This document shows, in pieces, positions 1-64,000 of a stretch of 64,000 nucleotides of DNA. Position numbers and translations under genes: made by a program. Origin of the DNA: Nocardia aurantiaca (GTDB taxonomy: Bacteria > Actinomycetota > Actinomycetes > Mycobacteriales > Mycobacteriaceae). Location: positions 124,001 to 188,000 of the forward strand of contig NZ_WMBB01000008.1 of NCBI RefSeq assembly GCF_009708175.1. The letters are read 5' to 3'. The notes below the pieces were generated by a model that saw only the letters and a program-made list of their open reading frames with translations, searched no databases and had not been told where the DNA came from. Numbering within the stretch: position 1 is the first letter of the stretch; each line of letters starts with the position of its first letter.

Positions 1-348
1 CTCGTAGAAGCCGCGGGCCCGCGTCTGCGAATGCAGTTCGACCGCGTCCAATCCGCGCTGGCGCACCCGCTCCTCGATGGCGCGTACCAGGGCCACCCCG
101 AGCCCGACGCCGCGCGTCTGCGCCAGCACGGCCAACCGTCCGAGTACACCCACGCCGTCCCGCACGATCAATCGTCCGGCTCCGGCGGGTTGGCCGTCCA
201 GCCGGGCCAGGAAGTGATCGGCGGTCGCGTCGAACTCATCGATCTCCATCTCCGCGGGCACGCCCTGCTCGTCCACGAACACCTGCATGCGCACGGCGAA
301 CGCCTCCGCCAGTTCCTGCGCGGTGCCGACGGTGACGACTTCGATCAT
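1..348 (-). CDS. GNAT family N-acetyltransferase, 3' end outside window
   Basis: The 116 visible codons begin MIEVVTVGTAQELAEAF and run off the left edge without a stop. The Gly-rich acetyl-CoA-binding stretch (RGVGLGVALVRAIEER, around residue 80-95) and the preceding beta strand (GVLGRLAVL) are typical of GNAT enzymes, which transfer an acetyl group to an amine. It lies 14 bp after the cupin stop and is probably the last visible gene of the operon that starts at 3047. The substrate cannot be told from sequence. It may serve the modification operon or be an unrelated rider. Confidence 0.8.
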   Translation of the reverse strand, partial: MIEVVTVGTAQELAEAFAVRMQVFVDEQGVPAEMEIDEFDATADHFLARLDGQPAGAGRLIVRDGVGVLGRLAVLAQTRGVGLGVALVRAIEERVRQRGLDAVELHSQTRARGFYE

Positions 349-362
349 GGTCCCAGCCTGCC

Positions 363-833
363 TCAGTGTCCCGGATCACGTGCCGAGGGTTCGCCCGCGC
401 AGGCCGGAGGCGGGATGCTGCGCGACAGCGGGCTCCCCTTCGGATTCACGTAGACGACGGTCAGGGTCAGCGGCCGCGCGCCGCTGTTCCGCGCCAGATG
501 CGCGTGGCCGGGACCGCTCGGCTCTCGGAAGATCCGCCACGGCCGAATGGTGACAGGCGTGCAATCGGCCTTCGGATGATCGAGCGCACCCCCGGTGACC
601 AGCACGAACAAGGTCCCGTCGTGGTAATGCCACCCGGATTGCCCACCGGGAGCGACGACCGTCTGCCGCAGCACGAATTCCCAGCGCGCCAGGCCGAATC
701 GCAGCAAAATCCTGCTGGCCGTCCGGGTCGCCGGGGCCGGATTGGGACGGAAGCCGTATCTGCGGCCGTGGTAGGAGAACGTCACGTCCGCATCATGGCG
801 CAAGCGTGCCACTCGGTGTGGACGCGGCTTCAT
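363..833 (-). CDS. Cupin-domain protein in the MNIO operon
   Basis: 156 aa. A short basic N-terminus is followed by one cupin-2 core with the metal-ligand pattern GGQSGWHYHDGTLFVLVTGG around residues 63-82 and a second-motif His (GHAHLARN). The ATG overlaps the stop of the preceding gene (ATGA, 830-833), so it should be translationally coupled to the SCO6045-like gene. Single-domain cupins bind a metal and may be enzymes, isomerases or sensors. No specific reaction can be assigned. The C-terminal 20 or so residues are Pro-rich and probably disordered. Confidence 0.8.
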   Translation of the reverse strand: MKPRPHRVARLRHDADVTFSYHGRRYGFRPNPAPATRTASRILLRFGLARWEFVLRQTVVAPGGQSGWHYHDGTLFVLVTGGALDHPKADCTPVTIRPWRIFREPSGPGHAHLARNSGARPLTLTVVYVNPKGSPLSRSIPPPACAGEPSARDPGH

Positions 834-1204
834 CGTGTGGCCGGCCGCGCCGATCGATCACTGCGACGCATTCCCCACCTGTGCAACCAGGCTGCTTTCG
901 AGCGTGGGCTGGGCAGGCCGAGATCGTCTGCGAAGGCGACCGCGTCCTCGGCGGTCGTCGTCTTCGGTCGGGTCCTGGCCCACTCCATATATCGGGCGCT
1001 GAAATCCGGTCCGGCGGCGTGGGCCAACCGCGGGAACCTCCGCTTCACCTCGTCGGCCCGCTTGTGCAGCAGCCCCCGGGCGGTGGCGGCGAGATCGTCC
1101 GCGTCGAAGCCGGGCGGTGGCTGTGCACCCGCGACCAGTGCCCGCACCACGGCGGCCTGCTGCTCGGCGAGTGTGCCTGCCCTTGCGGGGGATTCGGTGG
1201 TCAT
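830..1204 (-). CDS. SCO6045-like small protein, probable partner of the MNIO enzyme
   Basis: 124 aa, soluble, Arg/Ala-rich. It resembles the actinobacterial SCO6045-type proteins that sit next to DUF692 genes (recalled family relationship, not searched). N-terminal helix EQQAAVVRALVAGAQPPPGFDADDL, then a helical C-terminal part ending in a basic tail. It overlaps the DUF692 stop (ATGA at 1201-1204) and the cupin start (830-833). MNIO enzymes generally need a small partner that recruits the substrate peptide (MbnC for MbnB, TglI for TglH). By position this protein is the candidate. That role is inference. Confidence 0.7.
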   Translation of the reverse strand: MTTESPARAGTLAEQQAAVVRALVAGAQPPPGFDADDLAATARGLLHKRADEVKRRFPRLAHAAGPDFSARYMEWARTRPKTTTAEDAVAFADDLGLPSPRSKAAWLHRWGMRRSDRSARPATR

Positions 1205-2109
1205 GCCGGGACCGCCGATTGGCGCAGGGTGATGGACGGGCGGCCGGAGGCGGCGGCGATGGCGTTCAGTTCGGCGGCGAGTTCGGTTGCGGGCGGGTAG
1301 TTTCCGTCGCGTTCCAGCATGAGGGGGACGGGCCGGTCCGCGGTGAACTCGGCGACCAGGGCCAGCACCTCCGCGGGGACGGCGTGGACGTGGGTGTCGA
1401 TATAGCGGCCGCCGGACTCATGTCCGCCCGCGACATGGCAGTAGGCCACGCGCTCGGCGGGCAGGCGCAACAGTTCGGTGAGCGGGTCACGTGACGTATT
1501 GCGGGCATTGGCATAGACATTCGCGATATCGAGCAGCAGGTACGCGCCCGTGCGCTCGACCAGCTCCTGCAGGAATTCCGCCTCGGTGTACTCGGCGTCC
1601 GGCCACTCGAACAGCGCCGCGATGTTCTCCACCGCCAGCGGCACATTCACCTGGTCGCTCACGCGGAAGATATTGCGCTCCAGAGCATCGAGCGCCTCCC
1701 GGGTGCGCGGCACCGGCAGCAGGTGCCCGGCCTCCAGGCCGCCCGCCCGCACGAAGGCGATGTGCTCGCTCACCAGCGGCGAACCGAGGGCCCGCGCGCA
1801 CTCGGCGAGATGGGCGACCCGGTGGTCGTCCACCGCCTCCGCGCTGCCGAGCGACAGCGAAATACCGTGCGGCACCACAGGAACGCCCTGCGCCACCAGC
1901 ACGGCCAGTTCCTCGGGCACGGCGACGCCGGGCCGGGGGCGGCGTCCGCGCCATCCGGCTGGACCCGGGCGGCGACCGGAGTCGTTCGGCGCCAGCGTTT
2001 CCGCGATCACTTCGCAGAATCCGATGCCCTCCAGGGCCGCCACCAGACCGCAGATCTCGCGGCGCCAGCCGATGCCCAGCGACCTCTCCGGAAGCGGTGG
2101 ACCGCTCAT
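1201..2109 (-). CDS. DUF692 / MNIO family multinuclear non-haem iron oxidase
   Basis: 302 aa from the ATG at 2109, chosen because it overlaps the upstream stop (ATGA) and the family homology starts there. A longer reading adds 15 Arg-rich residues that do not look native. Family signatures are intact: HGISLSLGS (His81), SEHIAF (Glu115/His116), AVENIA (Glu161/Asn162), LLLDIANVYANARN (Asp194/Asn197), CHVAGGH (His225/His230), DTH (Asp238/His240) and LERDGNYP (Glu266). These match the iron ligands and core of the DUF692 TIM barrel. Characterised members (MbnB, TglH, ChrH, bufferin enzymes) oxidatively rearrange cysteines in ribosomal peptides. Here the likely substrate is the Cys tail of the gene directly upstream. 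Confidence 0.93.
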   Translation of the reverse strand: MSGPPLPERSLGIGWRREICGLVAALEGIGFCEVIAETLAPNDSGRRPGPAGWRGRRPRPGVAVPEELAVLVAQGVPVVPHGISLSLGSAEAVDDHRVAHLAECARALGSPLVSEHIAFVRAGGLEAGHLLPVPRTREALDALERNIFRVSDQVNVPLAVENIAALFEWPDAEYTEAEFLQELVERTGAYLLLDIANVYANARNTSRDPLTELLRLPAERVAYCHVAGGHESGGRYIDTHVHAVPAEVLALVAEFTADRPVPLMLERDGNYPPATELAAELNAIAAASGRPSITLRQSAVPA

Positions 2110-3047
2110 CCGCCGCAGCCTCCTCCGCAGCCACCGCCACAGCTGCTGCCGCAACTACTACTACTGCTGCAACTGCTTCCGCTGTCACTGCTGCCGCAGC
2201 TGGAGCCGCTGCCGCACGAGCTGCTGTCGCTGCCGCCGCCTCCGGCCACCACATTGGCGGCCCCGGCCAGCGCCGGGTCGAGGGTCCACAACACCAGGCC
2301 GCCGAAGAGCGCGACGGCGAGGGCGGCGCTGTCGGGTCCATACGCGGCGTACGCGGGCGAATTCGCCGGGCGCAGATGGCGGTTGCCGGCGTGGGCGGCG
2401 GCGAGGGCGTCGCGGCCGCGCCGGGTCAGGCGCGACGGCCGGCCCACCGCCCAGCTGAGCACGGCCAGCACGATCATGGCGACGATCAGAAACCCGACCG
2501 GGTGATGGGCGGACAGGCCCGCGAACACCCGGACCAGACCCAGCAGCAGCAGTCCCAGCAGTGGAATCCTGGCCGTCCACAGGGCTTTTCGCTGCTTCTC
2601 GCCGAGTAGATAGCCCTCACCGGTGAGCTTCTCCCGCAGGTTGGAGACCGCGGAGCCGGTGGCCGCCACCATATCGGGGATGCGCCGTCGCGGAGAGCCG
2701 AGCAGATGCGCGTACAGCGTGCCGGAGATCGGATCCAGGTTCCGCTGCTCGGTGTCGCTGGGTGTCCGCACCGGTGTCGCGGTGGAGTCGATGATCTGAT
2801 GTCCGCGCAATTGCGCGAGTCCGGCCAGCACCGGCCGCTTGTCGTCGACCAGCATGGCGGTCTCGCTGGGCCGCAGCGGGCCGGCGGGTAGCCACGCCGG
2901 ATCGATCGTGCGCAGCACGCTCGTCCGGCGCGCGAAACCGAAAATCACCGCCACCAAGGCGGCGATCGCATAGAACTGGAGGAAGGCTGGGCCCGATATC
3001 CCCCACGTATCGGTCGCGGCCGCGGCCGCGTCGGTCCGAAGGACCAT
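2106..3047 (-). CDS. TIGR04222-type membrane protein with seven-cysteine Gly/Ser tail
   Basis: 313 aa. The ATG at 3047 is preceded by a GAGGTGG ribosome site 8 bp away, so I prefer it to a start 14 codons upstream. Predicted membrane segments: about 21-38, 161-177, 183-201 and 240-257. A soluble basic domain lies at 40-160 and another basic loop at 205-238. Residues 269-313 are almost only Gly, Ser and Cys, with Cys at 278, 284, 293, 299, 303, 307 and 311. The body matches what I know of the TIGR04222 'near uncomplex' domain, whose members carry low-complexity tails. It heads an operon with DUF692 (4-bp overlap). The tail is the probable substrate of that enzyme. Function otherwise unknown. 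Confidence 0.85.
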   Translation of the reverse strand: MVLRTDAAAAATDTWGISGPAFLQFYAIAALVAVIFGFARRTSVLRTIDPAWLPAGPLRPSETAMLVDDKRPVLAGLAQLRGHQIIDSTATPVRTPSDTEQRNLDPISGTLYAHLLGSPRRRIPDMVAATGSAVSNLREKLTGEGYLLGEKQRKALWTARIPLLGLLLLGLVRVFAGLSAHHPVGFLIVAMIVLAVLSWAVGRPSRLTRRGRDALAAAHAGNRHLRPANSPAYAAYGPDSAALAVALFGGLVLWTLDPALAGAANVVAGGGGSDSSSCGSGSSCGSSDSGSSCSSSSSCGSSCGGGCGGGCGG

Positions 3048-3139
3048 GGCGATTCCACCTCGGGAGTCGTCGTGACTGTCGATCAACACCAGTATCGCCG
3101 CAGAGCGGGTGTTGTGTTATCTCGACAAACCCGGATGAT

Positions 3140-3145
3140 TAGCCT
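3140..3145 (+). promoter_or_regulatory. Candidate -10 element TAGCCT of a leaderless transcript
   Basis: TAGCCT ends 6 nt before the GTG start at 3152, so transcription would begin at the start codon. No Shine-Dalgarno sequence precedes the GTG, which supports leaderless expression of the transporter. Confidence 0.5.
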
Positions 3146-3151
3146 GTCTCG

Positions 3152-4120
3152 GTGCGATTTCTCAGCAAGTTCTACATAGACGGGTTCATCCTGTCGATCC
3201 TTGCGATGGTCGTCCTGGCCAGTATCTTCCCGGCCCGGGGCGATGCGGCCGAGGTCGTGAGCCTGCTGACGAAGATCGCCATCGCCTTGCTGTTCCTGCT
3301 CTATGGCGCCCGCCTGTCACCGCAGGAGGCGATCGCGGGCCTGAAGCACTGGCGGCTGCACGTGACCGTGCTGGCCTGCACCTTCGTCTTGTTCCCGGTG
3401 ATCGGCCTGGCGGCGCGAGTGCTGGTGCCGCACGTGCTCACCGGTGATCTCTACACCGGTGTGCTGTTCCTGTGCCTGGTGCCGTCCACGGTGCAGTCCT
3501 CGATCGCCTTCACCTCCATCGCCAAAGGAAATGTGGCGGGCGCGATCGTGAGCGCCACGGTGTCGAACCTGCTGGGCGTCTTCCTGACTCCGGCGCTGGT
3601 GATCCTGCTCATGAACACCACCGGCCAGGCGAGCGTCGATCCGTCCGCGGTGGTCGACATCGCGTTGCAGCTGCTGGCGCCGTTCTTCCTGGGCCAGCTG
3701 ATCCGGCCGAAGGTCAAGGGTTTCCTGTCCCGTTACGCGGAGCCCACCAAGCTGGTGGACCGCGGTTCCATCCTGCTGGTGGTCTACAGCGCCTTCAGCG
3801 CGGGCATGGTCGAGGGCATCTGGCATGCCATGTCGCCGTGGCGGATTCTGCTGCTGGCCCTGGTGTGCTGCGCCATCCTCGCGATCGTGCTGGTGGCGAC
3901 CGGATTCATCGGCGAGGCGGTGAAATTCGATCGGGGCGACCGAATCGTGGTGGTGTTCTGCGGATCCAAGAAGAGCCTGGCCACCGGCCTGCCCATGGCG
4001 ACGGTCCTGTTCGCCGGGCACTCGGTGGGCCTGGTCGTGCTGCCGCTGATGATGTTCCACCAGATTCAGCTGATCACGTGTGCCGCCCTCGCACAGCGCT
4101 GGGCTCGTAGCGCGCCGTGA
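3152..4120 (+). CDS. Bile acid:sodium symporter (BASS) family transporter
   Basis: 322 aa, GTG start. Roughly ten hydrophobic segments fill the protein, from the first helix (FILSILAMVVLASIFPA) to the last (VGLVVLPLMMFHQIQL). Motifs such as LFLLYGARLS, PSTVQSSIAFTSIAKGN and FCGSKKSLATGLPMA fit the SBF-like/SLC10A7 branch of BASS carriers, which move organic anions with sodium. The last 47 bp overlap the 3' end of the convergent aminotransferase gene. It is divergent from the Cys-tail operon, separated by about 100 bp, but nothing shows a shared role. Confidence 0.88.
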   Translation: MRFLSKFYIDGFILSILAMVVLASIFPARGDAAEVVSLLTKIAIALLFLLYGARLSPQEAIAGLKHWRLHVTVLACTFVLFPVIGLAARVLVPHVLTGDLYTGVLFLCLVPSTVQSSIAFTSIAKGNVAGAIVSATVSNLLGVFLTPALVILLMNTTGQASVDPSAVVDIALQLLAPFFLGQLIRPKVKGFLSRYAEPTKLVDRGSILLVVYSAFSAGMVEGIWHAMSPWRILLLALVCCAILAIVLVATGFIGEAVKFDRGDRIVVVFCGSKKSLATGLPMATVLFAGHSVGLVVLPLMMFHQIQLITCAALAQRWARSAP

Positions 4121-5252
4121 GCGAGAGCAGCCGGCTGTCCTCGCGCCGCAGCGTGCGCGTGCCCGCCGAGGGACGCGCGGCCAGCGCGCGCAGCACGGCG
4201 CGATGCGCGCCCGGATCGCCCACCGCGATGCGGGCGCTGCCGTCCGGGTAGCGCTTGGCCACGATTCCGGCGCGGGCCAGCGCGGGCGCGATGTCGCGGC
4301 CGGGCAGGTACAGGAAGTTGGCGCTGCTGCGCGGCACCCGGATGCCGACGCGGCGCAGCTCGGTGCGGAGCAGTTCGCGTTCGGTGGTGATGCGCAGAAT
4401 CCGTTCGCCCAGTTCGGCTTCCGCGGCATAGGAGGCGCGCACGGCGGCCAGCGCCGTGGCGGGCATCCCGAAGGGCAGTTGCAGCCGGTGCACCCGGTGC
4501 ACCAGTTCCGGCGCGCCGAAGGCGTAGCCGATGCGCAGCCCGGCCAGGCCGTATGCCTTGGAGAAGGTGCGCAGCACCAGCACATTGGGATGCCGTTGGA
4601 CCAGTTCGACGGCGTCGAGCGTGTCGCTCGCCCCGAGGAATTCGGCATACGCCTCGTCGAGCAGCACCGGCACCCGGGGCGGGACCGAGTAGAGGAACGC
4701 CTTCAATTCGCTGGCCGGGGTCACGGTGCCGGTCGGATTGTGCGGACGGCACACCGCGATCAACCCGGTGCGCTCGTCCACCGCGCGGGCCATGCCCCAC
4801 AGGTCCTGGTGGCCGTGGGTGCCCAGGGGCACCGGCACCGGCCGCAGCCCGGTCATGGTCGCCATGATCGGGTAGCCGTCGAAGGTCGGTGTGGCATAGA
4901 TGAATCCGGCTCCGGATCGAGGCAGGGTCTGCATGATCTGCATGGCGACCCCGGTGGCGCCCGAGCCCACCACCACCTGCTCCGCCGAGACGCCGATGTG
5001 ATCGGCGATCAGTCGTGGCAGCCGCCTGGGCAGGAATTCCGGGTACCGGTTGGCCTTGCCGAGACAGTCGTCGAGCGCGGCGACGACGGAAGGCAATGGC
5101 GGAAAGGGGTTTTCGCTGAGGCTGAGGTCGTAGCGAATGGTGTCCGCGCCGTGCGGATCGACGGTCGCGGGGTGTCCCTCCACCTCCGAACCGCGCAATC
5201 CCGTCGGCCAGTGCACCGGCGACACGATCCGCGGTCCGGGCCGACTGGTCAC
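4074..5252 (-). CDS. PLP-dependent aminotransferase, histidinol-phosphate aminotransferase-like
   Basis: 392 aa. Start GTG at 5252 overlaps the KAS III stop (GTGA), and the family alignment fits this start. Fold type I landmarks: SENPFPPLP near the N-terminus, VGSGATGVAMQ (phosphate-binding loop), RPHNPTG (Asn172), LLDEAYAEF (Asp199, Tyr202), RTFSKAYGLAGLRIGY (PLP Lys232, Arg240). HisC-like enzymes transaminate alpha-keto or beta-phospho-keto substrates. Sitting last in an operon with ThDP, SRPBCC and KAS III-like proteins, it more likely aminates a keto intermediate of a special metabolite than serves histidine synthesis. The C-terminal 20 residues are extra. Confidence 0.88.
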   Translation of the reverse strand: MTSRPGPRIVSPVHWPTGLRGSEVEGHPATVDPHGADTIRYDLSLSENPFPPLPSVVAALDDCLGKANRYPEFLPRRLPRLIADHIGVSAEQVVVGSGATGVAMQIMQTLPRSGAGFIYATPTFDGYPIMATMTGLRPVPVPLGTHGHQDLWGMARAVDERTGLIAVCRPHNPTGTVTPASELKAFLYSVPPRVPVLLDEAYAEFLGASDTLDAVELVQRHPNVLVLRTFSKAYGLAGLRIGYAFGAPELVHRVHRLQLPFGMPATALAAVRASYAAEAELGERILRITTERELLRTELRRVGIRVPRSSANFLYLPGRDIAPALARAGIVAKRYPDGSARIAVGDPGAHRAVLRALAARPSAGTRTLRREDSRLLSLTARYEPSAVRGRHT

Positions 5253-6289
5253 CGCGCCGCTCCCCAGCGTACGGCCGCCGCCCCCGCGAAGTCCCCGGCG
5301 TGCGCGAACGCCGCCATCAGCACCACCGAGCCGTTGCGCAGCCGGCCCGCCCGGTTCTCGGTGTCCAGGGTCACGGGAATGCCGGCGGCGAACAGGTTTC
5401 CGCAGCTGTCGAAGGTGTCCGGATGCCGCTCGGGCGGCAGCTCCATCGCCTCGTTCCAGTTGCGAAGGAACAGCCGGTTGGGCTGATTGGTGACGAAGGT
5501 GTCGACATCGCGCGGTTTCACCCCGATGCGCTTGCACACCGCCTGTGCCACCTCCGGCACCAGCCGATTGCCGCGCGTCATCACCTTGGCCACCTTGGAT
5601 TCGGTGAAGGTCACGCACCCCTGGCCCTCGCCGGGCTCCCAGTACTTGCGGTCGCCGTTGGTGCTGAATTCCATGTCCCCCGCGAATTCCGGATAGGTGC
5701 GGCATTCGATGTCGAGGATGGGCGCGGAGCTGTTCTTCACGATCAGCCCGACCCCGCAGCCGTCGCCGGGGACCGGGGCCTGCGCGAGCCCGCGGATGTC
5801 GGGCTGGGTGAAGACCGGGCCCGCGCAGTTCTGGGTGCAGGCGATGAGCGCGGTGTGCGCGTCCGTGGTCTGCAGGATCATGCGGGCCATCCACATCATG
5901 TGGACGAAGGCCGCACAGCCGCCGTTGTGGATGTCGAAGACCCAGCGCGGCTTCATGTCCAGTCGTCGCGCCACTTCAGGACCGGCGCCCAGCACCGGAT
6001 TGTCGGGCAGCTGGGTGTGGGTGAGCAGCACGTCGACAGTCGAGATCTCCTGTGCCCCATGGCGTTCGATGAGCGGAGCGACGGCCCGCTCGACCATGTC
6101 GACGGCGGTCTCCTCGCGGCCGACGTGATGGCGGCTCTTGGGCGCCCGGAACATGACGTTCTTGGCCATCCGGTCCGAACGCGAGAACTGGGTGAAGTAC
6201 TCGGTGCCGACCGGCTCACCGGGCAGATAACTGGCCACGTCGACCAAGCTGACAGGCGGCGTCCGCAGGGCGGGGTCGGTGAAATCCAT
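5249..6289 (-). CDS. KAS III-like (FabH superfamily) acyl-transferring enzyme, atypical active site
   Basis: 346 aa. The thiolase-fold nucleophile is present in DIHNGGCAAF (Cys125). The usual VPHQAN motif reads FVTNQPN, so the catalytic His is Asn268, while the last active-site Asn is kept in CGNLFAAGIP (Asn298). A Cys-Asn-Asn set argues against ordinary decarboxylative condensation and for acyl transfer or non-decarboxylative chemistry. The ATG lies 10 bp after the SRPBCC stop and its stop overlaps the aminotransferase start. It is the carbon-carbon or ester/amide-forming candidate of this operon. Substrates unknown. Confidence 0.85.
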   Translation of the reverse strand: MDFTDPALRTPPVSLVDVASYLPGEPVGTEYFTQFSRSDRMAKNVMFRAPKSRHHVGREETAVDMVERAVAPLIERHGAQEISTVDVLLTHTQLPDNPVLGAGPEVARRLDMKPRWVFDIHNGGCAAFVHMMWMARMILQTTDAHTALIACTQNCAGPVFTQPDIRGLAQAPVPGDGCGVGLIVKNSSAPILDIECRTYPEFAGDMEFSTNGDRKYWEPGEGQGCVTFTESKVAKVMTRGNRLVPEVAQAVCKRIGVKPRDVDTFVTNQPNRLFLRNWNEAMELPPERHPDTFDSCGNLFAAGIPVTLDTENRAGRLRNGSVVLMAAFAHAGDFAGAAAVRWGAAR

Positions 6290-6299
6290 GACTCATCAC

Positions 6300-6959
6300 T
6301 CACTTCATCCAGTCGGGCTTGATGGGGAGGCCGTGCGCGGCGCGGTACTCCGCGATGGCCTTGAGGTTGTCGAGCTCCAATTGGTGCCCGGCGGAGAACA
6401 TCTCCCAGAAGTCGCCCACCCAGACCTTGCGCTTGTCCGGCGCGGTGTCCTGGTAAGGGTTCCTGTCGTAGAACGGGTGGTGGCAATTCGTCCACAGCAC
6501 CACCGAACCCGGTTTGTCGAACACCACCTGGGCGTCGACCACCCGCATCAGATAGATCATCCACAGGTGGTCGCTCTGATCCCAGGCACAGTGGTAGTCC
6601 ACGGTCATGGCGTCGGGATTGGCGACGGTGCGCGTGTAGATCCTGGTGCTGTCGCCCAGCCGATCGTGGGATACCCACAGCCCGGGCTCCTCGGTCTCGG
6701 TGAATCCGCGCAGGCTGTAGGTCCACTCCTCCAGGCATCGGGTGTCGGCGAGGTACTCGTACAGCTCCCGCGGCGGCGCATCGATGAACCCCTGGACCGG
6801 GCAGAAGTCGCCGAAGATCTGGTCGTGCGGATACACCGACCGCAGCATGTCCAGGATGATCGGGGTGGTGGCCTCGCGATCGGAGTTCTCGATGCGCAGC
6901 AAACCGGGCACGGCGGCATCCGGAATATCACTGAGGGCGGGCAGGGCGCTGTTGGTCAC
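6300..6959 (-). CDS. SRPBCC (START/Bet v1-like) family protein
   Basis: 219 aa. GTG start with a strong AGGAGG site that overlaps the stop codon of the ThDP gene. The pattern VQGFIDAPPRELYEYLADTRCLEEWTYSLRGF is the typical start of SRPBCC helix-grip folds, followed by beta strands (STRIYTRTVANPDAMTVDYHC) and a C-terminal amphipathic helix (GHQLELDNLKAIAEYRAAHG). Such domains bind hydrophobic ligands and can act as cyclases or aromatases in polyketide-like pathways. Its place between the ThDP and KAS III genes suggests handling of their product. Exact role unknown. Confidence 0.82.
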   Translation of the reverse strand: MTNSALPALSDIPDAAVPGLLRIENSDREATTPIILDMLRSVYPHDQIFGDFCPVQGFIDAPPRELYEYLADTRCLEEWTYSLRGFTETEEPGLWVSHDRLGDSTRIYTRTVANPDAMTVDYHCAWDQSDHLWMIYLMRVVDAQVVFDKPGSVVLWTNCHHPFYDRNPYQDTAPDKRKVWVGDFWEMFSAGHQLELDNLKAIAEYRAAHGLPIKPDWMK

Positions 6960-6964
6960 GGTTT

Positions 6965-8668
6965 CTACCTCCTGGGTGGCGTCAGGAACGGTGTGAACGG
7001 CGGGATTTCGTCGGGATCGCAGTCGATCGAGACGAACGACGGTCCCGGGCGGTCCGCGCAATGCCGCAGTGCCGTGGCGAGTTCGGCCCGGTTCTGCGGT
7101 GCGTGGGTGCACAGGTCGGGGAACATGGCGGCCATACCCGCGCCCGGATGCGCGGGACGAAATCGGTTGAAGCTGTAGCGATCCCCGTAGTACAGCTGTT
7201 CGCGGGTGATGCACATGGCGTGCGCGTTGTTGTTGAAGACGATGAACGTGATCGGCAGCCGGTGTTCGACGGCGGTGTGAATCTCCATGCCGTGCATGAA
7301 GAAGGCTCCGTCGCCGGCGATGACGAAGGTGCGCCGGATGCTGCCGTCCGGGCGGCGCCGCCGGGCGAAGGCGGACCCGATCCCCGCCCCGAACGCGTAG
7401 CCCATGCCGCCCATGCCCAGCGCCACCGTAAAGCGCCCGTTGCGCGGCAAGCGCAGGTGATGGACCACGGCCGCACCGGTGTTGCCCGCGTCGGCGAAGA
7501 CGTCGGCGCCCGCGGGCAGCGCGTCGTTGATGGTCTCCACCACCTCGCGGTAGCGCAGCCCGGGACCGTCGGAGGGCGGCACCGGCAGCGGCGTCACCAG
7601 GTGATCGCCGTGTGGGCGCGGCCGCAGCGGAATGATCCGAGCCTCGCTGTCGGCCGAGCCGGAATCCACGTCGCCGACCAGCTCGGCGAGGGTCTTGGCC
7701 AGGTCGTTGCTGTGCGCGTGCCCGGCGGGCAGGAACGGCGGCAGCGCGCCGATGCTGGCCAGCGGGACCGCCGTGAGCGCGTCCTCCATCCCGGCGCGCG
7801 CGGTGACCGGCATGCGGGTGCCGATCAGCAGGCACAGGGCCGCGCCGCGCAACGCGGCCGGCAGTTCCGGATTGCCCATGCTGCCGGAGACGCCGCAGAA
7901 ACCGGGGTCGGCGTGGTGGTAGACGTCCTTGGCGTCGGGCGCGACCCCGATGGCGGCGTCCAGGGCGGCGGCGAAGCGCGCCAGCTCGCCGCGAGCGTCG
8001 TCGCGGGCCACCTGGTCGCCGGCGATGATCACGATCTTGCCGACCGCGCGGGCGCCGCGCACGACATCGCGCACCCGCCACAGGCTTTCGATCTCGCAGC
8101 TGTAGGCGCGCGAGGGCGGCACGAAATCCGGGGCCACCAGGTCGGCCTGCTGAATGTCCTTGGGCAGCAACAGGACCGCGGGTCCGCCGCGGTGTGCGGC
8201 GGTGACGGCGCGGGCGAGGTGAGCGGGCAGGTCGGCGGGAGCCTCGACGCGCGCGCAATAGTGCGAGATCGGCGTGTACAGCGCGACCGCGTCGAAGGCG
8301 CCGGCCCGCCCGCTCGAGTCCTGGAACGCGCCCTTGCCCTCCAAGAACGTCGGCGGCTGCCCGACCAGTGCCAGCACCGGCACCCGGGAGGCGAAGGATT
8401 CGGCCAGCCCCGCGACCAGGTTCACGGCCCCGCCCCCGGAGGTCGCGCACACGACCCCGAGGCCGGAGGTCGAGCGCGCGTACCCGTCGGCCATGGTGGC
8501 CGCGCCGAACTCATGCTTGGCCACCACGGCCGTGACCAGATCCCGGTGGTCGAAGGCCGCGTCGTAGAGGTCCTCGATATTCGCTCCGTCCACACCGAAG
8601 ATATGCCCGGCGCCCAGCGCCGAAACCGCCCTGACGAGATGGTCCGCGACCCGTGTGCCGCTATGCAT
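6965..8668 (-). CDS. ThDP-dependent enzyme of the acetolactate synthase/decarboxylase family
   Basis: 567 aa, ATG with GGAAG ribosome site. N-terminal PYR domain holds the activating Glu in VAKHEFGAATMADGYAR (Glu53). A central domain follows (ILPKDIQQADL region onward). The C-terminal PP domain has GDG at 452-454 and NNN about 25 residues later, the Mg-ThDP-binding motif. These enzymes decarboxylate alpha-keto acids and can ligate the acyl anion to a second carbonyl. It is first in the four-gene operon, so it probably makes the initial carbon-carbon bond or aldehyde. It differs from a housekeeping IlvB by its neighbours; no small IlvN-like subunit is nearby. Confidence 0.88.
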   Translation of the reverse strand: MHSGTRVADHLVRAVSALGAGHIFGVDGANIEDLYDAAFDHRDLVTAVVAKHEFGAATMADGYARSTSGLGVVCATSGGGAVNLVAGLAESFASRVPVLALVGQPPTFLEGKGAFQDSSGRAGAFDAVALYTPISHYCARVEAPADLPAHLARAVTAAHRGGPAVLLLPKDIQQADLVAPDFVPPSRAYSCEIESLWRVRDVVRGARAVGKIVIIAGDQVARDDARGELARFAAALDAAIGVAPDAKDVYHHADPGFCGVSGSMGNPELPAALRGAALCLLIGTRMPVTARAGMEDALTAVPLASIGALPPFLPAGHAHSNDLAKTLAELVGDVDSGSADSEARIIPLRPRPHGDHLVTPLPVPPSDGPGLRYREVVETINDALPAGADVFADAGNTGAAVVHHLRLPRNGRFTVALGMGGMGYAFGAGIGSAFARRRRPDGSIRRTFVIAGDGAFFMHGMEIHTAVEHRLPITFIVFNNNAHAMCITREQLYYGDRYSFNRFRPAHPGAGMAAMFPDLCTHAPQNRAELATALRHCADRPGPSFVSIDCDPDEIPPFTPFLTPPRR

Positions 8669-8768
8669 GGGCGCTTCCTTTCGGTGGCAGCCACCCGTGC
8701 CCGAGTGCTCTCAACCGAGATACGAAGCGCGAGTGGCCGGCGGTTCAATTCGAGAGTTCGGCCGCCGC

Positions 8769-8798
8769 TTGCGATGTACGTATACATCTACGTATAGT
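8769..8798 (+). promoter_or_regulatory. Leaderless promoter with tandem TACGTATA repeats
   Basis: A -35-like TTGCGA (8769-8774) and a -10-like TATAGT (8793-8798) are 18 bp apart, and the ATG begins 6 nt after the -10. The octamer TACGTATA occurs at 8777-8784 and 8789-8796, i.e. within the spacer and over the -10, with a partial copy (TACGTAT) at 8823-8829 inside the gene. A protein bound there would block the promoter. The same 136-bp gap must also hold the promoter of the divergent ThDP operon. Confidence 0.6.
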
Positions 8799-8804
8799 TG
8801 GATC

Positions 8805-9320
8805 ATGCCGAACAAGACGATCTACGTATCCGATGACGATCTGAAGCTGTTTCAGCGCGCGCAGGAACTGGTGGGCGGCAATCTGTCGGGCGCGATCGTG
8901 ACCGCGTTACGGCGTTTCATCGAGCTCGAGGAAGGCCGTCAAGAGGGCTACGAGGAGGTGGTCCTGAAGGTCGGCAAGGACGGAATCCGGCAGGTCCGGT
9001 TCTCCGCGACCCTGCTGGCCGAGTGGCACCAGGTGACCAACGAGCGCATCGAGGACATCCGGGTGTTCCGCACGCGCAAGGGCGCGTACGCGGTGCACAG
9101 CCACTTCTCCAACTGGTCGGAGTTTCCGACCGACACCAACATCCTGAAGGACTGGCGGCAGTGGCGTCGTTTCCTCGGTGTGGGCGAACAGAATTGGGGT
9201 GATTTCACCCTCGAGGTCTTCGACAGCGTCGGTGATCTGGAGGGCAAGATCCCGGATCGCCTCTACGCCCGCGTCATCGACGCCACCGAGCATCCGAACG
9301 TCGAGGATCTCGACATCTGA
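8805..9320 (+). CDS. EXLDI-family protein with ribbon-helix-helix-like N-terminus
   Basis: 171 aa. The protein ends in VEDLDI, matching the C-terminal E-x-L-D-I signature that names the EXLDI family. Residues 1-45 (NKTIYVSDDDLKLFQRAQEL, then a helix NLSGAIVTALRRFIELEE) look like a beta-strand-helix-helix DNA-binding unit. The remainder is a mixed alpha/beta domain of unknown function. I start it at the ATG at 8805, since upstream in-frame sequence overlaps the promoter. Its own promoter carries repeated octamers, so autoregulation and control of the divergent ThDP operon are plausible. These are inferences. Confidence 0.8.
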   Translation: MPNKTIYVSDDDLKLFQRAQELVGGNLSGAIVTALRRFIELEEGRQEGYEEVVLKVGKDGIRQVRFSATLLAEWHQVTNERIEDIRVFRTRKGAYAVHSHFSNWSEFPTDTNILKDWRQWRRFLGVGEQNWGDFTLEVFDSVGDLEGKIPDRLYARVIDATEHPNVEDLDI

Positions 9321-9378
9321 CTTCTGGTCCACAACGACCTTCCACCGTAAGACCGGGTAGCGGTCATCACCATCAGCA

Positions 9379-9414
9379 CGAGGCGGCGCACTGCATCACC
9401 GGTGCGCCGCCCTC
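9379..9414. terminator. Stem-loop between convergent genes
   Basis: Arms GGCGGCGCAC (9382-9391) and GTGCGCCGCC (9402-9411) form a perfect 10-bp GC stem between the ends of the EXLDI and rslA genes. It probably ends transcription from both sides. No long T-run is present. Confidence 0.6.
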
Positions 9415-9420
9415 GCGTCC

Positions 9421-10146
9421 TCAGAGTCCCGCTGCCAGCAGCACTTTCCCTGACATATTGCGGATCTCGACGGTCTTCAACTGCTCCGGCCGGGCCGAGG
9501 CGGTGCCGTCCAGGGTCAGCGTCTGCCCGGACTTGACCGTCCACTCGGCGAGTTTGGACTGCACGCCATCGTCACGGGTCACCCACAGGGCCAGTGTCCA
9601 CAGGTACACCTCGTCCTTCTCATCGGACGGCGGGTACTCGCACCACATGTCGACACGGGTCTGGCCGTTGATCGACATCACCTTGAAGGTGGCCTGGATC
9701 GGGGTGTCGGTCTGCGGCTTCAACGGTCCCTGCGCCACCACCTGCTGCACCAGGGCCGGACCCTCGTCCCGGGCGAGCGACATGGTCACCGGTACGGCGA
9801 TCATCACCGCCGCGGCCGCCGCCAGCACGGGTCCGCCGATCGACCACCATCGCCTCCGGCGCCGCGATGCGGCGGCTTGCGCCATCAGGGCGGGCAGCAG
9901 CCGCTCGGGCGGCGGCGGCACGGTGGAGGGCGGATCCTCCTGCGCCGCAACCGAAACCGCGGTGTCAGGGTCCACCAGGGCCAGCAGGCCGGGCAGCCCG
10001 GCCAGTTTCGACACGGCCGTGCGGCAGGATTCGCATCCGGTCAGATGCTCCTCGTACTCGCGGCGGTCGTCGCGGGCGAGAGCGCCGAGCACGTACGCGC
10101 CGTCCCATGTGGCGTAGCCATCGCACGGCTCATGGCTCTCGGTCAT
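9421..10146 (-). CDS. rslA: Membrane anti-sigma factor RslA
   Basis: 241 aa. The cytoplasmic N-terminus holds the zinc-binding anti-sigma motif HLTGCESC (His34, Cys38, Cys41). One membrane helix follows at about residues 108-130 (GPVLAAAAAVMIAVPVTMSLA), then an extracytoplasmic domain whose end (TVEIRNMSGKVLLAAGL) resembles RskA-type domains. The ATG overlaps the sigma factor stop (ATGA), the usual sigL-rslA arrangement. It should hold SigL inactive and release it on redox or envelope stress through zinc-site oxidation or proteolysis, as known for the mycobacterial pair. Confidence 0.88.
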   Translation of the reverse strand: MTESHEPCDGYATWDGAYVLGALARDDRREYEEHLTGCESCRTAVSKLAGLPGLLALVDPDTAVSVAAQEDPPSTVPPPPERLLPALMAQAAASRRRRRWWSIGGPVLAAAAAVMIAVPVTMSLARDEGPALVQQVVAQGPLKPQTDTPIQATFKVMSINGQTRVDMWCEYPPSDEKDEVYLWTLALWVTRDDGVQSKLAEWTVKSGQTLTLDGTASARPEQLKTVEIRNMSGKVLLAAGL

Positions 10147-10649
10147 CTCGTCACCCCCATTTCCTGCAGCACCAATCGCAATGCCCGCATGCCGTAGTGC
10201 ATCCGGGACTTGACCGTGCCTTCCGGGATCTCCAGTTCTTCCGCGATCTGGTGCGTGGACAGCCCCCGGTAGTAGGCACGGACGATCACGTCGCGGTGGT
10301 CGATGCTCAGCCGCGCCAGCGCGTCCGCCACCAGCCACCCGTCCAGCGCCCGATCCGTCTTGTCCGGTTCGGGTACCTCCGGCGGGTGATCGGTGCGGAA
10401 CTCGCGCCGGCTGCGCGCGCTGCGGTGTTCGTCCACGGCCAGATTACGGGCCACCGTGAACAGCCAGGCCCGCGCCGAGCTGGTGGACTGGTCCAGCACG
10501 TTGGGTCGCTGCCACGCGCGCAGGAGGGTCTCCTGCACGATGTCCTCGGCCCGGCCCGGATCCCCGACCAACCCGTAGGTGTAGCGCCACAGTGCCGCCG
10601 CGTGCTCCTCATAGAGTGCGCGGAGCAAGGCGGTTTGGTCCTCGGGCAT
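10143..10649 (-). CDS. sigL: ECF RNA polymerase sigma factor SigL
   Basis: 168 aa from the ATG at 10649, which has a GGAGGTG ribosome site; an in-frame start 8 codons upstream lacks one. Region 2 is visible in ALYEEHAAALWRYTYGLVGD and DIVQETLLRAWQ, and region 4 in LSTHQIAEELEIPEGTVKSR. The end LRLVLQEMGVTR closely follows what I recall of mycobacterial SigL. It is co-translated with its anti-sigma factor. In mycobacteria SigL controls envelope and redox-related genes. The local target promoter was not identified. Confidence 0.88.
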   Translation of the reverse strand: MPEDQTALLRALYEEHAAALWRYTYGLVGDPGRAEDIVQETLLRAWQRPNVLDQSTSSARAWLFTVARNLAVDEHRSARSRREFRTDHPPEVPEPDKTDRALDGWLVADALARLSIDHRDVIVRAYYRGLSTHQIAEELEIPEGTVKSRMHYGMRALRLVLQEMGVTR

Positions 10650-10826
10650 CGCCACACCTCCGGTACGCGACAACTGATCTGGTGAGCTATGGGCAACTCA
10701 CCGGGTACGTCCGGAAGTCGACCGGCTCCATACCGTTGGTCCGGTGCGCGACCGGTGTGGCATTCCGCTGTCGGCAAGAGGGGCGGGGCGGCGGGCTAGC
10801 GTGTGTGCCATACCGCATCCACGATC

Positions 10827-11441
10827 CTAGTTGCGTTCTAGTTCGATCGGGTGTGTGGCCAGCAGGGACAGCGGTAGAGGCTGGCGGCGTAGGACGTGGG
10901 CCCAGAGGTCGACGCGGCCCGCCAGCAGATCGGTGGGCAGGGCCGACAGCACGATCCAATCGCCGCGGTCCAGTTCGCCTTCCAGTTGCCCGAAGGTCCA
11001 GCCGGCGTAGCCCGCGAAGACCCGGATGCCTTCCACCAGACCCTCGATGCGGTCCGGGTCGGAATCCAGGTCCACCAGGGCCACGCGGCCGTCCACCCGG
11101 CGCACGCCGGACAGACCGGCAATGGACGCGCCCACCTTGACGGTGGCCAGGCACAGCGCCGCATCGCGTTTCACGGGGCCACCGATGTAGAGGGCGCGCG
11201 GGCCCGCGGCGAGTTCGGACCAGTTGGGGAGCACGTCGTGCAGGGCGGTGTCGCTGGGCCTGTTGAGCACGACGCCCCAGGTGCCGCCGTCATTGTGTTC
11301 GAGAATGTAGACCACCGAGCGCCGGAAGGACGGCTCGACGAGATCGGCCGCGGACACCAGCAGGGTCCCTGGTCGAACTACCTGGTCCTCATGCCGGAAT
11401 TCGCGTCGAGAACGGTCACCGTGTTCCTCTGCGCGTGCCAC
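10827..11441 (-). CDS. YqgE/AlgH (UPF0301) family protein
   Basis: 204 aa, GTG start. Family landmarks: VRPGTLLVSAADLVEPSFRRSVVYILEHNDGGTWGVVLNRP at residues 22-63, LYIGGPV, and GYAGWTFGQLEGEL near residue 150. This matches the actinobacterial UPF0301 proteins such as Rv0038. The biochemical role of the family is not established. Upstream lies a repeat-containing stretch and the divergent acyltransferase. The start is uncertain by a few codons because no clear ribosome site is visible. Confidence 0.88.
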   Translation of the reverse strand: MARAEEHGDRSRREFRHEDQVVRPGTLLVSAADLVEPSFRRSVVYILEHNDGGTWGVVLNRPSDTALHDVLPNWSELAAGPRALYIGGPVKRDAALCLATVKVGASIAGLSGVRRVDGRVALVDLDSDPDRIEGLVEGIRVFAGYAGWTFGQLEGELDRGDWIVLSALPTDLLAGRVDLWAHVLRRQPLPLSLLATHPIELERN

Positions 11442-11483
11442 TCAGCCATCATCGCACTGCGACAGAGTAATTGCTGCGCTAAA

Positions 11484-11653
11484 TTGCCCTCCGCATCGCT
11501 CCGGGCGGGTTCGCGGCCCGAGGCATCGATTCTCCGCTCCGGTTCTTCGGGGCGCAGTTCCATGGAGCCGTTCGCTCTCCGCTCCGAGGCGCGGGTCTAT
11601 CGAGCCGCCGTCCGGAATCGCGCGCTCCGCCTGCCCGCGCTCGGCCGCGAACC
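11484..11653. repeat. Dispersed repeat, copy A
   Basis: Starts with a 34-bp segment (11484-11518) that differs at one base from the reverse strand of 58644-58679. It is bounded by GGTTCGCGGC (11508-11517) and GCCGCGAACC (11644-11653), an inverted pair also seen in copies near 24.1 kb and 58.4 kb. It occupies most of the yqgE-like/plsC-like intergenic region. Confidence 0.65.
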
Positions 11654-11669
11654 TTCGGGCGGCTGTCCT

Positions 11670-11710
11670 ATCGGGCGCGTGATTACGGAAATCGGGCGCG
11701 TGATTAGGGT
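11670..11710 (+). promoter_or_regulatory. 16-bp direct repeat over a leaderless promoter
   Basis: ATCGGGCGCGTGATTA occurs at 11670-11685 and 11691-11706, 21 bp apart (two helical turns). The second copy overlaps a -10-like TAGGGT (11705-11710) that ends 7 nt before the ATG of the acyltransferase. The layout suggests a regulator binding one face of the helix. Confidence 0.55.
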
Positions 11711-11717
11711 GATCGGT

Positions 11718-12479
11718 ATGGAACGCCCCGAGGTTGTCCTCGAGAACGCAGACACCGTCTACGACTTTTACCGTGACCACCAGCAGAACCTGTGGAAGGC
11801 GCGTGCGGCCTACTGGCTGCTGGGGCGTCGCTACCGGCCCCGCGTGACCTATGCGGACGGGGCGCGGGAGAAGTTGCGGGAGCTCATCTCCCAACGGCGG
11901 CCGCTGCTCATCGCGGTGAACCACCTCTCCCAGCTGGACCCGTACACCGTCGCCGCCGCGGCCTGGCGCAGCGCGCTGCGGCCGGTCATCGGGCGCACCC
12001 GGGTGCTGGCCAAGGACGAACTGTTCATCGAGACCGCGCTGCGCGAACGCATCGACATGATGGGCGGGATCCCGGTCTTCCGAGGCAAGGACCACGGCAT
12101 GCGCGCGGTGAACGCGGCCGGGCAGCGCATGATCGACATCTGTGCCGAGCGCATGGCGCGCGGTGACGGGGTGGCGGTCTTCCCGGAGGGCACCTGCAAT
12201 GACGTGGACCCCACCCAGGTGCAGACGATCGGAACCGGTATCGGGCACATCGCCTTCCGCGCCAAGAAGCTCGGGGCGGAACCGGTGCTGGTGAGTCTCG
12301 GACTGAGCTACGGCCCGCGTCTGGATCCGGCGGTGGAACCGACCAAGGAGGAAGCGCGCTCGGCCAGCTTCCACTTCGGCGTGCCGGTGGCGGCGCTGCC
12401 CACCAAACCCGCCGAGATCACGCGGGTGGTGCGCGATGAACTGCAGGTCGCGCTGGACGGTGCGGTCAAGGCGTACTGA
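11718..12479 (+). CDS. PlsC-type lysophospholipid (1-acylglycerol-phosphate) acyltransferase
   Basis: 253 aa from ATG 11718. The HX4D catalytic motif is NHLSQLD (near residue 75) and the acceptor-phosphate motif is FPEGTCND (near residue 155). A third conserved block, RGKDHGMRAVN, lies between. The protein acylates a lysophosphatidate-like acceptor at the membrane. The longer in-frame reading upstream passes through repeat sequence and is not native. It is probably expressed from the leaderless promoter with direct repeats. Confidence 0.88.
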   Translation: MERPEVVLENADTVYDFYRDHQQNLWKARAAYWLLGRRYRPRVTYADGAREKLRELISQRRPLLIAVNHLSQLDPYTVAAAAWRSALRPVIGRTRVLAKDELFIETALRERIDMMGGIPVFRGKDHGMRAVNAAGQRMIDICAERMARGDGVAVFPEGTCNDVDPTQVQTIGTGIGHIAFRAKKLGAEPVLVSLGLSYGPRLDPAVEPTKEEARSASFHFGVPVAALPTKPAEITRVVRDELQVALDGAVKAY

Positions 12480-12504
12480 GCGGTCGAGGCGTACCGCGCC
12501 GCGA

Positions 12505-12828
12505 TCACTGCTGGGGCAGGCCGAGTCTCTGCCTGGACCATTGCGGCACCAAAGCCAGGTAGTCGGGCCGGGATTCGACGAAGTGGTGCACCATCGGGCA
12601 CAGCGGCAGGATGCCGAAGCCCTCGTCGTGGGTCTGGTCCAGCGCGCCCTGCACGATCTTGCGCCCGAACCCCTGGCCCTCGAACTGCGGGTAGATCTCG
12701 GTGTGCACGAAGGCCCGCTCCTGGGCGGTGTCCTGATAGGCCGCGACCCCGGCGAGATATCCGTCGACGTACAACTCGAACCGATCCAGTGCGGCGTTCT
12801 TGCGGACCTCGATCGACTCACTCGACAT
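12505..12828 (-). CDS. YjdJ-type small GNAT acetyltransferase
   Basis: 107 aa. Compact N-acetyltransferase with VRKNAALDRFELYVDGYLAG at the start, HTEIYPQFEGQGFGRKIVQGALD (acetyl-CoA loop) in the middle and LPLCPMVHHFVESRPDY near the end. These are hallmarks of the short YjdJ/COG2388 proteins. A -10-like TAACGT on the minus strand (12836-12841) ends 7 nt before the ATG, suggesting a leaderless message. Convergent with the acyltransferase and divergent from glycerate kinase. Substrate unknown. Confidence 0.88.
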   Translation of the reverse strand: MSSESIEVRKNAALDRFELYVDGYLAGVAAYQDTAQERAFVHTEIYPQFEGQGFGRKIVQGALDQTHDEGFGILPLCPMVHHFVESRPDYLALVPQWSRQRLGLPQQ

Positions 12829-12926
12829 GGCTCCGACGTTAGTTGCCCTGTGACGGCTATTTATCCGTTTGGCGCAACGGTGGCGCCGGACGTGGCGCTT
12901 CCCACATCGGCGATCACACTGTATGG

Positions 12927-14042
12927 ATGACGAACCCACGGCCGCGCCGGGTTTTGCTGGCCCCGGACAAGTTCAAGGGCTCACTGAGCGCCGCCCAGGT
13001 GGCAGCCGCGCTCGCGGCGGGGATCTCCCGGGCCGCGCCCGGGACCGCGATACGGTGCACGCCCGTGGCGGACGGCGGGGACGGCACTGTCGACGCCTTC
13101 GTGGCGGCGGGCTGGGAGCGCGTCGAGGTGGACAGCTACGGGCCCACCCTCGCACCGGTGACCGCCTCATACGCGGTGCGCGGGCGGGTGGCCGTGGTCG
13201 AGCTGGCGGCGGTCAGCGGGATCGCGAAACTGCCGGGCGGGCAGCCCGATCCACTGCACGCCAGCACCTACGGAGTGGGTGACGTGATCGGTGACGCGCT
13301 CGACCGCGGGGCCCGCGAAATCGTGCTCGGGCTGGGCGGGAGCGCCTCCACCGATGGCGGGGCGGGCCTGCTGCAGGCGCTCGGGCTGCGCATTCTCGAT
13401 GCGGACGGGAACGAATTGCCCTGCGGCGGTGCGGCACTCGCTCGGGCGGTGCGGGTGGACCGCGAGGATCTGCATCCCGGACTGGCCGACGCGACCGTGA
13501 CGCTCGCCAGCGATGTGGACAACCCGCTGCTCGGATCCACGGGCGCGGCGGCCATCTACGCGCCGCAGAAGGGCGCGGACCCCGACCAGGTGGCCACTCT
13601 CGAAGCGGCACTGAAGAATTGGGCCGCGGTGCTCGGCCCGGAATTTGCGGACAAGCCGGGTGCGGGCGCGGCGGGCGGCACCGGATTCGGGGCGCTCGCG
13701 GCGCTGGGAGCGCAGATGCGCTCGGGCATCGACCTCGTTCTCGACCTGATCGACTTCCGCGCCCAGCTGGCGGACGCGGACCTGGTCATCACCGGCGAGG
13801 GCTCGCTCGACGAGCAGAGCCTGTCCGGCAAGGCCCCGATCGGCGTCTGTCAGGCGGCGCGGGCGGCGGGCGTACCGGTGCTCGCGGTCGCGGGCCGCGT
13901 CCTGCTCACCCCGGACCAGGTGCGGGCCGCCGGATTCGCCGGCGCCCATGCCCTGTCCGAATTGGAGCCCGACCCTGTTCGCAGCATGGCGACCGCCGCC
14001 GCGCTGCTGGAAAGGATCGGTGAGCGGATCATCGAGTCCTGA
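12927..14042 (+). CDS. Glycerate kinase (GlxK/GckA-type, class I)
   Basis: 371 aa. Opens with RVLLAPDKFKGSLSAAQVAAAL, the class I glycerate kinase signature, and continues with VADGGDGTVDAF, GLGGSASTDGG and LVITGEGSLDEQSLSGKAPIGV. The enzyme phosphorylates D-glycerate with ATP to 2- or 3-phosphoglycerate. The start at 12927 gives MTNPRPRRVLLAPDK. A monocistronic gene between two minus-strand genes. Length is normal for the family. Confidence 0.93.
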   Translation: MTNPRPRRVLLAPDKFKGSLSAAQVAAALAAGISRAAPGTAIRCTPVADGGDGTVDAFVAAGWERVEVDSYGPTLAPVTASYAVRGRVAVVELAAVSGIAKLPGGQPDPLHASTYGVGDVIGDALDRGAREIVLGLGGSASTDGGAGLLQALGLRILDADGNELPCGGAALARAVRVDREDLHPGLADATVTLASDVDNPLLGSTGAAAIYAPQKGADPDQVATLEAALKNWAAVLGPEFADKPGAGAAGGTGFGALAALGAQMRSGIDLVLDLIDFRAQLADADLVITGEGSLDEQSLSGKAPIGVCQAARAAGVPVLAVAGRVLLTPDQVRAAGFAGAHALSELEPDPVRSMATAAALLERIGERIIES

Positions 14043-14097
14043 GCGGCCGGGCGGAGTTTCGCCGTCATCCCGGCGGGCTTTCGGCCGGGATCCATGC

Positions 14098-14454
14098 TCA
14101 GGTCGTCGGGGTGAGCGCGCGGCCGGCAATCCGGTTCCGGTTGCGGTCACCCCACTCCTCCAGGGGCCGCAGCGCCGCACTGAGCTCCCAGCCCAGGTCG
14201 GTGAGCGAATACTCCACGCGCGGCGGCACTTCCGGGAAGATCTCGCGGTGCACGATGCCGCTGGCCACCATCTGCCGCAGGTTCTCGGCGAGCACCTTCT
14301 CGCTCACGCCGGTCAGCAGCCGTCGGATCTGCCCGAAGCGCTGCGGTCCCCCCGCCAGCACCCACATCAGGTGCATCTTCCATTTGCCGCCGACCGCCTC
14401 GATGGCCACGGTCATGCCGCACACCTCGTGATCCGCGTCACCGCCGATTGCCAT
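14098..14454 (-). CDS. HxlR family winged-helix regulator
   Basis: 118 aa with an AGGAGG ribosome site. The HxlR core is clear: AVGGKWKMHLMWVLAGGPQRFGQIRRLLTGVSEKVLAENLRQMVASGIVHRE, then YSLTDLGWELSAALRPLEEW. The N-terminal Cys (EVCGM) may be a redox or electrophile sensor, as in several relatives. It is transcribed away from the imine-reductase-like gene with 138 bp between them, so it probably controls that gene and itself. Confidence 0.92.
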   Translation of the reverse strand: MAIGGDADHEVCGMTVAIEAVGGKWKMHLMWVLAGGPQRFGQIRRLLTGVSEKVLAENLRQMVASGIVHREIFPEVPPRVEYSLTDLGWELSAALRPLEEWGDRNRNRIAGRALTPTT

Positions 14455-14592
14455 CGCGGCCTCCTGACCAGATTTCGAACCTTCAGGTAAGCAACCGCAC
14501 GCGCAGGTGCGGTCTTCCCGAGGCTACCGATCCCGGCCACCATCGATTCCGGCGCGCCGCTCCCAGCCACCTGGAATCGAAGGGCACACACC

Positions 14593-15486
14593 ATGTCTGA
14601 AATACGCTCCGCCTCCCCGCACCTCCGATCCGTCTCGGTCATCGGCCTCGGCCCGATGGGGCGCGCCATGGTCAAGGCGTTCCTGACCGCCGGGGTCGAG
14701 GTGACCGTGTGGAACCGCAGCCCCGAGAAGGCCGCCGCCATGGCCGAGCTCGGCGCGAAGAAGGCCGCCACGGTCGCCGAGGCCGTCGACGCCAATGAGG
14801 TGATCGTCGTGAGCCTCACCCACTACGCCGCCATGTACGACGTGCTCGAGCCGGTCACCGACCATCTGCCGGGCAAGATCATCGCCAATCTGTCGTCCGA
14901 CTCCCCGCAGCGCACCCGCGCGGGTGCGAGCTGGGTGCGATCCCATGGCGCACAGTTCCTTTCGGGCGGCTGCATGACCGTTTCCGACGATATCGAGCAC
15001 CCGGCCTCGTACATCTTCTACAGCGGGCCCCGCCCGACCTTCGACGCCTGCGCCGAGCTACTGCGTCCGCTCAGCCCGCAGGAGTACCTGGGCGCGGACG
15101 ACGGGCTGGCCCAGGTCTACTATCAGGCCCTGCTCACCGTCTTCCATCCGTGGATGCTCGCCGTGGACCAGGCGTTCGCGCTGATCGCCAACTCCGGCAA
15201 CGAGATAGACCACTTCCTGCCGTACGCGCTGCGCGCACAGGCTCCCTATGCGGACTTCATGACGGGCTTCGCCGCGACGGCGAAGACGGGCGGCTGGGGA
15301 GACCTGGCCAACCTTCGCATGATGGACGCCGGAGCCCGGCACGTCATCGAGGCCAGCGAGGACGCCGGGGTGGACGCCACGCTGATTCATGCCGCACAGG
15401 CGTTGTGGCGCAAGGCCATCGACGCCTCGGTAGCCGCCGGGCACCCGGTGCCGATCCATCGGGTCCTGCGCGGTGACGTGGTGTGA
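14593..15486 (+). CDS. NAD(P)-binding beta-hydroxyacid dehydrogenase / imine-reductase-like protein
   Basis: 297 aa. Rossmann motif VIGLGPMGRAMVKAF (residues 16-30) and the NADP-type loop VWNRSPEKA follow the 6-phosphogluconate dehydrogenase/imine reductase layout. The C-terminal all-helical domain contains YYQALLTVFHPWMLAVDQAFAL and DLANLRMMDAGARHVIEASEDAGVDA. Such proteins dimerise through that domain and reduce imines or beta-hydroxy acids. The physiological substrate is unknown. HxlR control is likely from the divergent neighbour. Confidence 0.85.
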   Translation: MSEIRSASPHLRSVSVIGLGPMGRAMVKAFLTAGVEVTVWNRSPEKAAAMAELGAKKAATVAEAVDANEVIVVSLTHYAAMYDVLEPVTDHLPGKIIANLSSDSPQRTRAGASWVRSHGAQFLSGGCMTVSDDIEHPASYIFYSGPRPTFDACAELLRPLSPQEYLGADDGLAQVYYQALLTVFHPWMLAVDQAFALIANSGNEIDHFLPYALRAQAPYADFMTGFAATAKTGGWGDLANLRMMDAGARHVIEASEDAGVDATLIHAAQALWRKAIDASVAAGHPVPIHRVLRGDVV

Positions 15487-15511
15487 GCCATCTGCCTGAA
15501 CGGGTTGCCGT

Positions 15512-15751
15512 TCACGCGGTTTCGGAACCGATGCGCGGAAAGGGCTTGGTGGAGAAGATGACCTCCACCGGCACCTCGAAATACTGGGCCAGCCGTAGCG
15601 CCAGATGCAGGCTCGGGCTGTATTCGCCGCGCTCCAGGTATCCGACGGTCTGGTAGTGCACGCCCAGCGCTTCGGCCAGCTCCCGTCGCGAGATGCCGCG
15701 CTCGGCGCGCAGCATGGCGATCCGGTTGTAGATGACCTCGCTAGTAGGCAC
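15512..15751 (-). CDS. Xre-family helix-turn-helix regulator, YozG type
   Basis: 79 aa, GTG start. Single HTH: NRIAMLRAERGISRRELAEALGVHYQTVGYLERGEYSPSLHLALRLAQYFEVPVEVIF. The start overlaps the last codons of the ABC permease gene by 11 bp, so it is the third gene of the exporter operon. Short Xre proteins in this position commonly repress the transporter operon. The inverted repeat upstream of the ATPase gene is a candidate site. Confidence 0.88.
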   Translation of the reverse strand: MPTSEVIYNRIAMLRAERGISRRELAEALGVHYQTVGYLERGEYSPSLHLALRLAQYFEVPVEVIFSTKPFPRIGSETA

Positions 15752-16592
15752 GCGCCATGGCCCTCTCGCGGCGGGCCGCCACCGCGGCCCCGGATTCGCG
15801 GCGGGCCATGCGGCGCAACACCATCGGCGCGATCAGCAGGCCGGCCACCGCCCAGGTGCCCAGCACCGCCATGGTCTCCAGGTGCCGCCACGAGTGCGTC
15901 AGCTCCACCACCGCCGCGCTGTCGGGTAGCATGGCCGAACGCATCCCCAGGCCCATCCAGTAGATGGGGAATACCTGCGCGACCGCCTGCAGCCAGCCCG
16001 GCAGGCCGGTGATGGGGTAGAAGATTCCGGATATCGCCACCAGACCCATGATGGGGAACGATACGAAGCCGATGCTGCGCGGGCTGTCGAACGCCGACCC
16101 GATGATCGCGCCCAGCGGCAGGCAAGCCAGCAGGCCCAGCATCAGAACGCCGATCAGGGTGGCCCAGGCGCCGACGCTGTCCAGGCTCACCCCGCCGATG
16201 GCGATCAGCCCGAACCCGAGGATCAGCGTCACCTGCACCACGGTCACCCCGGAGACCGCGGAGATCTTGCCGATCAGGTAGCCCAGCATGCCGTGGGGAG
16301 TCGCCTTGGCGCGCAACAGGGTTCCGTCCTCGCGGTCCATGGCCAGGCCCTGGGCCACGCCGAACATGCCGGTGAACGCCACCAGCATGCCGAGCACGCT
16401 GGGCAGGGCCAGGGCTCCCAGGCCGACGCCGGTGCCCTGGAAGCTGCCGTGGCGCATGAAGTACACCGCGACCATGGTGGCCACCGGCCAGAAGAACTGG
16501 GAGAAGATGTCCATCCCATTGGTGAGGGTCTGGACCAGCTCGATGCGTCCGCGCCGGAAACCGGCCCGGACGGCGACGGTCGTCGGATTCAT
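15741..16592 (-). CDS. ABC-2 type transporter permease
   Basis: 283 aa with six hydrophobic segments (e.g. FFWPVATMVAVYFM, ALPSVLGMLVAFTGMFG, VTVVQVTLILGFGLIAIGG, IGVLMLGLLACLPLGAIIG, FPIMGLVAISGIFYP and a last one near residue 250). The block FDSPRSIGFVSFPIMGLVAISGIFYPITGLPGWLQ is typical of drug or lipid exporters. Its ATG overlaps the ATPase stop (ATGA). It forms the membrane half of an exporter with the next gene. Cargo is not known. Confidence 0.9.
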   Translation of the reverse strand: MNPTTVAVRAGFRRGRIELVQTLTNGMDIFSQFFWPVATMVAVYFMRHGSFQGTGVGLGALALPSVLGMLVAFTGMFGVAQGLAMDREDGTLLRAKATPHGMLGYLIGKISAVSGVTVVQVTLILGFGLIAIGGVSLDSVGAWATLIGVLMLGLLACLPLGAIIGSAFDSPRSIGFVSFPIMGLVAISGIFYPITGLPGWLQAVAQVFPIYWMGLGMRSAMLPDSAAVVELTHSWRHLETMAVLGTWAVAGLLIAPMVLRRMARRESGAAVAARRERAMARAY

Positions 16593-17518
16593 CGGACTAC
16601 CTCTTCCAGGCTGCGCAGTTCGGTGTCGCCCTGGCCGGATTCGAAGCGCTGCACCAGGGTCATATAGGTGTCCTCGAGCGAGGCGCGGCGTACCTCCAGC
16701 TCCTCGACGGACTCGCCGAACTGCTGGAACAACTCGTAGACGAACTTGGTGGACTCGGTGGTGGTGTGCACGAAGCGTTGCCCGTCATGGGTCCACTTCA
16801 CCTCGGCCTCACCGGCGATGCGGCGGGAGAGCTGATCGGCGGAGCCATCGGCGATGATGCGCCCGCCGGCCAGGATGAGGATGCGGTCGGCCAGCTTCTC
16901 GGCCTCGTCCAGGTCATGGGTGGTGAGCAGGATGGTGGTGTGGTCGTCGTCGGCGAGTCGGTGCACCAGATCGTGGAATTCGCGGCGGGCCTGCGGATCG
17001 AAGCCCGCGGTCGGCTCGTCCAGGAACAGCAGCTCCGGGCGGCCGACAATGCCGATGGCAACGTCCAGGCGGCGGCGCTGACCGCCGGAGAGCGTCATCG
17101 CCTTGGCGTCGGTGTGCTCGGTGAGGCCCACGGCGGCGATGAGTTCATCTGTGTTCCAAGGCCGTTGGATGGCCGAGGTGGAGTAGGGCGCGTAGAACAT
17201 GCCCAGGTAGTCCAGTAGCTCCCGCACCCGCCACTTGCCGTGATCGCGCCAGGACTGCAGCACCACGCCCAGCCGCGCCCGCCACGCCTCGTCCCCGTGC
17301 GCCGGGTCCACGCCGAGCACCTCCACCCGGCCCGCCGAGCGCATACGGAAGCCCTCGAGGATCTCGATGGTGGTGGTCTTGCCCGCGCCGTTCGGGCCGA
17401 GCAGCGCGAGCACCTCGCCGCGGTGGGCTTGGAAGCTGACGTCGTGCAGGACATCGCGGGTGCCGTAGCGCATCCGCAGGTTTTCGACGTCGAGTACGAC
17501 GCCCTCACCGACCGACAT
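16589..17518 (-). CDS. ABC transporter ATP-binding protein (DrrA-like)
   Basis: 309 aa. Start ATG 17518 has GGAGGG 5 bp upstream. Walker A GPNGAGKTTT, Q-loop VVLQSW, signature TLSGGQRRR, Walker B LLFLDEPTAGFD and switch His TTHD are all present, so it should hydrolyse ATP. The C-terminal extension (EVKWTHDGQRFVHTTTESTKFVYELF, then SLEDTYMTLV) fits antibiotic-type exporters. First gene of an exporter-regulator operon. Confidence 0.92.
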   Translation of the reverse strand: MSVGEGVVLDVENLRMRYGTRDVLHDVSFQAHRGEVLALLGPNGAGKTTTIEILEGFRMRSAGRVEVLGVDPAHGDEAWRARLGVVLQSWRDHGKWRVRELLDYLGMFYAPYSTSAIQRPWNTDELIAAVGLTEHTDAKAMTLSGGQRRRLDVAIGIVGRPELLFLDEPTAGFDPQARREFHDLVHRLADDDHTTILLTTHDLDEAEKLADRILILAGGRIIADGSADQLSRRIAGEAEVKWTHDGQRFVHTTTESTKFVYELFQQFGESVEELEVRRASLEDTYMTLVQRFESGQGDTELRSLEEVVR

Positions 17519-17548
17519 GTCATCCCTCCGTAGTAGAAGCCGGATTGG

Positions 17549-17568
17549 ATGTAGCATATCTACTACAT
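17549..17568 (-). promoter_or_regulatory. Inverted repeat ATGTAG-N8-CTACAT
   Basis: Perfect 6-bp arms (17549-17554 and 17563-17568) lie 31 bp before the ATPase start, in an AT-rich patch within GC-rich DNA. It is a candidate operator and promoter region for the exporter operon, perhaps bound by its own Xre protein. Confidence 0.5.
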
Positions 17569-17600
17569 TTTGGCGCGGACAAGCTATTTCTCGAGGCACG

Positions 17601-17634
17601 AAAAAGGGCCCGGCTCTCGATGAGCCGGGCCCTT
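17601..17634 (-). terminator. Rho-independent terminator of aroQ
   Basis: Arms AAGGGCCCGGCTC (17604-17616) and GAGCCGGGCCCTT (17622-17634) pair perfectly over a 5-nt loop. On the minus strand the stem is followed by a T-run, giving a textbook terminator 55 bp after aroQ. Confidence 0.85.
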
Positions 17635-17688
17635 CTGCGGACTTCGGAGTGAAGGCCGGGGCCGGAGCAAGCGCCGTGAAGCGGCCCC

Positions 17689-18126
17689 TCAGCGGGTGCA
17701 GAGGAATTCGACGGCGGCCGCGTACCCCTGGATCCCCATGCCCGCGATCACCGCGGTGGCGATGGGCGAGACGAAGGAGTGGTGCCGGAACTCCTCGCGG
17801 GCGTGCACATTGCTGATGTGCACCTCCACGATCGGCACCTCCGGAATCACCAGCGCGTCGCGCAGCGCCACCGAGGTGTGGGTGAGCCCGCCCGGATTGA
17901 TCACGATGCCGGACTCCGTCCCGCGCGCGGCGTGGATCCGGTCGATCAGCGCCCCTTCGTGATTGGACTGGAACGCCGTGATCTCCCGATCGAAGCGCGC
18001 CGCCGTCTTGCGGCACAGCTCCACCACATCGTCGAGGGTGTCGGCGCCGTACACCTCGGGCTGGCGGGTGCCCAGCATATTCAGGTTCGGGCCGTTGAGC
18101 ACCAGGATCGGACCGGAAGCAGCCAT
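17689..18126 (-). CDS. aroQ: 3-dehydroquinate dehydratase, type II
   Basis: 145 aa. Catalyses dehydration of 3-dehydroquinate to 3-dehydroshikimate in the shikimate pathway as a dodecamer. Active-site blocks: [18 protein letters not shown] (Arg and the essential Tyr of the lid), [32 protein letters not shown] and [18 protein letters not shown] (His). Start ATG 18126; a -10-like TACAGT on the minus strand (18133-18138) ends 6 nt before it, so the message is probably leaderless. Length is standard. Confidence 0.95.
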
Positions 18127-18226
18127 GCGCCCACTGTATTGGATTGTGCCCGCCGCATGGGACGACGCCGGCGCGATCCGGATGGCTCGGGTTCCAGCCC
18201 CTCCGCGGACCCGAGCCGGCGCGGGT

Positions 18227-18832
18227 CTACAGCCCGCGCGGCCCCTCGGAACGCAGGTCGTCGACTTTGCGCATGGCCGAACGCAATTCCTCGAGCCACT
18301 CCTCGGCGTGCTTGCCGGCCAGCTTGACCGTCCAGGCGAGCGCGTCCGAGCGGGAGCGGGCGACACCGGCGTCGACCAGGGTGTCGAGCACCTTGCGCTC
18401 GGGCTGGCGCAGCCGGGTCATGACCGGAACGGCCAGGTGGGTGAACATGATTCGCTCGCCGTCGACGAGCACACCCCAGGCCACATTGCGGCCGTAGCGG
18501 GCCTGGGCCTCCTGGGCGATCTGCATGCGGGCGGGGCGGGTGGTCTCCCGGAAGCGGGCGATGAGGCCCTCGCGCGTGGCCTGTGGGACGCCGGCGGGAG
18601 CCGCGTCCTCGTCGGAGGAGTCGGCCGCGGCGGCGGGTTCGGCTGGGGGCAGGGGGAGTTCGCCGAGGACGACGATCTCGTCGCGATCGACCTCGAGGGT
18701 CGCGGGACCGGTGAACCAGTCAGCTGGCAATCTTCCAGCGAACCAGTCGGGAGCGTCCGAGGCGTCGGGGAGGTCGGCCTGCTGCCAGCCGCCGGTGCGC
18801 CCGAAACCGTGTCCACGATGTCCGTGTCTCAT
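18227..18832 (-). CDS. Uncharacterised actinobacterial protein with ribbon-helix-helix-like C-terminus
   Basis: 201 aa from ATG 18832. The N-terminus is His/Gly-rich ([15 protein letters not shown]), then a strand segment ([20 protein letters not shown]), an acidic Ala/Pro linker and a C-terminal helical part: [39 protein letters not shown]. The latter resembles an RHH or antitoxin-like DNA-binding module. A 20-bp palindrome lies 28 bp upstream of the start, which fits autoregulation. I know no defined function. Confidence 0.7.
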
Positions 18833-19170
18833 GTTGCTCACGCTCACTCACTGCATGGGGTTGTAATACTGATTACAACGTTACGTCTTTTCCAGGTGGA
18901 TGGATTCCGCTTTGGGAGAACGAAGTCGGCGAGCGTCGCCGCGGGAGTCCCGCAGGCCTGTCACCAGTGAGAACCGACCGGTCTGCCGAGTCTCGAGTAC
19001 GCCAGGGGCTGTAACCGACCAGTGATCATGTAAGTGGTCACTGCTGACCGATTTCGGCACTATGGTGATGCTCAGTACAAGCACGCCTGGCGGGATGGTG
19101 GAACTGCGGGCATTCGGCGCGCGGTACCGTGGACCTGTTGCTGATGTGGCCAGAGTGAAGAGTGGGCGAT
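18833..19170. other. 338-bp divergent intergenic region
   Basis: Holds the palindrome at 18860-18879 and an imperfect inverted repeat CAGTGATCA (19020-19028) / TGGTCACTG (19035-19043). It should contain the promoters of both flanking genes. I see no small ORF with a convincing start. Confidence 0.5.
18860..18879 (-). promoter_or_regulatory. Palindromic operator GTTGTAAT-N4-ATTACAAC
   Basis: Perfect 8-bp arms (18860-18867 and 18872-18879) around ACTG. It stands out as AT-rich in GC-rich DNA and sits just upstream of the RHH-like gene. Confidence 0.65.
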
Positions 19171-20847
19171 ATGGATGTGTGGGGATCCCGCCGCTTCCGG
19201 GTACGGGGTGCGATCGCACTCGCGGGTGTGGCAGCCATCGCGATCGCGATGGGGTCGTGTGGTTTTCGGGAGCGATCGACGGGTGCGGAGGCGGTGGTCG
19301 AACGGTTCACCACGCTGATCGACAAGAAGGACTATGACGGGGCGTCGCGGCTGACCTCCTACCCGGCGGGTGCTTCGGCAACGCTGAAGCAAGTTTTCGA
19401 GGGGCTCGATCCGGGCAAGCCCGATTACCACGTGACCCAGTACATCGGACTGGACGGTACGACCGGACTCTTCTCCATGACCGGTGCCTGGAACTTCGGC
19501 GACAAGCGGAACTGGAAGTACGACCTGCAGGGCACCGTGCGCAAACTCAGTGTGGGCTGGCGCATCTCGTGGGATCCGGCGCTGGTCATGCCGCAGCTGG
19601 ACGCCAAGCGCAGCGCCAAGCTGGTCCGCACCTTCGCCACCCCCTCGCCCAAGGTGAACGACATCGTCGGCCAGCCGCTCATGACCGAGCAGACCATCAA
19701 TGTGGTCAAGCTGGACCCGGCCAAGATCGCCGACCCGGTCGCCTCCACCAACGCGCTGGCCGCCGCCATCGCGCCGGTGGCCCCGCTCATCGACGGACCG
19801 GCACTCATGCAACAGCTCTCGGCATCGCAGGGCAAACCCATCGTGGCTGTCAACCTGCGCGACGGCGACTTCAGCATCCTCGAGCCGCGCATGGCGCCCA
19901 TCCCCGGCGTAGTGCTGGAGAAGCAGCCCAAACTCATCTCCGCGGACCGGCGGGTCTGGTCGCCCATGCTCGACGCGCTCACCAAGGTGTGGCAGGACAA
20001 TCGCGACGCCCACTCCGGCTGGGGCGTGCAATTGTTCGAGCCCGACGGCGCTTTCGTCACCCAGCTGGCCGGGGAACAGGGCCCGCCCGGACCCGACATT
20101 CCGGCGACCATGGACCAGCATCTGCAGCGCGCCGCCGAGGACGCCGTGGTGAGCACCGGCTCGCCCACCTCCATCGTGGCCATCCAGCCCTCCAGCGGGG
20201 CTCTGGTCGCGGCGGCGCAGAACACTCAGGCCAGCGAGCTCGGCAATATCGCCTTCACCGGTCTGTACCCGGTCGGCGGCATGATCGAGCTGTTCAAGAA
20301 TGTCGCCGCAGTGACCAAACACAAAGCGCCGCAGGATGTCTCGGTGGGCGATGCCGCGGACGCGGCGAGCCTGCTCGGCATCGGCATCGACTTCAAGGTG
20401 CCCGGCCTGGACGAGACCACCGGCCGGCTGCCCACCGGCAAGAACGCCGCGGAGAACGTGGGCCGCGGCAATGCCGCCGATTCGCTGCTGGCCAGCCCCT
20501 GGGGCATGGCCATCGCGGCGGCCGCCATCGCCAACGGCCGGGTACCCAAGCCCATGATCACCATCGGCCAGCCGGCCACCACCGAGGCCGACCTGGCCGC
20601 GCTGCCCGGCGAGGCCACCGATCGGCTGCGGGCCATGCTCCACGACGGGGTGGGAGCGCCGGAGATGGCCAGCCTCAACAGGTATCGCGACGTGCAGGCT
20701 TTCGGCGCCACCACCGGCAACAACGGCTGGCTCGTCGCCACCATGGGTGATCTGGCCTTCGCCATCCACATCGACGATCCGGACAGCGGCGACCTCACCG
20801 CGCGGGTGGCGGCGCGGCTGCTCCAGTCGCTGGCCTCACCCGACTAG
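19171..20847 (+). CDS. NTF2-like/transpeptidase-fold lipoprotein without catalytic motifs
   Basis: 558 aa from ATG 19171. N-terminal hydrophobic segment ending in MGSCGF suggests lipoprotein processing. An NTF2-like (MecA_N) domain follows (EAVVERFTTLIDKKDYDGASRL), then a class B PBP dimer linker and transpeptidase-like fold, as in mycobacterial Rv2864c. The SxxK site reads YPVGGMIE, so Ser is Gly370 and Lys is Glu373. KTG reads TTG (514-516). The fold end is kept (SPWGMAIAAAAIANGR, NNGWLVATMGDLAFAI). It should not acylate beta-lactams and is probably a structural or regulatory cell-wall protein. Confidence 0.82.
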   Translation: MDVWGSRRFRVRGAIALAGVAAIAIAMGSCGFRERSTGAEAVVERFTTLIDKKDYDGASRLTSYPAGASATLKQVFEGLDPGKPDYHVTQYIGLDGTTGLFSMTGAWNFGDKRNWKYDLQGTVRKLSVGWRISWDPALVMPQLDAKRSAKLVRTFATPSPKVNDIVGQPLMTEQTINVVKLDPAKIADPVASTNALAAAIAPVAPLIDGPALMQQLSASQGKPIVAVNLRDGDFSILEPRMAPIPGVVLEKQPKLISADRRVWSPMLDALTKVWQDNRDAHSGWGVQLFEPDGAFVTQLAGEQGPPGPDIPATMDQHLQRAAEDAVVSTGSPTSIVAIQPSSGALVAAAQNTQASELGNIAFTGLYPVGGMIELFKNVAAVTKHKAPQDVSVGDAADAASLLGIGIDFKVPGLDETTGRLPTGKNAAENVGRGNAADSLLASPWGMAIAAAAIANGRVPKPMITIGQPATTEADLAALPGEATDRLRAMLHDGVGAPEMASLNRYRDVQAFGATTGNNGWLVATMGDLAFAIHIDDPDSGDLTARVAARLLQSLASPD

Positions 20848-20850
20848 CGG

Positions 20851-21228
20851 TCAGCGCAGCACCTGCACGGCCGCGCGCCAGCCCACCACGAACAGAGCCA
20901 GGAAGCTCGCCGCCACCAGCACGAAGCTGAAGGCGATGCCCTGGCCCGACACCACGCGCAGCAGCATGCCGCCGACCAGTGTGCTCAGCCACACGATCAC
21001 GCCGGTCGGCCACACCGCGCGGCCGTCGAAACGCTGTGCCGCGCTCGCCCCTTCCCGGCCGGCCGCCACCGCCAGCGAGATCACCCAACCCAGCAGCAGT
21101 CCGGCGCCGAACGGCCAGAAGGTGCGCAGCAGGCCCGCGCCGATCGACTCGTCGTGGCTGCGCCGCCCGATCGCACAGAAGACCACCACTAACGCGACAT
21201 CTACGACGAAGGGCACGAATTTCTTCAC
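20851..21228 (-). CDS. DUF3054 membrane protein
   Basis: 125 aa with four membrane helices: VDVALVVVFCAIG, FWPFGAGLLLGWVISLAVA, PTGVIVWLSTLVGGMLLRVV and AFSFVLVAASFLALFVVGW. The loop RRSHDESIGAGLLRTFWPF matches DUF3054. I prefer the GTG at 21228: a -10-like TACCCT on the minus strand (21236-21241) ends 7 nt before it. A longer start at 21279 is possible. Function unknown. It converges with the pseudo-transpeptidase gene with a 3-bp gap. Confidence 0.85.
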   Translation of the reverse strand: MKKFVPFVVDVALVVVFCAIGRRSHDESIGAGLLRTFWPFGAGLLLGWVISLAVAAGREGASAAQRFDGRAVWPTGVIVWLSTLVGGMLLRVVSGQGIAFSFVLVAASFLALFVVGWRAAVQVLR

Positions 21229-21317
21229 GCGGCACAGGGTATCGGGCGGTCGGAGACCACCTGTGCAGGGACACTCCACCCTGGTCGGTCACGGTGTGGC
21301 CGGGCGGTCGCGGCGAG

Positions 21318-22463
21318 TCAGGCGGAAGGGGAGTCCGGATCGGCCGGGGGATTCGGACGGCGCCGGTCGGTGACCAACGAGTTGCCGCGCTCCTCGAACT
21401 CCTTCTCCAGCTCGGCGTCGTCGGCCTGCGGCTTGCGGTACAGGAACAGGAAGACGATCCAGCCGACGATCGCCACCAGGATGAAGCTGATCAGGCGGTA
21501 GAGGAATGCCGCCGCCACGGCCTGCGCGGCGGGCAGTCCGGCCGCCGCGGTCAGCGAGTAGATGAGGGTCGCGTCCACGTAGACGATGCCGCCCGGCGCC
21601 AGAGGAATGGTGCCCACGGCCTTTCCTGCCGCGAAGGCCAGCATGAGCCCGGCCCAGTGCGGATCCGCGCCCACCGCGTAGCAGGCGAAGCCCAGGCAGG
21701 CGACATCGGCGAGCCGGTGCACGAGCGCCCACGCGACCACCCACGCGCCATCACGTTTGCCCAGGTCCACCGATTCCAGCTGGGTCAGGATCTCGGCGAC
21801 CTTGTCCATGCCGGCGTCGGCGGGCTTGTGCCGAATCCGGTTGACCAGGTGCAGGATTCGCTGTGCCAGCGCCTGCACCCCACCGGGGTGGCGGGAGACG
21901 TAGTTGAAGGTCCAGATCAGCAGGGCGATGGTGCCCAGCGTCATGATCACCTTGCCGGGGCCGACCTTGTCCCCGGCCAGCACCGCTCCGAACAGGCCCG
22001 TCAGCGTCAGCCCGGCCGCGGCCACCACGCCCGACATGACCAGCTGCCAGGACGCCACGATCGGGCTCGCGCCCCAGCGCCGGGTCTGGCGGTAGGTGAA
22101 GGCGGCCGAGAACACCTGGCCCGCGGGCAGGGTCAGCGACATGCCGGTGGAGCCGTACACCACCGACACGGATTTGCGCTGGCTCACCTCGACACCGCCG
22201 GCGTGCAGCAGCTGCTTCTGGATGCGACCGAAGCCGCTCATGGAGAACGCCGCCATCACGACGCAGGCGGCTACCCATCCCCAATGGATTTCGGTGAGGT
22301 TCTTCCAGGATTCGTGCAGGCGTGGATACAGATATACGCCTTCGGAAATCAACAGTCCCGCCAGTGCGGCGCCGAGAACCCATTTGGCCCACCAGAACCT
22401 GCCACGGTGCGAGTTATCCGCGGGCGGCGCAGGTTCGCCGGCCAGCTCACCATGGGCCGTCAC
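21318..22463 (-). CDS. UPF0104/YbhN-type membrane protein, Rv0204c-like
   Basis: 381 aa, GTG start. Eight or so membrane helices of the lysylphosphatidylglycerol-synthase membrane-domain type; the family block APGGIVYVDATLIYSLTAAAGLPAAQAVAAAFLYRLISF is clear. It lacks any synthase domain. Position beside an AI-2E protein and close to mmpL3 matches rv0204c in mycobacteria. The C-terminus is a charged cytosolic tail. It starts 4 bp after the cyclase stop, so it may be cotranscribed with it. A -10-like TAGGCT (22470-22475, minus strand) overlapping the cyclase end could give a second start. Confidence 0.85.
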   Translation of the reverse strand: MTAHGELAGEPAPPADNSHRGRFWWAKWVLGAALAGLLISEGVYLYPRLHESWKNLTEIHWGWVAACVVMAAFSMSGFGRIQKQLLHAGGVEVSQRKSVSVVYGSTGMSLTLPAGQVFSAAFTYRQTRRWGASPIVASWQLVMSGVVAAAGLTLTGLFGAVLAGDKVGPGKVIMTLGTIALLIWTFNYVSRHPGGVQALAQRILHLVNRIRHKPADAGMDKVAEILTQLESVDLGKRDGAWVVAWALVHRLADVACLGFACYAVGADPHWAGLMLAFAAGKAVGTIPLAPGGIVYVDATLIYSLTAAAGLPAAQAVAAAFLYRLISFILVAIVGWIVFLFLYRKPQADDAELEKEFEERGNSLVTDRRRPNPPADPDSPSA

Positions 22464-22467
22464 GCCG

Positions 22468-24018
22468 TCAGCCTAACGAACTCGCCGCCGCCTCGTCTGC
22501 GGCAGCCGGTTCGGTGCTTTCCCGCGGCCACGCCAGCCGGGTTTTCCGGCGGCGTCCGCGCAGTTGCACCTCTTCGCCGGTCTGCCAATGCCGCTGTTCG
22601 TTGTCGTCGGCGAAAAACAGCGCGCTCGACGAGGTCAGGACCCGTTCCGGGCGGTCCTTGGCGAGTTCGGTGAGGCGTGACGCCTCGTTCACCGGATCGC
22701 CGATCACGGTGTATTCGAATCGATTTGCCCCACCGATGTTTCCGGCGACCGCCAGTCCGGCCGAGACGCCGATGCCGATATCCAGCCCGGCCACCTCGCG
22801 CAGGGCTTCGCGCAGCTCACGTGCGGCGGCGAGGGCCGCCGTGGGCGCGTCCGGACGGTCCAGCGGTGCGCCGAAGATGGCCAGCGCGGCATCGCCCATG
22901 AATTTGTTGATCAGTCCGTGGTGACGGTCGATGACATCCACGACAACCCGGAAGAACTCGTTGAGCAGGCTGACCACTTCGGTCGGCGGGCGTTCGGCGG
23001 CGGTGGCGGTCGAACCGACCATATCCACGAACAGCACGGCCACGAACCGGGTTTCACCACCGAGTTCGGTGCCGTACTCGAGCGCGCGCCGCGCCACGTC
23101 CTCCCCGACGTGCTGGCCGAACAATTCCTGCAGTTCCCGGCGTTTGGCGGCCTCACCCATCATTCGGTTGAAGCCGACCTGCAGCAGCCCGATTTCCGAA
23201 CCGTCGAAAACTTCCACCTGCACGTCCCGCGCGCCCTCCTGCACCCGGTCGATGGCCTGGCTGAGCTGACGGATCGGATCGGAAATGGAGGAGCCGGTGA
23301 GCATGGAAAGCGCCAGCGCCTGCATGATCACCACGCCGCACAACAACAGAATCGAGACCGCGAGCGACTGCGCGGAAAATTGGACGCGAGAAGAAATCTG
23401 GGTGACGCACAGGAGCACGATGGCGATGGTCGGCGCGAATGTGCCCATGCCCCAGGTCATGGCCATCCGGGTGCCGACGCCCGGCGTCAGGGTGTGGTCG
23501 AAGGCCCCCGTGGTGAGGGCCTCGGCCGCGACCGGACGCAGAATTCGTTCTCCCAGCATGTAGGTGAAGCCGAAAACGATGGTGGCGGCCATACATTCGG
23601 TGACGATCACCGCCGCCGCCAGTTCCGGGGTCCGCACGATGATGACCGATGCCAGCACGCCACCGCCGATCAGCCACAGCACCAGATGCACGATGGCCTG
23701 CCGCAACGGTGCGTGCAACGCAGCCATCTGCTCCTGCCGCGACGGCGGCCCGCCCCGCATCTGCCACCGCATGACCGGCCGCAGCATGAGCGCCGACGCG
23801 GTGACGCTCAGGAGTCCGCCGATCACGAACACCAGGCCCGGAATCAGCAGCCCGGTCTGCCGGGTCGCGCTGGTCCCGCCCTCCGGAACCGGCAGTCCGT
23901 ACTGAATGAAAGCCCACACCAGGACAGCGCCGAACGCGTTGGCCGCGAGCATTGACGCCAAGTACAGCGGCCAGCGGGTATGCATGGTCTGTTTGACCGC
24001 TTCCAAGGGCGCTGACAC
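22468..24018 (-). CDS. Membrane-bound class III adenylate cyclase with HAMP domain
   Basis: 516 aa from GTG 24018, chosen because a -10-like TAGATT (24026-24031, minus strand) ends 7 nt before it. Six membrane helices, a HAMP linker (GSSISDPIRQLSQAIDRVQEGARDVQVEVFDGSEIGLLQVGFNRM) and a C-terminal CHD domain. Catalytic residues look complete: metal Asp in FVDMVGST and KFMGDAALAIFGAP, adenine-selecting Lys in NKFMGD and Asp in YTVIGDPVNEASRL, plus the transition-state Asn and Arg there. The layout matches the mycobacterial Rv1318c-Rv1320c/Rv3645 group. It should make cAMP at the membrane. Confidence 0.9.
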   Translation of the reverse strand: MSAPLEAVKQTMHTRWPLYLASMLAANAFGAVLVWAFIQYGLPVPEGGTSATRQTGLLIPGLVFVIGGLLSVTASALMLRPVMRWQMRGGPPSRQEQMAALHAPLRQAIVHLVLWLIGGGVLASVIIVRTPELAAAVIVTECMAATIVFGFTYMLGERILRPVAAEALTTGAFDHTLTPGVGTRMAMTWGMGTFAPTIAIVLLCVTQISSRVQFSAQSLAVSILLLCGVVIMQALALSMLTGSSISDPIRQLSQAIDRVQEGARDVQVEVFDGSEIGLLQVGFNRMMGEAAKRRELQELFGQHVGEDVARRALEYGTELGGETRFVAVLFVDMVGSTATAAERPPTEVVSLLNEFFRVVVDVIDRHHGLINKFMGDAALAIFGAPLDRPDAPTAALAAARELREALREVAGLDIGIGVSAGLAVAGNIGGANRFEYTVIGDPVNEASRLTELAKDRPERVLTSSSALFFADDNEQRHWQTGEEVQLRGRRRKTRLAWPRESTEPAAADEAAASSLG

Positions 24019-24044
24019 GATCACCAATCTAGCTGTGCCCGATC

Positions 24045-24169
24045 GGCCTCCGCTTCGCCGCGGGCGGGTTCGCGGCGCCGAAGGTCTCGTTCGTCCCTGC
24101 TCGGCTTCGCTCGCTCGTTCCGTCGGTCGGGAACGAGCGCTCCGCCTCCCCGCGCTTGCGCCGCGAACC
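24045..24169. repeat. Dispersed repeat, copy C
   Basis: Bounded by GGTTCGCGGC (24067-24076) and GCCGCGAACC (24160-24169), with internal GTCTCGTTCG and GGAACGAGCG that pair. The last 35 bp closely follow the end of copy A (11619-11653). It fills the gap between the divergent cyclase and AI-2E genes. Confidence 0.6.
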
Positions 24170-24250
24170 ACCAGGTCGTCGGCGGGGAAGAGATGATCGA
24201 GCAGGCGTCATCGCGGTACGCGCCTGGAGCGGAGAGCCGCTCGGGCACAG

Positions 24251-24256
24251 TAGGCT
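24251..24256 (+). promoter_or_regulatory. Candidate -10 TAGGCT, leaderless AI-2E gene
   Basis: TAGGCT ends 7 nt before the GTG at 24264, and no ribosome site is visible. Confidence 0.5.
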
Positions 24257-24263
24257 CGCCAAC

Positions 24264-25532
24264 GTGAGTGAGGTGCAGGCAGTGTCCAGCGGATCCGGCG
24301 AGTCCGGTGGGGTGCGCCGTCGCGACGTGGAGGCCGTGCACCCGATCGTGCGGCAGACCGCGGAGTGGTGCTGGCGGCTGCTCATCATCTTCGCGGCCGT
24401 GCTCGCGGTGGCGTATCTGGCGCGGCGGCTGTCGACGGTCACCATTCCGATTTCCATCGCGTTGCTGGGCGCGGCGCTGATGGCGCCGCTGGTCAACTGG
24501 ATGCAGCGGTTCGGAGTGCCGCGCGCGATCGGCGTGTTCGTGGCGCTGGTCGGGGCGCTCGGTCTGCTCGCCGGGATCGTGACCTTCGTCGTCGAGCAGT
24601 TCGTCTCGGGCGTGCCGCAGCTGTCGGACGAGTTCAAGACCTCCGTGCACCAGGTGCAGGACTGGCTGATCAACGGGCCGTTGCAGCTGAGCAACGATCA
24701 GATCCGCAATGCCGGCGACACCATCGTCAAGACCGTCGAGTCGAACAAGGACGCGCTGACCAACGGGGCCCTCACCACCGCCACCGTCATCGGCGAGTTC
24801 TTCACCGGCGCCTTCCTGACCCTGTTCATCCTCATCTTCTTCCTCTACGGCGGCGACCAGATCTGGGAGTTCATCACCCGCGTCGTCCCGACCGCACACC
24901 GGGAAAAGGTGCGGCAGGCCGGGCGGCTGGGTTTCGGCACCCTGACCGGCTTCGTGCGAGCCACCGTCATGGTGGCGGCGGTGGACGCCATCGGCATCGG
25001 CGCGGGCTTGGCCATTCTCAATGTGCCGCTGGCGCTTCCGCTGGCCTCGCTGGTCTTCATCGGCGCGTTCATTCCCATCGTGGGCTCCTTCATCGCCGGG
25101 TCGGTGGCGGTATTCATCGCGCTCATGACCAAGGGAATCGTCACCGCGCTGATCGTGCTGGGCATCACCGTGGCGGTCATGCAGCTGGAAGGCCATGTGC
25201 TGCAACCACTGCTGATGGGTCGCGCGGTGCGCATCCATCCGCTGGCCGTGGTGCTCGCCATCGCGGCGGGTGCGGTGCTGGCCGGTCTCGCGGGCGCTCT
25301 GCTCGCGGTGCCGTTCGTGGCGGTGCTCAACACCGCCGTGCGCTCGCTGTTGGCCGGCTCACCCGACGAGCTCTATCAGGACCTGCACACCGGCGATCCG
25401 AGCAAGCCCATGTACAGCGCCGAACCCGACATTCCCGACGAGGACCGCTACCGGGTGTCCGTGCCGGTGACCGAGGACGCGCACCAGCCGCCACCGAAGC
25501 CCGTCGGCGGCAGCGGTGAAGCCGGAGACTGA
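24264..25532 (+). CDS. AI-2E family transporter, Rv0205-like
   Basis: 422 aa, GTG start. Eight hydrophobic segments; the family blocks LSTVTIPISIALLGAALMAPLVNWMQR near the N-terminus and GAFIPIVGSFIAGSVAVFIALMTKG plus LEGHVLQPLLMGRAVRIHPLAVVLAIAAGAVLAGLAGALLAVP are strong. Homologues export small signals or act in Na+/H+ exchange; the substrate here is unknown. Gene order with the UPF0104 protein and mmpL3 matches mycobacteria. Its last 17 bp overlap the histidine kinase gene. Confidence 0.92.
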   Translation: MSEVQAVSSGSGESGGVRRRDVEAVHPIVRQTAEWCWRLLIIFAAVLAVAYLARRLSTVTIPISIALLGAALMAPLVNWMQRFGVPRAIGVFVALVGALGLLAGIVTFVVEQFVSGVPQLSDEFKTSVHQVQDWLINGPLQLSNDQIRNAGDTIVKTVESNKDALTNGALTTATVIGEFFTGAFLTLFILIFFLYGGDQIWEFITRVVPTAHREKVRQAGRLGFGTLTGFVRATVMVAAVDAIGIGAGLAILNVPLALPLASLVFIGAFIPIVGSFIAGSVAVFIALMTKGIVTALIVLGITVAVMQLEGHVLQPLLMGRAVRIHPLAVVLAIAAGAVLAGLAGALLAVPFVAVLNTAVRSLLAGSPDELYQDLHTGDPSKPMYSAEPDIPDEDRYRVSVPVTEDAHQPPPKPVGGSGEAGD

Positions 25533-26709
25533 CGAACCCGATCCCGCCTGGGCCGCCACCGCGCCGCTGTGGCGGGCCGTGCAGGCGTTCCGGCTGGTCA
25601 CCCTGTTGTACGCGGTGGGCCAGCAGATCGCCTCGGTGTCGTACTACACCGGTCAACGGCTGAGCTGGGCGCTGATCGCCGTCATGGCGGTGTGGTCGGG
25701 CATCTCGGCGGTCCTGTTGTCGCAGTGGCGGATCCGGCACGAGCCCCGGGTGCGCACAGCGGTGGTCGTCGGTGACAACATCGTGGTCATCGCGCTGATC
25801 TTCGCCACCCGGCTGGTCGCGCCCTACGACTGGTATCACCACCATCAGACCCTGCCCACCACGCTCTGGGCCGCCAACGCCGTTGTCTCCGCGGCGATTC
25901 TGTGGGGGCCGCTCGGCGGCGTCTGCTCGGGGCTGGTCATCTCCGCTGCCGTCATCACCGCGCGGGCTCAGTGGGACTTCGACGTGTGGCGCGACGCGAC
26001 GCTGCCCGTCCTGGTCTCGGTGGGCCTCGCCCTGGGCTTGGCCTCCGATACCGCCCGCCGCGCGCATGCGCAGCTGCAACGCGCCGTCCGGCTCACCGTC
26101 GCCGCCCAGGAACGCGAACGCCTGGCCCGGGAGGTGCACGACGGAGTCCTGCAGGTGCTCAGCTACATCAAGCGTCGCGGCAACGAAATCGGCGGCCCGA
26201 CAGCCGAGCTCGCGCAGCGGGCGGGCGAGCAGGAGGTGGCGTTGCGCGTGCTCGTTTCCGAGCAGGGCGACCGCGCCGAGGCCGGGGGAACCGAGGAGGA
26301 CCTGCGCCCGCTGCTCACCGCCCAGGCCACCCCATCCGTCTTCGTCTCCACCCCTGGCGATCCGGTGCGGCTGGGCCACTGGGCGGCCCGCGAGATCGCC
26401 GCCGCCGTGGCCGCCGCCCTCGCGAATGTGGTCCAGCACGCCGGGCCCGGTGCGAAAGCGTATGTGCTGCTGGAGGATACCGGCGATGAGCTCATCGTGA
26501 GCGTGCGCGACGACGGTCCCGGCATACCACCCGGCCGCCTCGCCGAGGCCGAAGGCCAAGGGCGCATGGGTATTTCACGGTCCATCGTGGGACGCATCGC
26601 GGCGCTGGGCGGCAACGCGCGGCTGCTGTTCGAGGCGACGCCCGGGGACAATGAGGATGGCGCGGGCGCGGAATGGGAGTTCCGCGTGCCCCTCGCACGG
26701 CGACGATGA
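25516..26709 (+). CDS. MacS-family sensor histidine kinase
   Basis: 397 aa, GTG start overlapping the AI-2E stop. Five or six N-terminal membrane helices (DUF5931-like), then a HisKA_3 domain with the phosphoacceptor in EVHDGVLQVLSYIKRRG and an ATPase domain with ALANVVQHAGPGAKAY (N-box) and VRDDGPGIPPGRLAEAEGQGRMGISRSIVGRIAALGG (G1/G2). This is the actinobacterial MacS type. It pairs with the response regulator directly downstream. The stimulus is not known. Confidence 0.9.
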   Translation: MKPETDEPDPAWAATAPLWRAVQAFRLVTLLYAVGQQIASVSYYTGQRLSWALIAVMAVWSGISAVLLSQWRIRHEPRVRTAVVVGDNIVVIALIFATRLVAPYDWYHHHQTLPTTLWAANAVVSAAILWGPLGGVCSGLVISAAVITARAQWDFDVWRDATLPVLVSVGLALGLASDTARRAHAQLQRAVRLTVAAQERERLAREVHDGVLQVLSYIKRRGNEIGGPTAELAQRAGEQEVALRVLVSEQGDRAEAGGTEEDLRPLLTAQATPSVFVSTPGDPVRLGHWAAREIAAAVAAALANVVQHAGPGAKAYVLLEDTGDELIVSVRDDGPGIPPGRLAEAEGQGRMGISRSIVGRIAALGGNARLLFEATPGDNEDGAGAEWEFRVPLARRR

Positions 26710-26723
26710 GACCGGAGGCGGAT

Positions 26724-27386
26724 ATGGCCGAATCGGATGCCCCGATCACGGTGATGGTGGTCGACGACCACCCGATCTGGCGCGACGGCGTCGCCCGCGA
26801 CCTCGCCGAGGCCGGATTCGACGTGGTCGCCACCGCCGACGGCGTGCGCGCCGCCGGGGCCCGCGCGAGCGCCGTGCGACCGGCCGTCGTCCTGATGGAC
26901 ATGCGACTCCCCGACGGCAACGGCGCGGACGCCACCGCCGAGGTGCTGCGGGTCTCCCCGCGCACCCGGGTGCTGGTGCTGTCGGCGTCGGCCGAACGCG
27001 CCGACGTGCTCGACGCCATCAAGGCCGGGGCCACCGGCTACCTGGTCAAGAGCGCCTCGGCCACCGAACTCCTGGATGCCGTCCGCGCCACCGCCGCGGG
27101 GCAGGCCGTTTTCTCGCCCGGCTTGGCCGGACTGGTCCTCGGTGAGTTCCGGCGCATCGCCAACACACCCGCCGATCGCGACGAACCCCATCGCCCCGCC
27201 CTCACCGACCGGGAGACCGAGGTATTGCGCATGGTGGCGAAGGGCTTGTCCGCCAAGCAGATCGCCACCCGGCTCGGCCTCAGCCACCGCACGGTGGAGA
27301 ACCACGTGCAGTCCACCCTGCGCAAACTGCAGCTCGGCAATCGCGTCGAATTGACCCGCTACGCCATCGAACAGGGCCTCGAGTAG
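26724..27386 (+). CDS. NarL/LuxR-family response regulator, MacR type
   Basis: 220 aa. The ATG at 26724 has GGAGG 6 bp upstream; an earlier ATG at 26706 overlaps the kinase stop. Receiver domain: VVDDHPIWRDGV (acidic pair Asp14/15), VLMDMRLPDG (phospho-Asp59), LVKSAS (Lys). C-terminal HTH: LTDRETEVLRMVAKGLSAKQIATRLGLSHRTVENHVQSTLRKL. Acts with the upstream kinase. Target genes unknown; the following DUF1707 gene, with its own promoter, is a candidate. Confidence 0.93.
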   Translation: MAESDAPITVMVVDDHPIWRDGVARDLAEAGFDVVATADGVRAAGARASAVRPAVVLMDMRLPDGNGADATAEVLRVSPRTRVLVLSASAERADVLDAIKAGATGYLVKSASATELLDAVRATAAGQAVFSPGLAGLVLGEFRRIANTPADRDEPHRPALTDRETEVLRMVAKGLSAKQIATRLGLSHRTVENHVQSTLRKLQLGNRVELTRYAIEQGLE

Positions 27387-27434
27387 GGGGACGGTTCAGG
27401 GATTGCCCTGATGCGGCGGCGGCCCCGCGCTGGT

Positions 27435-27440
27435 TAGCCT
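27435..27440 (+). promoter_or_regulatory. Candidate -10 TAGCCT, leaderless DUF1707 gene
   Basis: TAGCCT ends exactly 6 nt before the ATG at 27447. No ribosome site is visible. Confidence 0.5.
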
Positions 27441-27446
27441 CGAAGC

Positions 27447-28136
27447 ATGGGAGGTCCTGAAGCGGTTTCCGCGATCGTGACCGGCAACGCCGTGATCGGC
27501 GACCGGGATCTACGGGTATCCGATGTCGAACGCGAACATGTCGGTCGGCTGCTGCAGCGCGCTGTCGGGCTGGGCATGCTGTCGCTGGGGGAATTCACCG
27601 AGCGCATGGACACCGCGCTCGCGGCCAAGACCCGCGGCGAACTCAATGCGGTGCTGGTCGATCTGCCGGGGGTCCGGCTGGTCGGGCAACCCGCCCCCGC
27701 AGCACAGCGCTACGCGCCGCCGCAGCCGCGGTACGTGGCCGCGCACCGCATCCCGCAGGCCGCGCCGGGCACTGTGATTCGCGCCCGCCTGTCGAGCGTG
27801 GAGCGCAAGGGCGCCTGGCACGTGCCGCCCGCGCTGATGATCAACAGCCTGATGGGCAGCGTGCGCCTGGACTTCACACAGGCCGTCATGTCCACCCAGG
27901 TGGTCGAGATCCACGTCGACGACACCTGCAGCTCGGTCGAGCTGATCGTGCCCGCCGAGGCCACCGTGGACCTCAATGCCATCGACCTGATCGGCTCCAG
28001 CGCCAATACCAAGGTCCGCACCGGTCCGCCCATCGGGCCGCTGCACATCATCGTGCACGGCACGCTGCGGTTCAGCTCCGTCACCGCCAAGCACCCGTTC
28101 GGAACCAACTGGAAACGGTTCCTCAACGGTGCGTGA
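27447..28136 (+). CDS. DUF1707 / LiaF-like domain protein
   Basis: 229 aa. N-terminal DUF1707 module: DRDLRVSDVEREHVGRLLQRAVGLGMLSLGEFTERMDTALAAKTRGELNAVLVDLP. A Pro/Ala linker leads to a C-terminal beta-helix-like domain (GAWHVPPALMINSLMGSVRLDFTQA onward) as in cell-wall stress proteins of the LiaF kind. No membrane helix is seen. It lies 60 bp after the MacSR-type pair, so an envelope-stress link is plausible but unproven. Confidence 0.87.
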   Translation: MGGPEAVSAIVTGNAVIGDRDLRVSDVEREHVGRLLQRAVGLGMLSLGEFTERMDTALAAKTRGELNAVLVDLPGVRLVGQPAPAAQRYAPPQPRYVAAHRIPQAAPGTVIRARLSSVERKGAWHVPPALMINSLMGSVRLDFTQAVMSTQVVEIHVDDTCSSVELIVPAEATVDLNAIDLIGSSANTKVRTGPPIGPLHIIVHGTLRFSSVTAKHPFGTNWKRFLNGA

Positions 28137-28195
28137 CCGCCGCCGGGCCCGAGGGGCCGCCGAATCGGGCGCGGCGGGGTGCTTATCCGGACGGT

Positions 28196-29023
28196 ATGGT
28201 CACGCACATGGTGGATGGCGTCCCGACCCCGGAGGCAGTGCATCGATCCGGCAGCGGTGAGCCGCTGCTCCTGTTGCACGGCGTCCTGCTGACCTGGCAG
28301 TCCTGGGGCGCGGTACTGGACGAGCTGGCCACCGACCACGCCGTGCTGGCCCCCACCCTGCCCGGCCACTGGGGTGGTCCCGAGGCGGCGCGGCCCGCCA
28401 CCGTGGCCGCCCTGGTCGATCACTGCGAGCGGCTGCTCGACGAATCCGGTTGGGACACCGCCCATATCGCGGGCAATTCGCTGGGCGGCTGGATCGCCCT
28501 GGAGCTCGCCGCCCGCGGCCGCGCCCGCTCGTGCACCGTCATCGCCCCCGCAGGTCTGTGGCGCACACCCGCCGCCGCGGATTCGCTGCTCCGCAGGTTC
28601 CGCGCCTTCGCCCCGCTCATCGGGCTGGGCCCGGATCGACAGCCGACCATGCCCTCGCTGCTGCGCAGCCTGCTGCTGCCGCTGCTGGCCGATCGTCCGG
28701 CCGATGTGCCGAATCCGCTGGCCAAGGCCATGACCGCGGCCATCACCGAATGCGCCATCGTCGATGACCTATCCGAAGATCCGGATCTCTCAACGGGTTT
28801 CACGGGACTGGCCGAGCTGGATATCCCCACGACCGTCCTGCTGCCCGACCGCGACCGGGTGCTCCCACCCCACGTCTACGCCGCGCTGACCCCCACCGCG
28901 GCCGTCGAGGTGCGCTCCCTGCCCGGCCTCGGCCACGTCCCCATGCTCGAGGCTCCGGACCTGATCACCGCCGAGATCCGCGCCACCATCGCCCGCGCCG
29001 CCGCCCCCGCGCGCCCCGCCTGA
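28196..29023 (+). CDS. Alpha/beta hydrolase
   Basis: 275 aa from ATG 28196; an earlier in-frame GTG at 28133 overlaps the DUF1707 stop and cannot be excluded. Oxyanion-hole HGVLLTWQSW, nucleophile GNSLGG, acid in LLPDRDRVLPP and His in GLGHVPMLE make a complete triad. The cap region RRFRAFAPLIGLGPDRQPTMPSLLRSLLLPLL is helical and hydrophobic. An esterase or lipase-like function is likely. Specific substrate not assignable. Confidence 0.88.
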   Translation: MVTHMVDGVPTPEAVHRSGSGEPLLLLHGVLLTWQSWGAVLDELATDHAVLAPTLPGHWGGPEAARPATVAALVDHCERLLDESGWDTAHIAGNSLGGWIALELAARGRARSCTVIAPAGLWRTPAAADSLLRRFRAFAPLIGLGPDRQPTMPSLLRSLLLPLLADRPADVPNPLAKAMTAAITECAIVDDLSEDPDLSTGFTGLAELDIPTTVLLPDRDRVLPPHVYAALTPTAAVEVRSLPGLGHVPMLEAPDLITAEIRATIARAAAPARPA

Positions 29024-29116
29024 TCCGGCCCGGGGACCGTATCCGCCGAATCGGGAGGCGGTATTGCCCGGCACCCGCGTGTTTCCCCCATATGGGCAAA
29101 CGCCCAGGTCGAGAGC

Positions 29117-29281
29117 ATGACGGACATGAATCCCGCCGACGATCCCGCTGATCGCGCGGCTGTCGACCGAATTCACCTGGCCGACCTCGATGGTCCGGTC
29201 CGGGCTGTGGCGCTCCTGGTGGTCGGCAACCGGTACACGGTGGCCTTCACAGACACGGATTCCGGCGCCCGGTCCACATAA
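29117..29281 (+). CDS. Small hypothetical protein, 54 aa
   Basis: Begins MTDMNPADDPADRAAVD and ends TDSGARST followed by TAA. The middle is hydrophobic and strand-like (GPVRAVALLVVGNRYTVAFTD). A GAGAG ribosome-like site precedes the ATG. A strong hairpin 10 bp after the stop would end its transcript. Acidic, single small beta domain. I do not recognise a family. Confidence 0.6.
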   Translation: MTDMNPADDPADRAAVDRIHLADLDGPVRAVALLVVGNRYTVAFTDTDSGARST

Positions 29282-29290
29282 ACCGCTGAA

Positions 29291-29330
29291 ACGGCAGGGC
29301 CCGGCCGAGGATTCGGCCGGGCCCCGCCGT
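29291..29330. terminator. Bidirectional stem-loop before mmpL3 3' end
   Basis: Two 18-bp arms (29291-29308 and 29313-29330) pair with one bulge/mismatch over a 4-nt loop. It lies between the convergent small ORF and mmpL3. Confidence 0.75.
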
Positions 29331-29337
29331 CGCCAGG

Positions 29338-32300
29338 TCAATCGCTGTTCTGGCGACGGAGGAGTTCGTTGACGCTCACCTGGCCTCCCTCGCCACCGCG
29401 ATGCTTGGCATCCTCGTCCGCATGGGGAGCGGGGGGGCGACGCCGGGAGGAGCGCAGGTCGGACATCCACTGCTCGATGCTGCTGCGGCCGCCGCCCTCC
29501 TGCGGCTGATCCTCGACGGCACGGTGCGTCGGATCCTCTTCCCCGGCAGCGGATTCCACCGGCTGCTCCGGTTCCGGCGAGTGCCGCTGGGCCAGCTGCG
29601 CCCGGGTCGCCGGATGCGGAGCGATCCTCGGCATCGGCGGCGGCAGCACCCGCCCCGAACCGACCACCGGCGCGGGCGGCTGTGAATCCGCCGGTCCCGC
29701 AGGCGGTTTGGGCGATGCGGCCTGCGGGGCTGGAGGCGCGGGCTGTGAGACGGACGGGACCGGGGTCGCCGGAGCGACCGGCGGGACCGCCGCGGGCGGC
29801 GGGGCCGAAGCCTCGAAGGCCCCGCCCTGAGCGTGCGACACGCTCTCGGGCGCGGCTTCGCTCTCGGGCACACGCTGCGGCAGGCCGCCACCGGGATTCG
29901 TGGAACCCTGTGCGGGGGAAGCGAAGTCGCTGATCGGGTGCGGGGCCACCGGGCCGCGGGCGGAGCCGAGACCGGTGGGGCCGGAACCGAGATCGGTGGT
30001 CGGGGCGTCCGCCGAGGCCGTGCTGAGCACGCGCCGCGGCGCGACCGGCGGAGTGGCCTCCGCGGGCGCCGGGGACGCCGGGGCGGGTTCGACGGGTGTG
30101 CTGCTCGCGGAACCGGATTCGGGGACCGAGATACCGCTGGGCTTGACGAACGCCGGGACCGCGGTGGTCGACGGGGTGACGCCGTGGCCGGGACGCATTG
30201 CGGCGGACGGGACTTCGGACGCGGGGCGGTCGGACTCCGGGGCCGGGGCGGCCTCGGCGGTGTCCGCGGGCGGTGTGGTCTCGGTGCGCTCGACGGTCTC
30301 GATGCGCTGGGTCGGGGCCTCGCTGTCGACGTCGACGGTGCGGGCCGGGCGCGGCTTGCGCGGGCGCGCGGGGGCGGCGGACCCGTCGGGCAGGACCGGA
30401 ATCTGCATGGTGACCGGGTCGGTGATCGGGGTGGTCTTCACCAGGTCGACCACCTCGCCGCCGCCGGGCCGCTCATCGTCGAGGATGGGCTCGCCCAGGC
30501 CGATCTTCTGCTGGATCTTCTTCATCCACTTGGGCGCCCACCAGCAGTCGTCGCCGAGCAGCTTCATGGTGGCCGGCACCAGCAGCATGCGCAGCACAGT
30601 CGCGTCGATGAACAACGCCGCCACCATGCCGTAGGCGATGTACTGCATCATCACCAGGTCGGAGAACGCGAACGCGCCGGTGACCACCAGCAGGATGAGC
30701 GCGGCGGCGGTGATGAGGCGGCCCGTCTGGGCGGTTCCCGCGCGTACGGCCTCGGTGGTGCTGGCGCCCTGGGCGCGGGCTTCGACCATGCGGGACAACA
30801 GGAATACCTCGTAGTCCACGGATAGGCCGTAGATCACCGAGATGATCAGCACCAGGACCGGCGACATGATCGGCTGCGGTGTGAAGTTCAGCAGACCCGA
30901 GCCGTGGCCGTCGATGAAGATCCAGGTCAGAATGCCCAGCGTGGACCCGAGCCCGAGCGCGCTCATGAGCGCGGCCTTGATCGGCAACACCACCGAGCCG
31001 AAGGTGAGGAACATCAGCAGGCCGGTCACGAACACCACGAGGACGATCATCAGCGGCATGCGATCGACCAGCGTGTCGATGCTGTCCTGCATCATGACCG
31101 GCGTGCCGGTGATCATGACCTCGGCATCGTCGGGGACATCCATCGAGCGCAGATCGTCGATGGTCTCCTTGATGTCGGCGCTCTTCTCCACCGGCCGCGA
31201 CGTGGTCCACACATTGGCGCCGTTCGGCGGCGTCTGCGGAATCGAGAAGGTGGTCTTGGGCTGCAGCCCTCGGGCCTGATTGGCCTCGTTGAGGATCGTG
31301 CCGATGTTCTTCGGATTGTCGGTGACGATGATCAACTGGACGGGATCGGCCTTGCGCAGCGGGAAGGTCTCGTCGAAGTGCTCCTGCGCCAGCCGGGTCG
31401 GATTGTCCGGCGGCAGATAGGTTTCGCTGATCCCGCCGAACTGCAGGTTCTTCACCGGGATGATGAGCAGCAGCAGCCCGATGGTGAGCGGAATCGCCAC
31501 CTTCAGCGGGTGCTTCATGACCCACGCGGTGAGCCGTCCCCAGTAGCCGTTCTCGATCTCCTCGGCGGTCTTGGTCTTGCGGAACCGCTTGAGCCCCAGG
31601 GCGTCCACGCGCGGGCCCAGGATGCTGAGCAGCGCGGGCAGCACGGTGAGCGCCGACATCGCGGCCAGCGCCACGGCCGCGATGGTGCCGTAGGCCACCG
31701 ATTTCAGGAAGCCCTGCGGGAACAGCAGCATGCCCGCGGCCGCGCCGATGATCATGGTCGCGGAGAAGGTGACGGTGCGGCCCGCGGTCATGATGGAGCG
31801 CCGGACCGCCGCCTTGGTGTCATAGCCCTCGGCCATTTCCTCGCGGAAACGACTGACGATGAACAGGCCATAGTCGATGGCCAGACCGAGGCCGATCATC
31901 GTGACCACCCCGCCGACAAAGGAATTCACCTCGGTGAACTTCGTCAGCGCCATGATCACGCCATTGGCGGCGACAATGGTCAGACCGCCGATGATCAGCG
32001 GCAGGGCGGCGGCGACCACCCCACCGAAGATGAAGAACAGCAGGATCGCGACGGCCGGAAGGGCCAGCACCTCCATGCGCCGCTGGTCGCTGGCCATGGT
32101 GTCCTGCAGGGTGCCGGCGACCGGCTGCAGACCCGCGACCTCGACCTTGACGCCCGGAATATAGAAGGCGTCCTTCACCTTTCGATAGTTCCGCACCATA
32201 TCGGTGTCGTTGTCGCCCTTGATGGCGATGGACGCGAAGGCGTGCTTGCGGTCCTGGCTGGCGGCCTGGGCCAGCTGCTGGCCGGTCTCGGTCTTCCAGG

Positions 32301-32631
32301 GAGAGCCGTTGACCTGGCTGATCTCCGGGTACTTCTTCGGCAGGTTGTTGAGGCTGTCGATGACCTTCTGATTCCACGTCGGATCATCGACCGTGCCACC
32401 GTCGGGGGCGGTGTACAGCACGACCACGTCACTGTTGTGATCGCGGCCGTACACCTGGTCCTTCAGGACGGCGGCCTGGGACGACTGCGCGGTCGGGTCG
32501 AACCATCCGCTGGAGCTGAGATGGTCCTCCAGCCCGAATCCGAAAGCTCCGAGCGAGAGCATTGCGGCCACGACAACACCCAGGACGGTGTAGCGCAGCT
32601 TGTAGACCAGGTCGCCCCAGCGGGTGAACAC
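29338..32631 (-). CDS. mmpL3: Trehalose monomycolate exporter MmpL3
   Basis: 1097 aa. GTG at 32631 shares one base with the upstream TAG. RND fold with twelve membrane helices; the proton-relay Asp-Tyr pairs are present in GLGLAIDYGLFIVSRFREEM (Asp253) and GLSVDYEVFLLSRMVEARAQG (Asp606). Two periplasmic porter domains lie between. MmpL3 flips trehalose monomycolate across the inner membrane for mycolic-acid envelope building and is essential in mycobacteria. The C-terminal ~380 residues are a Pro/Ala/Glu-rich cytosolic tail, which looks longer than the mycobacterial one I recall. Linked to NYN and trmB genes as in mycobacteria. Confidence 0.95.
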   Translation of the reverse strand: MFTRWGDLVYKLRYTVLGVVVAAMLSLGAFGFGLEDHLSSSGWFDPTAQSSQAAVLKDQVYGRDHNSDVVVLYTAPDGGTVDDPTWNQKVIDSLNNLPKKYPEISQVNGSPWKTETGQQLAQAASQDRKHAFASIAIKGDNDTDMVRNYRKVKDAFYIPGVKVEVAGLQPVAGTLQDTMASDQRRMEVLALPAVAILLFFIFGGVVAAALPLIIGGLTIVAANGVIMALTKFTEVNSFVGGVVTMIGLGLAIDYGLFIVSRFREEMAEGYDTKAAVRRSIMTAGRTVTFSATMIIGAAAGMLLFPQGFLKSVAYGTIAAVALAAMSALTVLPALLSILGPRVDALGLKRFRKTKTAEEIENGYWGRLTAWVMKHPLKVAIPLTIGLLLLIIPVKNLQFGGISETYLPPDNPTRLAQEHFDETFPLRKADPVQLIIVTDNPKNIGTILNEANQARGLQPKTTFSIPQTPPNGANVWTTSRPVEKSADIKETIDDLRSMDVPDDAEVMITGTPVMMQDSIDTLVDRMPLMIVLVVFVTGLLMFLTFGSVVLPIKAALMSALGLGSTLGILTWIFIDGHGSGLLNFTPQPIMSPVLVLIISVIYGLSVDYEVFLLSRMVEARAQGASTTEAVRAGTAQTGRLITAAALILLVVTGAFAFSDLVMMQYIAYGMVAALFIDATVLRMLLVPATMKLLGDDCWWAPKWMKKIQQKIGLGEPILDDERPGGGEVVDLVKTTPITDPVTMQIPVLPDGSAAPARPRKPRPARTVDVDSEAPTQRIETVERTETTPPADTAEAAPAPESDRPASEVPSAAMRPGHGVTPSTTAVPAFVKPSGISVPESGSASSTPVEPAPASPAPAEATPPVAPRRVLSTASADAPTTDLGSGPTGLGSARGPVAPHPISDFASPAQGSTNPGGGLPQRVPESEAAPESVSHAQGGAFEASAPPPAAVPPVAPATPVPSVSQPAPPAPQAASPKPPAGPADSQPPAPVVGSGRVLPPPMPRIAPHPATRAQLAQRHSPEPEQPVESAAGEEDPTHRAVEDQPQEGGGRSSIEQWMSDLRSSRRRPPAPHADEDAKHRGGEGGQVSVNELLRRQNSD

Positions 32632-33401
32632 TAAGCGACTCCTTGAGCGGGGCGGGAGGTGAGCAGGGCCGACAGCGGCCGGAACGGCTGCAGCCACGCA
32701 CCCTCGTCGGGCAGCGAGTCGAGGCTGACCCGGGGCAGCGGTTCACGGAACACGCCCGGGATGTCCTCGAGGTCGATGAACTCGAGAATATCCGACGTGA
32801 CCGCCCAACTCGCGTGCTCGCGGAAACCCAGCACCTGAACAGGCACGCCGGAGGCGGCGATCTCCTCGAGGGGCCCGCGGAACGCCTGCCCGTCGGCGGA
32901 GGCCACCATGATCCCGGCCAAACCCGCGCCGCGGCGGCGTAGCTCGATGTGGGCGAGCATGTCGCTGTCCACATCGGAGTCTTCGTCGATCTTGGGTTTG
33001 GCGAAGACGGCGTAGCCGACATTGCGTAGTGCCTCGACCCACGGCCGCACCACATCGGCGGTGCCGGGGGCGATATTGGTGAAGACGGTGGCCTCGGGTT
33101 CGACCCGGGTCGTGCTGCCCACCGACAGTTCCGCGGTGCGGGCCAGCAGCCAGCGGCCCAGCGCGTCGAAGCGCGGGCGGTAGGCGGCGGTCGGACGGCC
33201 GCCGAGGATGGCGCCGAGGCCCATATCGAGGTTCGGTGCATCCCAGACCAACAGGACGCGGCGCACGTCGGTGGCGGTGCCGCCCAGGGCGACCGCGGCG
33301 TTGCCATGGAGCCCTGTGGTGCCAGATAATTCGGTCGAGTCGGCGCCGTGCATTATTCCGGCAACTTCCGACACCCCGTGGGCCATCTCACTGACGCTCA
33401 T
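32631..33401 (-). CDS. NYN-domain protein, Rv0207c-like
   Basis: 256 aa. Acidic nuclease-fold residues occur in VLLVWDAPNLDMGLG, KPKIDEDSDVDSDMLAHIELRR and GIMVASADGQAFRGPL, matching NYN (PIN-like) ribonucleases. Overlaps trmB stop (ATGA) and abuts mmpL3 (TAGTG). The same three-gene order is found in mycobacteria, suggesting a conserved but unexplained link between RNA metabolism and mycolate export. Enzyme activity untested. Confidence 0.9.
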   Translation of the reverse strand: MSVSEMAHGVSEVAGIMHGADSTELSGTTGLHGNAAVALGGTATDVRRVLLVWDAPNLDMGLGAILGGRPTAAYRPRFDALGRWLLARTAELSVGSTTRVEPEATVFTNIAPGTADVVRPWVEALRNVGYAVFAKPKIDEDSDVDSDMLAHIELRRRGAGLAGIMVASADGQAFRGPLEEIAASGVPVQVLGFREHASWAVTSDILEFIDLEDIPGVFREPLPRVSLDSLPDEGAWLQPFRPLSALLTSRPAQGVA

Positions 33402-34231
33402 GATTCGATCTTCCCCCAGATGAACTCGGTGATGGCGCTACCCGCGCGGAGTCCTTTGCTTTCGAACTTGGTAATCGGGCGTTCGAAACCAATCGGTGCC
33501 TTGGTCCGGTAGGCCTCGGGATCCCCTCCGGTGGGCTCGTTCATGCCGATGAGCTGGGGTTCCGCATTTCCGTACAGACCGATCCACTCGGCATAGTCCG
33601 CATGGTCGGTCGCGACATGCAACACGCCGCCCGGAATCAGCCGACTCGCTATGAGTGCGAATGTCTCCGGCTGCAGCAGCCGCCGCTTGTGGTGCCGCGC
33701 CTTCGGCCAGGGGTCCGGGAAGAATACGCGCACACCGGTCAGCGATTCGGGAGCAATCATATTTTCCAGGACATCTACGGCATCGCCGCGCAGCAGTCGG
33801 ATGTTCTCGATGCCTTCGCGCTCCACCCGCTGCACCAGCTGGGCCAGACCCGGCTTGTAGACCTCGATGCCGATCAGATTGAACTGCGGCTCCGCCTGCG
33901 CCATGGCCGCGGTGGCCGTGCCGGTGCCGCAGCCGATCTCGATGATCACCGGGGCCGAGCGCCCGAACCAGGCGTCCGCGTCCAGCTTCTCGTCGGAGAC
34001 ATCCTTGCCGATCCGCGGCCACACCCGATCCCAGGCGTCCTGGCGGGCGGGCGACACCGCGCCGCGGCGGGCGCGGAAACTGGTGACCCGGGGATAGAGG
34101 CGGTTGCCCGCGGGCCGATCCGGCTGGCCGTTGGCGGCTTCCGAGTGATCGGCGTCACCGGCGGTGGCGGCGGACCGCGGCCCGGGAACTGGCTCGGCAG
34201 TATGGTTCGCGGCGTCGTTCACGGCGTCCAT
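33398..34231 (-). CDS. trmB: tRNA (guanine-N7-)-methyltransferase
   Basis: 277 aa from ATG 34231 (an alternative ATG lies at 34249). SAM-binding block VIIEIGCGTGTATAAMAQAEP, then NLIGIEVYKPGLAQLVQRVEREGIENIRLLRGDA and the substrate motif VFFPDPWPKARHHKRRLLQPE. This modifies G46 in the variable loop of tRNAs. The N-terminal 60 residues are low-complexity and not conserved. First gene of the trmB-NYN-mmpL3 operon. Confidence 0.93.
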   Translation of the reverse strand: MDAVNDAANHTAEPVPGPRSAATAGDADHSEAANGQPDRPAGNRLYPRVTSFRARRGAVSPARQDAWDRVWPRIGKDVSDEKLDADAWFGRSAPVIIEIGCGTGTATAAMAQAEPQFNLIGIEVYKPGLAQLVQRVEREGIENIRLLRGDAVDVLENMIAPESLTGVRVFFPDPWPKARHHKRRLLQPETFALIASRLIPGGVLHVATDHADYAEWIGLYGNAEPQLIGMNEPTGGDPEAYRTKAPIGFERPITKFESKGLRAGSAITEFIWGKIES

Positions 34232-34253
34232 TGTCCAGTATTGGTTCATCAGC

Positions 34254-34278
34254 GCGGCAATCGACCACGAATTGCCGC
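34254..34278. promoter_or_regulatory. Inverted repeat GCGGCAAT-N9-ATTGCCGC
   Basis: Perfect 8-bp arms at 34254-34261 and 34271-34278, between the lipase stop and the trmB start. Either a weak terminator or an operator for trmB. I cannot choose. Confidence 0.35.
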
Positions 34279-34290
34279 GGCCGCGAAGAC

Positions 34291-35643
34291 TCAGGCTGCC
34301 AGGCCCGACACCTCGTCGGAGGACGCGGCGGCGGCCGGGCGCAGGGGCAGTCCGAGCGTGACTCGCATTGCGGTGGTTGCCATTTCCACCATGCTGCGCC
34401 AGTGCGTCGGGGACGCGGCTACCGACCAGACGGTCTTGGTTGTGGGTTCGGTAAGAGTTTTGCCGGCCAGCCGATCGGCCAGCCAGTTCAGACTCATCGG
34501 AGTCGCCAGCGGGAACAGCGAGAAATGCTCGCTGAGGCGATCGCGGACGTGCCAGACCGACGCGCCGCCCGCCCGGTAGCGCTCGACCTGACCGTCGACG
34601 CCCGCGGCATCGATGACCTGATCGCGGACCGGGTGCACCACCAGCACCGGGCACTTGGGCGCGCGGTTGCCGAGCCGCAGCTCGTCGAACATGTCCTCGA
34701 GGTCCGGGAGTATCTCCATCAGCGGGCGCTTCAGATAGTCGTCCAGGCGGCGGCCCACCAGCAGCGGCAGCACCGCGATCGGGCCCAGGGATCGGGCGCG
34801 GTCCAGCAGACGCCGGCCCTCGGGGGTGAAGTCGCGGCGCACCACCTCGGTCAGCGCGGGATAGACCTGCTGCAGAGCGGCGATCACGATCGCCGGAAAG
34901 CCCGCGAACAGGCCGCCGTTCAGGTTCAGGAACACATGGCGGGGATCTCCCACCGGCGCGCCCAGCACCGCTCCGACGATATCCACCTCAGGCGCGTACT
35001 CCGGGGCCATCTCCACCAGCCACGAACTGGCCATGCCGCCACCCGAATAGCCCCACACCGCCACCCTGGTGCCCGCGTGCAGGCCCAGCGGAGCGAAACG
35101 CAGTGCGGCGCGGACGCCGTCCAGTCCGCGATAGCCGGGCTCCCGGGCCACCCCGAAATTCCCTTGCAGCCCTTCGTGATCCGCGATGCTGACCGCCCAG
35201 CCGCGGCGCAGCGCGTTCGCGACCAGCATCCATTCGAGCTGGGTGATGGAGCCGGGGGACAGGGCCCCGCGGCGCAGCGCGTAGGACGGCGCGCAGCGGT
35301 CGGTGACGGCGTCCATGGCGGTTTGGAAGGCCAGCAGCGGGCGCTCGGAATCCAGTTCGGCGCCTCTCGGCAGCAGCACCGTGGTGATCGCGATCTCGGG
35401 CTTGCCGTGCAGATCCTGGCTGCGGTAGAGCAGCTGCCAGGCCGTCACCTGCTGGGGCACCAGGCCGAAGAGCGCGATCTCGACCGCGCGGCTGCGCAGG
35501 ATCGTGCCGGCCGCGTGCCGGGCGAAGCCGCGCGGCGGATGGAAGAAGGGATCCAGGCTGGGCGGCAGCGGACGGCCACTCGGCTGCTCGGCCGCGGGCC
35601 ATGCCGAATCGGCTGCTTCGATGACGTCGGCGTTGACGGCCAT
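34291..35643 (-). CDS. Secretory-lipase (LIP) family protein
   Basis: 450 aa. ATG 35643 has a GGGAGG site. Catalytic motif GYSGGGMASSWLVEM, acid region VVHPVRDQVIDA and His in RLSEHFSLFPLATP match the fungal-type LIP lipases common in Nocardia and mycobacteria. The typical N-terminal block DPFFHPPRGFARHAAGTILRSRAVEI is present. I see no clear signal peptide, so export is uncertain. Likely hydrolyses acylglycerols or esters. Confidence 0.88.
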   Translation of the reverse strand: MAVNADVIEAADSAWPAAEQPSGRPLPPSLDPFFHPPRGFARHAAGTILRSRAVEIALFGLVPQQVTAWQLLYRSQDLHGKPEIAITTVLLPRGAELDSERPLLAFQTAMDAVTDRCAPSYALRRGALSPGSITQLEWMLVANALRRGWAVSIADHEGLQGNFGVAREPGYRGLDGVRAALRFAPLGLHAGTRVAVWGYSGGGMASSWLVEMAPEYAPEVDIVGAVLGAPVGDPRHVFLNLNGGLFAGFPAIVIAALQQVYPALTEVVRRDFTPEGRRLLDRARSLGPIAVLPLLVGRRLDDYLKRPLMEILPDLEDMFDELRLGNRAPKCPVLVVHPVRDQVIDAAGVDGQVERYRAGGASVWHVRDRLSEHFSLFPLATPMSLNWLADRLAGKTLTEPTTKTVWSVAASPTHWRSMVEMATTAMRVTLGLPLRPAAAASSDEVSGLAA

Positions 35644-35870
35644 CACTACCTCCCCTCCTCGCGCCGGCCGTGGACCGAGAAGGGGCACCGCAGCCGTGCA
35701 TCGGCCCTGATGCCGACCGAATCGCCAGAGTAGGGCACTCGCAGGTATCCGTGAAGAGCGGTCGCACCGAATTGTGCCGTCGCACAGAAGGACTCGGATC
35801 GACCGGGTTCCTCACGTCGTGACCTGCGCGTTTGTGATGCGAAACCCGCACGCGCCCAGCGCCTTCCGGC

Positions 35871-35876
35871 TAGGCT
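35871..35876 (+). promoter_or_regulatory. Candidate -10 TAGGCT, leaderless GTPase gene
   Basis: TAGGCT ends 6 nt before the GTG at 35883, with no ribosome site. Confidence 0.5.
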
Positions 35877-35882
35877 GCCCGC

Positions 35883-36548
35883 GTGTCGGTCGGGCGATCT
35901 CCGCGCATCCAGGTGACGGGGCGGGCCCGCGCGGGCAAAACCACCCTGCGACATGCGCTGTCGCTGCTCACCGCCGAAGAAACCCGAGCGGTCGACCGGC
36001 CCGGGCAACCGAACCCCGCCCTCGACGCCGACCTCGTCCTCTATGTTCTTCCCGGCCTGGCAGATCCGGCCGACCACCGCCTCCTCGCCACCCTCGCCCC
36101 GGACCGCACCCTTGTGGTCCTCAACAAGGCCGACTCCATCGGCGCCCGCTGGTCCGACGCCGCCACCATGGCCGAAAAACTCACCGCCGACCTCGGTCTC
36201 CCCACCTTCCCGGTGGTGGCGGCCCTGGCGGGCCGGACCCGCTCTGGCACGCTCACCGACACCGATCTGCGCACCCTGCACGACCATCGCGATCGCCCCG
36301 ACCCGCCCCTGACCCTCTCCCACGACCTCTTCACCGCCCCGGGCCTCGCCCCCGATCCCGAAGCCCGCCGAGCACTCCTTGACCGCTGGGACCTCTTCGG
36401 CGTCTCCTGCGCTCTCGCGGCCCTCCGCCGCCACCCCACCCTCACCCCACAGCTCCTACTCCACATCCTCCACTGCGCCAGCGGAATCGACCCCCTCCAC
36501 CGCGAACTCCACCGCCGCTACGAGGCCGTCGCCGCTCTCGGCGATTGA
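35883..36548 (+). CDS. Small P-loop GTPase
   Basis: 221 aa, GTG start. Walker A is GRARAGKTT (residues 13-21) and the guanine-specifying motif is VVLNKADS, so GTP binding is likely. The segment between them is short, and LYVLPGLADPADHRLLATL replaces a normal switch II. C-terminal helices end in HILHCASGIDPLHRELHRRYEAVAALG. It is followed after 45 bp by a dynamin-like protein with a broken P-loop. Position next to mmpL3 and pckG recalls Rv0209/Rv0210 but identity is uncertain. Confidence 0.75.
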   Translation: MSVGRSPRIQVTGRARAGKTTLRHALSLLTAEETRAVDRPGQPNPALDADLVLYVLPGLADPADHRLLATLAPDRTLVVLNKADSIGARWSDAATMAEKLTADLGLPTFPVVAALAGRTRSGTLTDTDLRTLHDHRDRPDPPLTLSHDLFTAPGLAPDPEARRALLDRWDLFGVSCALAALRRHPTLTPQLLLHILHCASGIDPLHRELHRRYEAVAALGD

Positions 36549-36593
36549 TTCGCCTCTCGCCAAGCCGAATACACCGCTGGATACGAATCAGCG

Positions 36594-38501
36594 GTGTTGA
36601 TTCCCGAACCCCGCCCCGCCGACCCGCCGTCGCGAGATCCCGCCGCGGTGGGCGAGCTGTCCTCCGGTGCGGAGCGCGGTTCGGGCGCCGAGGAGACCCG
36701 GACCCGCCCCCTTCCGGAATCCGTTGACGCTCAGCTCCCGTCCCTTCCGGACGACCGCCCGCACCAGGGGCCGGGCCGTGGGCTCCAACTCCCGCCGTTG
36801 AGCCGAGCGACCTCGGCCGGGACGGTCGGGTGGTCCGTTCCGGGCGGCGTCCACGGTGTGGAGTCGGCGGTGTCGGTGTCACCCGTGGGAGTTCCCATCC
36901 GGTCGGAGCTGCCACCGCCTGTCGCGGCGGATTCATCCCGGGGTGCGTCGTGGTCGGACGGGGCGGCAGCCGCGGCCACCGCGGCACGGGCGGACGAGTC
37001 GGCCGCGCTGCCTGCGGCCGTGGAAGCCGTTGTCATGCGCTGGAATCCGCACGGTTTGGCTTTGCTCCGCGCGATGGCGGGCCCGGAACCGGAGGCCGCG
37101 TCGATCGGGCTCATCGGTGGCGACGATTCACGCTCGGCGGCATTGCGGGTCGAGCTGGCCCGATTCCAGCCACGCATCGACCTCGGCGTCGTCGCGGCCA
37201 CGGGTGGAGCCGGCATTGACGAGGCGGCGGAGAACGATGCACGGTTCGGGTTGCAGGCGCGTCCGAACCCGGTGGCACTCGTTGTGCTCGAGGCCGGGGC
37301 CCTGATCGGAGGCGAGCTGCTGGAGCGGGTGCGGGGTTTGCGGGCGGATCGGACTCGGATCGTGTTCGCGCTCGACGGGATTCACGCGCATCGGGACTGG
37401 CGGGAGGTGCGGAAGCTGGATATCGAGCTGCTGGCCGAGGCGGGTGGCGGGGGTCGGGAGGAGATCGTGCCGGTGTCGGCGCGGATGGCGGCGGTGGCCA
37501 GGTCGCAGGGGGATGCGGCGTTACTGGATCGGTCGGGGGTGGGGTTGCTGCATGCCAGGTTGGTGGCGGCGGCCGGGGCGGGAGCGGCGGGGGATCAGGT
37601 GGGGATCGTGCGGGAGCGGGTGGTGGGGGAGACGCGGCGGCGAATTCGGGCGCAGCTGGGGAAGCTGCGGGGCGGCGGGGATGTTGCGGGTTTGCGGGAG
37701 GAGCGGGCGCGGCTGCTGGCGGTCAGCGACGGTGGGCGGGGATCGGCCATGACAATCGTGCGGAATCGGCTGCAGTTGGCGCGGGTGGATCTATCGCATG
37801 AGGTCGGGGGCCGAATCCGGGCACTGCACGGGGAGTTGCGGGCCGAAATCGAACGCCTGCCGCGTGGCGCGCACGCTGAATTTCCGCGACATGTGAGCGA
37901 TTCTGTGGAAAAGCTCACACAGGAGATGGACCGCGCGATTCGCGCCCGGATCGGCGAATTATGCCGTCAGGTCGAAGAATCCGTCGCGGAGGAATGGCAT
38001 ATATCTTTTCCGCCCCCCGCGGAACGGGTGTCGAGGGCGGTTCCGACGCCCGGCCCACGCCTGCGGGGCGTGGAGGACCACCTGGTGATCGCGCTCGGCG
38101 CTTCGGCGGGCTTCGGACTGGGGCGGCTGGTCGTGGCTCCGCTGGCCCTGCTGCAGGCCTTCGACTATGCGATCGTACCGGTCAGTCTGCTCCTCGGTGC
38201 CGCCGCCGCGGGCTGGGTGGTGCGCGCCCGCAAACAGCTTGCCGATGGCGCTCACCTGCGGCAATGGGTCGCCGACACGCTGGTCGACGCCCGCGCGCAC
38301 CTCGAACAGCGGGTCGCCACGGCCCTGGTCGACGCCGAGGAGCGGCTCACCGACGAAGTGCTCCGCCGCGCCACCGCGCGCATGGTGCACACCGATCTGC
38401 GGGTCGGAGAATTGGAGGCGCAATTGCGGGAGGCGGCCCAGCGCCGCCCCGCTCTACTGCTGGCATGCGAACGTGACCTGGCCGCACTCGAATTCGCATA
38501 A
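36594..38501 (+). CDS. Dynamin-like membrane protein with degenerate GTPase domain
   Basis: 635 aa, GTG start. The first 130 residues are low-complexity. A GTPase-like domain follows, but its P-loop reads [10 protein letters not shown] with no Lys, and [15 protein letters not shown] replaces a G3 motif. Long helical stretches ([48 protein letters not shown]) flank a membrane hairpin ([46 protein letters not shown]) near residues 498-545. This is the plan of bacterial dynamin-like proteins, which act in pairs. The intact partner would be the gene just upstream. Confidence 0.7.
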
Positions 38502-38695
38502 CGGCTGGTCGGAGGTTTCGACCGGGTACCGACTGGACAACCCGATTCCGTACACCGCGATATATGGCGTTAACCTCTATGGCAGGAACCAGGGCATCCG
38601 CTGCGTTCTTGTACGCGCGTCCAGCCGGTACGGGCAAGCGGCCGAGACCAGCGGGGGCCCTGCCGCAATTGGTGGCACTCGGTGTCGCGAGCCGT

Positions 38696-38714
38696 GGTCC
38701 TCGGCTCGAGGACC
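38696..38714 (+). promoter_or_regulatory. 5'-UTR hairpin of pckG
   Basis: GGTCCTCG (38696-38703) and CGAGGACC (38707-38714) pair over a 3-nt loop, 29 bp before the pckG ATG. No T-run follows, so it is not a simple terminator. Confidence 0.35.
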
Positions 38715-38743
38715 TCGGGGCCGCCCATCTCAGGAGAGTTTTC

Positions 38744-40570
38744 ATGACCTCAGCGACCATTCCTGGTCTTCACGATGGCACCGCGCCCACCGAGCACAAG
38801 GAACTGCTTGCCTGGGTACAGGAGGTCGCAGAACTCACCCAGCCGGACCGCGTGGTGTGGTCGGACGGTTCCGATGAGGAGTGGGACGTCCTCACCGCCA
38901 AGCTGGTCGAGGCCGGCACATTCAAGAAGCTGAACGAGCACAAGAAGCCCAACTCGTTCCTCGCGCTCTCCGACCCCTCTGACGTCGCCCGCGTCGAATC
39001 CCGCACCTACATCTGCTCGAAGACCGAGGCCGACGCCGGTCCGACCAACAACTGGGTCGACCCGACCGAGATGCGCGCCACCATGACCGAGCTGTACCGC
39101 GGCTGCATGAACGGCCGCACCATGTACGTGGTGCCCTTCTGCATGGGCCCGCTCGGCGCCGAGGACCCCAAGCTGGGCGTCGAGATCACCGACTCCGAGT
39201 ACGTCGTGGTCTCCATGCGCGTGATGACCCGCATGGGCGCGGCCGCGCTGGAGAAGCTGGGCGCCGACCGCCCGTTCGTGAAGGCCCTGCACTCCGTGGG
39301 CGCCCCGCTGGCCGAGGGCCAGGCCGACGTGCCGTGGCCGTGCAACGACACCAAGTACATCACCCACTTCCCCGAGGACCGCGAAATCTGGTCCTACGGT
39401 TCGGGTTACGGCGGCAACGCCCTGCTGGGCAAGAAGTGCTACTCGCTGCGCATCGCCTCCGCCATGGCGCACGACGAGGGCTGGCTGGCCGAGCACATGC
39501 TCATCCTCAAGCTCATCTCGCCGGAGAACAAGGCGTACTACATCGCCGCCGCGTTCCCCTCGGCCTGCGGCAAGACCAACCTCGCCATGATCCAGCCGAC
39601 CATACCGGGCTGGCGCGCCGAGACCCTCGGTGACGACATCGCGTGGATGCGTTTCGGCAAGGACGGCCGACTGTACGCGGTCAACCCGGAATTCGGCTTC
39701 TTCGGTGTCGCGCCCGGAACCAACCACAAGTCGAACCCGAACGCCATGGCCACCATGGAGGCCGGCAACACCGTCTACACCAATGTCGCCCTCACCGACG
39801 ACAACGACGTGTGGTGGGAGGGCCTGGAGGGCACTCCGGACCACCTGATCGACTGGAAGGGCAACGACTGGGTCGAGCGCGAGTCGGAAACCCTGGCCGC
39901 GCACCCGAACTCGCGCTACTGCACCCCGATGTCGCAGTGCCCGATCCTCGCCCCCGAATGGGACGACCCGCAGGGCGTGCCGATCTCGGCCATCCTCTTC
40001 GGCGCCCGCCGCAAGACCACCGTCCCGCTGGTGACCGAGTCCTTCGGCTGGCAGCACGGCGTGTTCATGGGCGCGACCATGGCGTCGGAGCAGACCGCCG
40101 CCGCCGAGGGCAAGGTCGGCGCCGTGCGCCGCGACCCGATGGCCATGCTGCCGTTCATGGGCTACCACGTCGGCGACTACCTGGGCCACTGGATCAACCT
40201 CGGCAAGAACGCCGACGACCAGCAGCTCCCGAAGATCTTCTACGTCAACTGGTTCCGCCGCGGCGACGATGGCCGCTTCCTGTGGCCCGGTTTCGGTGAG
40301 AACTCCCGCGTGCTGGAGTGGGTCATCGGCCGCATCGAGGGCCGCTCCGAGGCGGCCGTCACCCCGATCGGCAATGTCCCGGTCGCGGCCAACCTCGATC
40401 TCGAGGGCCTGGACGTGAACGCCGCCGACGTCGACGAGGCGCTCGCGGTCGACATCGAGGAATGGAAGCGGGAGATTCCGCTGATCGAGGAGTGGTTCGA
40501 GTTCATCGGCGACAAGCTGCCCTCCGGCATCCGCGACGAGTTCGAGGCCCTCAAGCAGCGGTTGGCCTGA
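38744..40570 (+). CDS. pckG: Phosphoenolpyruvate carboxykinase (GTP)
   Basis: 608 aa from ATG 38744, preceded by AGGAGAG. Converts oxaloacetate and GTP to phosphoenolpyruvate and CO2, the entry step of gluconeogenesis. The kinase loop FPSACGKTN (Phe271-Asn279) holds the GTP-PEPCK reactive Cys275 and Lys277. Other landmarks: [41 protein letters not shown] and FYVNWFRRG. Normal length. About 240 bp of upstream DNA probably holds its promoter. The gene ends in a terminator-rich region. Confidence 0.97.
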
Positions 40571-40888
40571 CATCCTGGTCGTGGGGGCTTCGCCCCCACA
40601 CCCCCAACGAAACGAAATAGGGCGGGGCCCAGCCCCGCACACACGGGTGTCGACGGCCAGCCAGCCGTATGCACCGACGAAACGGCCCGCCCACAATGAA
40701 AGTGGGCGGGCCGTTATGCGTTCCCAGTACGGCCTGCCGACCGCCAGGCCCGCCGACCCGCAGGCCCCGACTGGGACGGGGCGACCGATTTCGGGCGGCG
40801 AGGGTAACTCGTCGGGTACCCCCGAAGTCGTTTCGGCTCTCCACCGCCGGCACGGGTGCGCGTCCGGAAACGGCACCCGAGCCGCCCG
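40571..40888. other. 318-bp convergent intergenic region with hairpins
   Basis: Contains GGGGGCTTCGCCCCC (40585-40599), a C/G-rich repeat tract and the strong terminator at 40681-40715. No gene with a convincing start is visible. Confidence 0.6.
40681..40715. terminator. Bidirectional terminator between pckG and aldehyde dehydrogenase
   Basis: AACGGCCCGCCCAC (40681-40694) and GTGGGCGGGCCGTT (40702-40715) form a perfect 14-bp stem with a 7-nt loop. Confidence 0.8.
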
Positions 40889-42349
40889 CTAAAGGCTCGG
40901 GGTGGCGGGGGAGTTCGGGGAGCCGGGCGGCATGAGCAGGGACTTCTGCTCGCAGTAGGCGTCGAGGCCCTCGGGGCCGTTTTCGCGGCCGATGCCGGAG
41001 GTCTTGTAGCCCCCGAAGGGAGCGCAGGGGTCGAAGGCGTACCAGTTGATGGCGTAGGTGCCGGTGCGGACCTTGGCCGCGATGGCCGCGCCGTGTTCGA
41101 TGTCGGTGGTCCAGACGGAGCCGGCGAGGCCGTAGTCGCTGTCGTTGGCGATGGCGACGGCCTCGTCCTCGCTGTCGTAGGGGAGAACCGAGAGGACGGG
41201 GCCGAAGATCTCCTCGCGGGCGATGGTCATGGCGTTGGTGACGTCGGCGAAGACGGTGGGTAGGACGTACCAGCCGGGGAGGTCGGCGGGGCGGTCGCCG
41301 CCGAGGATGAGCCGGGCGCCCTCCTCTTGGCCCTTGGCGATATAGCCCTCGACGCGTTCGCGCTGCTTCTCCGAGATGAGCGGGCCGAGTTGGGCATTCG
41401 GGTCGTCGGGCAGGCCGACCGGGAACAGGCCCACGGAACTGGTGAGGGCGTCGAGGATTTCGTCGTAGCGGCCGCGCGGGGCGAGGATGCGGGTCTGAGC
41501 CACGCAGGCCTGGCCGCTGTTCATCAAACCGGCGAAGGCGAGCTTCGGCATGTCGGCGATGTCCATGTCGGGCAAGAGGATCGCGGCGGACTTGCCGCCC
41601 AGTTCCAGCGAGCAGCGCTTGAGCCCGCTGCCCGCGATGGCGGCGATCTTGCGCCCGACCGCGGTGCTGCCGGTGAAGGTGACCTTGTCGACGCCCGGGT
41701 GGGAGACCAGGTATTCGGCCGCGTCTGCCTCGGCGGGCAGCACCGACAGCACGCCCTCGGGCAGTCCGGCCTCGGCGAAGATGTCGGCCAGCAGGTTGGC
41801 GGCCAGCGGGGTGAGCGGCGCGGGTTTGAGCACCACGCTGCACCCGGCCAGCAGGGCGGGCGCGAGTTTGTTGACCGCGAGGAAGAGCGGGACATTCCAC
41901 GCGATCACGGCGGCGACCACACCGACCGGTTCGCGGGATACGCGCGTGGTGCCGAACAGGCCGGTGCGGGATTCGGTCCAGGGGAACGACTTTCCGAGTC
42001 CGGCGTAGAAGTCGAGGGTGGCGCGGGCGGGGACATAGTTGAGGGTGCTCGCGGCCATGGCGGGCGCGCCCATTTCGGCGGACAGGGCGGCGGCGAGATC
42101 GGCGGCCTTCTGGTCGAGCAGCGCGACGACGCGGCTCAGCAGGGCGGCGCGCTCCTCCGGCGGGGTGGCGGGCCAGGGTCCGCTGTCGAAGGCCCGACGG
42201 GCCGCCGCGACCGCGGCGTCGACGTCGGCGCGGGTGACGACGGGCACGCTGCCGACAGTTTCCAGGGTTGCGGGCGAGACGACGGGAAGGGTGTCCGGGC
42301 CGGCCGGCGCGGTCCAGCGGCCACCGATGAACAGACTCTGGTACTCCAT
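40889..42349 (-). CDS. NAD(P)-dependent aldehyde dehydrogenase, Rv0223c-like
   Basis: 486 aa. Catalytic Cys in NSGQACVAQTR, general-base Glu in LELGGKSA, cofactor loop FTGSTAVGRKIA and Asn in AWNVPLFLAVNKLAPALLAG are all present. C-terminal PFGGYKTSGIGRENGPEGL is the usual oligomer tail. Oxidises an unidentified aldehyde to the acid. A -10-like TAACGT (42356-42361, minus strand) ends 6 nt before the ATG, suggesting a leaderless mRNA. Order with the methyltransferase and glycosyltransferase follows rv0223c-rv0225. Confidence 0.93.
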   Translation of the reverse strand: MEYQSLFIGGRWTAPAGPDTLPVVSPATLETVGSVPVVTRADVDAAVAAARRAFDSGPWPATPPEERAALLSRVVALLDQKAADLAAALSAEMGAPAMAASTLNYVPARATLDFYAGLGKSFPWTESRTGLFGTTRVSREPVGVVAAVIAWNVPLFLAVNKLAPALLAGCSVVLKPAPLTPLAANLLADIFAEAGLPEGVLSVLPAEADAAEYLVSHPGVDKVTFTGSTAVGRKIAAIAGSGLKRCSLELGGKSAAILLPDMDIADMPKLAFAGLMNSGQACVAQTRILAPRGRYDEILDALTSSVGLFPVGLPDDPNAQLGPLISEKQRERVEGYIAKGQEEGARLILGGDRPADLPGWYVLPTVFADVTNAMTIAREEIFGPVLSVLPYDSEDEAVAIANDSDYGLAGSVWTTDIEHGAAIAAKVRTGTYAINWYAFDPCAPFGGYKTSGIGRENGPEGLDAYCEQKSLLMPPGSPNSPATPSL

Positions 42350-42588
42350 GAGAACACGTTACAGTTTTGTGCTCCGCGCTGTCCCGGGCATGCGGGGCGA
42401 ATGTCCCGCTGACCGGGATCTTCTTTGAAATTCGACTTCTCGGTTTCCAAGTCGTCGTGTCCCCGGCGCGCCGAAACCTGATTCGGATTCCAGGTTGCCA
42501 GGCCGTGGCCTATGCTCTGCCCGGTACGCCTTTCTCCACCAATCCGGTCGGTTGCTATCTATTAGCTCTTCGAAAGGTAGATCCCCTG

Positions 42589-42792
42589 ATGGCCGATGCG
42601 CATCTCGACGACTTCCTGCTCGGCGAGTTGTCCGATGTCGATTCACCGGGTGTCAGCACTCCCATGCAGCGGGCCGCGATCCAGTTGCAGCGGGTGTTGC
42701 CGCCGGGGTGGCGCGTCGAGGTCCTGGAAGCGACGTATCCGACGGTCCGGAAGGGGCAGCCGGTCCTGCGGCTCATGCTGCCGGAGGGTTGA
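42589..42792 (+). CDS. Small hypothetical protein, 67 aa
   Basis: ATG 42589 with AAAGGTAG upstream. Sequence starts MADAHLDDFLLGELSDVDSP and ends KGQPVLRLMLPEG. Acidic N-terminus, then a helix (MQRAAIQLQRVLPPGW) and a strand pair. No membrane helix. I do not recognise a family, but coding-like GC use and a ribosome site support it. Confidence 0.6.
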   Translation: MADAHLDDFLLGELSDVDSPGVSTPMQRAAIQLQRVLPPGWRVEVLEATYPTVRKGQPVLRLMLPEG

Positions 42793-42993
42793 GCCCTCCG
42801 GATGTCCGGCGGTGCAAGGGTTTTGCATACTTGTGGCAAACACGCAGCGCCCGCCGGATTCCAATTCCGACCTGTCGGTTCGCTTTTCGCCGAACGCACT
42901 ATTGCATTCGGCAGCCATAGCGAGCATGCTTTATAGCTACCGTGGATAGCTCGCTCGAAACATGAACCGTTACCGCACAGGGGAGTCCGAGTC

Positions 42994-43296
42994 ATGGCGG
43001 TGCAAGTGGTCGGCAGATCGTTGATGACCAGTGATCTCACGCCGCATCAGGCGAAAAGCGTTGGCGCAGGCGGTTGGGTGGTGTCTTTCCTGCCGGGCCG
43101 GACGCTGACCACGGAGCAAGCCGCCGCGGCATTGCAGGCGGCCGAGGCGGTTGCCGCCGTGAATGCCCTGGCCGGTCAGGTCGGCCTGACCGCCATGGAG
43201 ACCGTCGGGTTGGCTACCCAGGAGTCACCATGGGGCGAACCCGAACCGTGCACCGCGCTGGGTCGCATCTGGCGGCGTGGATTCTCCATACGCTGA
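42994..43296 (+). CDS. Small hypothetical protein, 100 aa
   Basis: ATG 42994 with GGGGAG upstream. Residues 23-80 (SVGAGGWVVSFLPGRTLTTEQAAAALQAAEAVAAVNALAGQVGL) give a strand and two Ala-rich helices. Its last 72 bp overlap the 3' end of the convergent methyltransferase gene, so the C-terminal 24 residues may be poorly constrained. No known function. Confidence 0.6.
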   Translation: MAVQVVGRSLMTSDLTPHQAKSVGAGGWVVSFLPGRTLTTEQAAAALQAAEAVAAVNALAGQVGLTAMETVGLATQESPWGEPEPCTALGRIWRRGFSIR

Positions 43297-44085
43297 TCGC
43301 GGCCGCTTGGTGGCCACCACCACGAGGTTGCTGACCAGCAGCTCCCGCAGCACCGGGACATGCACCACCCACCAGGCCCAGTGCGGGTGATAGCGCGGGA
43401 ACACCGCGAGAATCCTGATGTCGTCCGGAGTTTCGCGGGCCCAGCGCAAACCCTCCGCGGCCCGCACCGCGAACAGTGACCGCCCGAAGCGGTTCTTCGG
43501 CTCGCGTCCGTGCTTGCGCCGATATCGCCGTGCCGCGTACTCCCCGCCCAGGTAGTGCCACGGCCCGGTCTCATGCCCGCCGAAGGGCCCGTGCCAGACG
43601 GTGTATGAAAAGACCATGAGGCCACCGGGTTTGGTGACCCGCAGCATTTCCCCGGCCATCACCCACGGATGCGGCACGTGCTCGGCCACATTCGAGGAGA
43701 TACAGACCTCCACCGCGTCATCGCGGAACGGCAGCGCCATCCCGGACCCGCGCACCGCGCCCGCGACCCGCAACCCCGCCGCGTGCATCTCCGACGGATC
43801 GGGCTCGACCGGCAGGTAGCGTGCTCCGGCGCGGCCGAACTCATCCGCGAAATATCCCGGGCCGCCGCCCACATCCAGCACGATGGCGCCCCGCAGCGAG
43901 TCTCCGGTCAGATCCCGATAGAAGTCGGACACCAGATCGGCGGTATCGGCGGCCACCCCGCCGTAGAAGACCGCCGGATCGCTCTGCTCGAACCGGAAAC
44001 TGCCCAGCAGTCGTAGCGACCGACGCAGCGTCGCCCGGCGGGCGAATCGCGGGCGGCGCGGCGTGGTCTGCTCAGCTCGAAGCAC
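43225..44085 (-). CDS. Class I SAM-dependent methyltransferase, Rv0224c-like
   Basis: 286 aa, GTG start. SAM motif VLDVGGGPGYFADEFGRAGARYLPVEPD, then ALPFRDDAVEVCISSNVAEHVPHPWVMAGEMLRVTKPGGLMVFSYT. The basic N-terminus (RRPRFARRATLRRSLRLLG) may bind membrane or anionic substrate. It is opposite a glycosyltransferase of the same conserved block, so envelope glycan or lipid methylation is likely. The acceptor is unknown. Confidence 0.9.
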   Translation of the reverse strand: MLRAEQTTPRRPRFARRATLRRSLRLLGSFRFEQSDPAVFYGGVAADTADLVSDFYRDLTGDSLRGAIVLDVGGGPGYFADEFGRAGARYLPVEPDPSEMHAAGLRVAGAVRGSGMALPFRDDAVEVCISSNVAEHVPHPWVMAGEMLRVTKPGGLMVFSYTVWHGPFGGHETGPWHYLGGEYAARRYRRKHGREPKNRFGRSLFAVRAAEGLRWARETPDDIRILAVFPRYHPHWAWWVVHVPVLRELLVSNLVVVATKRPRSAYGESTPPDATQRGARFGFAPW

Positions 44086-44388
44086 GGCGGCCAGTCTCGC
44101 ACAGCGGGGTCCGCCGGCAGTGCGCCTCCCCGGGACTGCGGCGGGCGGTCCCCGAGCCGCTCACCGATGAGCACCCATACCGGGATTTCGGCGCCGACCC
44201 GATTTCCGGGGGTGCCCCCAGGGATTACCCCTCCTCGCGAAATCGGTCGTGCCGAGAACGCGGCCGCGGGCGAAATCTGATCGATCGTGGCAGGTCGGAT
44301 GACCCACTGGTGGTCCGTGAGTGGCCGGCGGGCTATATGGTGGAGCCCATTGTCCGTCCGTCCCCGACTGCGACCTGGAGACCCGCCT
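44086..44388. other. 303-bp divergent intergenic region
   Basis: Between methyltransferase and glycosyltransferase starts. I see a GGGGGTGCCCCC hairpin (near 44208-44219) and no convincing small ORF. It should contain both promoters. Confidence 0.45.
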
Positions 44389-45558
44389 GTGCGTGAAGTG
44401 CTGCTGCTGTGCTGGCGCGACACCGGACATCCGCAGGGTGGCGGGAGCGAGCGTTATCTGGAGCAGGTCGGTGCGCAGCTGGCGGCGCGCGGCGTCAAGG
44501 TCACGCTGCGGACCGCCGGGTATCCGGGGGCGGCCAGGCGGGAAATGGTGGACGGCATCGAGATCAGCCGCGGTGGCGGCCGGTTCACCGTGTATCCGCG
44601 GGCGCTGGCGGCCATTGCGCTGGGCAGGCTCGGGATCGGGCCGCTGAAGGGCTTGCGCCCCGACGCGGTCATCGACACCCAGAACGGCATCCCCTTCTTC
44701 GCCTGCGCCGCGACGGCCGCGCCGACCGTGGTGCTGGTGCATCACGGGCATCGGGAGCAGTGGCCGGTGGCCGGACGGCTGATCGGGCGGATCGGCTGGT
44801 GGATCGAATCGCGGTTGTCGCCGCGCGTGCACCGGCGCAATCAGTATCTGACGGTCTCGCTGCCGTCGGCCGAGGAGCTGACCGCGCTCGGGGTGGCCAA
44901 GACGCGAATCGCGGTGGTGCGCAATGGCGCGGAGCCCATTCCCGCGCAGGTCCCCGCCGGCGACCACGCCACCCGCACCGGGCACCCCAGTATCGTGGTG
45001 CTCTCACGGCTGGTGCCGCACAAGCAGATCGAGGACGCCATGGCCGTGGTGGCCGGGCTGCGCGGGCGGATTCCCGGCCTGCACCTCGACGTGATCGGCG
45101 ACGGCTGGTGGGCCGACAACCTGCGCGCCCACGCCCACGAGCTCGGCATCGCCGACGCGGTCACCTTCCACGGGCACGTGGACGAGGACGAGAAGCATCG
45201 GCTGCTGGCCCGCGCGTGGGTGCACGTACTGCCCTCGCGCAAGGAGGGCTGGGGGCTGGCGGTCATCGAGGCGGCCCAGCACGGGGTGCCCACGGTCGGG
45301 TACCGCAGTTCGCGCGGGCTCACCGATTCCATCGTGGACGGCGTGACCGGACTGCTGGTCGACGACTCGGCGCAGCTGACCGAGGCCGTCGGCGAACTGC
45401 TCGGCAATCGCGAGGCGCGTACCGTGCTCGGGGAGAAGGCGCGAGCGCGGGCTCGCGAGTTCTCCTGGGAGCAGACCGGAAACGGCGTCTACGAGGTGCT
45501 GTCCGCGGTGACCCGCGGCGGGCGGGTGAGCGGTCTGATCGCGCCCGCGCGAGTGTGA
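44389..45558 (+). CDS. GT4-family glycosyltransferase, Rv0225-like
   Basis: 389 aa from the GTG at 44389, which gives VREVLLLCWRDTGHPQGGGSERYLEQVG, the usual N-terminal Rossmann start with its Gly loop; starts further upstream are possible. C-terminal donor domain: VVLSRLVPHKQIEDAMAVVAGL, then the EX7E-type block PSRKEGWGLAVIEAAQHGVPTVGY. Retaining transfer from a nucleotide-sugar to an envelope glycan or lipid is likely. Matches mycobacterial gene order. Donor and acceptor not known. Confidence 0.92.
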   Translation: MREVLLLCWRDTGHPQGGGSERYLEQVGAQLAARGVKVTLRTAGYPGAARREMVDGIEISRGGGRFTVYPRALAAIALGRLGIGPLKGLRPDAVIDTQNGIPFFACAATAAPTVVLVHHGHREQWPVAGRLIGRIGWWIESRLSPRVHRRNQYLTVSLPSAEELTALGVAKTRIAVVRNGAEPIPAQVPAGDHATRTGHPSIVVLSRLVPHKQIEDAMAVVAGLRGRIPGLHLDVIGDGWWADNLRAHAHELGIADAVTFHGHVDEDEKHRLLARAWVHVLPSRKEGWGLAVIEAAQHGVPTVGYRSSRGLTDSIVDGVTGLLVDDSAQLTEAVGELLGNREARTVLGEKARARAREFSWEQTGNGVYEVLSAVTRGGRVSGLIAPARV

Positions 45559-45645
45559 CCGGCGCGCATCGCGATTCGGCGACTCTCGACGCGGATCCGC
45601 GACGATTCCTGGCATCGAGGCATGTGGATCGTCCTGGTCATCGCA

Positions 45646-47640
45646 CTAGTCGGCATTGTCGTGATCGGGGTGGGGTTCGCACCCGGCTTCCCGCGGGACC
45701 GAACGCCGCGTCGCCGAATAGATTGCGGCGGTGAGGAATCCGCTGACAAGCAGCGCCGCCCACAGCAGATGCGCGGCGCCGGACAGGCGGCGGTTGGGGG
45801 CCGACGCGTCATGGGCGGCGATATCGCCCGGCACCCGGTACAGCTGCACATCCCGGTCGGCGTAGACGGGATTCAACTGGGCCAGAGTGGCTTTCGATTC
45901 GCCCAGCGGTCCGGGAGTGCCGTCCTCGACCAGCACCCAGCCGACCCCGAGTTCGGCCAGTTCGTTCGCCGATCCGCCGCGCAACAGCAGTTTCTCCACC
46001 TTCCGTGCGCGCTCGCCCTCACCGGCGACCACGCCGCCACGCACGGGAAGCTCCCCGGTCTGCAGGACATCTCGCCGCAGCATGCGCGGGGCCGGATCCA
46101 GGACCGGCGCACTGCCCGAATACCTGAACCTCCGGAACATCCCCGCGGGCAGCACCGCGACATCCCCGGGCGCGTCGACCGTAGCCGCCACTCGCTGCCA
46201 GCCGGCCGGATAGTGCACCGGCCGCAGCGCGCCTCCGACTCCCCATGCCATATCCGGCAGCGTGAGGAACAGGACGGCCAGGAAAAGCACCGCGGTCGCG
46301 CCCGTTCGAGCCCGCGGCGACTCCACGCTCGCACCATCCACCATGGTGGAAATCCGGCGTCCGACCGTCCGGCATCCGGCCGCCGCGCACAACGCGTATG
46401 CGGGAACGGCCAGGGCCACGTACTTCTGGGTGTCGCGGAACAGCCCGGCGCCCGGCACCCTGGTCACCAGGAACTCGCCCACCGACAGCCCCCAGCCGGT
46501 CGCCCCCAGCGCGGGCAGGACGATCGCCGCCGCCGCCAGCGCGACCAATCGTCGGCGAACCACACGCCCCTGGCCGTGACCTGGATCCCGATCGGATTCA
46601 CCGTCCGGCGCGTTGTCCGCTCCGGACGTGTCGTCCGGTCGCGCGTCGCGGCGGTCCCGGGCGTGAGTGGCTGCGCCCGAACAGGATTCGGCGGCCGCGC
46701 CGGCGCCGAGGACCGTGCGGATCCCGGTCGCCACGAGGACGAGCAGGAGTACCGTTCCGGCCAGCGCGAGGAATGTCGTGCGCGAACCGGGTACAGCGGT
46801 GCCGTTCCAGATGCCGCCCAGACCGGCCAGGCTGCCGAGGGTACCGAGCCACGGTTCCGCGCGGGCCGCGAAGGCCGCGATGCCCGCCGGATCGGAGGGT
46901 TCGGCACCCGCGCCCGACAGGGCGGTCGCGGTCAGCCAGGGCGCCGCCGACAGCAGCCAGAGTGCCGCCGCCGCAGGCAGATTCCGCCTGCCGACCAGCA
47001 GCACTGCCATGACTCCCGCCAGCAGTGAACCGGTCGGGGTGAGCCCGGCCGCCGCGAAGCAGCCGGCAAGTCCCGCCCACCCGCCCAACGAGCCAGGTGG
47101 TGAGGTGGTGGCGGGCCGTGCAGTGGCGTCGGCGCCGGTCACCGCGCGTCGACGATGCCCGGTGCCGATGTGTATGCGCAATCGTGTGGCGAGCACTGCG
47201 ATCCAGGGCAGTGCGGCATAGCCGGTGAGCAAGCTCCAATGCCCCTGCAGAAGACGCTCGGCCACATAGGGATTCCAAATGGCCACGGTGGCCGCCACCA
47301 GCTGCGGCCCCAGTGACACGTCCAGCAGATCGCGCACCAGGACGGCCGCGCCCCAGCCCGCCAGCCAGAGCGCCGCCAGCAGAATCACTTTGACGAAGAG
47401 CCCGCCGTCGACAACGACCGACGCGACGGCGATCAGCGCGTCCTGCGGTACCGCCCGCGGCGCCGCATCGCCCAGCCCGAGGGCGGAATCGGTCAGATAC
47501 GACCGCGGCGTGCTGACGGCGTCCCGCAACAGCAGATACCCCGGCCCGAGCAGCGGACCGAGCACGATCACCGCCTGCACCAGGCTGTATCCCGCGGGCG
47601 CCAGCTCAGCCCACCGCCGCTCCCGACCCTGCGCGCTCAC
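45646..47640 (-). CDS. Large polytopic membrane protein, Rv0226c-like
   Basis: 664 aa. About twelve hydrophobic helices; the block TVAIWNPYVAERLLQGHWSLLTGYAALPWIA resembles GT-C/dolichol-mannosyltransferase-like proteins, and an Asp/Arg-rich loop splits the protein near residue 345. Near the C-terminus is an extracytoplasmic domain (VAATVDAPGDVAVLPAGMFRRF, ELGVGWVLVEDGTPG). Starts 9 bp after the flippase stop. A role in envelope polysaccharide assembly is likely from context. Confidence 0.85.
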   Translation of the reverse strand: MSAQGRERRWAELAPAGYSLVQAVIVLGPLLGPGYLLLRDAVSTPRSYLTDSALGLGDAAPRAVPQDALIAVASVVVDGGLFVKVILLAALWLAGWGAAVLVRDLLDVSLGPQLVAATVAIWNPYVAERLLQGHWSLLTGYAALPWIAVLATRLRIHIGTGHRRRAVTGADATARPATTSPPGSLGGWAGLAGCFAAAGLTPTGSLLAGVMAVLLVGRRNLPAAAALWLLSAAPWLTATALSGAGAEPSDPAGIAAFAARAEPWLGTLGSLAGLGGIWNGTAVPGSRTTFLALAGTVLLLVLVATGIRTVLGAGAAAESCSGAATHARDRRDARPDDTSGADNAPDGESDRDPGHGQGRVVRRRLVALAAAAIVLPALGATGWGLSVGEFLVTRVPGAGLFRDTQKYVALAVPAYALCAAAGCRTVGRRISTMVDGASVESPRARTGATAVLFLAVLFLTLPDMAWGVGGALRPVHYPAGWQRVAATVDAPGDVAVLPAGMFRRFRYSGSAPVLDPAPRMLRRDVLQTGELPVRGGVVAGEGERARKVEKLLLRGGSANELAELGVGWVLVEDGTPGPLGESKATLAQLNPVYADRDVQLYRVPGDIAAHDASAPNRRLSGAAHLLWAALLVSGFLTAAIYSATRRSVPREAGCEPHPDHDNAD

Positions 47641-47649
47641 ACCGGCACC

Positions 47650-49002
47650 CTACGTTCCGCTCGCCCCGAGATCGGGGACCCGCGTTGGGCTCTCGGCCCC
47701 GTCGTTCGCGGCGCGCAGGGCCACGCCCGTGATGACCAGGGTGGTCACCGCGGCCGTGACCGTGGCGGTGATGATCAGCGACAGCATCGAATGCGCGCAC
47801 GTCAGCATGACCGCGATCCCGGCGCCCAGCCCGATCCACGTGATCGCCGCCGGCGCCGTCCGATCCGTCGCGATCGCCGACAGCAGCGCCGCCTGGAGCA
47901 CGGCCAGCAGCGCCCCCTGGAGCGCGAACAGCCACAGCGATCCTTCGATCGGCGCGTAGTCCTTTCCGGCGAACAACGGCGCCAGCGGCGCGGCGACAGC
48001 TGCTCCGGCCACCGTGACCGCCCCGATCCCCACCAGCACGGCCAGCGCCGACCGCATGGCGCGCGCCGAGTGCTGCGGCTGCGCCATCCGGGGATACAGC
48101 ACCACCCCGACCGCCTGCGGCAGCCAGAATGCGATCTTGGCGGCAATCGCCCCCAACGCGTACCGCCCGGCATCGTTCTCGTCCAGCACGATCCGCGAGA
48201 TCAGCAGATCCGCCGACGACAATGCCATCAACGCCGCCTGCACCTGGGTGGCCCGGAAGACCGGAAGCACCCCGAGCGTGCGGTCGACGGCGCGCTCCGG
48301 CGCCGACATGGCGGATACCCCGCCGATTCCCGCCGAGACGCTCGACATCGGCTGCGCCCCGGTCTCGGAAGCCGACGGCGAGGGCCTGCGCGCCTGATCG
48401 GCCTCCTCGTCTGCCAGATGCCGGGCGGCCAAGGTCGCGCAGGTAACCCCGGCAGCGCCCGCCCACAGGGCGGCCGCGGGCCCGCCACCGACGGCCAGAA
48501 CGATCAACGCGGGGGCCACCCGGACGATCGCCGCGCCGCCCAGCACCACGGCCAGCTCCCGGAATCGGCTGCCGCCCTGCAGAATTCCCTGTTCCCCCGC
48601 CAGCAACACCAGTACCGGCGCCGAGCACAGTGCTCCGGCCGCCGCCGCGACCTCCACTTTCAGCCCTGCGGCGATGACCGGTACCAGTGCCAACGACAGC
48701 CCGGCGACCAGGCCGGCGCAACGCAGCGCGAGCGCTCGCGCGGCGGCCACGGACGCCGCCCGCACGACCTCCCGTGCCACCACGTTCTGCAGTGCCAGCG
48801 CGGGCACCGCGCACAGCATCTGCACCGCCAGCAGGCTCGCGAACGAGCTGTACCCCGCCACGCCCAGCCACCGGCTGGCGAGCAATTGCAGCAGATATCC
48901 GGCCACATTCGCGGTCATCGCCCCCACCGTCACCAAGGTCAGGTCCTTGACCACAGGCAGACGGCGTACGGCAGACACGCCCGCAATGCTCCCATCCGCC
49001 AT
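47650..49002 (-). CDS. Polysaccharide flippase (MOP/Wzx-like)
   Basis: 450 aa from ATG 49002 (a GTG 8 codons later is an alternative). Begins VVKDLTLVTVGAMTANVAGYLLQLLASRWLGVAGYSSFASLLA, the typical Wzx/MATE-like first helix pair. About twelve helices follow, with SSADLLISRIVLDENDAGRYALGAIAAKIAFWLPQAVGVVLYPRMA in the second half. It should move lipid-linked glycans across the membrane. Operon with the Rv0226c-like gene. Confidence 0.87.
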   Translation of the reverse strand: MADGSIAGVSAVRRLPVVKDLTLVTVGAMTANVAGYLLQLLASRWLGVAGYSSFASLLAVQMLCAVPALALQNVVAREVVRAASVAAARALALRCAGLVAGLSLALVPVIAAGLKVEVAAAAGALCSAPVLVLLAGEQGILQGGSRFRELAVVLGGAAIVRVAPALIVLAVGGGPAAALWAGAAGVTCATLAARHLADEEADQARRPSPSASETGAQPMSSVSAGIGGVSAMSAPERAVDRTLGVLPVFRATQVQAALMALSSADLLISRIVLDENDAGRYALGAIAAKIAFWLPQAVGVVLYPRMAQPQHSARAMRSALAVLVGIGAVTVAGAAVAAPLAPLFAGKDYAPIEGSLWLFALQGALLAVLQAALLSAIATDRTAPAAITWIGLGAGIAVMLTCAHSMLSLIITATVTAAVTTLVITGVALRAANDGAESPTRVPDLGASGT

Positions 49003-49111
49003 CTCCGCCGGTCCGCGCGCCCCTCGGCCCCGCTGCCGAACCTCCGTGCCGCCGGATGCCGCTCCGGTCGGCGGCCGACGATCCACCGGCCCGGGAGTGC
49101 GGGCGGGAAAA

Positions 49112-49154
49112 CGACAGCGGCCCAGCACCGTCGGAAGGTGCTGGGCCGCTGTCG
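49112..49154 (-). terminator. Terminator after the DUF3068 gene
   Basis: An 18-bp perfect stem (49112-49129 with 49137-49154) and 7-nt loop lie 12 bp after the DUF3068 stop. The minus-strand exit reads TTTTCC. Confidence 0.85.
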
Positions 49155-49166
49155 AACCTGGAGCCG

Positions 49167-50309
49167 CTACGGCTTCTTGTTCATGTCGATCTGCTGGGTC
49201 GGGGCGTCGAAGTCGCGCACGCCCGCACCGCCCGAGGGGGCGGAGGGGACCCGGCGGACCGGGGTGCCGCCCTTGCCGTTCTTGCCGAGGAAGCCGAGCA
49301 GCAGGCCCGCGATCACGAACATCAGGCCGAAGACGCCGAAGATGATCGGCAGGATGCGGCCGTACAGCGACAGCTTGTCCATATTGTCCTTGGCCACCGA
49401 GATCTGCGACTCGATGGTGTTCTCGTCGAACACCACGGTCGACTTCAGGGCGGTCACCTCGGGCTTGTCACCGCTGCGAGCGTAGAACAGGTGAATCTGC
49501 TCCTGGCCCTTGATGATCGTGCCGGTCTGCGGCTCGACCCACAGGTCGCGGACGTTGGTGTAGTAGCGCGCCATGGTGACGTCGCCGTCACCCTCCACGC
49601 CCCACTTTTCGGCGGGCAGGGTCAGCTTGTTGGTCGGCGAGTTGGCGACGGTGGACAGGTCGGTGACCGGCGCCGTCATCTGGAAGTGATAGACCTTCAG
49701 ATCGTTGATCTCGGTCTCTTCGAGATAGTTGGCATCGAAGGTCTTGCGCACGTTCAGGTCGAAGTACGGGTAGGTCTTCTTCTCGGTGCCGATCGGGAAG
49801 CGGTACTGGAGGCCGGTGTGCTGCACCGGGTCCATCACACTCTCGCCCTTCTTGTCGACCGTCACCGCGATGGCGCCATTGGGGCCGCCGTCGACCGAGT
49901 CCACCGGTTGTCCGGTCTTGCGGTCGATGGTGACGCGGTCGATGGTCGCCGTCAGCAGGCCCGTGTCGCCTTGCTTGTCGGTGCGGCGCAGGGTCTGACC
50001 GGCCTGGATGGTCATTCGCGAAGCGTCCGACGGGTCTTCGACGGTGAGGAAGCGCTGCGAGACCAGCGGGACGTTCTGGTCGACCTTGGCCGGCCCCGTG
50101 CCCGAGGTCAGCGACTTGGCGTCCAGAACCTCACTGGGGGCGCCGGCCTGCGGATTGGTCGCGACGGTCGTGATCTCCAGGTCCAGCGGGGTTTTCGCGA
50201 GCCGGCTCACCGTATAGGTGGGGATCATGATCGCGGCGACGAGCAGCATCGCACCGAGCCCCACGAGTACGCAGGCCACCGTCCTTCTGGTACCGGCACT
50301 GAGTGCCAT
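49167..50309 (-). CDS. DUF3068 (PorA-family) membrane-anchored protein, Rv0227c-like
   Basis: 380 aa. ATG 50309 has AGGAG upstream. N-terminal helix (TVACVLVGLGAMLLVAAIMIPTYTV), a large extracytoplasmic beta domain (TDKQGDTGLLTATIDRVTIDRKTGQPVDSVDGG region) and a C-terminal helix (IFGVFGLMFVIAGLLLGFLG) with a short cytosolic tail. The family is restricted to mycolic-acid actinobacteria and linked to the envelope; its exact role is unknown. Monocistronic, ended by a strong terminator. Confidence 0.9.
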   Translation of the reverse strand: MALSAGTRRTVACVLVGLGAMLLVAAIMIPTYTVSRLAKTPLDLEITTVATNPQAGAPSEVLDAKSLTSGTGPAKVDQNVPLVSQRFLTVEDPSDASRMTIQAGQTLRRTDKQGDTGLLTATIDRVTIDRKTGQPVDSVDGGPNGAIAVTVDKKGESVMDPVQHTGLQYRFPIGTEKKTYPYFDLNVRKTFDANYLEETEINDLKVYHFQMTAPVTDLSTVANSPTNKLTLPAEKWGVEGDGDVTMARYYTNVRDLWVEPQTGTIIKGQEQIHLFYARSGDKPEVTALKSTVVFDENTIESQISVAKDNMDKLSLYGRILPIIFGVFGLMFVIAGLLLGFLGKNGKGGTPVRRVPSAPSGGAGVRDFDAPTQQIDMNKKP

Positions 50310-50496
50310 GCAGGTTCTCCTCGTCGTCGAACACGTCTTTGCTCCAGCACTGCGGTCGCCGCGCAGCACTCGTGAGCCCAGACACTAACAGTCCGAGCGG
50401 TCCCAGAGTGCGGCCGAGGCAGGAAAACACCCCGAAACATCCCGGAGTCGGGCGGCGGACGCCCGCGGGAACGGCGACAAGGCAGACTGGGATCCG

Positions 50497-51648
50497 ATGA
50501 CGACCACGACCTTCACCGCTGCGGCGACTCCCGTTCCGGACGAGGCGCCCGTCCGTCTGGGTCGCTTCGTCCCGGCACTCGAGGGCATGCGCGCGCTCGC
50601 GGCGCTGGGGGTGGTGCTCACCCACGTGGCCTTCCAGACGGGCGCGACCGGGCAGCCTCTCCTGGGCCGGGTGTGGGAGCGCTTCGACATGGCGGTCGCG
50701 GTGTTCTTCGCGCTGTCCGGGTTCCTGCTGTGGCGGCCGCACGCCGCCGCGGCCCGCGGATCGGATGAGTCGCCGAGCGCCGGACGCTATCTGCTGCATC
50801 GCGCGGCCCGCATCCTGCCCGCCTACTGGGTGGTCGTGTGCGCGGCGCTGATCCTGCTGCCCAGTGCCGCGCGCACCGCCGGACTGCGGGTATGGCTGTC
50901 GAATCTCGGTCTGCTGCAGGTGTTCGTGCCCTTCACCCTCACCGACGGCCTCACCCAGATGTGGAGCCTCTCGGTGGAAGTGGCCTTCTACCTTGTGCTG
51001 CCGTTGCTCGCCTTCGCCCTGGTCCGGCTGCGCGGGCAGTGGGCACGGCTGCGGGTGCCGGTCGTGCTCGGTCTCGGACTGCTCTGCCTGGGCTGGAACT
51101 TCCTGCCCGTGCCCACGCCCGAGGGCATTCACGCCGACAACTGGGTGCCCGGATATCTGCCCTGGTTCGCCGCGGGCATGCTGCTGGCCGAACTCGCCGA
51201 CCTGCCCGCCCCGCGTTGGCGGCGGGTGGCCGGAAACCAATGGCTCATGTGGCCGCTCGCGCTGGCGGCCATGCTGCTGGCGTCCACCGACCTGGCCGGT
51301 CCGGCCGGTCTCGTGCACGGGCAGCCATGGCAGTACGCCACCAAGATGGCGCTCGGCGCGATCATCGGCTTCGGCCTGCTGGCCCCGCTGGTCCTGCGGC
51401 CCGATCGGCGGCGCCGGTTCCTGCAGGGCCGGGTGGCCGCGACCCTCGGACGCTGGTCCTACGGCATCTTCATCTGGCATCTGGCCGTGCTGTCGATCAT
51501 CTTCCCGGTGTTCGGCATCGTGCCCTTCCAGGGGCACTTCGTCGTGGTCTACCTGCTGACGGTCGCCTTCGCGCTGCCGCTGGCGGCCGCCAGTTACGCC
51601 CTCGTCGAGGAACCCGTCCGACAGTGGACGCGCCGCCGCTTCGGCTGA
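50497..51648 (+). CDS. Acyltransferase-3 (OafA/YrhL) family membrane protein, Rv0228-like
   Basis: 383 aa. Ten membrane helices. The catalytic-type blocks FVPALEGMRALAALGVVLTHV (His43) and FDMAVAVFFALSGFLLWRP, plus WSLSVEVAFYLVLPLLAF and the terminal ALVEEPVRQW, define the family. Members O-acylate extracellular glycans or lipids. In this envelope locus it probably acylates an arabinogalactan, lipoglycan or trehalose-type acceptor. It converges with aftD, 13 bp apart. Confidence 0.92.
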   Translation: MTTTTFTAAATPVPDEAPVRLGRFVPALEGMRALAALGVVLTHVAFQTGATGQPLLGRVWERFDMAVAVFFALSGFLLWRPHAAAARGSDESPSAGRYLLHRAARILPAYWVVVCAALILLPSAARTAGLRVWLSNLGLLQVFVPFTLTDGLTQMWSLSVEVAFYLVLPLLAFALVRLRGQWARLRVPVVLGLGLLCLGWNFLPVPTPEGIHADNWVPGYLPWFAAGMLLAELADLPAPRWRRVAGNQWLMWPLALAAMLLASTDLAGPAGLVHGQPWQYATKMALGAIIGFGLLAPLVLRPDRRRRFLQGRVAATLGRWSYGIFIWHLAVLSIIFPVFGIVPFQGHFVVVYLLTVAFALPLAAASYALVEEPVRQWTRRRFG

Positions 51649-51661
51649 GCGGCAGCACGAT

Positions 51662-54600
51662 TCAGCGGCGCGGCGGCAGGGCCGCGATCCCTACCGCGAT
51701 CACGGCGACCACGGCCGGGAACTGCACCCACAGCGACCCGCCGACATAACCGTCCAGCGAACGCCAGGGCCCGGTCGACAGTGCGGCGGCGCATACGGCG
51801 GTGCCGCAGCCCGCGATCGCCACCAGCGCGCGCGACCGCCCGTGCGGCCGAAAGTGGTCTGCGACCAGGCCGAACAGGGTGATCACAAGGGCGATCGGAC
51901 CCGCGATGAGACCGGCTGCGGCGGCCAGGCCCAGCCCGGCGACGGTGCGCCCCTGCCAGGCGCGCGGTGGCGGGCCGTCGTCGCGCACCGGTGCGCGGGC
52001 ACCCCGGAAGGCCAGCGCGACCAGGGGAATCAGCAGCAGGAGCCCCCCGAAGATGGCCAGGCGGTACCAGCGGTCGGTGGGGAATTCGACCGTGATCGGG
52101 CCCTCGGTCCCCGGCGGCACCAGCCACGCCTGCTGCCAGCCGTTGATCACCACCGGCTTCAATGCGCCGCCCTCGGCCGACCGCGCCTTCCATCCGACGT
52201 TGGTACTGAGCGGCAGCACCAGCACCCGGGTGCCCGCGGCGCCGTCCGGATCGGCGACGGGGGCCAGTGGCGGGGTGCGATCCAGGCGCAGTTCGTCGAC
52301 GGTGAACAGCTCCGTGGGAGCGACCGCGACATCCACGCGCCCCGAGGGGAGTTCGAAGCCGGTATCCGCGCTCTCCGGTGTGGCCATCTCGGGGGCGTTG
52401 TCGTCGACGGCGCATACGGTGGCGGGCAGCGGTGCGCCGGAACGCAATTCGGCGGCGGTGCCGGTCACCGTGGTGTGCAGGGTGCGGCCCGCGGCGGTGA
52501 TGGTGGGCCCATGCGCGCAGTCGATGGTGATGAGCCGATCCGGGTCGGCGGGGACCGGGTAGTCGGGGCCCAGCACGTTCACCTCGGCCAGGCCCGGCGG
52601 CTGCTCCTGTGCGAAACCCAGTGCGGTGCGGTCGAGTACGCCGTCCCAGGTCTGGATGCTGACCTCGATGCGGTCGGTGACAAACGGATGCAGGTCCACG
52701 CGGCTGGTGACGCCGGCATCCGGATTCACCTCGCGCACCTGCGGCCCGTCACCGAGATTCACCGAGACCGAGGTGGGGTGCGCGGGCAGGTCGCCGCGCG
52801 CCGGCGTCACCTCCAGGCCGGTCACCAGGGTCGGGGCCGGAAGTTCGATGGTGAGTGTGGGTTTGGGGCCGGCGGGGTCGCGCACGGTGGTCTCCGGCGC
52901 GATCCAGCTGGTGCGCGGGTCGCCGTCGGTGGCGGCCAGGGCGGAGCCGCGCGGGTCGGCGACATCGGCGCGGCCGCGGGCGATGGGCCGGTCCGGGTCG
53001 GTGAGCAGCGCTTCCAGCGCGGGGCCGGGGCGAGTGTGGACGATCAGATCCGGGGTCACCGTGATCGGCTGCGGCACCCGCAGGGTGCGTTCGAACGGAC
53101 CCGGCTCCTCGGCGGCGAGGGCCAGGCCCTTGCCGCACCGGATGCGGTCGGGGGAGTCGAAACAGGCGCTGCGGCCCGGGAATTCCTGCCCGAGGTCCCA
53201 GCCCCGCACCGGTGCGCCCGCCGGGACGGGCGGCAGCACCGTGCGGTGCCGGATGTCCACGGTGACCGGGTTCTCGCGGTCGGCGTAGTCGTCCAGGCTC
53301 AGTTCGCTGATGCCGAACTGCCCACCGGCGCTGCCGTCCTCGGTGTGCACCGCGGTGATCTTGATCCAGTCGGTGCGGCCCGGCGGCAGCGATATCGACA
53401 CCGGCGTACCGGGTTCGGTGATGCGGCCCGCCACCGTGCCCTTGGCGGTCTCCACCTCCACCCACTTCACCGGGCTGCCGATGGCGGCCGCGCTGGTGGT
53501 CAGCCGCAGCACCGCCGAGCTGACCGGCTTGTCCAGCTCCAGCCGAAGCCATTGGCCGACAGCGGGTTCGGCGCCATTGCTGATCCAGGCGGTGGTCGGA
53601 TCGCCGTCCACCACGGCCGCGGTGGAGCTTCCGGGCGCGGCCCCGCCCAGCTGGGTGGCATCACCGGCGGAGCTGGAGGCGGTGAGGGTCGCGCCGGACC
53701 ATTCGCCTTCCACCAGCGGGGCGCCGGGCACCGGATAGTCGGGCACCAGATTGTGGGTGCGGCGGGCGTCGCCGGGCGCGCGCAGCGCCGAATTGTGGTT
53801 GTCGACGCGCCCGAAATCGGCCTCGCGATCCATCGGGGTATCGGTGACGGTGACCCCGTCCATCGGCAGCCCGGCGCTAGCGGCGTCGGTGGCCAGCATG
53901 GTCGGGCCCGCGGGCATTGCCGGGTTGCGTCGCAACCGTTCCACGACCTCCGGGCCGCCTTGAACGACCGGGACACTGTCGAGGGGAACCGTGTAGGCAC
54001 CCGGAAACGACCCGGGCGCGCCGACGCCGCTGCGCACCTGAGCGGGTGTGCCGGGCACGGTCGTCTCGACGCGATAGATCTCGACGGCCGGGTATCGGGG
54101 GCGTAGATCCCCGTCCGCTACCAGGCCCTTCACCTTGCCGCTCTCGGCCGGCTCGCCGAATTCGGCGACTTTCCTCAGACCGGGCGAACCCTCGATCGCG
54201 CGATGCGCCAGCATCGGCCGCGTGGACCGCGAGGTGTCCGGGTCGAGATCGTTGCGCAGCACCAGGATTCCGATGCCCTGTCCGGCCAGCGTCGCCGCCA
54301 GTCCCGCCGACGGCCGTCCGTCGGCGATGAGCCGCTGCACCGAATCCATGGCACGGATGGCGCCGGGCGGGTTGAGCGGCACCGCGTCCCGCACCGCCCA
54401 CGGGGTGCTCGCCAGGGCCTGCAGGGGTTCGTCGCGGGTCAGGCCCCACAGCTGACTGCCGAACGGCGCGCCGGGCACCACCAGCGCACGGGTGTCGGAT
54501 GCGTTGTGCGCCAGCCAATCCGCGGTCTGCTGCCAGTACGCCGGCACCCGGTCGTAGCTGCCGCGCGGCGCGAGCTTACCGGTCCAGGCCAGCGAGGTGG

Positions 54601-55996
54601 ACAGCGCCAAGGCCGTCAGGATGAGCGCGCCCACCGCCACCATGCGGTCGCGTTCCGGATGCGCGAAGGCCCTGCGCCACACCGGCATCGGCACCGAACC
54701 CGGCAGTGGCACCCGGCTCAGCAGATGCGCGAGCCCGAGCGCCAGCGGCAGCCGGATGAGCGGTTCCAGCTTGTGCACGTTCCGCAGCGGCGCGCCGCCG
54801 GAGTCCAGGAACACCCGCACCTGCTCGGCGAACGGGCCGCCCAGCTCACCGGCGTAACCCGCGCAGATGCCGACCAATCCGACGATCAGGATCAACACGA
54901 GCCGTCCGCGATTCGGTATGGATCGCATGGCCAGACCGGCCATCCCCGCCGCGGCCAGCAGGCCGGTGGCCAGCACCGCGGCGGGCTGGGTCACCAGCAC
55001 CGTGCCCGCGATGCGTTCCGGGGAGACGAACGGGGTCCAGCTGTCGGTGCCCCGCAGTACCTCGCCGAGCGAGGCCCACTGCGTCGTCACGCCCGAGGAC
55101 TCGATGTAATCCAGGAACGGTGGACTCACCTTCCCCAGCAGCAACAGTGGTACCACCCACCAGAAGGTGCCCAGCACCAGCAGCGGAATCCAGGCGCGGG
55201 TGAATCGCCACCACGCCCGATTCGGTTTGTACGACAACCACCACAGCGCAGCGGGCAGGAAAGCCGCGGCCGTCGCCACGGCGTTCACCGAACCCATCAA
55301 CGCGAGCGCGAGAGCGCTGCCCGCGGGTGTCGCCATCCCGCGCCGCGCGGGCTTCTCGGCGACGGCGGAATGCGTGTCGACGGTTGTGGAATTCGCGGTC
55401 GGGTGTTTCATCGCCACGCCCAGGGCGGCGGGAGCCAGCAGCACCCAGGGGGCGAGCATCATCGGCAGCGTCTCCGAGGAGATCGAGCCGAGAGTCGTGA
55501 GCACGCGCGGCGACAGCGCGAACGCGACCGCCGCGATCACCCGTGAGCCGCGGCTGCCGATGCCGAGGGTCTCGCAGAGCCGGATGATGCCCCAAAACCC
55601 CGCGAACAGCAGCAGGGCCCACCAGATTCGCTGGGTCACCCAGCCCGGCAGGCCGAGAATGTGCCCGAGCGAGAAGAACGCGCCGTGCGGGAAGAAATAG
55701 CCGTAGGCCTGGTTCTGCACCTGGCCCATCGGGGCCTGACTGCTCCACAGATGGGAGGCGCGGGTGAGGAAGCCGAGCGGATTCTGCGTGAGATCGTATT
55801 TGGTGTCCGCGACGGTCTGACCGGGCACCTGCAGAAAGGTCAGCAGGAATGCGGCGATGACGCTGCCGAGCAGCCAGCGGCGCCCCAGCGGCGCGGTGTT
55901 CGGCGACCGGTCCGCGCCCGGACCGGTCACATCGGACTGTGAGTCTTCGGGTTGGCCTGGTTCGGAGGTCGTCCGGTCAGCGCGAGCCGTACTCAA
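51662..55996 (-). CDS. aftD: Alpha-(1->3)-arabinofuranosyltransferase AftD
   Basis: 1444 aa. The best start is a TTG at 55996, inside the end of the DUF2613 gene; no ATG or GTG precedes the first helix in good context. N-terminal GT-C membrane region (helices to about residue 560) with the loop DTKYDLTQNPLGFLTRASHLW carrying acidic residues. Then a large extracytoplasmic part with carbohydrate-binding-like repeats (residues ~720-1240: DATQLGGAAPGSSTAAVVDGDPTTAWISN; DPRGSALAATDGDPRTSWIAP) and C-terminal helices. AftD branches arabinan in arabinogalactan and lipoarabinomannan. Confidence 0.93.
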   Translation of the reverse strand: MSTARADRTTSEPGQPEDSQSDVTGPGADRSPNTAPLGRRWLLGSVIAAFLLTFLQVPGQTVADTKYDLTQNPLGFLTRASHLWSSQAPMGQVQNQAYGYFFPHGAFFSLGHILGLPGWVTQRIWWALLLFAGFWGIIRLCETLGIGSRGSRVIAAVAFALSPRVLTTLGSISSETLPMMLAPWVLLAPAALGVAMKHPTANSTTVDTHSAVAEKPARRGMATPAGSALALALMGSVNAVATAAAFLPAALWWLSYKPNRAWWRFTRAWIPLLVLGTFWWVVPLLLLGKVSPPFLDYIESSGVTTQWASLGEVLRGTDSWTPFVSPERIAGTVLVTQPAAVLATGLLAAAGMAGLAMRSIPNRGRLVLILIVGLVGICAGYAGELGGPFAEQVRVFLDSGGAPLRNVHKLEPLIRLPLALGLAHLLSRVPLPGSVPMPVWRRAFAHPERDRMVAVGALILTALALSTSLAWTGKLAPRGSYDRVPAYWQQTADWLAHNASDTRALVVPGAPFGSQLWGLTRDEPLQALASTPWAVRDAVPLNPPGAIRAMDSVQRLIADGRPSAGLAATLAGQGIGILVLRNDLDPDTSRSTRPMLAHRAIEGSPGLRKVAEFGEPAESGKVKGLVADGDLRPRYPAVEIYRVETTVPGTPAQVRSGVGAPGSFPGAYTVPLDSVPVVQGGPEVVERLRRNPAMPAGPTMLATDAASAGLPMDGVTVTDTPMDREADFGRVDNHNSALRAPGDARRTHNLVPDYPVPGAPLVEGEWSGATLTASSSAGDATQLGGAAPGSSTAAVVDGDPTTAWISNGAEPAVGQWLRLELDKPVSSAVLRLTTSAAAIGSPVKWVEVETAKGTVAGRITEPGTPVSISLPPGRTDWIKITAVHTEDGSAGGQFGISELSLDDYADRENPVTVDIRHRTVLPPVPAGAPVRGWDLGQEFPGRSACFDSPDRIRCGKGLALAAEEPGPFERTLRVPQPITVTPDLIVHTRPGPALEALLTDPDRPIARGRADVADPRGSALAATDGDPRTSWIAPETTVRDPAGPKPTLTIELPAPTLVTGLEVTPARGDLPAHPTSVSVNLGDGPQVREVNPDAGVTSRVDLHPFVTDRIEVSIQTWDGVLDRTALGFAQEQPPGLAEVNVLGPDYPVPADPDRLITIDCAHGPTITAAGRTLHTTVTGTAAELRSGAPLPATVCAVDDNAPEMATPESADTGFELPSGRVDVAVAPTELFTVDELRLDRTPPLAPVADPDGAAGTRVLVLPLSTNVGWKARSAEGGALKPVVINGWQQAWLVPPGTEGPITVEFPTDRWYRLAIFGGLLLLIPLVALAFRGARAPVRDDGPPPRAWQGRTVAGLGLAAAAGLIAGPIALVITLFGLVADHFRPHGRSRALVAIAGCGTAVCAAALSTGPWRSLDGYVGGSLWVQFPAVVAVIAVGIAALPPRR

Positions 55997-56147
55997 CGTT
56001 GTTCAATAGTGACGAGGACGCCTCGCCGCTGCGGTCGATCTCGGGCCGCTTGTCCTGCGAAGCCGCCATTGTGATGACCAGGACCGCCGCCAGCCCGACC
56101 AGGGCTCCACCGACAGCACTCGCTGCACCAGGAACGGCAAACTTCAT
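55977..56147 (-). CDS. DUF2613 mini-protein, Rv0236A-like
   Basis: 56 aa. ATG 56147 has GGGAG upstream. One membrane helix (AASAVGGALVGLAAVLVITMAAS) after KFAVPG, then a short polar tail (QDKRPEIDRSGEASSSLLNNVEYGSR). This is the small DUF2613 protein found directly before aftD in mycolic-acid bacteria. Its 3' end overlaps the aftD start by 20 bp, so the two should be translated together. A role as AftD accessory subunit is inferred from this linkage. Confidence 0.88.
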   Translation of the reverse strand: MKFAVPGAASAVGGALVGLAAVLVITMAASQDKRPEIDRSGEASSSLLNNVEYGSR

Positions 56148-56373
56148 CGCGGTCTCCCAACATCGGACGCATGCGTAACGGGAGCCAACCTAGCAGGTTT
56201 TGGCATGGGGGCTGCGGTCCCCCGCCATCCCGAGCCGTCAGCGCGCGGCTGAGAGCCGTTGGCGTTGGGCACTCGTGTCGGCGGTTGGGAGCCGAACCGA
56301 TTGCGGACATCCCCGGCGAGTCATCCCGACCGTCGCGAAAACGGTCGTCGCTTCGGCATACGACGACACCGCG

Positions 56374-57465
56374 CTAATCGGGAATCGCGCAGTGCAATCC
56401 GCCGAGGAAGGTGCGGAGCTTGGCGGTCGTTTCGTGGAGTTCGGTGCGGGGGTCGGAGGCGGCGACGATGCCGCCGCCGCCGAAGGCGCGCAGGGTACGG
56501 GTATCGGCGGCGAGTTCGGCGCAGCGGATGGCGACGTACCAGTCGCCGTCCCCGGCGGCGTCGCACCAGCCGACCGCGCCGCCGTAGAAGCCGCGCTCGC
56601 CCTCGAGGTCGGTGATCGCCTCCAGGGCCAGGTCGGTGGGGGTGCCGCAGACGGCGGGCGTGGGGTGCAGCAGGACGGCCAGGTCGAGGGCGGTGGTGGC
56701 CGAGTCGCGGAGCATGCCGCGGATGGGGGTGGCCAGGTGCCAGACCTCGGGGGTGGAGAGCAGTTCGGGGCTATCAGGGATGGACAGTTCGGCGCAGACG
56801 GGGGCCAGCAGCTCACGGATCCAGTCGATGACGTAGGCGTGCTCCTCGCGATTCTTGGTACTGGCCAGCAAATCCCGGGCCTGGGCGGCGTCGTCGTCCG
56901 GATCGGCGAGCCGGGGCAGGGTGCCGGCCAGCGGGCGAAGGGTGACGGTGCGGCCGTGCCGGGAGATCAGCATCTCGGGCGTGGCGCCGAGCAGCGTGTC
57001 GCCCGGCCGACCGGCGGGGGACAGGTCGACGGCGTAGACGGCGGCCCGCGGATGCCGGCTCACCAGGTGCGCGGCGATCACCTCCGCCTCCAGCGGAGCC
57101 TGCGCCTCGGCCAGCAGCGAGCGGGCCGCCACCACCTTGCGCAGCGGTTGCGCCGGATCGCCCAGCTGTTCCACCAGCTTCGTCACGCGTGCGACATGCT
57201 CTGCGGCACTGGGCATTTCGCAGACAACCCGGACCTCGGGCAGCTCCGGAAGCGCCGCCGGACGCCACGGTCCGGCGGTGTGTACGGCCTGCTCGGGGGT
57301 CGCGAGCGCGGCGGGACGGCGCGGATCGAACGGCAGCGCGCCCACGATCAGCTCGGCCGCTCCGGACCGCAGCGCCGCGCTCGCGGCGGCCGCCGACTCG
57401 TGGGCGGCGCGGGTTCCCGAGGTGCGTACGACGCCGTCCGGTGTCGCCAGCAGAAATCCGTCCAT
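56374..57465 (-). CDS. Isochorismate synthase (chorismate-binding family)
   Basis: 363 aa from ATG 57465. Chorismate-family blocks: RKVVAARSLLAEAQAPLEAEVIAAHLV, LLGATPEMLISRHGRTVTLRPLAGT, STKNREEHAYVIDWIRELLAPVCAEL, HLATPIRGML, LHPTPAVCGTPTDLALEAI and ERGFYGGAVGWCDAAGDGDWYVAIRCAEL, followed by GGGGIVAASDPRTEL. This converts chorismate to isochorismate for menaquinone or siderophore (salicylate/2,3-DHB) synthesis. No siderophore genes are adjacent, so EntC/MenF role cannot be separated. Confidence 0.92.
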   Translation of the reverse strand: MDGFLLATPDGVVRTSGTRAAHESAAAASAALRSGAAELIVGALPFDPRRPAALATPEQAVHTAGPWRPAALPELPEVRVVCEMPSAAEHVARVTKLVEQLGDPAQPLRKVVAARSLLAEAQAPLEAEVIAAHLVSRHPRAAVYAVDLSPAGRPGDTLLGATPEMLISRHGRTVTLRPLAGTLPRLADPDDDAAQARDLLASTKNREEHAYVIDWIRELLAPVCAELSIPDSPELLSTPEVWHLATPIRGMLRDSATTALDLAVLLHPTPAVCGTPTDLALEAITDLEGERGFYGGAVGWCDAAGDGDWYVAIRCAELAADTRTLRAFGGGGIVAASDPRTELHETTAKLRTFLGGLHCAIPD

Positions 57466-57634
57466 GATGGTTCGACCATAGCCCCGCACCCGGGCGGGCA
57501 GGCTCAGGGAGCGACGCATCTCACCCGGACGGTCGGGCGGTGCGCGGTATCGCGGTGTGGCCCAGCATCTTTCCCGCAATATCGAGGGCCGGCCGGTTCG
57601 CACTGCTCCCCCGGCGGGGTGCGCCGCCGAGGGG

Positions 57635-58123
57635 TCAGGCCTGTTTCGCGGCGGGTTCGCGCCCCGGCGGGACCATGAGCACCGGCCGGTGGCAGTGCTT
57701 GAGCACCGCGTCGGCCACGCTCGAATGCAGCAGGGCCCGGATGCCGGTCGCCCCGCGTGTCCCCGCCACGATGATGTCCACATTCAGCTCGTCCGCGACC
57801 TCGACGATCGCGTTCCAGATGGTGGTCGTGCACTCGGCGGTGCGCGGCTCGGCGTTCAGGCCGGCCAGTTTGGCCAGCCGCACGCCTTCGGCATTGATAT
57901 TCCGGGCGTCCACGAGTGCGACGTCCTCTATCTCGTCGTCGGTCATCCACTCCGGCTGCACCACCCCGGACAGCCCCGACAACCGCGCGGCCTGGCGCAC
58001 CATCGGCTCCCACGCCGTCAGCACCACGGCTCTGTTCGCGGCCAGGAACCGTCCCGCGTATTCGACGGCCCGCCGGGCGTTCTCGGAACCGTCGTAGGCG
58101 ATCAGCATCAAATCGCAGGGCAT
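57635..58123 (-). CDS. Universal stress protein (UspA family)
   Basis: 162 aa, ATG with AGGAGG. Single Usp domain: LMLIAYDGSENARRAVEYAGRFLA at the start and the ATP loop VAGTRGATGIRALLHSSVADAVLKHCHRPVLMVP (G-x2-G-x9-S) at the end. ATP binding is therefore likely. Function is general stress response. The 5' flank is the repeat array. Confidence 0.9.
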   Translation of the reverse strand: MPCDLMLIAYDGSENARRAVEYAGRFLAANRAVVLTAWEPMVRQAARLSGLSGVVQPEWMTDDEIEDVALVDARNINAEGVRLAKLAGLNAEPRTAECTTTIWNAIVEVADELNVDIIVAGTRGATGIRALLHSSVADAVLKHCHRPVLMVPPGREPAAKQA

Positions 58124-58827
58124 GACGAACCTCCTGGTAGGAACGTCCTTTCTCCATCCAAGAGGCTACCCCGAGTACCTTCCGCCAAGCCTTGACCCCG
58201 CAACGGCACCCACGTCGTTCCGGCGCGCCTTTGTCCGGAATCCCCATCGCTCGAGGTGGATCCCGGGCCAAAAACACGCCATATGGCGAAGGCGAGTGCC
58301 GTCGCAGTATCACAAGCCCAGTGGTTCGCGGCGCGTCTCGTTCTGGACTGTGTGGAGGGAGGGAAGAACGAGACCTCCAGGGCCGTGAGCCCGTCCGGAG
58401 CGGAGCGGAGGGCAGATTGGACACCGTTGGTTCGCGGCGCGTCTCGTTCTGGACTGTGTGGAGCGGGGGAGCGTAGGGGAGGAGCGGAGGGAGGGAAGAA
58501 CGAGACCTCCAGGGCCGCGAGCCCGCCCGGAGCGGAGCGGAGGGCAGATTGGACACCGTTGGTTCGCGGCGCGTCTCGTTCTGGACTGAGTGGAGCGGGG
58601 GAGCGTAGCGGAGGAGCGGAGGGAGGGAAGAACGAGACCTCCAGGGCCGCGAACCCGCCCGGAGCGAAGCGGAGGGCAAATTGAACACAGCGCACGTTCT
58701 CCACAGTTTGCGAACGATTCACCCAAACCGGTGGTGCGATGCGGGGTACGGGTTTTCACTGAAATTGTCGGCTCTCGCCGACGATCGACATCGCCGTCGT
58801 TGGAGCAGGCCGAACGAGGGGTGGAGT
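58124..58827. other. 704-bp intergenic region, mostly repeat array
   Basis: Apart from the repeat array (58323-58688) I see only the flanking ends and the upstream region of the 148-aa gene. In-frame readings across it translate the repeat and are not genes. Confidence 0.7.
58323..58688. repeat. Three-copy tandem array of hairpin repeat (copy B)
   Basis: Units begin with GGTTCGCGGC at 58323, 58429 and 58561 (106-bp first unit, 132-bp second). Each holds GTCTCGTTCT and AGAACGAGAC that can pair, then GCCGCGAGCC or GCCGCGAACC, then GGAGCGGAGCGGAGGGCA. The first unit lacks about 26 bp. The last end (58644-58679) is nearly identical, inverted, to copy A at 11.5 kb. Confidence 0.85.
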
Positions 58828-59274
58828 GTGCGGTTGGACGAGCTGACGACCCCGCAGGAGTGGGCACGTATGTACCGCTCGCTGTTCGGTCTTCCCCACG
58901 TGCACGTGACCACGCCGGGATTCGTGGTGCTACCACTGGTCGACACCATCGCCGCTGTGAACACCCCGGAACCGTTGGGGGCCTTGATTCTTGATGAACT
59001 GGTCGGTCGCGACGTACCCGGCCCGGTGCTGGTGCGCGACAAGCCGCCGCGCCGCACCTTCCTCGCGGTCTTCGACGGCTATCCATCCGACGACTGCCTG
59101 GAATTGCTGGAGCGCAACAGCGTCGACATCGGCCCGCATCGCAGTAATGTCATCCTGCCCACCGGATTCGGCCGTCGCACCCATGAGGGCCGATGGTGGG
59201 CGCGCGCGCCTCGGCGCGACGAATCCCTGCCCCTGCTCTCCGAGGTGGTCGCGGCCACCCAGGCGGTGTTGTGA
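58828..59274 (+). CDS. Uncharacterised protein, possible primase/polymerase-like fragment
   Basis: 148 aa from GTG 58828 with GAGGGGTGGAG upstream. Sequence shows PQEWARMYRSLFGLPHVHVTTPGFVVLPLVDTIAAV and FGRRTHEGRWWARAPRRDESLPLLSEVVAATQ. The middle and end recall the N-terminal part of actinobacterial bifunctional primase/polymerase-like proteins, but no catalytic set is visible. Its stop overlaps the ADP-ribosylglycohydrolase start (GTGA), so the two are coupled. Function unknown. Confidence 0.6.
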   Translation: MRLDELTTPQEWARMYRSLFGLPHVHVTTPGFVVLPLVDTIAAVNTPEPLGALILDELVGRDVPGPVLVRDKPPRRTFLAVFDGYPSDDCLELLERNSVDIGPHRSNVILPTGFGRRTHEGRWWARAPRRDESLPLLSEVVAATQAVL

Positions 59275-60605
59275 CCATAGAGTCGGCCTTCTTCGGCCAT
59301 CATGAGGCCGATCCGCGTGCCCTGCTGTACTACGAATGGTGTCAGCGCGCCGAATCCGGGTACGCGGTAGAGGATTTCGCGGAAGAGGTGCGCGATCTGA
59401 CGCACACCGACCGGACGATCCCCGCGGCGTGCTGGCGGCTGTTGGATCGGGTCGAACAGGCGCCGCGGCTGCCGGACTGGCCCTACACCGAATGGGTGGA
59501 CGCGCCGTGGAGTGTGAATCCGGCGGACATCGAGCAGGATTCGGTACCCGGCCTGGCGGAGCTCGAGCTGCTGGACCGCATTCACGGCGGCTGGATCGGC
59601 CGCTGCGTCGGCTGCACGCTCGGTAAACCCCTGGAGAACGGCTTCATCTGGACGCCCGCGCGCATCCGCGAGTATCTGGAATCGAACGGGGTCTATCCGC
59701 TGCGCGACTACGTCCCCGTCGACGATCCGCTCCCGCCCGAGGCGAACGGCCGAAGAGCCTGGGGCACAGCTACTCTCGGCCGCATCGACGGCTGTCCCCG
59801 CGATGACGACGTCGACTACCCGATTCTCGGCCTGCACCTGCTCGAACAGCACGGCGCGGCGTTCGCCCCCGATGACGTCGCGGCGCTCTGGCTCGAACGG
59901 CTGCCGTTCCTGCAGACCTATACCGCTGAACGCGTCGCCTACCGCAACCTCATCGACGGCTTCGTCCCGCCCGACACGGCCATCTTCCGAAATCCCTACC
60001 GCGAGTGGATAGGCGCTCTGATCCGCGCCGATATCCACGGCTACACCCACCCCGGCCAACCCCGCCGCGCGGCCGCCGCGGCCGCCCGCGACGCCTCGAT
60101 CTCCCACGTGGGCAACGGTTTATGGGCCGCCATGTGGGCGGGCGCGCTGATCGCCGCCGCCTTCACCGCCCCCGGCCCCGCCGCCGCGCTGACCGTCGCC
60201 CAGTCGGTGCTCCCCGCCCGCTCCCGCCTCGCCGTGGCCCTGTCGGAGGTCCTGGACGACCACCGCGGCGGACTGTCCTGGGAGCAGGCCGTGACCGCCA
60301 TCCACACCCGCCACGCCCACTACAACTGGGTCCACGCCGTCGGTAACGCCTGTCTCATCGCGGCCGGATTACTCTGGGGCGACGCCGATTTCACCCGCAC
60401 CCTCGCCCTCACGGTGCAGGGCGGCTGGGACACCGACTCCAATGGCGCGACGGCCGGTTCCGTCGTGGGCATCCTCACCGGAGCCGCCGCCGTCCCCGCC
60501 CACTGGACCGCCCCGTTCCACGACACCGTCCACAGCTCCGTCGCCGGCTATGACCGCACCCGCATCTCCGACCTGGCCCGCCGCACTCTGAGGCTCCTTG
60601 TGTAG
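59271..60605 (+). CDS. ADP-ribosylglycohydrolase family protein
   Basis: 444 aa, GTG start inside the previous stop. A ~95-residue N-terminal extension (FFGHHEADPRALLYYEWCQRAESG) precedes the hydrolase core: GGWIGRCVGCTLGKPLE, metal-binding acids in GCPRDDDVDYP, HVGNGLWAAMWAGALIAAAF and GGWDTDSNGATAGSVVGILTGA. The dinuclear Mg pocket looks intact. These enzymes cleave ADP-ribose from proteins, nucleic acids or small molecules. The substrate is unknown. Confidence 0.88.
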   Translation: MTIESAFFGHHEADPRALLYYEWCQRAESGYAVEDFAEEVRDLTHTDRTIPAACWRLLDRVEQAPRLPDWPYTEWVDAPWSVNPADIEQDSVPGLAELELLDRIHGGWIGRCVGCTLGKPLENGFIWTPARIREYLESNGVYPLRDYVPVDDPLPPEANGRRAWGTATLGRIDGCPRDDDVDYPILGLHLLEQHGAAFAPDDVAALWLERLPFLQTYTAERVAYRNLIDGFVPPDTAIFRNPYREWIGALIRADIHGYTHPGQPRRAAAAAARDASISHVGNGLWAAMWAGALIAAAFTAPGPAAALTVAQSVLPARSRLAVALSEVLDDHRGGLSWEQAVTAIHTRHAHYNWVHAVGNACLIAAGLLWGDADFTRTLALTVQGGWDTDSNGATAGSVVGILTGAAAVPAHWTAPFHDTVHSSVAGYDRTRISDLARRTLRLLV

Positions 60606-60674
60606 GGCCGCGAGGAATCGAACCCGACCCGCTACTCGTCGCCAGGTGATCCAGCACCGGATCCACTCGCGGCC
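60606..60674 (-). other. tRNA-like inverted repeat element
   Basis: GGCCGCGAG (60606-60614) and CTCGCGGCC (60666-60674) enclose 51 nt containing a T-loop-like GGTTCGATTCC on the minus strand. A clean cloverleaf does not form, so I do not call a tRNA gene. Confidence 0.3.
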
Positions 60675-60739
60675 ACCGGGCAGGGTCCCGGCGGGATCAA
60701 AGCACCCGCACAGTGCTTTCAGTGGTGCCGTACGACGAA

Positions 60740-60777
60740 GGCGGTGCCCGGTCCGTCGTCCTGGACCGGGCACCGCC
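60740..60777. terminator. Bidirectional terminator before fadA2 3' end
   Basis: GGCGGTGCCCGGTCC (60740-60754) and GGACCGGGCACCGCC (60763-60777) form a perfect 15-bp stem with an 8-nt loop between convergent genes. Confidence 0.8.
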
Positions 60778-60844
60778 CTCGAACAGAAATGGGGCTTTCG
60801 GGTTACATCCTGTAAACGGTTTTCAGGGGCGTGGCCCCTGTGAA

Positions 60845-62167
60845 CTACCGCTCGACGATGGCGACGACGCCCTGGCCGCCCGCGGCGCAGATGGAGACCA
60901 GCGCGCGGCCGCCGCCCTTCTCGGCCAGCTGCTTGGCGGTCTGGGCGATGATGCGGCCGCCGGTGGCGGCGAACGGATGACCCGCCGCCAGCGAGGAGCC
61001 GTTCACGTTCAGCTTGGCGCGGTCGATGGAGCCGAGCGCGCCGTCCAGGCCCAGACGCTCCTTGCAGTACTGGTCCGACTCCCACGCCTGCAGGGTGGCG
61101 AGCACCACGGAGGCGAAGGCCTCGTGGATCTCGTAGTAGTCGAAGTCCTGCAGGGTCAGGCCATTGCGGGCCAGCATCCGCGGCACCGCGTAGGTCGGGG
61201 CCATGAGCAGGCCGTCCGGGCCGTGGATGTAGTCCACCGCGGCGACTTCGGAGTCCACCAGGTAGGCCAGCGGCGACAGGTTGCGCGAGGCCGCCCACTC
61301 CTCGGAGCCCAGCAGCACCGCGGACGCGCCGTCGGTGAGCGGGGTGGAGTTGCCGGCGGTCATGGTGGCGTCGCCGAGCTTGGTGCCGAAGACCGGCTTC
61401 AGGGTGGCCAGCTTCTCGATGGTGGAGCCCGGACGCAGATTGTCGTCACGGGTCAGGCCGAGGAACGGGGTGACGAGGTCGTCCATGAAGCCGCGGTCGT
61501 AGGCGGCGGCCATGTTCTTGTGCGACAGGTAGGCCAGCTCGTCCTGCGCCTCGCGGGAGACGCCGAACTCCTTGGCGGTCATGGCGGCGTGTTCGCCCAT
61601 CGAAAGACCGGTCCGAGGTTCGGCATTGCGCGGGATCTCGATGCCGACCATGGAGGGACGCAGGCGGCCGACCAGCTTCACGTAGTCGGAGTTCTTCTTG
61701 GCGCGGTTGGCGTCGAGCATCCACTCGCGCATGCTCTCGCTCACGCCGATCGGGGCGTCGGAGGTGGTGTCGCTGCCGCCGCCGATGCCGTTCTCGAGGC
61801 GGCCCAGGGCGATGCCGTCGGCCACGGTGACGATGGACTGCAGGCCGGTGCCGCAGGCCAGCTGCAGGTCGTGTGCCGGGGTGTAGGGCGAGAGGGTGGA
61901 GCCGAGCACGCTCTCGCGGATCATGCCGTGCTCACCGACGCGCTTGAGGACCGCGCCGCCGACGACCATGCCCAGGCGCTCGCCCTGCAGGCCGAAACGG
62001 GCGACCAGGCCGTTCAGGGCCGCGGTGAACATGTCCTGATTGGAGGCGTGGGCGTACTTGCCGTCGGAACGAGCGAACGGGATGCGGTTACCGCCGAGGA
62101 TGGCAACCGGGCGGGCCTGCTTGGTGGTCTTGGCCGCGGCCTTCGCCGAACGGGCTTTGGTGGTCAC
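60845..62167 (-). CDS. fadA2: Acetyl-CoA acetyltransferase FadA2-like thiolase
   Basis: 440 aa from GTG 62167 with GGAG upstream; an ATG 19 codons earlier is less likely. Nucleophile Cys105 in [11 protein letters not shown], His in [11 protein letters not shown], second Cys in [10 protein letters not shown] and the [19 protein letters not shown] loop are complete. Reversible thiolysis of 3-ketoacyl-CoA. Divergent from fabG4 as in rv0243/rv0242c, sharing a palindromic operator. Probably fatty-acid chain turnover. Confidence 0.94.
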
Positions 62168-62242
62168 TCGAGTCTCCAGTGTCTCGTCGGTGGATTCCGG
62201 CACGCGCATCCCCGCGGGGTGCACGTCAGTCGGTTTACATTA

Positions 62243-62262
62243 AACTTACTCTGGAGTAAGTT
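62243..62262. promoter_or_regulatory. TetR-type palindrome between fadA2 and fabG4
   Basis: AACTTACTC (62243-62251) and GAGTAAGTT (62254-62262) are perfect inverted arms with a 2-bp centre, in an AT-rich patch of the 171-bp divergent promoter region. A shared operator for both genes. Confidence 0.75.
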
Positions 62263-62338
62263 CATTTGTCGACACCGTACCCCGCATATGTGCGCAACAA
62301 CGCTTCCAGCGGGCCGAGACAAGGAGAAGGTAGGAAAC

Positions 62339-63697
62339 GTGGCTGCCAGCAAGAGCAAGGGCGCTCCCAACCTTTACGGATCTTTCATTCACTCCGCTCC
62401 CGGCGCGTTCCTGGCCAGCAAGCTCGGTCTGCCGCAGCCGGAGAACCTGCGTCGCTACCGCGCGGGCGAGCCCGCGCTCCCCGGTCCGGTGCTGCTGGGC
62501 GGCAAGGGCCGCGTCGCCGACGCCGTGCGAAACCTGCTGGGCGACTACACCTTCGTGGATTCGGCCACCCCGGGCGTGAAGTTCGGCGCGCTGGTGTTCG
62601 ATGCCACCGGCATCCGCACCATCGAGGAGCTGCAGCAGCTGTTCGAGTTCTTCCAGCCCGCCATGCGCAGCATCGCCGCCTCGGGCCGCGTGCTGGTCGT
62701 CGGCACCACCCCCGAGCTCACCGATTCGGTCGACGCCCAGATCGCGCAGCGCGCGCTGGAGGGCTTCACCCGCTCGGTCGGCAAGGAGCTGCGGCGCGGC
62801 GCGACCTGCAACCTGGTGTACCTGCACCCCGAAGCCGCCGCTGCCGCAACGGGTCTGGAGTCCACCCTGCGCTTCATCCTGTCCGGCAAGTCGGCGTTCG
62901 TCGACGGCCAGGTCTTCCGGGTCGGCAAGGACGACTCGACCGCGCCGACCTCCTGGGACAAGCCGCTGGACGGCAAGGTCGCCGTGGTCACCGGCGCCGC
63001 CCGCGGCATCGGCGCGACCATCGCCGAGGTCTTCGCCCGCGACGGCGCCACCGTGATCGTGGCCGACATCCCGGCCGCCGGTGAGGCCCTGTCGGCGACC
63101 GCCAACAAGGTCGGCGCCACCGCCCTCGCCCTCGACGTCACCGCCCCCGACGCCGCCGAGAAGCTGGCCGCCTTCGCCACCGAACGCTTCGGCGGCATCG
63201 ACATCGTCGTCCACAACGCCGGCATCACCCGTGACAAGCTGCTCGCCAATATGGACGAGGGCCGCTGGAACTCGGTCATCAACGTGAACCTGGCCGCGCC
63301 GCACCGCATTACGGAGGGTTTGGTCGCCGCGGGTGCGCTGAAGTCCGGTGGCCGCGTCATCGACGTGTCCTCCATCGCCGGTATCGCCGGTAACCGCGGG
63401 CAGACCAACTACGGCGCCTCCAAGGCCGGCGTCATCGGCATGGTGAACGCCGAGGCCCCGAAGCTGGCCGAGAAGGGCATCACCATCAACGCGGTGGCCC
63501 CCGGCTTCATCGAGACCGCCATGACGGCCGCCATCCCGCTGGGCACCCGCGAGGCCGGCCGGCTGCTGTCCTCGCTGCTGCAGGGCGGTCAGACCGTGGA
63601 CGTCGCCGAGACCATCGCCTACTTCGCCTCCCCGGCCTCGAACGCGGTGTCCGGCAACATCATCCGCGTCTGCGGCCAGGCCCTGATCGGAGCGTGA
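62339..63697 (+). CDS. fabG4: 3-oxoacyl-ACP/CoA reductase FabG4
   Basis: 452 aa, GTG with AAGGAG upstream. The long FabG4 plan is present: N-terminal degenerate flavodoxin-like domain (~1-205) plus C-terminal SDR with TGAARGIG (218-225), SSIAG and YGASK (Tyr358, Lys362), preferring NADH in characterised homologues. Reduces 3-oxoacyl intermediates. TGATG overlap with the following MaoC dehydratase, giving a reductase-dehydratase pair for chain building or turnover. Confidence 0.95.
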
Positions 63698-64000
63698 TGA
63701 GGCAGACCGTCAACCTCACCGAGGTGCCCAAGAACAGCGGCCTGTTCGTCAAGGCCGCACTGGGCGCGCTGCCGGTGCCGGGTCTGTCGGCCCGCAAGCC
63801 CACCCTGCCGGACCGCAGCGTCCGTCTCGAGGGCTTCAAGGTCGATCCGGAGCACCTCGCCGCCTACTGCCGGGCCACCGGCCTGCGTTTCGGTGACGCG
63901 CTGCCGTTGACCTACCCGTTCGTGCTCAGCTTCCCGCTGGCCATGCAGCTGGTCGTCGCCCGCGACTTCCCGTTCGTGGCTGTGGGCGCGGTGCACGCGG
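63697..64000 (+). CDS. htdX: MaoC-like 3-hydroxyacyl dehydratase, 3' end outside window
   Basis: 101 visible codons, no stop. ATG shares a base with the fabG4 stop. [27 protein letters not shown] and GFKVDPEHLAAYCRATGLRFGDALPLTYPFVLSFPLAMQLVV match the N-terminal half of HtdX (Rv0241c). The catalytic Asp/His of the hot-dog fold would lie beyond the edge. Works with FabG4 on hydroxyacyl thioesters. Confidence 0.88.
   Translation, partial: MRQTVNLTEVPKNSGLFVKAALGALPVPGLSARKPTLPDRSVRLEGFKVDPEHLAAYCRATGLRFGDALPLTYPFVLSFPLAMQLVVARDFPFVAVGAVHA

Follow-up and report, generated by a model that had tools for sequence, protein, structure and literature searches.

A predicted MNIO cassette with a membrane-anchored Cys-rich tail in Nocardia aurantiaca

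Three consecutive genes in a 64,000-nucleotide stretch of Nocardia aurantiaca DNA (the window) probably form a cassette that makes a membrane-anchored, modified Cys tail; from sequence comparison we put the probability of this reading at roughly 0.7. An MNIO enzyme, using an iron cluster and O2 and acting with a small helical partner, would oxidize Cys residues in the Cys-Gly/Ser tail of a TIGR04222 membrane protein. The membrane part of this protein would serve as a lasting anchor in place of a cleavable leader, and perhaps as a docking region. We infer that the Cys residues would most likely end up as a series of 5-thiooxazoles (4 H lost per Cys). At the membrane, these could serve as ligands for copper and other soft metal ions. 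If true, the definition of RiPPs would have to be widened to include modified tails that stay attached.

The original prediction regarded the arrangement as undescribed; it is, in fact, already in print. The accessible text of Antoine et al. 2025 (PMC12452194) reports clusters that combine TIGR04222 with MNIO, suggests the Cys-rich Ser/Gly tails as targets of the MNIO and describes short partners of PME-type 2; the role of the tail as substrate is given as a hypothesis and the chemistry is unassigned. The Nocardia operon therefore adds a further member to a class already predicted. In the literature we found neither a described product of TIGR04222-MNIO systems nor a published demonstration that TIGR04222-protein tails are modified. 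Beyond the accessible text of PMC12452194, the present comparisons add counts of partner linkage, the association of the tail with MNIO, anchors that differ while the tail stays and the prediction of cytoplasmic tails. They narrow the guess to the partner gene, the residues, the mass shift and the membrane side.

Gene organization

All genes of the operon lie on the minus strand. The TIGR04222 domain-containing membrane protein (2106..3047; 313 aa from ATG, with an alternative GTG start at 3089) is followed by the MNIO (DUF692, PF05114) enzyme (1201..2109; 302 aa), a small helical protein that comparison with relatives places among MNIO partners of the PME-type 2 kind (830..1204; 124 aa) and a cupin-like protein (363..833). 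As predicted, the genes are joined by ATGA overlaps (2106-2109, 1201-1204 and 830-833), which couple four consecutive genes. The range originally given, 363-3047, does contain the three genes described for it; it also takes in the ATGA-coupled cupin-like gene, which had been omitted.

The cupin-like gene was rejected as a further member of the conserved core, as it was not conserved with the other three genes among 60 named relatives. Its Cupin_2 match was below the cut-off (24.5 bits against 27.2). A cupin match within 3 kb was seen in 12 of the 60 relatives; one of the 12 overlapped the partner gene, six were further away and five were on the opposite strand. A sigma-70 promoter scan gave 0 hits, and an Rfam search of the 64-kb window gave no match at the gathering score.

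The wider neighborhoods were surveyed with a crude list of ORFs (at least 110 aa, passing a GC rule, the four nearest per locus). Neither a metal gene neighborhood nor a regulator neighborhood was seen among the 25 of 130 neighbor families listed. Likewise, no peptidase or exporter family among the families listed was present in more than 4 of 101 neighbors; these 101 (set A3) were selected from 127, with partner ORFs, the window's own neighbors and some short ORFs removed by hand.

The TIGR04222 protein and its Cys tail

A TIGR04222-type membrane protein with a seven-Cys Gly/Ser tail of 45 residues had been predicted, and both the family score and the residue counts bear this out. The protein scored 118.3 bits against NCBIfam TIGR04222 (cut-off 43). 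Hydropathy and the structure model suggest the order TM1, soluble helical domain, TM2, TM3, Arg-rich loop, weakly hydrophobic helix and Cys tail. The tail, the putative MNIO substrate (2109..2243), has 7 Cys and 36 Gly or Ser in its 45 residues and ends in Cys-Gly-Gly.

This ending was common only in the window's family, with 50 of 53 Cys tails compared to 13 of 37 in the rest of the class set (63 of 90 overall). The residue after a tail Cys was Gly in 358 of 426 cases and Ser in 56, while the pair CC was absent. The characterized pair FonBC, according to the accessible part of PMC12668002, prefers Cys-Gly and does not process a Cys followed by a charged residue.

The AlphaFold2 model of the TIGR04222 protein had a mean pLDDT of 84.8, with the tail mostly below 50. 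Fold searches with this model returned generic helical matches only (best Foldseek E-value 1.9; best structural match a designed bundle, Z 9.5). No RRE-like fold was among the matches listed, a result that does not exclude an RRE.

The MNIO enzyme and its small partner

The predicted DUF692 enzyme with all family ligand motifs was confirmed. It matched PF05114 with 253.4 bits (E-value 2.9e-75, cut-off 25) and carries, with matching motifs and spacing, the nine iron ligands of the TglH type (H81, H116, E161, D194, N197, H225, D238, H240 and E266), the reference set being that of TglH (PMC10880893, accessible part). The region of residues 39-66 exceeds that of the shorter relatives compared by 16-20 residues. 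The closest NCBIfam model was BufB at 176 bits, below its equivalog cut-off of 310, so the chemistry cannot be carried over from BufB.

The third protein had no family above cut-off in Pfam or NCBIfam, and the name 'SCO6045-like' that had been given to it was not upheld, as no model of that name matched. Its proposed role as the MNIO partner, on the other hand, is supported by comparison. We examined 108 MNIO loci, 80 linked to TIGR04222 and 28 unlinked, drawn from 48 of 63 MNIO places of the family-set list and 60 of 77 of a second list (four of the 77 common to both); unlinked places were covered in part. In all 80 linked loci the partner domain followed the MNIO or was fused to it, sharing the MNIO reading frame in 27. 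In 296 genomes, all 62 partner places found were directly 3' of an MNIO; by genome, the partner was found in 60 of 66 genomes with MNIO and in 0 of 230 without.

The partner has two features of PME-type 2, namely a gene placed after that of the MNIO and the absence of the DUF2063 Pfam signature; among 54 partner relatives, one had a DUF2063 match, at E-value 0.039. A DUF2063 profile comparison was dropped, as only 1 of 100 genomes sampled from the phylum had DUF2063 above cut-off. Alignment A1 combined the window's sequence with 53 of the 77 partner sequences left, out of 96, after removal of redundancy; in it, residues Q16, F33, L45, K48, R49 and P58 were invariant.

Structural comparison of the partner model gave weak matches, all with Z below 5. 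The top three of 107 aligned PDB chains were all taken to be MNIO partners: MbnABC chain C, presumably MbnC (Z 4.5, rmsd 3.5, 77 aligned), NGO1945 (Z 4.3, rmsd 3.5, 74 aligned) and TglHI chain A, which from its length we take to be TglI (Z 3.9, rmsd 3.6, 104 aligned). These are low scores, and the next chains, at Z 3.7-3.3, were unrelated proteins. Foldseek matches were also weak (MbnABC chain, E-value 2.1; NGO1945, E-value 6.9), and the partner alignment profile found nothing useful among PDB sequences (best E-value 0.42).

Co-occurrence of the Cys tail and MNIO

A check set beforehand was the co-occurrence of these genes across relatives, and its outcome did not refute the prediction. In the family set of 201 genomes, TIGR04222 scored above cut-off in 39, and 38 of these also carried an MNIO, which was present in 56 of the 201 (Fisher 5e-26, uncorrected for phylogeny). 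This set holds only one TIGR04222 genome without MNIO and has no power to compare the tail with MNIO presence.

In the class set, tails were read at 90 of 91 places (G235 runs off its contig). Among its TIGR04222-bearing genomes, a Cys tail was found in 34 of 49 with MNIO compared to 1 of 20 without (Fisher 6e-7, uncorrected for phylogeny). With a second tail cut-off the counts were 33 of 49 and 2 of 20 (Fisher 1.3e-5, again uncorrected); by locus they were 36 of 69 and 1 of 21. When only Gly/Ser-rich tails were considered, the Cys tail was seen at 36 of 40 places with MNIO and at 1 of 6 without. Comparison supports the original proposal of the tail as the substrate of the MNIO. Of 50 class-set places no more than 9 kb from an MNIO, 18 lacked the tail; one of these, in genome G368 (L164), lies outside genus g50, which is treated below. 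Alignment A2 comprised the window and 48 of 110 sequences.

Loci without the tail and change of the anchor

Single-TM proteins unrelated to TIGR04222, with a similar Cys tail, were present at 13 of the 28 MNIO loci without linked TIGR04222 (chosen by hand), which indicates that the anchor changed while the tail stayed. No Cys-tail ORF was found at 14 others of the 28; one further locus outside the 13 (L210) had a Cys-tail ORF with no TM detected. The anchor label required three changes on the MNIO tree, which omits three distant MNIOs lacking a partner (L076, L083 and L084) and a repeat of the window (L077). The tree label TIGR_Cys means TIGR04222-linked and takes in one locus (L164, genome G368, outside genus g50) whose tail has no Cys.

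Evidence against the main reading comes from genus g50, which we take to be Streptomyces: at 15 loci both MNIO and partner are retained, yet no ORF with a Cys tail was found. Eleven of them adjoin a tailless TIGR04222 gene and four have no linked TIGR04222, one of these being cut by a contig end. Fourteen of the 15 fall in a single clade of the MNIO tree.

Membrane side of the tail and alternative explanations

Simple rules predict most tails to be cytoplasmic, contrary to the published view, which places them outside the cytoplasm (PMC12452194, accessible text); for the window's own tail the side is ambiguous. Comparison also supports the original idea that the modified product probably stays on its membrane anchor. 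Tentatively, Actinomycetota MNIO systems might make lasting, cytoplasm-facing modified Cys tails that form a metal-binding surface on the inner face of the membrane. The tail would then be the conserved unit, its anchors would have been swapped more than once, and the partner would be present in almost every system and in many cases fused to the enzyme. We consider it rather unlikely that the modified tail is then exported and released, in which case the pre-tail helix in the window's family would be a fourth TM or an internal signal, signal peptidase I would cut at an A-x-A site and a free Cys-rich RiPP-like peptide would result. The helix of the window's protein (KD hydropathy 1.77 over 19 residues) and the published placement of the tails fit such a release. 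So does the frequency of A-x-A-like sites immediately behind the helix, present at 37 of 54 Cys-tail places in the window's family (one place counted twice), compared to a shuffle mean of 23.0 with 37 reached in 0 of 1,000 shuffles, a significance overstated because the rows are related. In the class set, however, such sites were not enriched (11 of 37 against a shuffle mean of 10.1), and a helix hydropathy of at least 1.6 was reached in just 12 of 45 Cys-tail proteins.

It seems improbable that the Cys-rich tail serves unmodified in metal binding or redox reactions while the MNIO-partner pair modifies another protein. The 15 loci of genus g50 without a Cys tail speak for this, and MNIOs acting on non-Cys residues are described in the accessible text of PMC12452194; on the other hand, the Cys content of the tail tracks the presence of MNIO, and a similar tail persists when the anchor is another protein. 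The tail could act as a plain thiol metal binder. We see very little chance that the operon belongs to the bufferins or captophorins in the strict sense: BufB and HvfB are the closest NCBIfam models and the Cys-Gly context resembles the reported FonBC preference (PMC12668002, accessible part), but the MNIO is below both equivalog cut-offs (153.7 bits against 360 for HvfB), the four operon proteins have no DUF2282 or DUF2063 Pfam match at E-value 0.1, and instead of a small Sec-exported precursor the system has, as its candidate substrate, a TIGR04222 protein that crosses the membrane several times.

Comparison with known systems

The clusters of Antoine et al. (PMC12452194), as far as the accessible text goes, have the same three components and a Gly/Ser/Cys C-terminal tail, and are mostly from Actinomycetota. 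TIGR04222 proteins are given there as 40% of the signal-peptide-less Cys proteins encoded ahead of MNIO genes. The small partner (115 residues in their example, 124 here) is predicted there for 10% or more of the TIGR04222 clusters, many of which seem to be without one, whereas we found it, separate or fused, in every linked locus examined.

Bufferins and captophorins (BufB, HvfB and FonB; 5-thiooxazole, copper) share with the present system the MNIO family, the dependence on a partner and, in part, the Cys-Gly contexts. They differ in having mostly Sec-exported precursors and DUF2063 partners. TglH, which takes part in the formation of 3-thiaglutamate, has the same nine ligand positions; TglHI and MbnBC (methanobactin) work on peptide scaffolds, while the candidate substrate here is the tail of a membrane protein. 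TglI has an RRE domain, whereas the 124-aa partner is modeled as helices only.

SCO6045 of Streptomyces coelicolor, which is not equated with the partner here, was 3.01-fold up under oxidative stress in an HbpS-SenS-SenR-dependent manner (PMC4991794, accessible part). The natural MNIO-partner fusions have a parallel in an engineered HvfB-HvfC fusion, reported as active in the accessible part of PMC13419390.

Operon in the window

Four genes overlap on the minus strand, with ATGA at all three junctions, and code for a TIGR04222 membrane protein (3047..2106; TIGR04222, 118.3 bits with a cut-off of 43), an MNIO (DUF692) enzyme (2109..1201; PF05114, 253.4 bits, cut-off 25), a 124-aa partner protein (1204..830) and a cupin-like protein (833..363). 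Of the 45 residues in the tail of the membrane protein, 7 are Cys and 36 are Gly or Ser, with Cys-Gly-Gly at the end. All nine TglH iron ligands, as listed in PMC10880893, are in place in the enzyme, whose closest named match is the N. niigatensis MNIO (87%). Profile scores, ligands and junctions confirmed the original prediction of a Cys-tailed TIGR04222 protein, an MNIO and a small protein joined by ATGA overlaps.

We also observed a lengthened loop in the MNIO (1201-2109, minus strand) at residues 39-66, roughly where loop L1 of TglH docks its partner, judging by how far it lies from the first ligand; in two genomes of the same genus, G065 and G133, the loop is longer still. An SBF-like transporter (3152-4120, plus strand; PF13593, E 6.1e-97) diverges from the operon.

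Co-occurrence of the cysteine tail and MNIO

In the family set, 39 of 201 genomes had TIGR04222 above the cut-off, and 38 of the 39 also had an MNIO, present in 56 of the 201 genomes overall. The one exception, G172, has a tail without Cys; with a single MNIO-less TIGR04222 genome, the family set has no power alone. The conserved co-occurrence expected from the original prediction was also examined in a class set (296 genomes), with 90 of 91 further TIGR04222 places read. A Cys tail was defined as at least 3 Cys in the last 45 residues with Gly+Ser of at least 45%. With kinship ignored, 34 of the 49 TIGR04222-bearing genomes that have an MNIO showed a Cys tail, vs 1 of the 20 that lack one (Fisher 6e-7), and a second cut-off of 2 Cys in the last 30 residues gave 33/49 vs 2/20 (Fisher 1.3e-5). 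Counted by place, again ignoring kinship, the numbers were 36/69 vs 1/21; Cys tails occurred at 32 of 50 places within 9 kb of an MNIO and at 5 of 40 places farther away or with MNIO absent, while among Gly/Ser-rich tails alone Cys was found at 36 of 40 places with MNIO vs 1 of 6 without. Within a single taxonomic family, f18, there were 8 places with and 3 without Cys in the presence of MNIO, compared to 0 and 9 where MNIO was missing. The single Cys tail without MNIO in the class set (G275) sits at a contig end. A Cys-tail gene is sometimes unlinked to the MNIO of its own genome, as in G042.

The tail as a putative substrate

Of the 28 examined MNIO loci to which no TIGR04222 gene is linked, 13 encode, between them, 15 short proteins with a single TM and a Cys/Gly/Ser (often His) tail of the same kind. 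Three changes of anchor label are needed on a quick MNIO tree (105 rows, SH-aLRT support only), in which five single-TM rows, part of a starred group of six, fall inside TIGR04222-linked rows from their own taxonomic family. Since the anchor changes while the tail is kept, the tail is the better candidate for what the MNIO acts on.

We read 149 distinct C-termini, one from a protein below the cut-off, and classed 90 as Cys tails. Of these, 63 end in Cys-Gly-Gly (mean 2.2, maximum 7 in 2000 shuffles), but the ending occurs in 50 of the 53 tails from the window's family and in 13 of the other 37. The residue following a tail Cys (n=426) was Gly in 358 cases, Ser in 56, Ala in 11 and Asp in 1, and no adjacent Cys pair occurred in the 90 tails. 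According to PMC12668002, the characterized pair FonBC prefers Cys-Gly, modifies a CGG-containing substrate once and does not process substrates in which a charged residue follows Cys; this preference parallels the Cys-Gly excess observed here, though it does not establish that the chemistry is the same.

PMC12452194 describes more than 3,500 TIGR04222 proteins, mainly from Actinomycetota, many of them adjoining MNIO genes, and proposes their Gly/Ser/Cys tails as putative substrates. The original interpretation was reasonable and is strengthened by the present comparisons; it had already appeared in print as a hypothesis. No description of a TIGR04222 product was found in the literature searched (mostly without subscription journals).

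Fifteen loci of genus g50 (family f20), which we take to be Streptomyces, stand against the tail as substrate: MNIO and partner are kept (fused in 14) and no Cys-tail ORF was found. Eleven adjoin a tailless TIGR04222 gene and four have no linked TIGR04222; at one of these four, L205, only 647 bases of sequence follow the MNIO match. Fourteen of the 15 group together in a single clade of the MNIO tree, and in four of these genomes (G269, G296, G316, G325) a distant TIGR04222 paralog has a lone Cys close to its C-terminus.

Among 101 ORFs neighboring MNIO loci (25 of 130 families listed), recurrent families included the SBF-like transporter (4), S33 hydrolase (3) and MFS (2). With no family recurring in more than 4 of the 101, these neighbors gave no sign of a metal gene, regulator or exporter dedicated to the system, and copper binding by the tail is proposed only by analogy. 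By eye, an S33-type hydrolase lies near several g50 loci. A DUF4142 protein (L133:2877-3653, plus strand; PF13628, E 1.6e-17) is near a fused MNIO-partner gene in g50, and similar ORFs were seen, by eye alone, at L127, L129, L201 and L204, loci without a Cys tail included.

Membrane topology

Topology was assigned by simple rules (19-residue hydropathy with a threshold of 1.6, and the positive-inside rule) rather than by a trained predictor. In the 45 Cys-tail proteins of the TIGR04222 alignment, TM1, TM2 and TM3 reach 1.6 in 43, 44 and 45 cases, respectively, and the helix before the tail in 12. All 45 carry a net positive charge in the loop that follows TM3 (mean +4.8), and the TM1-TM2 domain is only weakly positive. 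By the positive-inside rule, most TIGR04222 tails would be cytoplasmic, which disagrees with the topology given in PMC12452194. In 14 of the 15 single-TM proteins, the 25-residue stretch following the TM has a net positive charge (+1 to +8; -1 in L081), pointing to cytoplasmic tails there too, except in L207 and L209, where the side is ambiguous as the N side is also positive (+5 and +4 with the start chosen). In the window's family, on the other hand, the tail may be exported and cleaved, given that the window's own pre-tail helix is ambiguous (1.77) and that an A-x-A-like site follows this helix in 37 of 54 proteins (shuffle mean 23.0).

Partner protein

A profile built from 12 relatives detected the partner in all 80 MNIO loci with TIGR04222 within 9 kb, as a separate gene in 53 and in frame with the MNIO in 27, and in 19 of the 28 other loci. 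When 296 whole genomes were searched with the partner alignment, 62 places in 60 genomes matched, all directly 3' of an MNIO; the partner was present in 60 of 66 MNIO genomes vs 0 of 230 others. PMC12452194 predicts that at least 10% of TIGR04222 clusters have a PME-type 2 partner and reports that many TIGR04222-MNIO clusters seem to have none, whereas judging by these profile matches the clusters of our sample are not without a partner, which is often fused or short. An engineered fusion of a related pair, HvfB-HvfC, was active (PMC13419390).

Among 107 chains aligned to the AlphaFold2 model of the window's partner (mean pLDDT 87), the first three places went to an MbnABC chain presumed to be MbnC (Z 4.5), to NGO1945 (Z 4.3) and to a TglHI chain whose length suggests TglI (Z 3.9); these scores are low, and unrelated chains come next at 3.7-3.3.

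Short partners of 59-74 aa, in 12 loci (L047, L055, L057, L058, L061, L062, L064, L066, L067, L068, L071, L074), keep the N-terminal motif as far as the Lys-Arg pair. Oxidored_molyb-family genes occur in some Buf_EGKCG/oxazolin clusters (PMC12452194), and here a 519-aa ORF (L073:6757-8313, plus strand) has an Oxidored_molyb domain (PF00174, E 1.7e-22) and a hydrophobic stretch joined to an N-terminal partner domain.
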